From: Sulfurimonas sp.
Lineage (GTDB): Bacteria > Campylobacterota > Campylobacteria > Campylobacterales > Sulfurimonadaceae
Assembly: GCA_030654155.1 (NCBI GenBank)
Contig: JAURYA010000048.1
Span: 1 to 46,243, forward strand
Length of the DNA: 46,243 nucleotides
Direction: 5' to 3'
Part shown: one piece after another, positions 1-46,243 of the stretch
Position numbering within the stretch: position 1 is the first letter of the stretch
Layout of the letters: each line of letters starts with the position of its first letter
Notes under the pieces: generated by a model
What the model was told of the DNA's origin: nothing
The model's database searches: none
Seen by the model: the letters and a program-made list of their open reading frames with translations, nothing else
Made by a program: the position numbers and the translations under genes

Positions 1-282
1 CAGTACCTCGCCCTCGCCGCATCCAAAATCAAGCGCACTTTTTATGCCATCTTTGTGAGGCATAACAAACTCCTCTATCAAATCCTCAAACATCTTTACA
101 TAACCGAGAGATTCAAGAGTGTTGTGATGCTTGTCGTAATGTTTCTTCTCTTTTGCCTCATCTACATAAAAAGTTTCATCTAAAAAAATATAACTGCATC
201 TTAAACATTTATAATATATTTTATTGGTTTTTGTGTCAATTATAGCAGTTGTGTCGCTGTTGCAAATTTTACATTTTTTCAT
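1..282 (-). CDS. Class I SAM-dependent methyltransferase with N-terminal CxxC...CxxC zinc-ribbon-like segment (partial, C-terminus beyond window)
   Basis: Own translation of the minus strand from ATG at 282: MKKCKICNSDTTAIIDTKTNKIYYKCLRCSYIFLDETFY...ALDFGCGEGEVL; DFGCGEG is a SAM-binding motif I. Truncated by the window edge so absent from the ORF track. Confidence 0.75.
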   Translation of the reverse strand, partial: MKKCKICNSDTTAIIDTKTNKIYYKCLRCSYIFLDETFYVDEAKEKKHYDKHHNTLESLGYVKMFEDLIEEFVMPHKDGIKSALDFGCGEGEVL

Positions 283-321
283 CTAAGAAATAATACCATT
301 TCTTTTACAAACTATCTTTGA

Positions 322-327
322 TATACT
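322..327 (+). promoter_or_regulatory. Candidate -10 box TATACT, 7 nt before the metallophosphoesterase start
   Basis: GATATACTTTCTTTTATG; no Shine-Dalgarno, no clear -35. Confidence 0.35.
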
Positions 328-334
328 TTCTTTT

Positions 335-1462
335 ATGAATCAACTACTCTTCTTTAGCGCATTTTTAGGCGTCTTTATTTTACTTAACATGTATATATCA
401 AAAAGGCTTATTGCCAAACTTGATGTTAGTGAGCGAACCAAACGCTATCTGCTTATATTTCTCATCATAAACCTTATCGGGATTGTGTGCTATATGCTTG
501 GAAGATATTATGTAAACATTATTAACTGGCTCTACTTTCTGTTTTCTGTTCCTATCGGCGTACTCTTTTTACTATTTTGCACCGCCGTAGTTTATGATAT
601 ATCAAGGGTTTTACTCTCATTCGCGCCGGTCTCTGACTCAAGAAGATTTTTTTTAAAAAAATCGCTCGATGTAGCCTCTTTGGCAGTTGCTTTTACTCTC
701 ACTCTTCGCTCTTTGTATGAGGCTAGATTTGTAAAAGTTGAAAAAGTACATGTAGAAATTAAAAACTTAAAAGAGTCATACAAAATAGTTCAATTAAGTG
801 ATTTGCACATAGGCGGTCTGATTGATAAAGAATTTGTAAAAGATATGGTAACAAGAGTAAATGCTTTGGCTCCAGATGTCATTGTTATCACAGGCGACTT
901 GATAGATATAGATATTTTACATGCTAAAGAGACCGTAGGTGAGCTTACAAACCTGACATCTAAATTTGGAACATATTTTATAGTAGGAAATCATGATTAT
1001 TTTCAAGAAATAACAAAAATCATAGAAGCTGTAAAATCTCTAGGCATTAAAGTTCTTGAAAATGAAAATGTCTATATTGGAGAAGATGGAGAGGGTTTTA
1101 ATCTCGCCGGAGTGTATGACCTGATGGGGTATAGAACTAAAACTTACATGCCTGATTTATATAAAGCGCTAGATGGTAAAAAAGAGTCGCCGACCATACT
1201 ACTGGCTCATCAGCCAAAATTCATAGAAGAGGTATCTGAAGGCGTTGATTTAATGTTAAGCGGTCATACTCACGGCGGACAGCTCTACCCTTTTAAATTT
1301 TTGGTCTCGCTTCAACAGCCATATATAAGCGGACTGCATAAACACAATGAAAATTTACAAATATATGTAAACAAGGGGACAGGATTTTGGGGGCCGCCTA
1401 TGAGGCTGGGTGCGAGCAGCGAGATAACCGAGATAGTTATTAAGCCGCTTGCACTACTCTAA
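335..1462 (+). CDS. Membrane-anchored metallophosphoesterase (YkuE-like)
   Basis: N-terminal TM helices; metallophosphoesterase motifs SDLHIGG, GDLID, GNHDY, SGHTHGGQ. Confidence 0.85.
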   Translation: MNQLLFFSAFLGVFILLNMYISKRLIAKLDVSERTKRYLLIFLIINLIGIVCYMLGRYYVNIINWLYFLFSVPIGVLFLLFCTAVVYDISRVLLSFAPVSDSRRFFLKKSLDVASLAVAFTLTLRSLYEARFVKVEKVHVEIKNLKESYKIVQLSDLHIGGLIDKEFVKDMVTRVNALAPDVIVITGDLIDIDILHAKETVGELTNLTSKFGTYFIVGNHDYFQEITKIIEAVKSLGIKVLENENVYIGEDGEGFNLAGVYDLMGYRTKTYMPDLYKALDGKKESPTILLAHQPKFIEEVSEGVDLMLSGHTHGGQLYPFKFLVSLQQPYISGLHKHNENLQIYVNKGTGFWGPPMRLGASSEITEIVIKPLALL

Positions 1463-1545
1463 ATTAAAAATAACTTTATTTCCATTATATTTAAGAATTT
1501 TATATGGTAAAATACCTTACTAAAGAATTTATAAAGAGATACTAA

Positions 1546-2658
1546 ATGCACGATAAACAGGCAATAATTGTCATTAATGATACAGAAGAAAATATCGATG
1601 TTTTAGTGGAGATTCTGGCAAAGTATGATTTAATACCGGTAAGGGACGCTAAAAGTGCCATTGATACAGCAACAGAGGTGAGCAATATAGATTTGATTCT
1701 CCTTGATGATATGATGCCGAAAATAGACAGATTCGAGGTGTGCGAAATATTAAAAAGCAACTCTAAAACTTCACATATTCCGGTTATATTTTTAAGCGCA
1801 GAAAATAGACAAGAAGATATTCAAAAGGCTTTTGAAGTCGGAGGTGTTGACTATATAACAAAGCCTTTTAATGAACTTTTATCTCGTGTAAATACACATC
1901 TAAAACTGAGAGCTTATGAGAAAGATTTAGAGTTAAAAGTTCAAGAAGAGATACAAAAAAACAAAATAAAAGAGCAGATGATTTATCAACAATCTAAACA
2001 GGCTGCTCTTGGTGAGCTTTTAATGCATATTGCAGATCAGTGGAAGCAACCATTGGCGTCTCTTGGCTCAATAAATAGCCTTAATAAAGCAAAATTTGAA
2101 TCTGACGCAAGTATTAACAAAAAAGAATATCTTAAATCTATTAAAAAGTCAGAAGACATTATTATGTTTATGGCTGAGACGATAGAAACATTTAAAAATT
2201 TCTATCAACCGTCATATAATAACAAAAACTTTTTTATTGCTGACTCCGTTATTGATATCTTAACTATCATAGAGGGAACATTCTATTTTGATGATATCAA
2301 GATATACATTATCTCGCATGAAAACGAGCCGACATTCGGTAATGAAAATGAGTTTTCACAAGTTATATTTTCTATTTTGAGTAACTCAAGAGAGATATTT
2401 AAACTAAGAAACACGATAAGTCCTGAGATACACATAGCAATCGACAATAAAAAAATAACAATTATGGATAACGGCGGCGGCATAAAAGAGAAATCATTAG
2501 ATGATATATTTCTTCCTTCAGTAAGCACAAAGGAGAGCTCCGGTGTCGGTTTATATCTGGCAAAGGTTTTGACTGAGAAAAACGGCGGGGTAATCACAGC
2601 TTCAAACACTAAGGACGGCGCTATTTTTACGATTGAGTTTCTTACGTGGATAGACTAG
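1546..2658 (+). CDS. Receiver domain - histidine kinase-like protein with degenerate phosphoacceptor
   Basis: REC-like N-terminus (LILLDDMMPKIDRFEVCEIL, YITKPF), coiled coil, GELLMHIADQWKQPL in place of the usual IAHQWRQPL, HATPase_c motifs DNGGGI and GVGLYLAK. Confidence 0.85.
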   Translation: MHDKQAIIVINDTEENIDVLVEILAKYDLIPVRDAKSAIDTATEVSNIDLILLDDMMPKIDRFEVCEILKSNSKTSHIPVIFLSAENRQEDIQKAFEVGGVDYITKPFNELLSRVNTHLKLRAYEKDLELKVQEEIQKNKIKEQMIYQQSKQAALGELLMHIADQWKQPLASLGSINSLNKAKFESDASINKKEYLKSIKKSEDIIMFMAETIETFKNFYQPSYNNKNFFIADSVIDILTIIEGTFYFDDIKIYIISHENEPTFGNENEFSQVIFSILSNSREIFKLRNTISPEIHIAIDNKKITIMDNGGGIKEKSLDDIFLPSVSTKESSGVGLYLAKVLTEKNGGVITASNTKDGAIFTIEFLTWID

Positions 2659-2665
2659 AAGGAAC

Positions 2666-3367
2666 TTAAGTTACTTTTTTTTTAAAAATAAGAAGCGTTT
2701 TGTCTTTTGTATCATAGAGAGAGAAGGTCTGCTTATCAATCAGTTTCAGGCTTGGCAGTTTCTCAAAAGTTTTAAGTTTATGAAAATATTGGATGATAGT
2801 GTCTTGATATTTAGTATATCTTGAATCACTGTTTTTTTCAAAAAGTGTAAATTTGGTATATAGTTTCTCATCTTCAAACACGGCGTCAACGACTAAAAAC
2901 TCTCTGTCGTTTTCACTGCTCATTGTACCCTCTGCCACGTCTCTAAAGCCGTAAAGAGTATTTATATCTGCGATAAAAACACCCTCATCGTTTAGCTTAT
3001 CGGCCACTGCATCTAAAAAGAGCAAAAGCTCATCATGATTTAAAAAATTGAGCACGTCAAAGATAGCAACAACCGCATCGAACTTGCCGTCAAAATCTGA
3101 AACGTCAATGCACTCAGCATCCAAACCCTGCTCTTTGCACTCATCTATCATCACGGAACTAAGGTCAATCCCTTTACATGTCACTCCATCACTTATCATA
3201 CGCTGCATAAATCCGCCGCGACCACAACCTACATCTAAAAGTGTCTTGATTTTATACTCATCCAACTCTGAGCGGTAGAGGTCATAAAGAGCCTCAGTAG
3301 CCTCTTCTATGCCAAGCAGATGCTCACTTTTTGCGTAAAGGTCTAAGTTGGTCATCTGACTTGTCAT
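2666..3367 (-). CDS. Class I SAM-dependent methyltransferase
   Basis: LLDVGCGRGGFMQRM motif I, GIDLSSVMI; overlaps hisG by 4 nt. Confidence 0.8.
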   Translation of the reverse strand: MTSQMTNLDLYAKSEHLLGIEEATEALYDLYRSELDEYKIKTLLDVGCGRGGFMQRMISDGVTCKGIDLSSVMIDECKEQGLDAECIDVSDFDGKFDAVVAIFDVLNFLNHDELLLFLDAVADKLNDEGVFIADINTLYGFRDVAEGTMSSENDREFLVVDAVFEDEKLYTKFTLFEKNSDSRYTKYQDTIIQYFHKLKTFEKLPSLKLIDKQTFSLYDTKDKTLLIFKKKVT

Positions 3368-3993
3368 TTAGCTTTTTGCTCTGCTTGAATTACTTCGTTT
3401 ATCTTTTTATAGATATCTAAAACTTCATCTTTTTTTGCAATATAGCTGTTTTTATTTGCAATTAGGTAAGTTGATGAAGTCATAATATCCTGCACAACCT
3501 CTAAGCCGTTTTGCTTCATTGTCGCACCTGTTTCAACAACATCGACAATCATGTCGGCAAGACCTATAAGCGGAGCAAGTTCGATTGAGCCGTAGAGCTT
3601 GATGATGTCAACAGATACAGCGCGCTCTTCAAAGTAGCGCTTAGTAATATTTACCATTTTAGATGCAACTTTAATCTCCGGCTTATCAAGGTCAAACTTT
3701 TCACCTTTTTTCATCCCGATAGCAACTTTACAGATACCCCGCTTTAAATCCAGCAGACGGATAACATCAAGCCCCTGCTCTTCAAGCGTATCAAGACCTA
3801 CTACGCCAATATCTGCGGCTTGATGAAATACATAAGTAGCAACATCCTGATTTCTTACAAGCAAAAAACGAAATTTCGGCGTCTCCAAAATAAGTTTTCT
3901 GTCGTCAAACGCAAAACTATCCCCAAAAATAGTCTCAAAAATCTCCAAAGTCTCTTTGGCTATACGCCCTTTTGGAAGTGCAACTGTCAGCAT
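3364..3993 (-). CDS. hisG: ATP phosphoribosyltransferase, short form
   Basis: MLTVALPKGRIAKETLEIF, ADIGVVGLDTLEE, DMIVDVVETGATMKQNGL; 209 aa, no C-terminal regulatory domain. Confidence 0.93.
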   Translation of the reverse strand: MLTVALPKGRIAKETLEIFETIFGDSFAFDDRKLILETPKFRFLLVRNQDVATYVFHQAADIGVVGLDTLEEQGLDVIRLLDLKRGICKVAIGMKKGEKFDLDKPEIKVASKMVNITKRYFEERAVSVDIIKLYGSIELAPLIGLADMIVDVVETGATMKQNGLEVVQDIMTSSTYLIANKNSYIAKKDEVLDIYKKINEVIQAEQKAK

Positions 3994-4604
3994 AAATTAG
4001 CCCTTTTCATTATATTTGTCATTCCGCGAAATATCAGCATTTCATCAACTAGCGAAGCAGGAAATATCTTTTTAAAATTTATAGCATCCCCGCCGGTTAG
4101 AAATATATCCATATTGTATGATTTTACTTCGCTTTGCAGCAGTTTTAAGTATCCATAGCTTATGGCGTCGCGGGAATTTTTCGGCATTCTATCCAAATCC
4201 ACCTCAAAGTTAAATGAGTAGGTGAGCGCACTGGATATATTTTTGTAGCACTCACTCATCGCCCTCGCACCAGGGTAGATAAAACCGCCCTCAAATCTGC
4301 CCTCTTTTACGACATCGACAGTAATTGCGCTTCCGGCATCGACAATAATGCCGCTTTCTATCGCTTCGCACGCCATAATTCTGTCAACGCCCATAGTTTC
4401 GTAGTATTTTTTCATGTCTACATGTAGAGATAGATCAATCCAATTTTCCAGCTCCTTTAAAACTTTTTTGACATGTGGATTTACGCAGATATAAAATACC
4501 TTCTCTTTTACAATCGAGGGGTCAAAAAGATTTACATCCTCTTTGTAGCCCTTGTCTTCAAGAAAAAAATGGTAGGTTGTATTTCCAATGTCACACAGAA
4601 GCAT
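3987..4604 (-). CDS. coaX: Type III pantothenate kinase
   Basis: MLLCDIGNTTYHF, GVDRIMACEA, IIVDAGSAITVDVV, GGFIYPG. Confidence 0.9.
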   Translation of the reverse strand: MLLCDIGNTTYHFFLEDKGYKEDVNLFDPSIVKEKVFYICVNPHVKKVLKELENWIDLSLHVDMKKYYETMGVDRIMACEAIESGIIVDAGSAITVDVVKEGRFEGGFIYPGARAMSECYKNISSALTYSFNFEVDLDRMPKNSRDAISYGYLKLLQSEVKSYNMDIFLTGGDAINFKKIFPASLVDEMLIFRGMTNIMKRANLC

Positions 4605-4924
4605 TATTGAATTTTCCAGCCCTGTTGCTTAAAGGCTTCTTTGGCTTTTAAACAAAGCGGCGCATCGATGAAAATAATCTTATGTTTAAAATTATGACCG
4701 CAAAAAATAACCAATTTTGCATAAATCTCTTCAAATTTATGAACATCTTTCATCAGCAGTTTACTTTTTTGACTTACTGCAAAAATCGCCCAAAAATAGC
4801 CAGTCACATCAGTGGCTTTATATATTTTTATTTTATTTCTTACACCAAGCTCTCTTGGTGCAATCTCAAGCATTTTTTTATAAATCTTCCCTTTTATTCT
4901 AAGAGAATCTACTAATATCTGCAT
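4604..4924 (-). CDS. Conserved hypothetical protein, 106 aa
   Basis: ORF abutting coaX; no motif recognised. Confidence 0.55.
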   Translation of the reverse strand: MQILVDSLRIKGKIYKKMLEIAPRELGVRNKIKIYKATDVTGYFWAIFAVSQKSKLLMKDVHKFEEIYAKLVIFCGHNFKHKIIFIDAPLCLKAKEAFKQQGWKIQ

Positions 4925-4988
4925 TTATTCACCCTTTATTAAAAGATAATTTTACCAAAATAATGCTTTAGCGATAGATAATATTAGA

Positions 4989-4994
4989 TATAAT
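4989..4994 (+). promoter_or_regulatory. Candidate -10 box TATAAT, 6 nt before the HD-GYP start codon
   Basis: GATATAATTCAACTATG; no Shine-Dalgarno in between. Confidence 0.5.
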
Positions 4995-5000
4995 TCAACT

Positions 5001-5957
5001 ATGAAAATAGTAAAAACAAAATTGAATTACGTAAATTCTTATTCTTTATTTGACACAAACACGCTGACAATTGGCGAGATTGTGCCTTTTGACATTTTAA
5101 TAAAAAAAGAAAACGATTACATAATCATTATTGAAGCCGGAACCTTGTTGTCTAAAAATCTTTATGATAAATTAAAAAAACATGATGGTTTATATATAGC
5201 TAAAAAAGATGAAGAGAAACAGATACTCTCTTGTGAGAGCTTAAAATACTATATTAGACACAACAGAGACAATCACGCAAAAAGAATTCAACTTCTTTAT
5301 GATGTTAACTCTCAACTATTTGATATTTACCTAAGCAATAAAGATAACAAAATAAACCTAGAATGCGTTGAGCTCATAGTAAAATCAATCATTTATATTC
5401 TTAAATATGATGAGATTTTTATAAAAAACACAATGCCGTATTTTATAAATGACAATATGCTAAAAAACCACTCTCTTCATGTTGCCATCTATGCCCTCTC
5501 TCTTGGAAATGCGCTAAAGTTTAATGAAGGGCAGCTGTTAAAACTAGGCATAGCCGGGCTGCTGCATGACGTAGGTTTTAAAAAAATCGACGCTGACATT
5601 ATAAATAGAGAGTCGCAGCTTGATTCTGCCGAAATAGCAATAATACAAAAGCACGTTCAGTACAGCGTAGATATTATAAAACAAAATCATATTCATGACC
5701 CTTATATTTTAGATGCAGTTATGCACCACCATGAGCGTTACGACGGCAACGGCTATCCAAATAATCTTACAAAAGGGGAGATAAGCGATTTTGCCTCAAT
5801 TTTGGCAATTTGTGATGTTTTTGACGCTCTGACAAACAACAGACCTCACAGAAAGCACTACTCCTCATTTAATGCGCTAAAAATGATGATGCGTGATTCT
5901 GAAATGGTAAACAGATTTAATCAAAACTACCTGCACTTAAGTCTTAAACTACTATAA
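5001..5957 (+). CDS. HD-GYP domain protein (putative c-di-GMP phosphodiesterase)
   Basis: LLHDVGFKKID, AVMHHHERYDGNGYPNNL, ILAICDVFDALTNNRPHRK. Confidence 0.85.
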   Translation: MKIVKTKLNYVNSYSLFDTNTLTIGEIVPFDILIKKENDYIIIIEAGTLLSKNLYDKLKKHDGLYIAKKDEEKQILSCESLKYYIRHNRDNHAKRIQLLYDVNSQLFDIYLSNKDNKINLECVELIVKSIIYILKYDEIFIKNTMPYFINDNMLKNHSLHVAIYALSLGNALKFNEGQLLKLGIAGLLHDVGFKKIDADIINRESQLDSAEIAIIQKHVQYSVDIIKQNHIHDPYILDAVMHHHERYDGNGYPNNLTKGEISDFASILAICDVFDALTNNRPHRKHYSSFNALKMMMRDSEMVNRFNQNYLHLSLKLL

Positions 5958-6023
5958 TTTATACGTTTACTAAAAAATTTTATTTTTATCTACTTTTTTA
6001 CTATAATAAAATAAAATACGTGT

Positions 6024-6029
6024 TATAAT
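6024..6029 (+). promoter_or_regulatory. Candidate -10 box of the tolC-RND operon
   Basis: GTGTTATAATCTGAGC about 30 nt upstream of an AAGGA ribosome-binding site and ATG 6061. Confidence 0.5.
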
Positions 6030-6060
6030 CTGAGCTTAACTTAATAGATAAAGGACAAGA

Positions 6061-7431
6061 ATGAAACTTTTATTTACTTCCATCTTTATAGCGTTACTTT
6101 TAAATAACTCTTTGCTAAATGCTTCAGAATCAATGAAGTTAGAAGAGGCAATAGAAATTTTAAAATCCCAAAACCTAGAGATTAAAAGTGCTCAAATAGA
6201 GATAGAGACAGCGCTTCAAGACGCAAAAAGCGCTTCTGGGAATCATTACGGCAAGCTTGATTTTATTCAAGATTTTGTAAGCTCTGATGATGCAGGAAAT
6301 GTTTTTGGTTTTAAACTAAGCTCACGAGAGGCGACATTTGGGGATTTTGGAGCTAAAGAGTTTATGGACAATTATATGGCAGGAACTCCAGACTACACAA
6401 CTCCTCCGCATGATTTAAACTACCCAGACTCAAGAAACTATTTTCAAAGCAAACTAAAATACGAAGTTCCGCTATTTACCGGATTTAAAATATCAAGCTA
6501 TGAAAACATTATGGAGTCGGTTGCAAAAATCAAAAAACTTGAAAAATCTCAAATGGTTAACGAGAAAATATACGAGACGAGAAAAAGTTTTTACGATATG
6601 GCACTGCTTGAAGAGTCAATCTCAAATCTTGGCGTTATTTTAAAAAATATAAACACTTTGGAAACTATGACAAATGAGATGATTGAAGTAGGATATGCAA
6701 AAAAGATAGACCTGCTTGAAGTCAAGGCAAAAAAAGGAAATGTTGAGAGACTTATCTCTCAAATGAAATCAAACGAAGAACTCCTCTACCACTATATAAG
6801 CTTTTTGCTAAACCAGAGAGTGACATCCATTAAAACTCCATCCTTAGAGATACAAATGCCATCTTTTTCAAACAGTGAGATATTGGCAAACAACTTAGAT
6901 ATTCAAAAAGCAAATAGCGGACTTGAAGTCAAAAAAAGTTTGATTGATGTTGCACAATCTTCATATTACCCTATGGTTGGAGCTTTTGCAGAGGTCTCAA
7001 CTGCTGATGATAAATTTTTAGACGAAGCGAATGAGCACCAGTCCTACACATTTGGCGCAAGACTTACTTTCAATATTTTTAACGGCGGCATAGACGGCGC
7101 AAATGTCGAAAAATCACGACTTGAGTATATAAAAACAAAGACGCAGGTTGCCCTTGCAAATAGCGGCATTGAACTTCAAACACAAAAAATAAGAACCGAG
7201 ATACAGAGCTACAACAACGATATAGAATCGCTAAAAAAAGAGCTTATCTTAGCTGATGAAATTTACAGTAATTATGAAACTAGATATAAAGAGAAGCTCT
7301 CTTCAATGAGCGATGTTGTAATAAAACAGTCAGAACAGATACAAAAGATACTGCAGCTGCAGCAGACTGTAAATAAGCGAAATGAGAGAATTTTCGCACT
7401 TGAAAAATTAGCAAACGGAGAACAAAAATGA
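6061..7431 (+). CDS. TolC-family outer membrane efflux protein
   Basis: Signal peptide, MKLEEAIEILKSQNLEIKSAQIEIETALQDAKSA, coiled-coil repeats, TFGARLTFNIFNGG; first gene of efflux operon. Confidence 0.88.
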   Translation: MKLLFTSIFIALLLNNSLLNASESMKLEEAIEILKSQNLEIKSAQIEIETALQDAKSASGNHYGKLDFIQDFVSSDDAGNVFGFKLSSREATFGDFGAKEFMDNYMAGTPDYTTPPHDLNYPDSRNYFQSKLKYEVPLFTGFKISSYENIMESVAKIKKLEKSQMVNEKIYETRKSFYDMALLEESISNLGVILKNINTLETMTNEMIEVGYAKKIDLLEVKAKKGNVERLISQMKSNEELLYHYISFLLNQRVTSIKTPSLEIQMPSFSNSEILANNLDIQKANSGLEVKKSLIDVAQSSYYPMVGAFAEVSTADDKFLDEANEHQSYTFGARLTFNIFNGGIDGANVEKSRLEYIKTKTQVALANSGIELQTQKIRTEIQSYNNDIESLKKELILADEIYSNYETRYKEKLSSMSDVVIKQSEQIQKILQLQQTVNKRNERIFALEKLANGEQK

Positions 7432-8216
7432 AGAAAATCTTAATACTTTTAGCCCTCGGAACTTTATTGATTGCAGAGAGCATAACGCTCTCAGGTACGG
7501 TAATAAGCGACAACACTAAGATGATTACAAGCAGATTTATGGGTTTTGTCACAGATGTAAAAGTCTCCGAGGGTGACTTTGTAAAAAAGGGTGACATGTT
7601 ATATGCGATTGATTCGAAAGAGATAGATTCTGCCCTTGCTCAAGTTGAACTGGGCATTTCTCAAGCTCAGCTCTCACTTCAAATGTATCAAAATCAGTAT
7701 ACAAATGTAAAACTGAATCTTGAGAGACATATAAGATTGTTAGAAAAAGATATGGTTTCAAAATTTGAAGTTGAAAATCTTGCACTTAATGAGCGAAATC
7801 TGGCAAATATGATTGATATTTCAAAAAAGCAGGTTGCTCAAGCAGAGAGTAGACTCTCAGAGGTAAAAAACCAGTATCGCTACTTAAATATAAGAGCGCC
7901 AAACGATGGTGTAATAGTAAGCAAAAATATCGAAGTCGGTGAGATGGCAATGCCGGGAATGCCTGCGCTTGAGCTCTCAGATTTGACAAATCTCAAAATA
8001 TCTGCGGAGATTTCAGAAGATAACTTAAGTCGCATCAAAGAGGGTAAAAAAGTGGTAATCAACATTCCCTCACAAAATATACAAGCCGCTGGAACAATAA
8101 GTGCAATTATACCTAGCTCAAACGCTATGACGCACTCATTTAAGATAAAGATCTCATTTAAAAATGTGTACAAATCCATATATCCCGGTATGTATGCAAC
8201 CGTAGTTATTGAGTAA
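7428..8216 (+). CDS. Efflux RND transporter periplasmic adaptor (membrane fusion protein)
   Basis: MGFVTDVKVSEGDFVKKGDMLYAIDSKEIDSAL, RAPNDGVIVSKNIEVGEMAMPGMPALELSDL; overlaps the tolC-like gene by 4 nt. Confidence 0.9.
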   Translation: MKKILILLALGTLLIAESITLSGTVISDNTKMITSRFMGFVTDVKVSEGDFVKKGDMLYAIDSKEIDSALAQVELGISQAQLSLQMYQNQYTNVKLNLERHIRLLEKDMVSKFEVENLALNERNLANMIDISKKQVAQAESRLSEVKNQYRYLNIRAPNDGVIVSKNIEVGEMAMPGMPALELSDLTNLKISAEISEDNLSRIKEGKKVVINIPSQNIQAAGTISAIIPSSNAMTHSFKIKISFKNVYKSIYPGMYATVVIE

Positions 8217-8226
8217 GGTTTAAAAT

Positions 8227-9810
8227 ATGAACAGTTATAAACCGACAGATATTGCGGGAAAACTAGCATCCGGATTTTTACGAAATCCACTCACTATCGT
8301 TCTTGGCATATTTTTACTCTCTATTGGATATTTGGCTCTAAACATCATGCCGCGTGAAGAGAATCCACAAATGGTAGTAAGCGGCTCAACCGTTATAGTA
8401 GCACTTCCCGGAGCCAGCGCGGCGGAGATTCATAAGGCCATCGTCAAGCCGCTGGAGAGAAAACTAAAAGAGGTAAAAGGGGTAGAAAATATCTCTAGCA
8501 TGGCTATGGATAACGTCGGAATTGTAAATGCCGCATTTTTTATCGGGGAAGCCAAAGAGGACTCAAACCTAAAAATTTATGACAAAATCATGCAAAACTC
8601 CGACATGTTTCCTAAAGGGGCGATGAACCCGATAATAAAACCTCTTGATATAGATATAGATATTCCCGTTGTATCTGTTGCTTTTTACTCAAAAGATGAG
8701 AACATGAGCAAGACGGAGCTATATGACAGAGTAAAAGAGATACAGCACCAGATTAACGGAGTAAAAAACGTTGCCGTCACTGAGCTAAAAGGCGGAAACA
8801 GACATCAGTTTAACATCGAAGTGGACCTGAACAAACTCTCCGGATACAACATCTCTATGGGTCAGATTGTCCAAGGTGTACAATCCCTCTCATACAGCGT
8901 TCCTGCGGTAAAAAACAGAACTAAAGAGAATGAGATAATAATGCTTGGTGTAAAAAATGCCATCGAGAGTGCAGATGACATCGGAAGCATAATAGTTGCA
9001 AAATATATGGGTTCTCCAATTTACCTAAGACAAATCGCAAAAGTTACAAGCTCTTACGACATACAAAACTTCAAATCTGCAAGCATAAGCAAAAAAGATG
9101 AGAGCAAAGAGTTTTCACCGCTGCAAAATCAGGTAACACTCAGCGTATCAAAACTTCAAGGAACAAATGCCGTAGTTATTGCTGATGCGGTCAAGAGCGA
9201 ACTAGAGAGCCACAAAGAGTTCTTAAACAAAAACGGTATCGGATATGTTATTACCAGAAATGACGGAGAGAGAGCAGATGAGGCTGTTAACGAGCTTGTT
9301 TTTCACCTTCTTTTATCCATCGTAATCATAGCGATTTTACTTATTATCGTGCTTGGATGGAGAGAGTCTCTCATAGTTACATTTACCGTCCCGGCGATTT
9401 TGGCAATTACGCTCTTTGTGGCTTATCTAAGTGGTCAAACCATTAACCGGATTACTCTTTTTGCCTTCCTTCTCTCGCTCGGACTTTTAGTCGATGCGGC
9501 GATTATCGTTATTGAGAATATTCACAGGCACTACCACTCAAAAGAGTCGGCAAACAAAAGTGTTGATGACATAATGATAGAGGCTACAGATGAGATTGGA
9601 CCGCCGACAAACATAGCAACTCTGGCGATTATTATGACGATGATTCCTATGGCGTTTGTCGGGCAGATGATGGGGCAGTTTATGAAACCGATTCCAGCAA
9701 ATGTTCCTGTTGCTCTTGTTGCTTCGCTTTTTGTTGCATATATTTTCACACCGTATCTAGCGGTTAGAATTTTAAAAAAACCTGATTATAGCGGCGAGGA
9801 GAAACATTAA
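8227..9810 (+). CDS. RND efflux permease, N-terminal half (TM1-TM6 and first porter domain)
   Basis: NPLTIVLGIFLLSIGYLALNIMPREENPQM, SLGLLVDAAIIVIENIHRH, ends after TM6 at YLAVRILKKPDYSGEEKH. Confidence 0.9.
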   Translation: MNSYKPTDIAGKLASGFLRNPLTIVLGIFLLSIGYLALNIMPREENPQMVVSGSTVIVALPGASAAEIHKAIVKPLERKLKEVKGVENISSMAMDNVGIVNAAFFIGEAKEDSNLKIYDKIMQNSDMFPKGAMNPIIKPLDIDIDIPVVSVAFYSKDENMSKTELYDRVKEIQHQINGVKNVAVTELKGGNRHQFNIEVDLNKLSGYNISMGQIVQGVQSLSYSVPAVKNRTKENEIIMLGVKNAIESADDIGSIIVAKYMGSPIYLRQIAKVTSSYDIQNFKSASISKKDESKEFSPLQNQVTLSVSKLQGTNAVVIADAVKSELESHKEFLNKNGIGYVITRNDGERADEAVNELVFHLLLSIVIIAILLIIVLGWRESLIVTFTVPAILAITLFVAYLSGQTINRITLFAFLLSLGLLVDAAIIVIENIHRHYHSKESANKSVDDIMIEATDEIGPPTNIATLAIIMTMIPMAFVGQMMGQFMKPIPANVPVALVASLFVAYIFTPYLAVRILKKPDYSGEEKH

Positions 9811-11492
9811 TGTTTAAAAAATTTCAAGACACAGTTTTTGAGGGTATTCAAAACCCGAAAAAGAGAAACCTAATCTTAGCGGCAACATTTGTAGCTTTTG
9901 TGCTATCCGTGCTTATGATTGCGCCAAGCAAGATGGTTTTGGCAAAAATGCTTCCGGGAAAAAATAACGATACGTTTACTATCTACACAACATTGGCAGA
10001 GGGAAGCTCCATCGAGCAGACTAACAGAGTGACGGAGTGTGTATCTGAATTTATAAAAAAAGAAAAAAATGTTGAAAATTTTGAGATATTTTTAGGCATG
10101 GGAGCTCCGCTTGATTTTGCCGGTCTTATCAAAGGCTCTCACTTTAAAAGTTCTGAAAACGTTGCGGAAATTGTTGTAAATCTTACAAAAAAACATAACC
10201 GTGACGAGCCCTCATACTTTATGGTTCAAAGAATAAGACCCTCTATTCAAAAAAGCTGTACCCAACTCTACAACAATACAACAATCACATTTGTTGAGCC
10301 TCCGGCAGGACCGCCTGTTTTAGCTGCAATCGTGGCAGAAATATACGGTCAAGATGCAGACGGAGTAAGGGAACTCTCAAACAGAGTTAAAGGGGTGTTT
10401 GAAAATACAGAGGGGCTTGTTGATGTTGAAGTCATGCAAGATGAGATTTATGATACATTTGAAGTAGAAGTTGACAGCACAAAAGTCGCTCTCTCAGACG
10501 TAAATGTAAAACAGCTAAATGATGTGCTCTATTTGGCGTTTGAGGGGATGCAGATAGCCGTTAAGAACTCTGATGTAGTTAATGACCAGATTCCAATCTA
10601 TCTATCTCTTAGCCTTGAGTCTAAAAAATTCTCATCAAAAGATATTGATGCCATTAAAGCAAAACTCTCATCTCTAAAACTTATGAATCAGATGGGAATG
10701 ATGACACCAATCACAGAGCTGGTAACGATTGTGCCGAAAAAATCAAATCCTATGATTATGAGCAAAAATCTCCATCAGATGACTAACGTTATGGCGGAGA
10801 CGGATATGGTTTCACAGGTTTATCCTCTAATGGAAGCCAGAAGTGCAATACTAGAGAACTTTGGCGACAAATATGATATAGAAAAAATCGGTCTCTTCAA
10901 TCTCAAGCTTACCGACAAAAATAGCAAAAATGTATATGAACTCATCTGGGATGGGGAGATGGAAGTAACTCTTGATACCTTTGTCGAGTTAGGAGCTGCT
11001 TTTATCGCCGCACTTGTGCTTATATTTTTACTGATGGTTATCTATTATAAAAGCTACACACTTAGCGGAATCATACTTCTAGGCTCGTTCTTATCAATCA
11101 TCGGCGTAATCGTGGGGCATTACATTATGGATCTCTTCACCTCAGATACATTTTTTCTAACGGCTACATCGCTCATAGGTTTTATAGCGCTTATCGGAAT
11201 AAGCTCAAGAAACTCTCTTTTATTGATTGACTTTACCGCCTCTTTGATGAGAGACAGCAAGATGGGCAAAGCAGAGGCGATTGCGTACGCAGCGGCAACA
11301 CGTGCCAAACCTATTTTTCTAACTGCCGCAGCGATTATACTTGCTTCAACGCTTCTAGCCGGTGACGCAGTATTTGGCGGTCTTGGAGTTGCTCTTATAT
11401 TTGGAACTATTGCGGCGGTTATTGCCTCTTTGATTATTGTTCCGATACTTCTATTTAAAGCCGATTTGAGTAGACATTTTAATTTAGATTAG
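9810..11492 (+). CDS. RND efflux permease, C-terminal half (TM7-TM12 and second porter domain)
   Basis: Starts in the inter-half linker, TM7 NLILAATFVAFVLSVLMIA, MLPGKNNDTFTIYTTLAEGSSIEQT, LIGISSRNSLLLIDF, RAKPIFLTAAAIILA. Confidence 0.9.
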   Translation: MFKKFQDTVFEGIQNPKKRNLILAATFVAFVLSVLMIAPSKMVLAKMLPGKNNDTFTIYTTLAEGSSIEQTNRVTECVSEFIKKEKNVENFEIFLGMGAPLDFAGLIKGSHFKSSENVAEIVVNLTKKHNRDEPSYFMVQRIRPSIQKSCTQLYNNTTITFVEPPAGPPVLAAIVAEIYGQDADGVRELSNRVKGVFENTEGLVDVEVMQDEIYDTFEVEVDSTKVALSDVNVKQLNDVLYLAFEGMQIAVKNSDVVNDQIPIYLSLSLESKKFSSKDIDAIKAKLSSLKLMNQMGMMTPITELVTIVPKKSNPMIMSKNLHQMTNVMAETDMVSQVYPLMEARSAILENFGDKYDIEKIGLFNLKLTDKNSKNVYELIWDGEMEVTLDTFVELGAAFIAALVLIFLLMVIYYKSYTLSGIILLGSFLSIIGVIVGHYIMDLFTSDTFFLTATSLIGFIALIGISSRNSLLLIDFTASLMRDSKMGKAEAIAYAAATRAKPIFLTAAAIILASTLLAGDAVFGGLGVALIFGTIAAVIASLIIVPILLFKADLSRHFNLD

Positions 11493-11513
11493 AAAAGAGT
11501 TAGGGGAATTTTT

Positions 11514-11537
11514 CCAGATGCAAAATCTTGCATCTGG
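11514..11537. terminator. Perfect 10-bp inverted repeat between convergent genes, possible bidirectional terminator or mRNA 3' hairpin
   Basis: CCAGATGCAA-AATC-TTGCATCTGG; no U-tract on either strand. Confidence 0.45.
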
Positions 11538-11549
11538 GGATGGTAGAGG

Positions 11550-13139
11550 TTATAATCTAGCGTATTGCACGCTTGAACAAGCGTCTATCTTTAACAATTC
11601 ACTTAACGTAGCATCGCTTATAATACTATCAACTAAAATAACGGCAAGCGCCTGTTTCTTATCGTTTCTAGATAGTGAAAAGTCCGCTATATTTACATTA
11701 TGTTTTGCCAACGTGCTACCGATATTTCCAATAACACCGGGAACATCTTGATTTTTGAGTATTATCATATCGCCTTTAATCGCAACTTCAATATCAAATC
11801 CGTCAATAGATACAATTCTAAATACATTATCATCAAAAATAGTAGCGCTGATTGTAGTCGTTCCGCCCTCTGCCGTAGTCAATTTTATAGTAATAAGATT
11901 TTTATAAACAGATGAGTCGTGAAGTGCTTCAAACTCTACTTTAATACCCTTCTCTTTTGCTATAAACTCAGCATTTACATAGTTAATCGTATCATCGCTG
12001 ATTTGGCTCATTGCACCGACTGCAACAAAGGTAGCAAGAGAGTCGACATATTTGGCAATCTCGCCCTGTCCGCTAACTTTTATGGCAACTATTTGTGATT
12101 TGTTAAGCTGAGACTCTAAGAAACCGATTTTTTGTCCCATCTCCAAAAACGGCTTAACAAACGGCGGTATTTTACTCTCATCAATCGGCAGGTTCATGGC
12201 ATGTGCATATGAGATGCCCTTAGCCGCAGCAATTGCGTTTTCCGCTGCCTGAACCCCGATGTTATATTGAGACTCATAGGTATTTGCACCCAAGTGAGGA
12301 GATACTGTTACATTATCAAGGTCTAAAAGCGGGTTGTTTGTTGCAGGCTCTTTTACAAATACATCAATACCTGCGAAACGGATTTTACCGCTTGTAAGAC
12401 CTGCATAGAGTGCTTCCTCATTGTAAAGACCGCCTCTGGCACAGTTGATTAAAACTACGCCATCTTTCATCTTTGCAATCTCTTTGCTGTCTATAATGTT
12501 AACTGTTTCTTTGTTTTTAGGAGTGTGTATAGTGATAATATCGCAATCTAAAATATCATTGAAGTTTTTAGTATAAACCATATCAAGGTCTGTCACTTTT
12601 GATGGGTTGATGTATGGGTCGTAAGCAACGATATCCATCTCAAAAGCCTGAGCTCTTTTTGCTACACGAGAGCCAATATTACCAAAACCGATAACACCGA
12701 GCTTTTTGCCTTTCATCTCATATCCGTACCACTTCTCTCTCTTCCAAACTCTCTGCTCTTTTAAGTGATTGTGTGAATATGGGAACATTCTCATACAAGA
12801 AAGCATATGCGCCATTGTAAGCTCAACTGCTGCGATAGTGTTTGCGGTAGGAACATTCATGACAATTATTCCCTCTTTTGAACACCCTTGAATATCGACA
12901 TTGTCAACACCGACACCGGCGCGAACTATCGCTTTCATATTTTTTGCTGCAGCTATAAATTTATCATCGACATCAGTTGAACTTCTTGTAATAGCAACAT
13001 CTGCATCTTTGATAATGTCTAAAAGTTTTACTTTGTCTTCATCTGCTGCCATAACAAAATTTATATTTTCATCATTTCGAAGCATCTCTAAACCGGCTTC
13101 GTGAATATGGTCACAAACAACTATGGTATATTTTTGCAT
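11550..13139 (-). CDS. serA: D-3-phosphoglycerate dehydrogenase
   Basis: GVGVDNVDIQGCSKEGIIVMNVPTANT, LGVIGFGNIGSRVAKRA, NCARGGLYNEEAL, C-terminal ACT domain (QDVPGVIGNIGSTLAKHNVNIADFSLSR). Confidence 0.95.
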   Translation of the reverse strand: MQKYTIVVCDHIHEAGLEMLRNDENINFVMAADEDKVKLLDIIKDADVAITRSSTDVDDKFIAAAKNMKAIVRAGVGVDNVDIQGCSKEGIIVMNVPTANTIAAVELTMAHMLSCMRMFPYSHNHLKEQRVWKREKWYGYEMKGKKLGVIGFGNIGSRVAKRAQAFEMDIVAYDPYINPSKVTDLDMVYTKNFNDILDCDIITIHTPKNKETVNIIDSKEIAKMKDGVVLINCARGGLYNEEALYAGLTSGKIRFAGIDVFVKEPATNNPLLDLDNVTVSPHLGANTYESQYNIGVQAAENAIAAAKGISYAHAMNLPIDESKIPPFVKPFLEMGQKIGFLESQLNKSQIVAIKVSGQGEIAKYVDSLATFVAVGAMSQISDDTINYVNAEFIAKEKGIKVEFEALHDSSVYKNLITIKLTTAEGGTTTISATIFDDNVFRIVSIDGFDIEVAIKGDMIILKNQDVPGVIGNIGSTLAKHNVNIADFSLSRNDKKQALAVILVDSIISDATLSELLKIDACSSVQYARL

Positions 13140-13618
13140 TATGTATCCTCTTTATACAGCCCGACTTTGGCTGAAATTTCATAATTTTTTAACACTTCAA
13201 CTAGGGAGTTTAATTTATCTCTATCACTTGAGTAAATTAATAACTCTGCACCGCTTTTATCTTTTTTAAGATAATACTTTAATTGATGTTGCTTTAACTC
13301 TTCTTTTAAACAGAAAAGCTGATATGGATCTAACAAAGGGGCTGAGAGTTTGTATACTGGCTTACTTTCTGTTTTCTCATTCAAATCAACTTGGATGAAA
13401 ACCTCATTAACAGGATAGGAATATCCCAGCTCTTCAGTTTTAGAAAAATGGTTTAACCAATCTTTTTCTGGTTCATCTGCTGCCGTACCGCTCTTATGTT
13501 CAAGCGGGGCTAACTTTATAGAAGTTTCATTTGAGTTAATTGAAATAAGAAATAAAATGATAAAAACAGCTACCCCGACTGCAATGAGTGGGGTAAGCCA
13601 TTTTAAAATCTTTCGCAC
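13139..13618 (-). CDS. Hypothetical single-TM protein (position equivalent to HP0398/Cj0892c)
   Basis: N-terminal TM LTPLIAVGVAVFIILFLISI; between serA and rpsA. Confidence 0.65.
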   Translation of the reverse strand: MRKILKWLTPLIAVGVAVFIILFLISINSNETSIKLAPLEHKSGTAADEPEKDWLNHFSKTEELGYSYPVNEVFIQVDLNEKTESKPVYKLSAPLLDPYQLFCLKEELKQHQLKYYLKKDKSGAELLIYSSDRDKLNSLVEVLKNYEISAKVGLYKEDT

Positions 13619-13623
13619 AATTT

Positions 13624-15279
13624 TTACTTAAATTTATCTTTAATTAAATCGCCCAAAGAGTGTGATTCGTCATCATTAATTTCATCAAGCATTGCCTGAT
13701 TTTTTATGTAATCTAATTTTTTAACAGATAGGCGAATACGGTCACGCTTAGTATCGATAACAGCTATCGCAGCTTCAATTTTTTGACCTATCTCTAAATC
13801 ACTCTTTTCTAGCGGAGCAAGATCTTCATCACGAATAAGCGCATCAACACCATCTTCTAAAGATACAAACACACCAAAATCTTTGATATCACGAATTGTC
13901 CCAGTTACTATACTGTTTAACTTGTGAATTTTTGAAAATGTATCAATAGGACTCTCTAAAAGTGCTTTTCTATTTAGTGAAATTTTTTGGTCTTCAGGGT
14001 TGATTTTAGCAATCTTAACTTCAATTTCATCACCAGCTTTTAACACATCTCTACATTTAACATTTTTATCCCAAGAGATATCCTGATTGTGCAGAAGACC
14101 TTCAATACCATCAATACGAACGAATGCGCCGAAGTCTGTTAAAGATGTAACTGTTCCTGTAATTACGTCACCCTCTTTGTGATTTTTCATAAACTCATCA
14201 AAAGGTTTTGCTAAAAGTCTTTTTAAAGAAACACGAAGCTTATGAGTTTTAGGATTTATCTCAATTACTTCAACGTCAATCTCTTGACCGACTTTTAAAT
14301 AATCATTTGGATTTTTTACATTTTTGTCCCAAGAAATTTCTGATATATGCAAGAAGCCTTCAATGTCATTTCCTAAATCAACAAACACACCGTACGCTTC
14401 AATATTTGAAACAGTTACAGTAATTGTGTCACCCTCATCTAACTCACTCTCAACTTCTGCCCAAGGGTCAGATTGAACTGCTTTGATAGATAGTGAAAGG
14501 TGTCTTTTGTCTTTATCGTAAGAGATAGCTTTAACAAGTACACTGTCGCCTTCTTTATAAAGTTTAGACGGATTTACCGGACCTTTATAGCTGATTTCGT
14601 TGTAATGAACTAAACCATCAACACCGCCAACATCTACAAACATACCGTAGCTAGTGATTTTTTTAATAGTTCCCTCAACAGCTGCATCATCTTCCAAAAG
14701 CTTGTCAATAATCTCTTTTTTCTTTTTGCGCTCATCGTTGAAAAGTTTACGACGAGAAACAACAATCGAATTTTGTTCTTCATCAATCTTAACAACTTGA
14801 GCTTTAATTTTGCGGCCTACTACTTCATCAGTATCTTTAAAAGCAGCTAGTGAACGAGGCATAAAGAACACCACATCATCTGCTTCTACTACATAACCAC
14901 CACGATTTTTCTTAGTAATAACACCATCAATAATTATATCTTCGAAGTTTTCTTTATATTTATCAATAAAATCAATTGTCTTTTGTTGCTCTAAAACTTT
15001 TTTGTATGATATTTTAGGACGCTCATTGTAGTACCCTGTAACCATAACTTTAATTTTATCGCCGACATTAAACTTTAACTTACCATTTTCGCTGATTTCA
15101 TCTAAACTTAGAATACCCTCTAGTTTATCGCCAACACCTACTAATGCTCTGTTTTCATCAACTTGTATTTCAACAATTTCACCCTCTACAATACGGCTTG
15201 TTTCTTGTTGTTTTTCGCTTGCAGCAAACATCTCTGCAAAATTTTCTTCTTCTTCAAATAATTCGTTATCGAACGCCAT
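13624..15279 (-). CDS. rpsA: 30S ribosomal protein S1
   Basis: Tandem S1 domains (GTIKKITSYGMFVDVGGVDGLVHYNEIS, VSNIEAYGVFVDLGNDIEGFLHISEISWDK, GTVTSLTDFGAFVRIDGIEGLLHNQDISWDK). Confidence 0.95.
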   Translation of the reverse strand: MAFDNELFEEEENFAEMFAASEKQQETSRIVEGEIVEIQVDENRALVGVGDKLEGILSLDEISENGKLKFNVGDKIKVMVTGYYNERPKISYKKVLEQQKTIDFIDKYKENFEDIIIDGVITKKNRGGYVVEADDVVFFMPRSLAAFKDTDEVVGRKIKAQVVKIDEEQNSIVVSRRKLFNDERKKKKEIIDKLLEDDAAVEGTIKKITSYGMFVDVGGVDGLVHYNEISYKGPVNPSKLYKEGDSVLVKAISYDKDKRHLSLSIKAVQSDPWAEVESELDEGDTITVTVSNIEAYGVFVDLGNDIEGFLHISEISWDKNVKNPNDYLKVGQEIDVEVIEINPKTHKLRVSLKRLLAKPFDEFMKNHKEGDVITGTVTSLTDFGAFVRIDGIEGLLHNQDISWDKNVKCRDVLKAGDEIEVKIAKINPEDQKISLNRKALLESPIDTFSKIHKLNSIVTGTIRDIKDFGVFVSLEDGVDALIRDEDLAPLEKSDLEIGQKIEAAIAVIDTKRDRIRLSVKKLDYIKNQAMLDEINDDESHSLGDLIKDKFK

Positions 15280-15309
15280 TACCTATCCCTGTTACATAAA
15301 AATTTGGTG

Positions 15310-15315
15310 ATTATA
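15310..15315 (-). promoter_or_regulatory. Candidate -10 box of rpsA
   Basis: Minus strand GATATAATCACC upstream of rpsA ATG (15279). Confidence 0.4.
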
Positions 15316-15351
15316 TCTAACTATTGATAATTTTTGTATTAATTATGTAAA

Positions 15352-15380
15352 AATCAAACCATAAAATAGTTAATTTGATT
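15352..15380 (-). terminator. Candidate terminator downstream of the chemosensory operon
   Basis: Minus strand AATCAAA (15 nt loop) TTTGATTTTTAC: 7-bp stem followed by a short T run, just after the stop at 15386. Confidence 0.35.
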
Positions 15381-15385
15381 GTTTG

Positions 15386-18055
15386 TTAAGCTTTTTGACT
15401 ATTACTTCTTTCCCTTACAAAGGCTTCAAACTCTTCTGCGCGAAGCGGCTTAGAGTAGTAGTATCCTTGTATCTCATCGCATCCCTCTTCGCGAAGACAA
15501 TCGAGCTGTTCTACTGTTTCCACCCCTTCGGCGATTGTTGTTATTCCAAGACTTTTGCTGAGGACAATAATGGCTTTGACTATGGCTCTGTCTTCTGGAT
15601 TTGTATCTATGTCGCGGACGAAGGATTGGTCGATCTTTAGTTTGTATACTTCGAATCTTTTGAGGTAGCTGAGTGAAGAGTAGCCGGTTCCAAAATCGTC
15701 AATTGCCATTCGTATCCCACAATCATGCAGATCATCCATTATTTTACAAGCATGCGCAGGATCATTCATCGCAGCTGCTTCCGTCAGCTCAATCTCCAAA
15801 TATTGCGGCAATAGCTTGGTCTCCTTTAGTATGTCTGTGATTAGTTCCGGTAAATTAGCATGCCGAAACTGCACAGCCGAGAGATTAACGGCAATTATCA
15901 TCGGCGCTAGACCGCTCTCAATCCAGCTCTGCATCTGTTTCACGGCACTACGCATTACCCATTCTCCAATCTGCAAAATTAAGCCATTTTGCTCTGCAAG
16001 GTGAATAAATTTGTCCGGTGGAATATTTCCAAGGGTTGGATGTGTCCATCGAAGCAACGCTTCTGCTCCAATAACTGTGTCATTGTGCAGTGATATTTGC
16101 GGCTGATAAACAACATGTAATTGCTCCTCCTCCAGTGCATGGAACAGGGCATTGTTTAACTGAAGATTGATTGATGAATCTTCCTGCATCTTTTCTGTAA
16201 AGAAACGATAACAGTTTCGTCCCTCTTCTTTTGCGTGATGCAGTGCAGCGTCGGCATTTTTGGAAAGAATTTCCTGAGTAGTACCATCATCCGGAAATAG
16301 AGCAACACCTATGGAAGCGGTCACAACCAGTTCATTTTGTTCTATTAAAAAAGGCTTAGAAATAATGTTTAAGAGTCGTTGGAGTAGTCTGGCAATAGTA
16401 GCTATATCTATTGGCAGCATCAAAAAGATGAACTCATCTCCGCCTAGACGCGATACTATATCCTCTTCACGATTTTCTTCATGAATAAACTGTTGAAACC
16501 GTTTGCTTAGCTCAACCAATAAGATGTCTCCGACAGTATGTCCAAGGGTATCGTTGATATCTTTAAAGTGGTCAATATCTAGGAAAAGTACAGCAAATTT
16601 CTCATTATTTCGTTTACTAAAACTTATGGCGAAGTTGATACGATCTTCTAATGTGGCTCTGTTTGGAAGTCCGGTGAGTAAATCAAAATTTGCAAGATAA
16701 TTAATACGCTCTTGAGCAAGTTTATTATCTGTGATATCATCCTTGCTTATCATGTAGTGGGTAATCTCTCCATCAGCCTGATATATTGGAGAGGCTATGA
16801 CCATTTCAATGTATTGTGTACCATCTTTGCGTTTATTGGTACACTCCGCGTCAAAGCTTTTACTCAATTTCAATTGCGTCAATATATCATCGCATATGGC
16901 TGATTTCGAATGGAATTGATTAATATTTTTGCCTACCGCTTCAGCTCCCGCATATCCGGTTAATTTGGTAAAACTGGCGTTAACATATTCAATAGTGCCG
17001 TAAGTGTCAATAAGAATAATACTATTTTGGCTTTGCTCAACCGCCTGTGAGAGTTTATGCAACTCAATTTCTGCTTCTTTGCGCTCAGTTATATCAGTGG
17101 ATACATTCAGAGCATAAGATATTTCCCCTTTGTCGTCATACTCAAGAACATAAGTCGCATCTAACCAAACTACACCCTTGCTGGGTATATCAATCCTAAT
17201 CTCCCTGCGGACTGCTTTTGCGCTAGAGAATAGCTCTTTGACAGCATCAGAACACGAATAGCCGTCAATCGCATCTTCGAGCATGCTTACTGGCTTGCCA
17301 ATGAGCTCTTCACGAGAAATGCCGAATAATTTTTCAATTGCTTCATTCACATATACAAAATTTAAATTCTTGTCAATTCTGGCAATAAGATTTGGAGTAT
17401 TTTCACTAAGAGTTCGAAACTGCTCCTCTTTAATAAGCAGCTCCTTTGTTCGCTCTTGAACTTTCTCTTCCAGTTCTCCGTTTAAGCTCTCAAGGTCACT
17501 GCGAGCCTCCTGAAGCTGAGTGCTTTTATAGTATGAGTCTTCATAACTTGAAAGCAGCAGGTCTAAAAGTCGTACTTTATCTGCTGCTATAAAAAAATCA
17601 TTTCCTCCGAAGCGAAGGCTAATTACATCATCCGCTCCTTTTTCAGCGCGTCTTTGCATATTGATATAAGCTTCATCTATCACCTCACTCAGAAGAGTCT
17701 GATCAAATGGTTTGACAAGAAACTTATCTGCCCCCGCTTCAATACTTTGAATAATGTTGTTCGGTTCTGAAAGGGATGTCAGAAGGATAACGGGAATATT
17801 TTTCAGATTCTCATCGGCGCGAATTGCCTTACATAGAGTATAACCGTCCATTCGAGGCATCTGAATATCGCTTATGATAATATCAGGCTTTATCTGTGTG
17901 GATTTAAGCCACTCAAGGGCCTCTTGCCCATCAAAACATAGATGCACAGAAGAGTACCGAGCATCTAAAAAATATTTAATCACCTGAGCCTGTGTTTTAC
18001 TGTCTTCAACTGCAAGTATAAAAATGTCTTTTTTCGGATTTTCTGTTGTGCTCAT
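15386..18055 (-). CDS. Response regulator: REC-PAS-PAS-GGDEF-EAL, output of Wsp-like system
   Basis: REC (AVEDSKTQ, IIISDIQMPRMDGYTLC, FLVKPFD); two PAS; REEDIVSRLGGDEF (I-site RxxD plus GGDEF, nt 16430-16471); GAEALLRW, ELTEAA, AIDDFGTGYSS, KIDQSFVRD, IAEGVET of EAL. Confidence 0.93.
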   Translation of the reverse strand: MSTTENPKKDIFILAVEDSKTQAQVIKYFLDARYSSVHLCFDGQEALEWLKSTQIKPDIIISDIQMPRMDGYTLCKAIRADENLKNIPVILLTSLSEPNNIIQSIEAGADKFLVKPFDQTLLSEVIDEAYINMQRRAEKGADDVISLRFGGNDFFIAADKVRLLDLLLSSYEDSYYKSTQLQEARSDLESLNGELEEKVQERTKELLIKEEQFRTLSENTPNLIARIDKNLNFVYVNEAIEKLFGISREELIGKPVSMLEDAIDGYSCSDAVKELFSSAKAVRREIRIDIPSKGVVWLDATYVLEYDDKGEISYALNVSTDITERKEAEIELHKLSQAVEQSQNSIILIDTYGTIEYVNASFTKLTGYAGAEAVGKNINQFHSKSAICDDILTQLKLSKSFDAECTNKRKDGTQYIEMVIASPIYQADGEITHYMISKDDITDNKLAQERINYLANFDLLTGLPNRATLEDRINFAISFSKRNNEKFAVLFLDIDHFKDINDTLGHTVGDILLVELSKRFQQFIHEENREEDIVSRLGGDEFIFLMLPIDIATIARLLQRLLNIISKPFLIEQNELVVTASIGVALFPDDGTTQEILSKNADAALHHAKEEGRNCYRFFTEKMQEDSSINLQLNNALFHALEEEQLHVVYQPQISLHNDTVIGAEALLRWTHPTLGNIPPDKFIHLAEQNGLILQIGEWVMRSAVKQMQSWIESGLAPMIIAVNLSAVQFRHANLPELITDILKETKLLPQYLEIELTEAAAMNDPAHACKIMDDLHDCGIRMAIDDFGTGYSSLSYLKRFEVYKLKIDQSFVRDIDTNPEDRAIVKAIIVLSKSLGITTIAEGVETVEQLDCLREEGCDEIQGYYYSKPLRAEEFEAFVRERSNSQKA

Positions 18056-19098
18056 CTCTTGTCCTTTGCAACCATCAATTTAAGGAGTATCTCTTTTATC
18101 CCTTGGGGAGGTAGAATCATATCTATTCCGCCGAGATTGATCGCCTCTTTTGGCATGCCAAAAACTGTTGAACTTGCTTCATCTTGAGCGATTGTTAAAG
18201 CGCCTCTGTCTTTTAACATTTTCATCTCAATAGCCCCGTCTCTGCCCATGCCTGAAAGAATCACAGCAACAGTCTCTTTTGCGCCGTATGCCGCAGCGGA
18301 AGAGAAGAGTCTGGATACGGAGGGGACAAACATCTCGCCTGCAACGGGCTTTAAAAATTTTATTCTTCCTCTGCCTATTGTCATATGGTATCCTTCTGGG
18401 CCGAAATAGATATTTCCCGGCTTTATTATCTCACCGTCAACTGCTTTTTTTACATGCAGCAAACATTGTCCGTTCAGCCACTCTACAAAATGTTCCATAA
18501 AACCATTCGACATGTGCTGAACCACCAATATCGGCAATGGATAGTCAGCCGGCAACTCTTTTAGAATTTCGCTAAGAATCGAAGGTCCTCCCGTAGAAGC
18601 TCCTATGACGACCATATTATAGGTTCTACCCCTGAAATTTACAGCTTCAACCTTTTTGTAAACATTATTGGACTCTTTTTGCTTCCACCTGCGAACCACT
18701 TTTATCTGCGAAAGCACTCTGACATGTTCAATCAAATCCTCAAGATGCTTTCTGAAATCCGGATGTCCCGGTCCTCTTGGTTTTTCAAGTGCCGCAAGCG
18801 CACCAATGCCCATACCTTTCATCAACGTCTTTGCATCATCCACATTCCACTCAGACGAAACAAGCATAATCGGGGTTGGATTCTCCTCCATTATCTCTTT
18901 TGTTGCTTCAAACCCGTTCATATTTGGCATATTGATATCCATGACAATGATATCCGGTTTCAGTTCAGGTACCTTTTTTACGGCTTCCAGCCCGTCTTCT
19001 GCCACACCGACAACTTCGATGTCTGCTTCTGCATTAAGATAGTTGACAAGAAGCTGTCTTGATGTCGGCGAATCTTCAACGACTAACACATGTATCAT
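18052..19098 (-). CDS. CheB-type protein-glutamate methylesterase (WspF-like)
   Basis: REC (VVEDSPTSRQLL, IIVMDINMPNMNGFEA) plus CheB catalytic domain (VVIGASTGGPSIL, LPILVVQHM, ILSGMGRDGA). Confidence 0.93.
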   Translation of the reverse strand: MIHVLVVEDSPTSRQLLVNYLNAEADIEVVGVAEDGLEAVKKVPELKPDIIVMDINMPNMNGFEATKEIMEENPTPIMLVSSEWNVDDAKTLMKGMGIGALAALEKPRGPGHPDFRKHLEDLIEHVRVLSQIKVVRRWKQKESNNVYKKVEAVNFRGRTYNMVVIGASTGGPSILSEILKELPADYPLPILVVQHMSNGFMEHFVEWLNGQCLLHVKKAVDGEIIKPGNIYFGPEGYHMTIGRGRIKFLKPVAGEMFVPSVSRLFSSAAAYGAKETVAVILSGMGRDGAIEMKMLKDRGALTIAQDEASSTVFGMPKEAINLGGIDMILPPQGIKEILLKLMVAKDKR

Positions 19099-19121
19099 AT
19101 AAATTTACCTCTCATGTATAA

Positions 19122-21377
19122 TCAATTTATAAGCCATTTTATTGTTTCCTTCAAATTATTTTGATCAAATGAACTTTTTACAATATACGCATTCGCGCCG
19201 GCTCTCATACCTCTCTCTTTATCTTCCGGAGATTCCAGTGCAGTTACAAGCACAATAGGAAGTTCTGAAAGCACTTTATCGCTTCTGATAGACTCGGTAA
19301 GCTCAAAGCCGTTCATTCTAGGCATTTGAATGTCAGATACGAGGAGATCAAATGTGCCTTTTTTAAGCTCTGTGTACGCTTCTAGACCGTCATTTGCAGA
19401 GACTACATCATATCCGGCAATCTCCAGTACATTTTTTAAGAGTATTCTTGTAGTTGGCGAATCATCTACTACCATCACTCTTCGTTTTTTGCGCATTTCT
19501 TCTTTACGGACCGATATATCAGTACTTTTTGCCTTGCCAATTGATTTAAAAAGGTCCTGAACATTAAGGATAAGAGCAGGTTTATCAGAAGAGAGCAGAG
19601 CTACTCCAGATATGTTTTTTACCCTAGAGAGCTGTTTGCCCAAACTCTTAATCATAACCTCTTCTTCATAAAGTATTTCATCAACGCCAAGAGCTATCAG
19701 ATCTCCTCCTGATTCAACAACCGCAACAGTAATTTTTTTATTTTCATCTACGCTTGCTTGAATCCCAAGGATATCACTAAGCAGTACAAAAGGAATAACC
19801 TGATGGTTAAAAGTCAATGTCTCTTTTGTTTCTATGGTCTTTATCTCTTGAGCCTTAATCTCCATAACTCTTCTTACATTTATGCTTGGAAATATGAATC
19901 TCCGCTCATTTACAGAGACAAGAACTCCTCTGAATGTTGAGAGGGTAAGAGGCAGTACTATATTGAACTCGCTTCCGCCTTCATCCAGATTTTTAACACC
20001 GACTACACCTCCCAGACGCTCTATTTTCTCCTTGACTATCGCCAGACCCAGACCGCGGCCTGAGAGATCGCTCACAATCTTGCTTGTGGTAACGCCTGAT
20101 TTAAACATTAGCGATAAAACAGCTTGAGAATCCAAATGCTGTGATTCGTCTTTATTTATTATGCCATTCTTCAAAGCTGACTCAATAAGTTTGTCTTTAT
20201 CCATTCCCGCTCCATCATCCCGTACGATGATTGATACTTTTGAGGAACTCTCCTGTTTTAGAGAGATTGTTATCAGGCCTTTGCTAGGTTTTTGTTTTTT
20301 TGCTCTGATTTCAGGTGTCTCAATGCCATGGTCAACGGCGTTTCTTAGAAGATGGGTAAGCGGATCTTTCATCTCTTCGAGTATTCTGCGATCTATCTCA
20401 ATCTCCCCGCCTTCGACTTTGAGCATAGCTTCCTTGCCGACACTGACTGCCATGTCGTGCACCGTCTTTGGCAGAGCAAAAAAGAGAGTAGAAAAAGGAA
20501 GCATAAGAGCCTCTTTCATCTCATCAAGAAGCCTGTCAACCATGATATCAACCAATCTTTCATCATTTTTTGAGCGAGCAATCTCTTTTAAAAGCATCAC
20601 TTCAAGTTTTTTTATTTGTTCTGACAACTCTCTGAGAGAGTATGTTTGTTTCTTCACATACGACATGCCTGATTCTATCTTTTTTTTCCACTCTGTTGTC
20701 TCTTTGAAGATACTTTCAACCCCTTCTATATGTCTTGCGGAGACTATTTTTACAAAAAGCATCTCCTCGCTCTGTGTCATAATTTTGTTGAGTTTTTCTA
20801 CAGGGACTCTTATGGTCTTGGAGTCCTGTGGTTCAGTTTTTGGTTCACTTTTCTGCTCATTTTCGAAACTTCTGCTTATCTCTTTCTCTTGCGGCTCTTG
20901 TTCTTTGGGCAACTCTTCTTTTGGAATTTCTGTTTTTTGTGCAAAATTTGTTTCCTGCACAACATCGGCACTCTCCAAAAGCTCCGTTATATGTTCTATG
21001 TATTTTTGCACCTTTGGTTTTTGCTCACCTCTTTTTTCAGGCGCCGTGTTTGCAAGAATAGCAAGAAAATCTACGCTCTCAAGCAAGTAATTTATCAGCT
21101 CTTTTGGTATTTTATTACCGGATTTTTTAAATTTTCCAAAAACATTCTCTATGCTTTTGCATATCTCCTCAATCTCCGATATATTTACCGAGCGTGCGGC
21201 TCCCTTCAAGCTGTGAGCCTCTCTAAAAAGTGTTTCAATAATCTGACCGGACTTCTCTTGATTCTCACTGTTTTCCAGCTCCAAAAGTCCGTTTGAGAGT
21301 ATCTCTACATGTTCTCTCGCTTCTAGGACAAATGTCTCAAGCAATATTTTTAAAAAGTCTTCATCTTGCGTTTGCAT
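19122..21377 (-). CDS. CheA-type histidine kinase with C-terminal receiver (WspE-like)
   Basis: Hpt (LFREAHSLKGAARSV), P4 (LTHLLRNAVDHGIE, VRDDGAGMD, SGRGLGLAIVKEKIERLGG), CheW-like P5, REC (VMVVDDSPTTRILL, LLVSDIQMPRMNGFEL). No evident P2 domain. Confidence 0.93.
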   Translation of the reverse strand: MQTQDEDFLKILLETFVLEAREHVEILSNGLLELENSENQEKSGQIIETLFREAHSLKGAARSVNISEIEEICKSIENVFGKFKKSGNKIPKELINYLLESVDFLAILANTAPEKRGEQKPKVQKYIEHITELLESADVVQETNFAQKTEIPKEELPKEQEPQEKEISRSFENEQKSEPKTEPQDSKTIRVPVEKLNKIMTQSEEMLFVKIVSARHIEGVESIFKETTEWKKKIESGMSYVKKQTYSLRELSEQIKKLEVMLLKEIARSKNDERLVDIMVDRLLDEMKEALMLPFSTLFFALPKTVHDMAVSVGKEAMLKVEGGEIEIDRRILEEMKDPLTHLLRNAVDHGIETPEIRAKKQKPSKGLITISLKQESSSKVSIIVRDDGAGMDKDKLIESALKNGIINKDESQHLDSQAVLSLMFKSGVTTSKIVSDLSGRGLGLAIVKEKIERLGGVVGVKNLDEGGSEFNIVLPLTLSTFRGVLVSVNERRFIFPSINVRRVMEIKAQEIKTIETKETLTFNHQVIPFVLLSDILGIQASVDENKKITVAVVESGGDLIALGVDEILYEEEVMIKSLGKQLSRVKNISGVALLSSDKPALILNVQDLFKSIGKAKSTDISVRKEEMRKKRRVMVVDDSPTTRILLKNVLEIAGYDVVSANDGLEAYTELKKGTFDLLVSDIQMPRMNGFELTESIRSDKVLSELPIVLVTALESPEDKERGMRAGANAYIVKSSFDQNNLKETIKWLIN

Positions 21378-21386
21378 AGCATATCC

Positions 21387-23510
21387 TTATCCGATTTTTC
21401 CGCCAAAACTGTATTGTTCCATTAGTGATTTAAGTTTTTGGCTCAGATTATTCAGATCTTTTGCGGAGTTTTCAACCTGTCTTATGCTCTCAACATTTTG
21501 AGATGTTGCATCTCTGATGCCCATCATAGCGCTTGCAATCTGATCCATTCCTGCCATCTCCTGTTCCGAAGACGCCGCAATAAGAGTTCCTGACTGGGCT
21601 GCTTCTATTACACTTTGTCTTAATGACTGCATAGATTTTCTGGCATTTGCTGCCTGCATTACACCTTCGTCCACGGCTTTGCCGCCCTGTTCTGCCACCA
21701 TTACAAGGGTATTTGTAGCCTGCTGTATATCTGTTAGTATTTTTTGCACCTCTCCCGTTCCCTGTTTAGACTGGTTGGCAAGGTTTTTAAGCTCCTGTGC
21801 GACAACAGAGAATCCTTTGCCGTGTTCACCTGCTTTTACCGCTTCTATGGATGCATTGACTGCCAAAAGATTTGACTGGCTTGCTATATCCTCTACGGTT
21901 GACACTATATTGCCAATCATTTGGCTCTGCTCGCTTAGACGGATAATGTTGGCTGCGATTAAGTTCATCTTTTCTTTGATTTGAGCCAGTCCCTCCACAT
22001 TTTTGTCAAGAGAGCTATTTCCTTCATCTGAAATAATTACCGCTTTTTTTGTGCTCTCTGCCGTATGAACCGCTTTTTCGTTCGTAAGTTTGGCAGTCTG
22101 TTTTATCTCTTCAACGGAAGATGTAGTCTCTGCAACTGAAGAGGATGTCTGAGACGCACTTGATGCTATCTGGGATGTGGTTGCAAGAATTTCGCTGGCA
22201 GCACTGTTTAACACCGAGGTGCTCTCCGTAAGCTCAGACATGATTTTTTTAAGATTAGCAGCCATATTTTCCAGCGCTTTTCCAAGAACATCTTTGTCGG
22301 AGCGTTTTTTTATCTCAACATCAAGTTCACCCTGCCCGATAGCATGCGCTATCTGCGAAGCATCACTTAAGTAGCTTACTATCCCCCTAAATGAATCAGC
22401 CAGCTCTCCCAGCTCATCATCTGAAACAAAAGTGACTTCCTGTATGATATCCCCAGAGGCGATAGCTCTTGCTGTTTTTGCCATACTTATAGCCGGAAGT
22501 GCAATGTTTCTTGTAATAATAGATGCAAGAATGATGCCGACAATCAATGCTATGACAAGACCTATTAACATGGTATCTATAGCCGTAGACAAGGTTTCAA
22601 TCGATATGTTTGATATTTCTATATTCTCTATCGTGCCTTCGTTTGAAGAACTCTGAGCCAGAGATACAATCTGCTCCCCTATGGATAATAGTTTAGCTAC
22701 TTCTCCACGCAACTCTTTCCAATTAGAGGCGTAGTCTTTGATGGACTTCTCATATTCACGCGACATTTCTTGAATAGTATTTAATGTATGAATATTGGAC
22801 TCTTGTTGAGTAATCTTTCTAATTTGTGCTATTGTTTCTTCTATCTTTACAAAGTTACTTAGCGCCATTTCATTATACTTTATATCATTTAGAGACTGAA
22901 ATTTGAAGTTATTTACGCGCGCATCATTGCCAAAAGAGACTATATTGTTTATGAGAGTAATTTTTTTAAGTTCATCATGAAAAGTAGTTTTACTTGCGCC
23001 CTTATCTATTTCCCTACTATAAGCTTTATTCTGATCATCTAGGTAGCTATAATAGTTTTTCATAAAATTATTTGCTGCAACATCCATCGCTACTCTTTCA
23101 TCATGAAACTTTTCAATGTACCCAATAGAATGGTTGACGGATTTTTCATATTCCAAAACAAGTTTGCGAATTTCTGATTCGCTCTTTGCCAATGTAGAAA
23201 TTGAATACTTTTGAGCATGATCTTTTGCTTCGTCAAGACTTATTTTTAGTTTTTCAAGATGATTAAGTCCCGATGTCATGTAGTTTTTGTTTTCACTTAA
23301 TAAATATGCGTTAATATCATCTATCATATGAATCGAATGTCGTTCAGCTCCAGTTGCTATCTGCACTCTAGGAATATTGACATCTGCAACCCTTGTCAAA
23401 ACAGTTTTTACATTTGACATATTAAAAATAGCCATGAGTCCTAATATAGCTACTATAACTAATAACGAGATAAAACCCATACTTATTTTTACGCCTAAAT
23501 TCATCTTCAT
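21387..23510 (-). CDS. Methyl-accepting chemotaxis protein (WspA-like position) with large helical periplasmic domain
   Basis: Two TMs flanking about 280 aa helical ligand domain, HAMP, signalling tip EDIASQSNLLAVNASIEAVKAGEHGKGFSVVAQELKNLANQS. Start set at MKMNLG (AAAGGA ribosome-binding site upstream) instead of the ORF-track 23540. Confidence 0.92.
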   Translation of the reverse strand: MKMNLGVKISMGFISLLVIVAILGLMAIFNMSNVKTVLTRVADVNIPRVQIATGAERHSIHMIDDINAYLLSENKNYMTSGLNHLEKLKISLDEAKDHAQKYSISTLAKSESEIRKLVLEYEKSVNHSIGYIEKFHDERVAMDVAANNFMKNYYSYLDDQNKAYSREIDKGASKTTFHDELKKITLINNIVSFGNDARVNNFKFQSLNDIKYNEMALSNFVKIEETIAQIRKITQQESNIHTLNTIQEMSREYEKSIKDYASNWKELRGEVAKLLSIGEQIVSLAQSSSNEGTIENIEISNISIETLSTAIDTMLIGLVIALIVGIILASIITRNIALPAISMAKTARAIASGDIIQEVTFVSDDELGELADSFRGIVSYLSDASQIAHAIGQGELDVEIKKRSDKDVLGKALENMAANLKKIMSELTESTSVLNSAASEILATTSQIASSASQTSSSVAETTSSVEEIKQTAKLTNEKAVHTAESTKKAVIISDEGNSSLDKNVEGLAQIKEKMNLIAANIIRLSEQSQMIGNIVSTVEDIASQSNLLAVNASIEAVKAGEHGKGFSVVAQELKNLANQSKQGTGEVQKILTDIQQATNTLVMVAEQGGKAVDEGVMQAANARKSMQSLRQSVIEAAQSGTLIAASSEQEMAGMDQIASAMMGIRDATSQNVESIRQVENSAKDLNNLSQKLKSLMEQYSFGGKIG

Positions 23511-23520
23511 CTGATATCCT

Positions 23521-24033
23521 TTAAATTTCTTCGTGTACAATTATCTTTGAATCTTCCAAAAACCTCTTCCCGTTGAGCACAATCACTCCCTCTTGCGTAA
23601 CTCCATCTATTAACTCCTTTGTTAGAATATTCATTCCCTGCGGTACAGGCTGTATGCTTTTTTTTGAAATCCTTATCTCACCCAACATCTCTTGGGCTAT
23701 AATCACGAATTCCATCTTTTCATCTGAGAGAAGAAGCATAAAACCCTCTTTAGCTGCCTCAGTTTTTTTAAGTCCCAAAATCAGCTCAAGGTCAACGACA
23801 GACAAGAAGCTTCCTCTTATGTTGACAATACCAAGGATAAACGCAGGAGTGCACGGAACCTCCGTTGGCTGTATATATGGATATACCGCATGGACAAACC
23901 TGTCCTCTATGGCATAGACCTCACTTCCCATTTTGAAACAGATGATGTCAACGCCATCCTCTATCTCTTCAATATTGACTGTTTTTGCAGCTTCTTTTGC
24001 TCTTTTTTTAAGGATATCTTTAACTGTTTGCAT
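23521..24033 (-). CDS. CheW-domain protein
   Basis: VYAIEDRFVHAVYPYIQPTEVPCTPAFILGIVNIRGSFLSVVDLELILGL. Confidence 0.88.
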   Translation of the reverse strand: MQTVKDILKKRAKEAAKTVNIEEIEDGVDIICFKMGSEVYAIEDRFVHAVYPYIQPTEVPCTPAFILGIVNIRGSFLSVVDLELILGLKKTEAAKEGFMLLLSDEKMEFVIIAQEMLGEIRISKKSIQPVPQGMNILTKELIDGVTQEGVIVLNGKRFLEDSKIIVHEEI

Positions 24034-25272
24034 TTATAAATCCTTTATCTTATGATTTATTATGCCTAGAAGCTCATCAACAGTCATATTATCAGAAAAT
24101 GTCACCACAGCACTAGGCTCCATTTTGTAAAGAAGCTCTCTTGCCCTGTTTAAGTATCTTGAAGCATTCTCATTGTCACCCTCTTTTTTAAAAATATTTC
24201 CCAAAGTGATAAGCCCTACTATAAAGTTATTATCAAGATAGAGACACTTTCTTAAATGTTTTTTTGCCTCTTGAGTATCTCCTGCTTCAAGCAGTTCACA
24301 CGCTTTTGTATAATTTGAATGAACTCCATCTACCAAAACCGTCTTTTCTACAGAGGGTTCTACAGTTTGAGATGTTTTTTCATATTGGAGAGAGTCTGCT
24401 AGCGGCTGCGAAGATGATGATTCTATATCAGCGATATCAGATTTTTGGATTATACTCTCACTTGAGAAGTTTTTTGCTCTGTATGAATTGAAGATGTCTG
24501 ATGAGTACTCGATAGGAGTAGTACTGAGGTAACCGCCTGTTTTAAGATTTTTATAGAGAAAGTCAATCACGCCTCTAGCTTTTTCTTTATCGAAATATAT
24601 CAATACATTTTTTAGAAGTATTAGATCAAAAGCTATGTTTTTAGAAGGTAAAGGTTGTTTCTCCTCAATAATGTTGTGATACTCAAAATGAACATTTTTT
24701 TTAATAAGCGGCGAAATTTCATATATGTTATTAAGTTCTTTAAAATACTGTTTTTTATAGTATTGGGGCATATCACGGAGTGAGTAATCACTATATACAC
24801 CACTCTTCGCTTTTTCTAAAAAATCGATATTTACATCAGTTCCAAGCAGAAAAATGTTCCATTTGCTTATATCAGGAATATTTTTATGGAGTATCATGGA
24901 AACAGAATATATCTCTTCGCCGCTGCTGCACCCAACAGACCATATATTTATATTTTTGTCATGCGGATCTTTTTCCTTTAAAAGCTGGGGGATAATTTTG
25001 TGTTCCAAAGTATCAAAGAATTTTTTATCTCTAAAAAAATAACTCTCCCCTATGCTAAACTCCCGTGCAAGTGTCTGTACATGCCCCTGCGAATGTTTAT
25101 TGTCATTAAAAGACATGAGGCATTCGCTCATCTCGGCAAAACCCATGGTTTTACATATTTTTAGCATTTTTTCATCGGAGTACTTATTATCCAATGAGAG
25201 TTGCCAGCCAAGTCTGTGTAAAAAAAGTTCTTCAATTTGAGACTGGAAATCTGAGTATGTTGACTTAAACAT
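24034..25272 (-). CDS. CheR-type methyltransferase with C-terminal TPR repeats (WspC-like)
   Basis: IGESYFFRD, NIWSVGCSSGEEIYSVSMIL, DLILLKNVLIYFD; C-terminal TPR-like LLEAGDTQEAKKHLRKCLYLDNNFIVGLITLGNIFKKEGDNENASRYL. Confidence 0.9.
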   Translation of the reverse strand: MFKSTYSDFQSQIEELFLHRLGWQLSLDNKYSDEKMLKICKTMGFAEMSECLMSFNDNKHSQGHVQTLAREFSIGESYFFRDKKFFDTLEHKIIPQLLKEKDPHDKNINIWSVGCSSGEEIYSVSMILHKNIPDISKWNIFLLGTDVNIDFLEKAKSGVYSDYSLRDMPQYYKKQYFKELNNIYEISPLIKKNVHFEYHNIIEEKQPLPSKNIAFDLILLKNVLIYFDKEKARGVIDFLYKNLKTGGYLSTTPIEYSSDIFNSYRAKNFSSESIIQKSDIADIESSSSQPLADSLQYEKTSQTVEPSVEKTVLVDGVHSNYTKACELLEAGDTQEAKKHLRKCLYLDNNFIVGLITLGNIFKKEGDNENASRYLNRARELLYKMEPSAVVTFSDNMTVDELLGIINHKIKDL

Positions 25273-25747
25273 GAATAGCCTCTTGATTATTCAACTCTGT
25301 GTTGTTGTCTATATGATGAAAGATCTCTTCATCAATCATTTTTTCCACATCGATTACAGGAACGAGTATCTCTTCCCATTGGACCATCTCTACTGGAACA
25401 AGGCCATGAAAGAGTTCGTCTGTGTCGGCTGTTTTATCTATTAGGCATTCAAAGATACCGAGTACATTATCACTCAAAAGTGCTATCAAACGCTCACCCT
25501 TATGAATGACAATAAGCATATCTTCGAGCTCAATACTCTTTTCATTCAAAGAAAAAAGTCTTCTTAAAGAAACGACAGGAATAGTTTTACCTTGAAGATT
25601 AAATACTCCAAGAAGGATAAAAGGAGAGTTTGGAACGGGTGTGGTCTCCACAACCCTAATGATTCTTTCTATACTCTCTGCGTGAATAGCATAGTGGCTA
25701 TTGTCACTTGAGAAAATAAGTAATTTTGAATTTTGATCTTCAGGCAT
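25265..25747 (-). CDS. CheW-domain protein, first gene of the chemosensory operon
   Basis: YAIHAESIERIIRVVETTPVPNSPFILLGVFNLQGKTIPVVSLRRLF. Confidence 0.88.
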   Translation of the reverse strand: MPEDQNSKLLIFSSDNSHYAIHAESIERIIRVVETTPVPNSPFILLGVFNLQGKTIPVVSLRRLFSLNEKSIELEDMLIVIHKGERLIALLSDNVLGIFECLIDKTADTDELFHGLVPVEMVQWEEILVPVIDVEKMIDEEIFHHIDNNTELNNQEAIHV

Positions 25748-25841
25748 CTAGACCTCTTCTTTATTACAAAAAAAATATCACGGCACTTCGATGAAGCACA
25801 CATTGACGCATCCTATAACATTTTTGCTTTATGAGGTCTTA

Positions 25842-25847
25842 ATTATA
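25842..25847 (-). promoter_or_regulatory. Candidate -10 box for the chemosensory operon
   Basis: TATAAT on the minus strand (GTTATGTATAATTAAG) about 95 nt upstream of the first CheW start; no clear -35. Confidence 0.3.
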
Positions 25848-25945
25848 CATAACGGTTTAAGCCTATCTGTTCTTTAGTAAATTTATTACGGATTTAGTGT
25901 TTTCTTGTGGATTATATAAGAAGTCTGTTTTAATAAAATAATAAT

Positions 25946-26773
25946 TTAGCGATTATTTTGAATTGCATTAACAACATTTTGTATAATCCAATCAGGCGTT
26001 GATGCCCCTGCACTGATTCCACAAAAATTTTTATCTTTAAACCATGAAAATTCCAAATCATTCTCATCTTCTATATGGTAGCTGTCTTTGCAATTATCTT
26101 GCGAAATGCTAAAAAGTTGTTTAGTATTTGATGAATTTTTACCGCCGATAATTATCATCACATCAGCTTTTTTAGAGATTTTTCTAACCGCTTCTTGATT
26201 TTCAAATGTTGCGTTACAGATAGTATTAAAAACCCTTACCTCTTTATAACGGGGAATCAAATAGTTCGCAATCTCCATATAATCTTCAACTTTTCTTGTT
26301 GTTTGCGCGACTAGAGCTATCTTCTCCTTCAGCTTTAAATCCTCAAGCTCTTTTGGGGAGGTAACAACTCTTGCTCCATAAGTTGCATAGCTCTTAACAC
26401 CCTTAATCTCGGGATGAGCTTCATCGCCAAAAATAATGATATCATACCCCTGTTCACTCATCTCTTGGCAAATTTGCTGTGGTTTTGTTACATATGGGCA
26501 TGTTGCATCTACAACATCTACGTTGTTGGCTTTTAGTTCTGCCAACTCATTTTTTGGTATTCCGTGCGTACGGATTACCGCTTTGTCACCTGAAGCAAAA
26601 CTTTTGTGGTCATCAGTCAGGCTTACTTTAAAATCTTTTTCAAGTCTCTCAATCTCTTTGGAGTTATGAATAAGAGGTCCGTATGTTGATGAATTTTTGT
26701 TCTCTTCTGCTATTTTAATAGCTCGCTTAACACCAAAACAAAAGCCGTAACTCTCAGCTAGCTCTATTTTCAT
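25946..26773 (-). CDS. ispH: 4-hydroxy-3-methylbut-2-enyl diphosphate reductase
   Basis: AESYGFCFGVKRAIKIAE, VIRTHGIPK, VDATCPYVTKPQ, IIGGKNSSNTKQL, ISAGASTPDWII. Confidence 0.95.
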   Translation of the reverse strand: MKIELAESYGFCFGVKRAIKIAEENKNSSTYGPLIHNSKEIERLEKDFKVSLTDDHKSFASGDKAVIRTHGIPKNELAELKANNVDVVDATCPYVTKPQQICQEMSEQGYDIIIFGDEAHPEIKGVKSYATYGARVVTSPKELEDLKLKEKIALVAQTTRKVEDYMEIANYLIPRYKEVRVFNTICNATFENQEAVRKISKKADVMIIIGGKNSSNTKQLFSISQDNCKDSYHIEDENDLEFSWFKDKNFCGISAGASTPDWIIQNVVNAIQNNR

Positions 26774-28054
26774 CTATTTAAACTCTACTTTCGTAATTTT
26801 TTGTAAAAGTTCAAAAAAGTTTGGAAATGATGTATTTATACAATCAATATCACTCACACTCATTCCGCATTTAAGCCCTGCAATAATAAAGCTCATAGCT
26901 ATTCTATGGTCGCCGTGGCTATCGATTACAGCCTCTCTTAACTCGCCGCCTTTTACACTGTAACCGTCATGAACTTCATCAACTTCAATGCCGCAAGCTC
27001 TAAGTCCGTTTACTACGGTTGAGATTCTATCGCTCTCTTTTACTCTAAGCTCTTCGGCATTTTTAACGACACTTATGCCATCTGCACATGCAAAAGCTAT
27101 CGAGAGAGCAGGAAGCTCATCTATAAGCCAAGATATATTATGCTCAACCGTAATTGCTTTAAGCGGAGCATGTTTTACATGTATATTTCCGATTGGCTCA
27201 TACTTGTTCTCTGTTATTTCGTAACTCATAAGTGCACCCATTCTCTCTAACGCTTTAAATGCTTCAATACGCGTAGGATTAAGAGTGACACCCTCCAACA
27301 CAACATCGGAGTTAGGAGTAATTGCCGCTGCAACTGCAAAGAAAAAAGCACTTGATGGGTCAGCCGGCACTCTAATTTTCAGAGGTGAGAGGAGCTTTTT
27401 CATAGGTTTTATCTTGGTAGTTAAGCCGTCTACTTCTATCTCAGCACCCATGCCTTTTAACATTCTCTCAGTATGGTCACGGCTAAGTTCAGGTTCGCTG
27501 TAACTGCATTCGCCATCAGCTCTAAGAGCCGCCAAAATCATGGCACTTTTAACCTGAGCCGAAGCAATTTTACTCTCGTAGTTAAACGCCTTGAGAGATG
27601 CTCCTCTTATGCTTAGCGGAGCTAAATCGCCATCATTCCTGCCGTCAAGTTTTGCACCGATATCACGAAGCGGGGCAGTTACTCTCTTCATAGGACGACG
27701 ACGAAGATACTCATCTCCGGTTAGTACAAAATGACCCTCTGCCGAGCTTAAAAGTCCGCAAAAAAGTCTTATTCCTGTTCCAGAGTTGCCGCAATCTAGT
27801 ATTTCGCTGCTCTCTTTTATGCCGTTGGAACTTATCCTAATAGTCACGCCGTCATCCTCAACTGTTGCGCCAAGGTTTTTTACTATATTTAAAGAGTTTA
27901 GAGTATCTTCAGCTCTTAAAAAGTTCTCTATCTCGCTTGTTCCGCTTGCTAGCATTGCAAACATTGCACAGCGGTGAGATATTGATTTATCGGGCGCAAT
28001 CTCAGAAATATGAAGTGAAAACGGTAATGTTTTTACAACTTTTACACTGTTCAT
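26774..28054 (-). CDS. aroA: 3-phosphoshikimate 1-carboxyvinyltransferase
   Basis: [51 protein letters not shown]. Confidence 0.95.
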
Positions 28055-30387
28055 CTGATTCCTATTCCCAACTCATTTTTAAGTGCATTTAAAATCGCAT
28101 CCATAGAATTTGTTATATCATCCTCTTCTAATGTCTTTTCAAACGACTGAAGAACAAAACGGATAGACAAACTCATATTATCACCAAGAGATGCATCGCT
28201 ATATTTATCTACGGGATAGAAGCGTACCAGTTCTTTAGTAGCGGATGAGTCTATTACACTCTTAACATTTTCATAACTCATCTCTTTTGGCATTACAATA
28301 CTTAAATCTCTAAAAGATGCCTGATATTTTGAAGTCTGTTTTGCTGTTTTTAAACTACAAGGCAATTTTTCAAAATCCAATTCACACATATATGTCACAT
28401 CTAAATCATAGCTCTCTTGCACGTTTGGATGAACACGGAACAACTCCCCCACAACTTCACCGCAAATTAATACTTTAGCAGACTGAAAAGGGTGTGAGAG
28501 GGTATGTCTAGTCTCAAACTTACTCAGTTCAAATGCTCCTATAATATCAGAAACCTTCTGAGCAAAAAAAGCAAAATCTACTTTTGCAGGTTTTCCGGAG
28601 TTAGATAAACCATCAGGCTCTCTGTCTCCACAAAAAAGTATTGCCATCTTTAAAGACTCTTCTCTTTGGGAGTTAAATACCGAACCGACTTCAAAAAGCT
28701 TCACAGACGAATAGCCATTTTTACTGTTATTGGATGCAGCTTTGAGCAAGCCCGTAAGTAGTGTAGATCTAAGCGTGTCCAGTGTATTTACGATAGGGTT
28801 CAGTAACTCTTTACTCTCATCAATAGTTTCAAATTCAAACTCTTGAAGCACTTTCTTTTCGTCAAAAACAAAATGAACAGACTCAAAAAAGCCGCTATAA
28901 GCCGCTTTATGTCTGTATGTTTGTCTCTTTTTGTATCTGTTATAATCATCGCCGAGTCTATTGTCTTCTGTAAAAGTGAATGGTTTTGACGGAATATTGT
29001 CAATGCCGACCAAACGAACAATCTCCTCAACTATATCCTGTCTATTGGATATATCATGTCTAAATTTTGGAACAGAAATTACAAAACTGTCGGCTGATGA
29101 TTTTGTTGTATTAAAACCTAAATTTTTAAGTATTTTTGTTATCTTTGCTTTGTCTATATTTGCACCGATTATCTCATCTATCTCTTTTTTGCTAACGCTT
29201 ATCATTTTATCATCATGCGGCTCGCCAAGCTCAATTGTACCGCCAAAAACTGTAGAATCAGAGTTCGATTCAACAATACTGATACAATAATCCAAACCTT
29301 GATCCAAATCCGGCTCACTGCCCCTTGAGCTTCTATAATAGACAGTTCCGGCAGGTATCTTATTTTCTTGCATTTTTTTAGATATAACATCCGGCGGAAT
29401 ATAGGTAGCCTCAATTAAAACGGTACCTTCGCTGTAAGAGACCTTAGAATCATCAGCTTGAATTACTCCAACGATGGAAGCTTTTTTATCTTTTGACATA
29501 ATTGATGCGAAACCATTCTCATCTTTGCATAGTGACGCTTTTGCCATAGTCTCATTTTGCGCACAGAAAAAATCAAAACCGTATGCTCTTATAATAACGC
29601 CGCTGCTATGAGTTGCGTAGAGAATAAGTGACTCTATGTCTGTTTCTCTCTTATCTTCTATTTGCGCAAGTCTAAGCTTTATTACAAACGGCAGATTTAA
29701 GTTTTTTAGATCTATTGCTTTATATCTGATATTTACATCCAGATTGTTCTCATGAGATAACGTTAAAATTCGCCCTATTCCGACTCTTTTATCTTCATCC
29801 TCTTTTTTGTTTCTCTCTCTTAGAGGCTTGTCAAAGGCTGCACTCAAATCTCTTGCAATACCCCTAATACTTAAACAATCGCCGCGATTTGCAGTTAATT
29901 CTATCTCAATTATGTCGTCGCTAAATATATAATTTGTAGAAACTTCTTCACCTATCTTGTATTTTCCGATACTACTGTCTAGTTCAATGATTCCATCCTG
30001 GACATCTCCTAAACCAATCTCTTTTGCAGAGCATATCATACCCTCCGACTCAGCGCCGCGAAGTTTTACAGGTTTAATAACCATGCCATCGGGCATAACA
30101 GCACCTACGGTTGCAACAACAACATCTAGTCCAGCTCTGACATTTGAGGCACCGCAAACTATCTGACGCGTGCTTGCTCCGATATCTACTTGGCAAATAT
30201 TTAGTTTATCCGCTTCTGGATGTTTTTGGCAATCTAAAATTCTGCCGAATACTATTTTTTGGGGAATTTTATAAGTTGAAACGCTGTCTACTTCTAAGCC
30301 TATTGAGTTTAGTGTTTTTACTAATTTATCGGTAGATATCGCACTTAAATCTATCCACTCGTTTAACCAACTTTTAGTAACTATCAT
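28051..30387 (-). CDS. pheT: Phenylalanyl-tRNA synthetase beta subunit
   Basis: [13 protein letters not shown], tRNA-bd domain [24 protein letters not shown]5 and FDX-ACB domains; 778 aa. Confidence 0.95.
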
Positions 30388-31385
30388 TGAAACTGCTCCA
30401 GCAACTTAATATCTCCCTCAAAGAGTGAACGAAGATCTCCTATTTGATGAATAAGCATCGCAAATCTCTCAACTCCAAGACCAAAAGCATATCCACTGAC
30501 ATTCTCATATTTAACTGCTTCAAAAACATTTGAATCAACAATTCCGCAACCCAAAACCTCAAGCCATCCGGTTTTTGAACAAACTCTGCAGCCACTGCCT
30601 TTACAAAATACACAAGAGATATCTACCTCTGCCGAGGGCTCCGTAAAAGGGAAGAAACTAGGTCTAAAACGAACTTCTACGTCGCCGAACATGTACTTAA
30701 GAAAATCCTCTAAAATAAACTTTAGATTTGCAAAAGATACCTTACCCTCTTCGTCAACCAAAAGCCCCTCAACCTGATGAAACATAGGTGTATGGGTAAT
30801 ATCGTAATCTCTTCTAAAAACTGCTCCCGGAGCTATCATGCGGATTGGCGGTTTTGTGTTCATCATTGTTCTTATCTGAACAGGAGAAGTGTGCGTACGA
30901 AGCAGCATCTCGTCTTTGAAGTAAAAAGTATCCTGCATATCGCGTGCAGGATGATATTTTGGCAAGTTTAGAGCTTCAAAATTGTTAAAATCATCCTCTA
31001 CCATAGTTCCTGTTTTAACTGCAAAATTCATTGAAGAGAAGTACTCTACAATCTTATCCATTGTCTCCATAACAGGATGCAGTGCGCCGCATTCAGGCTT
31101 CTGTCCAAACATAGAAACATCGATTGCCTCTGCCATCATATTTGCTTGCAGTTCTAATGTCTGAAGAGTTATCTTTTTGGCGCTCAACTCATTCATAAGT
31201 GCATTTTTGTGTATATTTAGCTCTTGTGCTATTTTTGATTTCTCTTCATCTGGTGCTTCTTTCATTCTAGCAAATTCTGCTGCTAAAACACCCTTTTTAC
31301 CAAATACAGATATGCGAATCTCTTCGATTCTATCAACACTCTGTGCCACTTTTATTTCGTCATACCATTCTTTCAATAGACTCAC
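30384..31385 (-). CDS. pheS: Phenylalanyl-tRNA synthetase alpha subunit
   Basis: [44 protein letters not shown]. Confidence 0.95.
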
Positions 31386-31500
31386 CCATACTAGAGGAAA
31401 ATACCCTCTTAAATTTTAGGATGATTATAGTCAAAAATAATTTACATACAGCTTCATTTAGCAATTTATATGCTACAATAAATAAAAAAAGAGGCTAATA

Positions 31501-31857
31501 ATGTGTATATTTTGTAAAATTATCAACAAAGAAATACCATCAAATATTATCTTAGAAAACGAGGATTTTTTGGCATTTCACGATATAAATCCAAAAGCTC
31601 CCGTTCATATCTTAGCTATCCCAAAAATACATGTAGATAGTTTCAACGAAGTAACTCCGGAAATTATGAAAAATATGACTAAATTTATACAAGATGTTGC
31701 AAAAGAGATGAGTATTGACAAGAGCGGATACAGGGTTATTACCAATGTTGGTGAAGATGGCGCTCAAGAGGTAAAACACCTCCATTTTCATATATTTGGC
31801 GGAGCTAAACTGTCATGGTCGCACTTAAGCGATGCAGATCCAAAGAGTATGATTTAG
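31501..31857 (+). CDS. HIT family nucleotide-binding protein (HinT-like)
   Basis: MCIFCKIINKEIPSNIILENEDFLAFHDINPKAPVHILAIPKIHV, HLHFHIFGG. Confidence 0.92.
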   Translation: MCIFCKIINKEIPSNIILENEDFLAFHDINPKAPVHILAIPKIHVDSFNEVTPEIMKNMTKFIQDVAKEMSIDKSGYRVITNVGEDGAQEVKHLHFHIFGGAKLSWSHLSDADPKSMI

Positions 31858-31885
31858 AGTTGCCATTATTATGACGGGCAACTCT
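31856..31885. terminator. Perfect 9-bp inverted repeat spanning both stop codons of convergent genes; possible bidirectional terminator
   Basis: AGAGTTGCC-(12 nt)-GGCAACTCT. Confidence 0.45.
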
Positions 31886-32333
31886 CTATCTTACCCATAT
31901 CTATTTTATTTCCGCCACCAGATATCATCTTCTCATTCTCTCTGATTTTAGTGCCGTTATGAGTTATGGAGTAAGTTATGGCAACACCGTCTCTTATGGT
32001 ATTGATTGTTGAGCAGTATGTCTCCAGTGAAGCCATAACCCATCTTGCTGCAATAACATCATCTGCGTCCGAATCAAAACTGTAATCCAGATGAAGAGTG
32101 TTAAACTTTTTCGGGAAATCCTCGTTTCTGGTGGCATCTCCACTTATAACAAAATTTGAAACTGTTTTGCCTTGATTTTTAGGTATTAGAACCATATCTG
32201 TCGCGCTGCATGAGACAATTCCTGACAAAAAATACTCCAGCGGGGATATTTGCGGAGCATCGATTATAAAACTGCTTTTTTCTGTTTTTGCTTCAAACTT
32301 CATCTCGTTTAAATGTGATACAACTACTTTCAA
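31869..32333 (-). CDS. OsmC family protein
   Basis: ISPLEYFLSGIVSCSATDMVLIPKNQG, two conserved Cys (VSCSATD, ETYCSTINTI). Confidence 0.8.
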   Translation of the reverse strand: MKVVVSHLNEMKFEAKTEKSSFIIDAPQISPLEYFLSGIVSCSATDMVLIPKNQGKTVSNFVISGDATRNEDFPKKFNTLHLDYSFDSDADDVIAARWVMASLETYCSTINTIRDGVAITYSITHNGTKIRENEKMISGGGNKIDMGKIESCPS

Positions 32334-32335
32334 AA

Positions 32336-33715
32336 TTATTTCTCCAAGAAGTTTTTAAAATAAGAGAGCTGTTCATCTGTTCTTTGTGTAGATGTTCCGC
32401 CGGCAGAGGTTCTTGCATTCATAGAGTTTTCAATTGACAAAAACGCCAAAACATCTTCGCCGATTCTGCTGTCAATCTCTTGAAGATATTTTAGCTCGAT
32501 ATCGCTCAAATCAATTTTTAGCTCTTCGCTTTTAGCTACCGCTTTTCCTGTAATAAAGTGAGCCTCTCTAAAAGGAATATCACACTTTTGAACCAGATAG
32601 TCAGCTAAATCTGTTGCGCTTAAATGCCCCATCTTGCAAGCGTTACTCATATTGTGAGCCTTAACCTGCATAGTCTTAAGAGCCTCTTTTAGTATTTCTA
32701 GTGAAATCTCAGCAGTCTCAACCGCATCAAAGACGCCCTCTTTATCCTCTTGAGTATCTTTGTTATAAGCAAGCGGGAGTCCTTTCATAACAGTTAGAAG
32801 CCCCATTAAAGAACCATAAACCCGTCCAGTCTTGCCGCGAAGAAGTTCAGGAACATCCGGATTTTTCTTTTGCGGCATTATTGATGAACCTGTCGAGTAC
32901 TCATCGCTAAGTTCAATAAATCTAAACTCATAGCTAGACCACATAACAAGCTCTTCGCTAAGACGTGAGATATGCATCATCATGGTTGAGATGTTGAACA
33001 AAATCTCCAGTGCAAAATCTCTGTCGCTTACCGTATCTAAACAGTTTACACTCACACTGCTAAATCCTAAAAGCTCCGCCGTCATATCTCTGTCAATTTT
33101 ATGCGGAGTTCCTGCAAGCGCCGCACAACCAAGCGGAGAGACGTTGTTTCTCTCATGTGAGCTCTCAAATCTCTCAATATCTCTTTTAAACATTGACAAA
33201 TAAGCGCTTAGATGAAAAGCGAAATTAATCGGTTGCGCATGTTGAAGATGCGTCATCCCAGGAACAAGAGTCTTTGTGTGCTTTGAAGCTATAACTAATA
33301 TCTCATGCATTAAAAGCTTTACGGCACCAGCTATCTCTAAATTTTTACGTAAAACATAACGGCGAAAATCGACCGCAACTTGGTCGTTTCTGCTTCTTGC
33401 CGTATGGAGTTTTTTACCCGCTTCACCAATAATGGCAGTTAATCGTTTTTCAATCCCCATGTGTAGGTCTTCATCCGATATTTTCCACTCAAATTCACCG
33501 GACTCTATCTCCTCTTTTACCTGAGAGAGCCCTTTTGTTATCTGAGATAGTTCATCGGCAGTTAAAATGCCCTGTTTTGCAAGCATTCCAGCATGTGCGA
33601 GAGAGCCCTCGATATCTTCGCGATATAATTTTCTGTCAAACATAATAGAAGCATTAAATTGATCTAAAAGGCTTGATGCACTCGCAGAAAAACGACCTGA
33701 CCACATTTTGTTCAT
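32336..33715 (-). CDS. argH: Argininosuccinate lyase
   Basis: [63 protein letters not shown]. Confidence 0.95.
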
Positions 33716-33806
33716 AATAATTTCCTTGATTTTATTTTATAAAAAGTTATTTAAAAAGTTTGGTATTTTAGCTAAATTAAATGATTTTACAAAGTGAAGA
33801 TAGTAA

Positions 33807-33832
33807 TTCAAGATAGATTTTTCTATCTTGAA
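33807..33832 (-). terminator. 10-bp perfect inverted repeat downstream of the small cytochrome c gene; possible terminator
   Basis: TTCAAGATAG-ATTTTT-CTATCTTGAA; AT-rich, weak U-tract. Confidence 0.4.
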
Positions 33833-33850
33833 ATTATAAAAAAAGAGGGA

Positions 33851-34192
33851 TTAATTACAAGCAGGTACGTTGCCGCTATCGCTCGCATACTCAAATAAAA
33901 AATCTTTCAAATGCTTTGAATTTTTACTATAAATTTTGCTTTCAAAATATTCATGGGACTCTTCCACACCTTTATCGTCACTCTCTAAATGAATTTCGGC
34001 CAATTTTTGACCTTTATCTTTCATAAGGGCACTCCACTCTCTCTTTTTCTTTGTAGCAACAAAAGCCTGCCCTGCCTTATGACATTTAACACATTTTTTT
34101 ACATACTCACTCTGACCCTTATATACTGCCGCATCCACAGTAAGTGAGGTAAATATAAATATAGACAAGATAGAAATTAAAAACTTATTCAT
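33851..34192 (-). CDS. Small periplasmic c-type cytochrome
   Basis: Signal peptide, YVKKCVKCHKAGQ (CxxCH), 113 aa. Confidence 0.75.
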   Translation of the reverse strand: MNKFLISILSIFIFTSLTVDAAVYKGQSEYVKKCVKCHKAGQAFVATKKKREWSALMKDKGQKLAEIHLESDDKGVEESHEYFESKIYSKNSKHLKDFLFEYASDSGNVPACN

Positions 34193-34277
34193 GTGTAAAG
34201 TCCCTTATAATAATGGATTATGTTACATCACTATTTATTATATTAACCTTATAATAAATAAAAAAGACACTAAATTA

Positions 34278-36092
34278 TCACAATTGAAACTTTTCATACA
34301 ATTTTTCACTTAAATCCCAAACTCCTTTGCTCTTTAGCGACTCTACAACACTTAAAGTACAATCTACATCATCAGGCCATCTTCTGTTGAAACCGTCTAA
34401 TATATTTTTATTTGTTCCATCAACTGCGACCATTAATCCTGTAATGAAAATATCTCTTTGCGCATCCATGTTGTTTGTGACTCTCCAAATTAACATATAT
34501 GGATTAAATATATCATTTTTAGCGGCATCTACAAAAATAACAATCCTGATATACATACTTAATTCTACAAGTGCGTCAAAATATTGTTTTACATTTTTTG
34601 TTTTATTTACGGATATTACAGTGATGGGATTATTTGTTCTTCTCATAAATTGATGAAGATTAAGCGCATCTGGAATAATTTTTTTAACTCTTACAAGCAG
34701 CTCTTCATCGCCAAGCAGTTCTGGAGCTTCTACCTTATGTGCCGCTGTTGCATCAATTCCCAACTTTCCGCCAACAAGAGTCTCCGGAGAGGAGTGATCA
34801 AGCGCATCCAAAATTCCCTCGGTTATAAATAGAGATTTTGGTGTAAATCTATCAAGTATATATGCAGTTACGGCTTCATAGCTATCTAATTTAGGAGCTT
34901 TTTCATCTAAAAATATTGCATGTTTGACAAAGCTCATCTGCCCAGCACCCCAAAAAGCGTGCATAAACTGTTTTGCATGCCCTTTATAGTGCGGCTGCAT
35001 CTTTGCTAAAATCAGGTTATGAAAACCTGCATTCTCAGGCATATGATAATCAAGCAAATCTGGTGCGGTTGTTTTTAGGAGCGGAAAAAATATCTTTCCC
35101 GTAGCCCATCCCATATATTTGTCTTCGAGTGGCGGTTTACCGACAACCGTAGCCAAAAACGTGCGCTCTTTTTTCATTGTAATCGCACTGACTTCCATAA
35201 CAGGATATGGCTCTTCTAAAGTATAGTAACCTGTATGATCTCCAAACGGTCCCTCAATTCTCATCTCTGCGGTATCCACCCAACCCTCAATCACATAATC
35301 AACATCATGCGGGATATAGAGCGGAGTTGTTAATGATTTTACAAGTTTTGCGGGCTCTTTTTTAATAAGTCCGTACATTAACAGCTCATTAACGCCATAA
35401 GGAAGAGGAGCGGTCGCGCACCAAGTGTAAAGCGGGTCTCCGCCGATAGCAATGCTGACGGGCATTTTTTTGCCTGCTTTTTGGTACTGATCAAAAAAGT
35501 GTGAAGAGTCTTTATGAATCTGCCAATGCATACCCAAATGATTTTTGTCATACACTTGCAGTCTGTACATTCCAAGGTTTACCATCTCACCATCAAGGCT
35601 CTGCGTATAAACCTGTCCCATAGTTATAAACGGTCCGCCGTCTTGTTCCCATGTAGTAAGAATAGGGAGTTTATAAAGGTCAACACTATCTTCTAAATAT
35701 TTTATCTGCTGACAAGCGCCGACGCCTTTGAGTTTTTTTGGAAATATATTTTTTAGTGAAAAAAGCTCACCTGCCATAGAGAGCTTATTTAAAAAACCCT
35801 CAGGAGGTTTCATATGGAGCAGTTTAGTTATCTCATCGGCAACAGACTCTATTGTTCTGCCAAAAAGAAGTTCACAGCGATTATATGAACCAAAAAGATT
35901 CATAACAACGCTCTCATCAAATTTTACGCCGCTTTTTTTATCAACAACATTGGTAAAGAGCAGTGCTTTGCCGCCATCTTTTTTTTTAACTTCCGCATAC
36001 GCCAAATGAGGAATTTCAAGATAAATATCGAGTTCTATATCAATAACTCTTAGTTCATCATTTTTTTTTAAAAGTTCTATAGTTTTTTTCAT
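34278..36092 (-). CDS. ubiD: UbiD-family decarboxylase
   Basis: GPFGDHTGYYTLEEPYPVMEV, ATVVGKPPLEDKYMGWATGKIFFPLL; 604 aa. Confidence 0.88.
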   Translation of the reverse strand: MKKTIELLKKNDELRVIDIELDIYLEIPHLAYAEVKKKDGGKALLFTNVVDKKSGVKFDESVVMNLFGSYNRCELLFGRTIESVADEITKLLHMKPPEGFLNKLSMAGELFSLKNIFPKKLKGVGACQQIKYLEDSVDLYKLPILTTWEQDGGPFITMGQVYTQSLDGEMVNLGMYRLQVYDKNHLGMHWQIHKDSSHFFDQYQKAGKKMPVSIAIGGDPLYTWCATAPLPYGVNELLMYGLIKKEPAKLVKSLTTPLYIPHDVDYVIEGWVDTAEMRIEGPFGDHTGYYTLEEPYPVMEVSAITMKKERTFLATVVGKPPLEDKYMGWATGKIFFPLLKTTAPDLLDYHMPENAGFHNLILAKMQPHYKGHAKQFMHAFWGAGQMSFVKHAIFLDEKAPKLDSYEAVTAYILDRFTPKSLFITEGILDALDHSSPETLVGGKLGIDATAAHKVEAPELLGDEELLVRVKKIIPDALNLHQFMRRTNNPITVISVNKTKNVKQYFDALVELSMYIRIVIFVDAAKNDIFNPYMLIWRVTNNMDAQRDIFITGLMVAVDGTNKNILDGFNRRWPDDVDCTLSVVESLKSKGVWDLSEKLYEKFQL

Positions 36093-36123
36093 AATTATTC
36101 TTTGATTTTATTTGATAAGGTTT

Positions 36124-37083
36124 TTATAATCTTTGCGGCATTTCATCTTTAAATGCTATCTTTTGTGCACCTATCAATAACTCCAAAGCACCTTTGTCTA
36201 TCATAACCTGAGCCATCTCAAACCCTAAGCCGTCACTTTGTTCAAGATTTCTAACTATTTTCTCTTGCATGATATTTGTACCGTCGGGAAACCCTATCAT
36301 CGCTCTAAAAGTAATTATATTATCATCCATTACGGCATTGCAAGCAACCGGTGCGGAACATCCAGCTCCAATTTTAGATATAAAATCTCTCTCTATTTTT
36401 GTACATGTAAATGTTTTTTCATCTTTAAGACTTAACGCTATCTCTCTTACTTTTTCATTTCCACAAACTATCTCTATTCCAAGAGCAGCCTGCCCCATCG
36501 GAGGTATCATCATATCAAGTGATAATTTCTGGGTATATGGAACATCTTTAAGCAGGTCTAATCTATGAAGACCGATGAACGCCAAAATTATTGCATCATA
36601 TTGACCTTCACCAAGTTTTCTAAGTCTTGTATTTACATTGCCCCTTAAATCTTTTACTCTCAAATCCGGACGACGCTTTAAAAGCTGCATTCTTCTTCTT
36701 AAACTTGTAGTACCTACAACGGCACCTTGCGGCAACTCTTCAAGGCATTTATATTTGTGTGACAAAAAAACATCACTTTGGTCTTGTCTCTGTGTAACCG
36801 CAACCAATTCCAAACCCTCAGGAATATATGTAGGAACATCTTTTAAACTATGTACTGCCATATCGGCTTCGCCTTTTAACATCGCTTCTTCAAGTTCTTT
36901 TGTAAAATGACCTTTCCCGCCAATTAGAGCCAGTGGTTTATCTAGAATTTTATCGCCGTTGCTTACAATTTTATTTAATTCAACCGTAATCTCCGGATAA
37001 GAGGCTTCTATTCTGGCTTTAATGTGATACGCCTGCCAAAGAGCAAGATCTGAAGTTCTCGTCGCTATCGTTAACTTCTTCAT
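36124..37083 (-). CDS. hemC: Porphobilinogen deaminase
   Basis: IATRTSDLALWQA, MAVHSLKDVPT, GTTSLRRRMQL, LRGNVNTRL, IGAGCSAPVAC. Confidence 0.95.
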   Translation of the reverse strand: MKKLTIATRTSDLALWQAYHIKARIEASYPEITVELNKIVSNGDKILDKPLALIGGKGHFTKELEEAMLKGEADMAVHSLKDVPTYIPEGLELVAVTQRQDQSDVFLSHKYKCLEELPQGAVVGTTSLRRRMQLLKRRPDLRVKDLRGNVNTRLRKLGEGQYDAIILAFIGLHRLDLLKDVPYTQKLSLDMMIPPMGQAALGIEIVCGNEKVREIALSLKDEKTFTCTKIERDFISKIGAGCSAPVACNAVMDDNIITFRAMIGFPDGTNIMQEKIVRNLEQSDGLGFEMAQVMIDKGALELLIGAQKIAFKDEMPQRL

Positions 37084-37914
37084 CTATTTTGCCTCTTTAT
37101 ATTTACTTTTTGTTTTATCAATATTTCCGTCAAAGAACATTGTAGGAGTTCCGTTAACCATAAGCGCATCAGCAACTTCCAAATCATTTTTAAAATGCTC
37201 TGAAACCTCTTTTGACATAAGTTCAAACATTTTAATATTTGAGTTCATAACTTTGTTGAACTCTTTTAAAATCACCTCATTGTTCTTCTCTTTTGGATCT
37301 ACATTAACTTTATAGAGGTCAAGAACCACATCTTTTCTCCCCTTTAGCTCAAGCGCTATAGCGGCTTTTACCAGCTCAACAGCGGCTGGGTGAAGCGAAT
37401 CAAGCGGAAAGTGGTAGTAATAGATAGCAAACTTATTCGGCTCTTTTTTCATATACTCTACTGCTTCTGGAACAAATGTTCTGCAAAATGGGCAGAGCGG
37501 GTCTGAAAAAATCACTACTTTATGTTTTGCATTAGGATTGCCATAGATTAAATTTTCTTTTTTATAGTACTCATTTTTAAATGGGAGAGAGACTAAATCA
37601 CTCATGTTTTTACCGCTATCTAAGTCAAACAACTCTTTAGTTACAACTTTACCGTCCGAGAACCAAAGCATTTTTTGAACAACTTGGCGCTTCTCTTTTT
37701 TTAGCATTGCATCCAGTTCAACATAATACGCATTCCAATCCTCATACCCCTTAACTTCGGTTACACTTGTAACTTTAACGTTTATAGATTTTATATTCGG
37801 GTTTGCGCTAAATGTGTCTTTTAAGAATTTTTCAACCGCCGCACTCGAAGCATCCGCTCTTAATAAACTACTTAGTGTAAGTGTTATCGCTAATAATTTC
37901 AACATCAATGACAT
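37084..37914 (-). CDS. Periplasmic thiol:disulfide interchange (DsbA/DsbC-like thioredoxin-fold) protein
   Basis: Signal peptide LLAITLTLSSLLRA, DPLCPFCRTF active site, cis-Pro loop NGTPTMFFDG. Start at 37914 (AAGGA ribosome-binding site) preferred over ORF-track 37944. Confidence 0.82.
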   Translation of the reverse strand: MSLMLKLLAITLTLSSLLRADASSAAVEKFLKDTFSANPNIKSINVKVTSVTEVKGYEDWNAYYVELDAMLKKEKRQVVQKMLWFSDGKVVTKELFDLDSGKNMSDLVSLPFKNEYYKKENLIYGNPNAKHKVVIFSDPLCPFCRTFVPEAVEYMKKEPNKFAIYYYHFPLDSLHPAAVELVKAAIALELKGRKDVVLDLYKVNVDPKEKNNEVILKEFNKVMNSNIKMFELMSKEVSEHFKNDLEVADALMVNGTPTMFFDGNIDKTKSKYKEAK

Positions 37915-38293
37915 CAATATCCTTTTCTCTACTGTTTTTTTCATAATCTGTTTTACATTTTGATTTTACATTATAACGATTAACAAACATAGTCGTAAAT
38001 ACGCTAAATTGTAATAAAATACCTACTATATCTGTTAAAAATCCAGGAGCAATAAGCAAAACTGCTCCAAAGATAGTAAACAGATTGAGGCTCTGAAACT
38101 GTTTCAAATCTATACAGCTGTATGAAACAGCCGTAATATTTTCCCTAAGCGTTGATTTAAAATTCATAAGTATAGCTATGCCAAAAACAGCGCTTAAAAT
38201 AATCTCAAAAAATGTTGCCAGTCCGCCGATTGCCGATGATATATTTACAAAAATTAGAACCTCAAAAAATAGATAAATAAGAAAATAGATCAT
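37868..38293 (-). CDS. fxsA: FxsA-family membrane protein
   Basis: FFEVLIFVNISSAIGGLATFFEIILSAVFGIAILMNF, APGFLTDIVGILLQF. Confidence 0.82.
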   Translation of the reverse strand: MIYFLIYLFFEVLIFVNISSAIGGLATFFEIILSAVFGIAILMNFKSTLRENITAVSYSCIDLKQFQSLNLFTIFGAVLLIAPGFLTDIVGILLQFSVFTTMFVNRYNVKSKCKTDYEKNSREKDIDVIDVEIISDNTYTK

Positions 38294-39597
38294 TATTTTA
38301 CTAATTCCATTATTTTGTCATAAATATTATCTGCGGCTACTGGAATATTCTCTTTTGTTTTTCTATCAAATATTTGAACCAAGCCATTTTCAAGCTCTTT
38401 GCCGATGATAATAGTATATGGAAACCCTATAAGCTCGGCATCTTTCATCTTAAAACCAAATCTCTCTTTTGAATCATCAAGCATAACATCTACGTTTGAA
38501 GCTTTAAGTCTTCCATAAAGCTCTTCGCCTAGGCTAACCTGAGCAGCGTCTTTTATATTTGAAATCATAATATTTACCAAATAAGGCGCAGTCGCTTTTG
38601 TCCAAATACATCCGTTCTCATCATGATTTTGCTCAATAACAGCTGCTACAAGTCTGCTTACGCCTATGCCGAATGTTGCCATCTCAAAAGGCTTTGCCCT
38701 GCCGTTTTCATCACTGAAATTTGCTTCAAGCGCAGCTGAATATTTGGTACCCAGTTGAAAAATATGTCCAACCTCAATCCCCTTTTTAAAATGTAGTTCA
38801 GCTCCACATGAGCAGCGTTTATCGATTTTCAACTCTTGAAGCTCTTCGTAAGATTTTTGATTTAGCGCATCTGTTTGCTCGGCATCAAAAATTGTCTCGA
38901 TATTTGCACCGTAATCACAAGCTTCACATACGACAAGAGTGTCTTCGCCGCTGTTTGCCAAAACATGGAACTCTTTGCTCCCCTCTCCGCCTATTGCTCC
39001 GCTGTCAGCCGCCACTACTCTAAAATCAAGTCCTAGTCTTGTGAAAATCTTTTTATAGGTCTCTTCCATAAGGTGAAACTCTCTTATCATATCTTCCTCT
39101 GAGGAGTGAAAAGAGTATCCGTCTTTCATTAGAAATTCACGGCCTCGCATAAGCCCATATCTAGGTCTTGCTTCATCACGAAACTTGGTGTTTATCTGAT
39201 ACAGATTTAGAGGCAGGTCTTTATAGCTTGTTGCTCTGTTTTTTACCAACTCTACCATAGCCTCTTCGTTTGTCGGACTGAGAACAAACTCGTTTTCATG
39301 TCTGTCTTTTATGCGAAGCATCTCTTTTCCCATAGCCTCAGAACGACCGCTTCTCTCCCATAAGCCGATAGGGGTTACAAAACTAAGTTGTACTTCCAAG
39401 CAGCCGGCATTGTCCAGCTCCTCTTTTACGATAGCTCTGATTTTTTCTAGTACAATCTTTCCCAGCGGCATAAAATTGTAAAGTCCGGCACCTTGTTGAT
39501 TGATAAAACCGCCCCTTATTAAAAATTTATGCGACGGCAGAGTTGCATCTGAGGGCGCCTCTTTTGCCGTGGGTATAAACGTTCTGCTTCTTCTCAA
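38293..39597 (-). CDS. proS: Prolyl-tRNA synthetase lacking the INS editing domain
   Basis: LLSPTNEE-type motifs ([71 protein letters not shown]) in 434 aa; only about 35 aa between NIET and KKGIEVGH. Confidence 0.93.
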
Positions 39598-40896
39598 TTA
39601 TCTTCCTTCTATAATGTTTAGGGCATGCTCGCACTTATATTTATCCGGCATGTCACTCTTATCTTTTTGTATTAAAAACTGTAAAGCGCTTGTTATCATA
39701 TCTGCTTTTGAATCCTCAGATACATCACGCATTTTTGACGTCATTTCATGCAGAAATCTCTTCATGACCTGCTCGCTCATCTTGCGGATTTGAGCCTCAT
39801 ACTCTTTTGGAACATACCCATTTTTGATAACTCTGTCACACTCCGCTCCTGCGGCATCAAAAGCTTTTTTATATATCTCTTTAATCATAGGCTCGATATT
39901 TAACGTATTTAACCACTCAAAAAATTCTACCGTGCTGCGCCCTACAATACCGTGAGCTTTTCTTGCGCCATCTTCACGCAGACTGATATTTTCATCTACT
40001 ATATTTTTTAAATCGTCAATAACATATAGATTTATTCGCTCACCCTTGTGATAGTTTATGTCGCGAGGCATCGCCATGTCAAACCAATATCTGTCAAAAT
40101 CGCAAGTTTTTATAATCTCATCCGTAATTATAGGCTCTGAAGCCGAGGTAGCCGTAAAAAGAATCTCAAACTCATTTACCGCTTTTGGAAGCTCACTAAT
40201 ATCTAACACTTTGGCACCGCACTCCTGCGCCAACTTTGTAGCTTTGGCTTTTGTTCGATTCATTATGTAAACATCTGCGCCGCTTGAGAGAAGATGCTTT
40301 GCGGTAATCTCTGACATCTCTCCAACGCCGATAACTAAAGCTTTTTTGCCCTCAACACTCTCGAGAACTGATTTTAGTTTTGAAACGGCAACACTTGCAA
40401 TGGAAACCGGTTTTGAAGATATATCCGTAGCATTTCTAACTTTTGCAGCACACTTAAAAGCATGGTGCATGGCACGCGCCAATTTTTGACCGCAATAACC
40501 TTTGTCGTACGAAAATCTAAAGGCATCTTTCAGTTGCCCGGCAATCTGCGTCTCGCCTACAACCATAGAATCAAGCGATGAAGCAACAGAAAAAATATGG
40601 TGAATTGCACTGCTGTCGTCATATATATTTGCTCTTCCCTCAAGCTCATCTATCGAGATTCCAGACCTTGCTGAGAGCATCTCAAATATATGCTGTGTAG
40701 CCAAAGCCACATCGCTGCAGCTGCAAAAAACTTCCATACGGTTACATGTTGATATCAGAATCGACTCGTTAATCGCCTCACTTGAGTTTAGCTTTGTCAG
40801 ACACCCTCTTTTTGAGTCATCATCTTTGTAAGAGAGTTTTTCTCTGACTTCCATGGTCGAATTTTTATGTGAAAAACTTATGTTTAAATAGTGCAT
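39598..40896 (-). CDS. hemA: Glutamyl-tRNA reductase
   Basis: ILISTCNRMEVFC, GETQIAGQLKDAF, KALVIGVGEMSEITAKHL, MAMPRDIN. Confidence 0.95.
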   Translation of the reverse strand: MHYLNISFSHKNSTMEVREKLSYKDDDSKRGCLTKLNSSEAINESILISTCNRMEVFCSCSDVALATQHIFEMLSARSGISIDELEGRANIYDDSSAIHHIFSVASSLDSMVVGETQIAGQLKDAFRFSYDKGYCGQKLARAMHHAFKCAAKVRNATDISSKPVSIASVAVSKLKSVLESVEGKKALVIGVGEMSEITAKHLLSSGADVYIMNRTKAKATKLAQECGAKVLDISELPKAVNEFEILFTATSASEPIITDEIIKTCDFDRYWFDMAMPRDINYHKGERINLYVIDDLKNIVDENISLREDGARKAHGIVGRSTVEFFEWLNTLNIEPMIKEIYKKAFDAAGAECDRVIKNGYVPKEYEAQIRKMSEQVMKRFLHEMTSKMRDVSEDSKADMITSALQFLIQKDKSDMPDKYKCEHALNIIEGR

Positions 40897-41783
40897 TAGT
40901 AACTTCTTTTTATCATAGTTTGTAAAATATTTACGAGTTCAACATCATCTTTCATTGCGTTCATTGCCTCATTTGATAATTTTTCTGCCAACTCAAAAGA
41001 TTTCTCGATAGTTTTATGTTCTTGCATTTTTTTTCTAATCCAAAGAGCATCTTGTTCATCTAATACTTTTGCGTGTAGAGAAACCAGCTTTTTTTTCTCA
41101 TCATCATTTAAAACTCTGTAGAGATAAATATACGGCAGCGTGCATTTGCCCTCTACAAAATCATTCATTGACGGTTTTCCAAGGGTCTGTGCATCACTTG
41201 TAATATCCAAAATATCATCTATGATTTGAAAAGAGAGTCCAAGATTTCTTCCATAAAGCGCATGAGAAGAGACATCTTTTCCTGCCAAGATTGCGGCTGC
41301 TTCAGCCGAAGCTTCGATTAAAGTTGCGGTTTTTAGATACAACATGTCAAGGTACTTCTCTTCGTTCGCATTAAACTCACCCGCCATCTTTACATCCATC
41401 ATCTCACCCTTGCTGAGTGCTGTTACAGAAGATGCGATTATTCTTGCAATATCTCTCTCAAACGCTACAAGCTCTGTGAAAGCTTTTGAATATAAAATAT
41501 CGCCGAGCATTACGGCTGTTTTGCTTCCATCAGTCGCATTTACCGAGGCCACTCCGCGTCTAAGAGTTGCTTCATCTATTACATCGTCGTGAAGCAGACT
41601 TGCTCCGTGGATAAGCTCTACGATTGCCGCAAGAAGGGGCGCTTTTTCGCTAGAAGACGCTATCTTTAAAATTAGTTTTGCACGGAGCCTTTTTCCGCCC
41701 GAGAGCATCCCAAAAAGACGGCTCACTTCATCGTAATTTATCTCTTTAATCAGTCTTGCTATTTCGCTCTCAACTCTCTGCAT
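40896..41783 (-). CDS. ispB: Polyprenyl diphosphate synthase (octaprenyl-type)
   Basis: SGGKRLRAKLIL, LLHDDVIDEATLRRG, FQIIDDILDIT. Confidence 0.88.
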   Translation of the reverse strand: MQRVESEIARLIKEINYDEVSRLFGMLSGGKRLRAKLILKIASSSEKAPLLAAIVELIHGASLLHDDVIDEATLRRGVASVNATDGSKTAVMLGDILYSKAFTELVAFERDIARIIASSVTALSKGEMMDVKMAGEFNANEEKYLDMLYLKTATLIEASAEAAAILAGKDVSSHALYGRNLGLSFQIIDDILDITSDAQTLGKPSMNDFVEGKCTLPYIYLYRVLNDDEKKKLVSLHAKVLDEQDALWIRKKMQEHKTIEKSFELAEKLSNEAMNAMKDDVELVNILQTMIKRSY

Positions 41784-41792
41784 TATCTCTCT

Positions 41793-42209
41793 TTAGCCAT
41801 TTTTTAAATCTTCTAACAATACTTGCCCTTTGCCGTCAAAGAGAAAAATCTCAAACACGGCCTCTTTACTCTCTTTTTTAAACTCTTTGAATTTAACGAG
41901 CAAATATGCCGCACTGCTATAATCAGCACCCTTTGGCATCAGCTCCACTCTAAAACTTTGATTTTCATGTCTCAAATATAGCATATGTTGAGCAACAATT
42001 CTATCGTATGATCTAAAAACGACAAGCCCACCATTTTTATAAAGAGTCCATCTAAATTTAAACAACTTTTCTTTATCAGCGTATTTTACAAGAATTTTCT
42101 TTTGCTCATCTTTTTTTAGCGAAATTTCTTTGATTTCTCTATAATCACTGGCAAATATGAAACTAAAACTAAACGCGAAAATGATAAATAGTCGTAAAAG
42201 ATTTCTCAA
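41793..42209 (-). CDS. Hypothetical secreted protein (position equivalent to HP0241)
   Basis: Signal peptide LLRLFIIFAFSFSFIFA; between ispB and DUF2018 gene. Confidence 0.65.
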   Translation of the reverse strand: MRNLLRLFIIFAFSFSFIFASDYREIKEISLKKDEQKKILVKYADKEKLFKFRWTLYKNGGLVVFRSYDRIVAQHMLYLRHENQSFRVELMPKGADYSSAAYLLVKFKEFKKESKEAVFEIFLFDGKGQVLLEDLKNG

Positions 42210-42491
42210 TTATTCACTTTGTGATAAAATCGCACCCATTAGCTCGATATATAAGCTTTTCGCATAATTATCGACTTCATCTCTGTTTGAAATCATATAG
42301 TTTTGAATTTCTCTGTCCATATCTTGGTTAAATTTATCTGCCATCATAAGCTCAATTGCCGCAGTTCTGTCAATAAATTTTTGCAACTCATGCCTAACAA
42401 CATCATTATTGGCATTAAATATAACATCCATCAATTTGCTCTTAGGAGAACCCATAAATATATCATCTTCATCTTCAAAAAGTCCGTACAT
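42210..42491 (-). CDS. DUF2018 family protein (HP0242-like)
   Basis: MYGLFEDEDDIFMGSPKSKLMDVIFNANNDVVRHELQKFIDRTAAIELM; start moved to 42491 (AAAGGA upstream) because the ORF-track start at 42524 reads into a terminal inverted repeat. Confidence 0.75.
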   Translation of the reverse strand: MYGLFEDEDDIFMGSPKSKLMDVIFNANNDVVRHELQKFIDRTAAIELMMADKFNQDMDREIQNYMISNRDEVDNYAKSLYIELMGAILSQSE

Positions 42492-42507
42492 TCCACATCC
42501 TTTAATT

Positions 42508-42771
42508 ATACCAAATGCCACCAACTCTCTATATGCTAAACGATTTTAGTGTATGTCGATGCGAGGCGTAACTTTGAAGTAGCTACTAGTAGCTTCAAGA
42601 AGTTGTAACGACACAGTGGCGTACAATACAATCGCCCTACGGGTAAAAAAGAAGCTATCCTCTACTTCGTTGTATCTTTTTGGATTAGCCCTGCTAGTCC
42701 TGCAAAAATACGCCTCGTAGCTAATAACTTCTTTTTTATTTATCGCATAGAGAGTTGGTGGCATTTGGTAT
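42508..42771. mobile_element. MITE-like element with 25-bp perfect terminal inverted repeats and possible 3-bp TTA target duplication
   Basis: ATACCAAATGCCACCAACTCTCTAT (42508-42532) is the exact reverse complement of 42747-42771; TTA at 42506-42508 and 42771-42773; several nested internal inverted repeats. Confidence 0.75.
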
Positions 42772-42820
42772 TAAATATTGCGGCGATTATAACATCACTA
42801 TTGTAACAATCGCTTAACGC

Positions 42821-42848
42821 TTGACATTAAGTCATAATTTTCTATAAT
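42821..42848 (+). promoter_or_regulatory. Consensus sigma70 promoter: TTGACA - 16 bp - TATAAT
   Basis: TTGACA 42821-42826, TATAAT 42843-42848, 6 nt before ATG 42855. Confidence 0.75.
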
Positions 42849-42854
42849 ACGAAA

Positions 42855-44003
42855 ATGAAAATATATGACTTTTTAATTATCGGAGCCGGAAGTGCGGGAT
42901 GTTCTGCGGCTTACTTTTTGCACAAAGATGGCAAAAGCGTTGCTCTGGTTGACAGAGAAGGGATTGCAGGAGGTGCCAGCGGAGCAGCTGGCGCTTTTTT
43001 ATCGCCTCTTCCTGGGCAAAAAAACATCTACAACAGTTTAGTAAATAATGCCCTTGATTTCTCTTTGGACTTTTACCAAGAGCTGCTCCCCCAAGCGGTG
43101 GACAAAAAAGGCGTTCTCAGGGTTGCAAACGATAATTTTGATGAAGATAAACTATCACAAAACAGCATAAAATATGACTATTTTGACACCAAACAACTTC
43201 ATGATATCTCAAAAAATTTCAGAGATATTGAGGGCTATTTTTATGAGAATGCGGCGGTTATAGAGCCGATACAAATCTGCAATAAACTAACCGATGGGTG
43301 TGATTTTTACAAAATAGATGTAGAAAAGCTGATTTTTGAAAACGGTTTTTACATGTTAGAAAATATAAAAGCCAAAAACGTCATTCTGGCCCAAGGCGTG
43401 AGCAGCTCTTTGGTAGAGATTCCGTATATGAAAATAGCACCTATTTTCGGGCTTAGAATCGATGTCAAGACAACTACAAAAGTTCCTTTTAACGTCCATA
43501 AATCTATCTCTATATCTACAAATAAGCAAGACGGAACATTGTCCATCGGAGCAACACATGAGAGACATGACAATGAGAAGATGGAGTGTTTAACAACCTG
43601 CGATAAATGCTCGTTTTATGTAAAGGGCGATGAAGCGCAGATAAAAACACTTTTAAAGCAGGCGGATGAGCTTATAAAACTTGATGATTTGGAAGTACTA
43701 AAGAGCTACAAGGGAGCCAGAGCCACCATAAAAAGCTACTTTCCGGTTATCGGCAAAGTGGTTGACTACAAAAGCACTCTAAAAAAGTATCCGTCTATTA
43801 AAAACGGGACAAAAATCCCGCCTGAGGATTTAGACTATTTCCAAAACCTGTATCTCATAAATGCGCTAGGCTCAAGAGGGTTTGTTTTTGGACCCTATCT
43901 GGCAAAAATACTGACTCAAAATATTCTGCACAATAAGCCGATACCGCAAGAGATATCAACTGGGAAGCTTTTTTATAAAATGGCTAGAAAAGGCAAGTTG
44001 TAA
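42855..44003 (+). CDS. FAD-dependent oxidoreductase (DAO family; resembles the stand-alone MnmC oxidase domain)
   Basis: FLIIGAGSAGCSAAYFLHKDGKSVALVDRE (Rossmann), GGASGAAGAFLSPLPGQKN, GARATIKSYFPVIGKV, LINALGSRGFVFGPYLAKIL. Confidence 0.8.
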   Translation: MKIYDFLIIGAGSAGCSAAYFLHKDGKSVALVDREGIAGGASGAAGAFLSPLPGQKNIYNSLVNNALDFSLDFYQELLPQAVDKKGVLRVANDNFDEDKLSQNSIKYDYFDTKQLHDISKNFRDIEGYFYENAAVIEPIQICNKLTDGCDFYKIDVEKLIFENGFYMLENIKAKNVILAQGVSSSLVEIPYMKIAPIFGLRIDVKTTTKVPFNVHKSISISTNKQDGTLSIGATHERHDNEKMECLTTCDKCSFYVKGDEAQIKTLLKQADELIKLDDLEVLKSYKGARATIKSYFPVIGKVVDYKSTLKKYPSIKNGTKIPPEDLDYFQNLYLINALGSRGFVFGPYLAKILTQNILHNKPIPQEISTGKLFYKMARKGKL

Positions 44004-44007
44004 AATA

Positions 44008-44688
44008 TTATTTTTTACTACATTTATATGCCACAATTGCCTCCAAAACGCTCTTTTTATTGCTTTGTATCGGATTTTGAGTAGATATGTCTTTCACGGT
44101 TGCTTTCATCTTCTTTGCCGTAGGTTTAACTTGAGCAACATCATTAAACTTTACAGTAGAAACTTCGCATTCAAGCAGTGTCTCTTTTGAAAAACTCTCT
44201 GCTTGTGCTTTGGCTTTTTTTAATAAAACCAATTGTAGTTCTTGCTCAACAGATGCTTCTGTTTTACTGCTGACATTCCATAACAAAGCGCCCTGTGCTA
44301 TGCGGACACGATTTGAAATAATTTTCTTGATATTTTCGTTTAGTGCATTATATTGCTCAACCCTATTAAATTCACAATTAAATTGCAGATGTCCACTGTA
44401 CCCAACAAACTCTGGTTTTTGATTTTTATAGTTATATACCGGAGAGAGGTTATATCCGCCACCATTACAATACTCTGCAGCAGGGTCAAATTTTTTAACT
44501 TCATCAACAATAATGTTAAAATCTGTTTTAATGCTATTTATATTTTTAGATTGCTCATCAAATCCAAGTGATGCTTGAAGCACATCTGGTGCTAGAAATC
44601 GAGAAACTTGCTCCGTGGCAGTAATACTCATTTGCGCATTAATAAGCATAGGAAGAAACAATAAACTAATATATTTTTTCATAATCAA
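44008..44688 (-). CDS. SIMPL domain-containing periplasmic protein
   Basis: Signal peptide, SITATEQVSRFLAPDVLQASLGF, central VGYSGHLQFNCEF, C-terminal segment typical of the SIMPL/DUF541 fold. Confidence 0.6.
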   Translation of the reverse strand: MIMKKYISLLFLPMLINAQMSITATEQVSRFLAPDVLQASLGFDEQSKNINSIKTDFNIIVDEVKKFDPAAEYCNGGGYNLSPVYNYKNQKPEFVGYSGHLQFNCEFNRVEQYNALNENIKKIISNRVRIAQGALLWNVSSKTEASVEQELQLVLLKKAKAQAESFSKETLLECEVSTVKFNDVAQVKPTAKKMKATVKDISTQNPIQSNKKSVLEAIVAYKCSKK

Positions 44689-44708
44689 CCCCTTTAAAAT
44701 AGCTAGAA

Positions 44709-45560
44709 TTATTTTACGATCTGTGTTCCAACGCCCGCAGATGTAAAAAGCTCCAGTAACATCGAGTGCTCTATTCTGCCGTCAATAATGTGAGCTTTTT
44801 GGACACCGCCCTCAATAGCCTCAAGACATGCATCGACTTTTGGCACCATTCCGCCGTGAATCGTTCCATCAGCCTTTAGAGCGTCAATCTCATCTTTTGT
44901 AAGCGTGCCCAAAAGCTCTTTGTCTTTGTTTAAAACCCCTGCCGTATCCGTTAAAAATATAATCTTGCTCGCACCGATAGCCTTTGCAACGTATGAAGCG
45001 CACAAATCGGCATTGATGTTAAATCCAGGGTGCCCCATCTCGCCCCCTGCCGCAATAGGAGCGATTACAGGGATAAATTTCTCAGTTATTAGATTTTCTA
45101 TAACCTCGGATTTTACATCGGTAATATTTCCGGTAAGTCCCCATTTTGCAAAATCTTTTGCTTTTGCAGAGATGAAATGAGCGTCTTTTCCGCTGATTCC
45201 TATTGCCTTTGCGCCGTGAGAGTTTAAGAGAGATACTATCTCTTTGTTTATCTCTCCGCTTAGAACCATCTCAACTATTCGCATAACCTCTTTTGAAGTC
45301 ACACGCTGACCGTCGATAAACTTGGTGTCAATTTTGAGCGCATCAAGCATCTCGTTTATCTGTCTGCCGCCGCCGTGGACGATAACAGGCTTAATACCCA
45401 CCAGATACATCAACAAAATATCCTCTGCAAACTTCTCTTTTAACTGCGGTGATTCCTGAGCCGAGCCGCCGTATTTTATAACTATTGTCTTGCCTCTAAA
45501 CTCTTTTATAAACGGCAGAGCTTCAAGAAGCGTCTGAACTGTTTCAATCTTTTTTTGCAT
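44709..45560 (-). CDS. argB: Acetylglutamate kinase
   Basis: TIVIKYGGSAQ, PVIVHGGGRQIN, GLTGNITDV, LTDTAGVLNKDKE, GGMVPKVDACLEAIEGGV. Confidence 0.95.
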   Translation of the reverse strand: MQKKIETVQTLLEALPFIKEFRGKTIVIKYGGSAQESPQLKEKFAEDILLMYLVGIKPVIVHGGGRQINEMLDALKIDTKFIDGQRVTSKEVMRIVEMVLSGEINKEIVSLLNSHGAKAIGISGKDAHFISAKAKDFAKWGLTGNITDVKSEVIENLITEKFIPVIAPIAAGGEMGHPGFNINADLCASYVAKAIGASKIIFLTDTAGVLNKDKELLGTLTKDEIDALKADGTIHGGMVPKVDACLEAIEGGVQKAHIIDGRIEHSMLLELFTSAGVGTQIVK

Positions 45561-46243
45561 ATTTGTCCCCTATATAATTATCTATAATTTTAAAAATATT
45601 TTCATTAACTTCCACATGCAAATCAAGCAGGGAGAGCGGCAGATTAAACTCTTCAAGCTTTACAAAATCTTTGTATGTTACCAAAATTGAGCTTGAGCCG
45701 TCTCTTTGAAGAATATCCAAAACCTCATCCTTTGTAAATGAGTGATGGTCCTCAAAGTAGTTTTTACTCACAACCTCAGGCAGGTAGGCACTTAGCCTCT
45801 GCGGTCTGGCTATGGCAGTTACGAGTGACATTTTATCACTTTTATTTTTAAGTGTAACCACTCTTTTAAAATCAACGCCCTCTTTTACGACAAACGCCTC
45901 TTTTGCTCTCCACAACCTCTCTCTAAATGGTCCTGATGGCAAACAAGATGAGTTTTTGCTTGTTACGTCTATAAGAATGTCTAGCTTTTTTATGTCATGT
46001 TTTGAGTAGGCATCATCTAAAAATAGAATTTTTGCACCCATTTCTTTGGCTTTTAAGATAGCATTTACCCTGTTTTCACTGACTATTACTTTTGCATCCG
46101 GGAGTTTATGCGCATAAATCATAGCTTCATCACCGCTTATATCTACACCGCATAAAATTTCGCTGCCGTTACTTACCACTACAAGACCTCTACTTTTGCG
46201 CCCATATCCGCGAAGAACTATCGCAACGTCTTTATATCTTGAA
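45544..46243 (-). CDS. lpxK: Tetraacyldisaccharide 4'-kinase (partial, N-terminus beyond window)
   Basis: Frame extends past the ORF-track ATG to the window edge: SRYKDVAIVLRGYGRKSRGLVVVSNG, GDEAMIYAHKL, ILFLDDAYSKHDIKKLDILIDV. Confidence 0.88.
   Translation of the reverse strand, partial: SRYKDVAIVLRGYGRKSRGLVVVSNGSEILCGVDISGDEAMIYAHKLPDAKVIVSENRVNAILKAKEMGAKILFLDDAYSKHDIKKLDILIDVTSKNSSCLPSGPFRERLWRAKEAFVVKEGVDFKRVVTLKNKSDKMSLVTAIARPQRLSAYLPEVVSKNYFEDHHSFTKDEVLDILQRDGSSSILVTYKDFVKLEEFNLPLSLLDLHVEVNENIFKIIDNYIGDKYAKKD

Follow-up and report, generated by a model that had tools for sequence, protein, structure and literature searches.

Between a DUF2018 gene and a divergently transcribed FAD oxidoreductase gene of Sulfurimonas sp. 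lies a stretch of DNA that begins and ends with the same sequence in opposite orientation, and the question raised by this locus is whether it represents a mobile element or a fixed feature of the intergenic region, and what its inside may be for. Within the window (the whole 46,243-nt stretch that was analysed), a 25-nt repeat at 42508-42532 has a perfect inverted copy at 42747-42771, with TTA beside both of the TACC...GGTA ends, exactly as a reading made from the sequence alone had described. The inverted repeat reaches 33 nt at 91% identity, and shuffles of the window, with up to three mismatches allowed, gave a chance expectation of none. The sequence-only reading was likewise right that a real element is present and that it encodes no transposase (the sole internal open reading frame, of 72 aa, is mechanical), yet its size of 264 bp includes one base of the target-site duplication on each side: when TTA is taken as the duplication (left copy 42506-42508, right copy 42771-42773; assigned from the sequence, from the duplications of relatives with the same ends and, for the left copy, from the empty site in relatives), the element proper spans 42509-42770 and comprises 262 bp.

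These 262 bp are built from five consecutive parts: (i) the left half of an outer stem, which is the terminal inverted repeat (TACCAAATGCCACCAACTCTCTAT..., 42509-42540, plus strand; its end class is that of an IS630-type insertion sequence), (ii) arm A, a predicted stem-loop of ∼94 nt carrying AGGC...AACG in the correct orientation (42541-42634, plus strand), (iii) a predicted central mini-hairpin, CCC-TAC-GGG (42635-42643), the CCC/GGG of which recurs in relatives, (iv) arm B, a stem-loop of ∼95 nt with the arm A motif on the opposite strand, that is, inverted (42644-42738, minus strand), and (v) the right half of the outer stem (42739-42770, minus strand). Both halves of the outer stem rest on the repeat, the predicted fold and the shuffles, and both arms are recognised by a covariance model (arm A at 42540-42635, plus strand, 69 bits; arm B at 42643-42739, minus strand, 74 bits). 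The predicted fold of the element lies far below that of shuffled sequence (z-scores of -9.4 and -10.2 for the two strands), and a search of the region against Rfam gave no match at E <= 1.

The element is an insertion. Using the DUF2018 protein, we located the orthologous DUF2018/FAD oxidoreductase intergenic region in genomes of the same genus and compared it with a 434-bp query in which the window's flanks were joined without the element. In genome G021 the alignment runs across the junction at 90% identity over the 434 bp with the element absent, and four further relatives exhibit the same empty site at 76-81% identity; a 3-base gap at the junction reflects three bases too many that were omitted from the joined query. 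The flanks agree with an insertion that duplicated three bases: of the 15 TACC-ended relatives in which both flanks are available, six are TTA/TTA, seven TAA/TAA, two unmatched and none a mixture of TTA and TAA, a concordance which, given six and seven, has a chance of 1 in 1716. IS630 elements usually duplicate TA, of which the TWA of the TACC class is a variation. A symmetric-shift scan did not detect a target duplication in the other end classes. Genome G109 carries five copies that are 98.2-99.6% identical at separate loci, while three identical copies with identical flanks in G159 probably arose by duplication of the region, so that we did not treat them as independent; the window's own genome (an assembly of 153 contigs, 95% complete) holds one full copy and one stem-only remnant. 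The view that this is a non-autonomous mobile element, that is, a MITE of what we call the TACC class, is thus supported by empty sites, by matching 3-bp duplications in 13 of 15 cases and by a full-length insertion sequence with the same ends; it would have fallen had there been a single copy, retained in the orthologous intergenic region of every relative, but at least five relatives are without the element.

The insertion sequence in question emerged from a search with the TACC end, which also led to insertion sequences in G068 with a DDE_3 transposase fragment. It is a full element of 1127 bp in locus L255, which is TACC-ended, has TTA on either side and contains HTH_33 and DDE_3 pieces of an IS630-type transposase broken by frameshifts. 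No relative of this transposase was found in the window's genome, the assembly of which is incomplete. Since the ends match those of an IS630-type insertion sequence, the window element was, judged by its sequence, most likely moved in trans by a transposase of that type. Two further autonomous elements match the ends of other MITE classes discussed below: an insertion sequence of ∼1063 bp with AAGTGCC-class ends, present in ten copies in G100 and encoding HTH_23/29 and DDE_3, and one of 1254 bp with GGGCACC-class ends in G071, encoding a 342-aa transposase that is 79% identical to a DUF772 (IS5-type) fragment and bordered left and right by TTAA, a sequence that would blend into the ends. The MITE ends are hence matched by three or more autonomous elements, which represent two transposase types (two IS630-like, one IS5-like); their terminal inverted repeats are nearly identical to those of the corresponding MITE classes in Sulfurimonas but, unlike the MITEs, they encode a transposase and lack the arm core. 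An ISAs1-type element at L234 was considered as a source and rejected, being an unrelated insertion within an element copy: at 345-1925 of this locus (G110), the right end of the copy is broken by an ISAs1-type insertion sequence (DDE_Tnp_1_assoc) with a ATATCTTTACT duplication.

Relatives of the element occur across the Campylobacterota. The conserved head of the arm, with one mismatch allowed, is found in 41 of 100 genomes of the same genus (reversed control pattern: none), and an exact scan of 84,980 species yielded at least 120 stretches, which among the matches listed are all from Campylobacterota and mostly from Sulfurimonas. With a covariance model of one arm the count rises to 60 of the 100 genomes of the genus, and across the phylum the model hits 29 of 249 genomes, representing 14 of the 55 Campylobacterota genera sampled; other species carry up to 34 arms per genome. 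Most of the distant copies that were opened have the same layout, with further end classes. No match to the element was found in phages, plasmids or viral contigs.

The layout itself is nearly invariant. We extracted 137 distinct elements, 128 of which are near full length (defined as 255-290 bp; nearly all measure 258-282 bp and most 263-274 bp), and in 125 of these the helices adjoin almost without intervening bases, in the order outer stem, arm A, central hairpin (nine bases) and arm B, with commonest lengths of 33, 96, 9 and 96. The layout so predicted is a tight four-way junction in which arm B is homologous to arm A but inverted, and the centre is a CCC-NNN-GGG mini-hairpin, with CCC/GGG present in 108 of the 125 relatives. 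Minimum-energy folds give the four-way junction for most copies; some fold otherwise. Two arms are usual, yet not strictly required, because one-arm derivatives exist at several places; stem-only derivatives are known as well. The remnant in the window's own genome is of the latter kind (G000:C95:5300-5358, equivalent to L002 1494-1552): it consists of a TACC end, a short loop and a GGTG end without arms, and has an lptF/G-like permease gene on one side and a lysA-like gene on the other.

Whether the arms matter as folded strands or merely as repeated DNA can be read from how they vary. In a covariation set of 32 diverse arms, less than 70% alike, 95.8% of the cells pair and 32 of 34 pairs have changed on both sides; the covariation score is 0.85, compared with 0.23 for shuffled and 0.12-0.16 for slid alignments, the latter comparison being to some extent biased in our favour, since the arms were aligned by sequence and the structure was predicted from that alignment. 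A test independent of any folding program locates the arms by position, reverse-complements arm B but not arm A, and counts mismatches by kind in ungapped stems. In the inner stem (pairs 12-18) of 67 non-redundant arms, 94 G.T and no A.C combinations are found, compared with 84 and 31 when partners are shuffled, and the upper arm stem has 28 against 2. By contrast, the outer arm pairs 1-11 show 13 G.T versus 12 A.C, and the outer stem of the element 47 versus 37. When the non-redundant arms are tallied separately, G.T exceeds A.C by 65 to 0 in arm A and by 63 to 4 in arm B. The shift at arm pairs 11/12 is abrupt, from symmetric mismatches (1-11) to purely G.T (12-18); position 16 is G.T in 35 of the 67 arms.

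There is thus strong support for the view that the inner ∼70 nt of each arm are maintained for the way in which a single strand folds, one strand in the case of arm A and the opposite one in that of arm B, because in double-stranded DNA a G.T of one strand is the A.C of its complement and no function could tell the two apart. A strand-wide mutation bias is excluded by the opposite results for the two arms of one element. Conversely, the sharp change between pairs 11 and 12 groups the bases of the arms with the outer stem: both behave as DNA duplex repeats. Two reservations apply: the G.T bias alone does not separate RNA from single-stranded DNA, which is not excluded, and the unbiased outer 11 pairs are unlike what a simple whole-arm RNA hairpin would predict, for which we have no good explanation to offer. 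Inside the arm, AGGC and AACG are invariant in the 32 diverse arms, an apparent invariance inflated by the choice of these arms partly for a loose form of the motif; the motif is missing in ∼15% of arms, in particular in one arm of the GGGCACC class. In three members of that class (L043, L083 3266-3533 and L025), one arm has an inner motif of the GATTGTGCAAAAC...GTTTTGTGCAAGATTG type in place of AGGC...AACG. Arm positions 19-20 are mostly G.A/A.G, resembling non-canonical internal loops of RNA. A reading of the arm as an integron attC site was rejected, AAC standing opposite GGC with no GTT partner in the arm consensus, and a K-turn reading of the internal loop was dropped on the same consensus.

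These tallies bear on a first alternative, according to which the element is an ordinary MITE without any function as RNA, its fold arising merely because inverted repeats are nested within one another and template switching in the DNA keeps them perfect. Symmetric mismatches in the outer stem and the outer 11 arm pairs are just what duplex DNA or palindrome correction leads one to expect, and transcripts of MITEs are generally said to fold stably (PMC10969869). This alternative remains unlikely, however, because the 94 to 0 ratio of the inner arms falls on opposite strands for the two arms, a mutation bias on one strand cannot yield opposite biases a few tens of bases apart, and the AGGC/AACG of the internal loop does not vary among the 32 diverse arms.

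What a folded strand might do depends on where the element sits. The DUF2018 gene (42210-42494, minus strand; identified as an open reading frame and by protein search) is followed, on the same strand and closely packed, by ispB-like, hemA-like and proS-like genes. An extended -10 of the inferred DUF2018 promoter, TGTTATAATC, lies at 42785-42794 on the minus strand, and is conserved in the empty-site relatives as TGNTATAAT ∼35-45 nt before the DUF2018 ATG. The element starts ∼15 nt downstream of this extended -10, so that it should belong to the transcribed leader of DUF2018, just past the inferred transcription start, and perhaps also to that of the ispB-like, hemA-like and proS-like genes. 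The consensus promoter of the FAD oxidoreductase gene (TTGACA-16-TATAAT) lies outside the element at 42821-42848 on the plus strand. Both predicted promoters are therefore on the right side of the element (42785-42848), and not to either side of it as the sequence-only reading had it; the gap of 16 nt which it gave to the DUF2018 start is in fact 13-14 nt to the ATG (42494), whereas its ∼84 nt to the FAD oxidoreductase gene holds roughly, the exact gap being 83 nt (start 42855).

This position weighs on the possibility that the element is a two-way terminator or insulator, each arm stopping the transcription that enters from its own side. Oriented arms are indeed T-rich on the 3' side (∼50% T) and A-rich on the 5' side, and terminator-like motifs are known in other MITEs (PMC10969869). 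However, a simple scan found no GC-rich hairpin followed by a T run within the element, the stem beside the T-rich stretch is weak (rich in G.U), and the window copy lies in what is inferred to be the leader of the genes packed behind DUF2018, the hemA-like and proS-like ones among them, where an efficient terminator would be costly unless other promoters exist. Although this is a single case, the cost of full termination before these genes favours read-through or buffering over termination, provided that these genes have no promoter of their own downstream of the element; altogether, we consider the terminator reading decidedly improbable.

Single-stranded DNA, which would likewise favour G.T over A.C, is the basis of another alternative, namely that the arms are two inverted DNA hairpins recognised by a Y1 (RAYT-type) transposase. 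The architecture is certainly reminiscent of REPINs, which also comprise two inverted hairpins per unit, are dispersed and intergenic, and to which the strand-specific folds of the arms would be no stranger. The elements of the present family are, however, much longer than REPs (20-40 bp; PMC3733652), their ends and target duplications are those expected of DDE insertion sequences, and no Y1 match exists in the arm-rich genomes G112 (28 arms), G042 (18), G043/G113 (17) and G001/G060 (16). Moreover, no GTAG/CGTC tag is present at the base of the arm, which varies, the invariant AGGC/AACG lying inside it, and a REPIN-like mode of spread thus has very little in its favour.

Ordinary MITEs have ends as their conserved part, while the inside drifts; in the present family the core is the conserved part. 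The elements fall into TACC (16), AAGTGCC-like (53), GGGCACC (17), AACTGACC (9), TTGCCATCC (8), TTGAACC (8) and other ends (14), that is, at least six classes, three of which match different autonomous elements, and yet the core is common to them. A cross-shaped core found across the phylum is thus housed in MITEs of several end classes, the window element being one case. That unrelated MITE classes evolved similar crosses independently can be dismissed as hardly credible: the end classes do match different transposase types, but AGGC/AACG, the arm head GCAGGAGCTACTAGTAGCTTCAAG and the central CCC/GGG recur across classes, which is too much for convergence. Judged by eye and without a tree, the arm stems appear to follow the end class, and the exchange of ends is therefore probably old and not frequent.

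We thus favour, with a probability of roughly 60%, the reading that the window element is a TACC MITE in the inferred leader of DUF2018 which carries the phylum-wide core, and that the inner arms are single-strand folds acting, by inference, as RNA in cis. Of this reading, the insertion itself, at a TTA and with 3 bp duplicated in what is inferred to be the 5' leader of DUF2018, is demonstrated, and so is the shared layout of the core. The folded form of the arms would be RNA, an inference for which no expression data are at hand. Because the two arms are homologous but inverted, a polymerase arriving from either direction would transcribe a correctly oriented arm first, and this arm may then fold in the nascent transcript and act in cis, although no binding protein is known. 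The likeliest effect would be that transcription is let through, or that the impact of the insertion on neighbouring genes is buffered; such an effect would account for the benefit of one and the same module to MITEs that use different transposases. It is tempting to go further and to speculate that the core is a selfish module of two inverted structured RNA domains, spread through the phylum by MITEs with the ends of unrelated insertion sequences, which acts on the nascent transcript in either direction and thereby makes the insertion tolerated and the transposase interchangeable; this broader proposal is tentative, and we would not at present regard it as probable.

With bacterial MITEs in general (PMC10969869), for example QMITE2 of Coxiella, the family shares short, non-coding units, terminal inverted repeats, target duplication, ends in common with insertion sequences, AT-rich intergenic sites and foldable transcripts; it differs from them in its four-way-junction core of near-constant length, in the conservation of this core across the ends of different insertion sequences, and in the strand-specific wobble. 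A model for the inferred action of the arms is the put RNA of phage HK022, which folds while it is being transcribed and, in cis, keeps the polymerase from pausing and terminating (PMC9378689); it is a phage element without sequence relation to the arms, and the likeness is functional speculation only. We found no prior description of a family with a conserved cross-shaped, strand-specific core across transposase end classes, nor any paper on such a family in the Campylobacterota literature, subscription papers being outside our coverage. The bcr1-type repeats of Bacillus cereus have been reported to be foldable at the RNA level. These repeats (named in PMC6542083) are also mobile and intergenic, but belong to another phylum, and no report of several end classes was found for them.

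The inside is conserved over the phylum and across end classes, and the wobble pattern indicates that the core serves as a folded single strand. Should this fold operate at the RNA level, the element would be a mobile, direction-independent RNA device, which would explain how essential genes can bear an insertion in their leader without harm, and would offer a naturally occurring case in which to ask whether selfish DNA evolves parts that limit the harm it does. In practical terms, many intergenic regions of Sulfurimonas and its relatives risk being misread as plain spacer or as gene-specific regulatory leaders.

Some smaller observations concern the placement and decay of the elements. None of 72 elements examined for gene context lies inside an open reading frame; 32 are between divergent, 29 between tandem and 11 between convergent genes, which, set against background gaps (41 divergent, 69 tandem and 12 convergent, from naive gene calls), amounts to only a mild excess of divergent sites, on which no weight was placed. 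Palindromes of 32-60 bp that consist of ends only occur in several end classes (L246 370-401, L247 313-347, L147 at ∼2994 and G112:C18:23505-23562), those of L246 and L247 having TTA on both sides; either the whole core was lost repeatedly, or these palindromes are insertions in their own right. A lone arm without ends or partner, at L397 1501-1597 between two transporter genes, is the only match in its genome (G226), and is possibly a degenerate copy or a fixed RNA. Finally, in G042, G095 and G008 many contigs break off inside an element or within the ends of a matching insertion sequence, which indicates copies so alike that a draft assembly fails to separate them.
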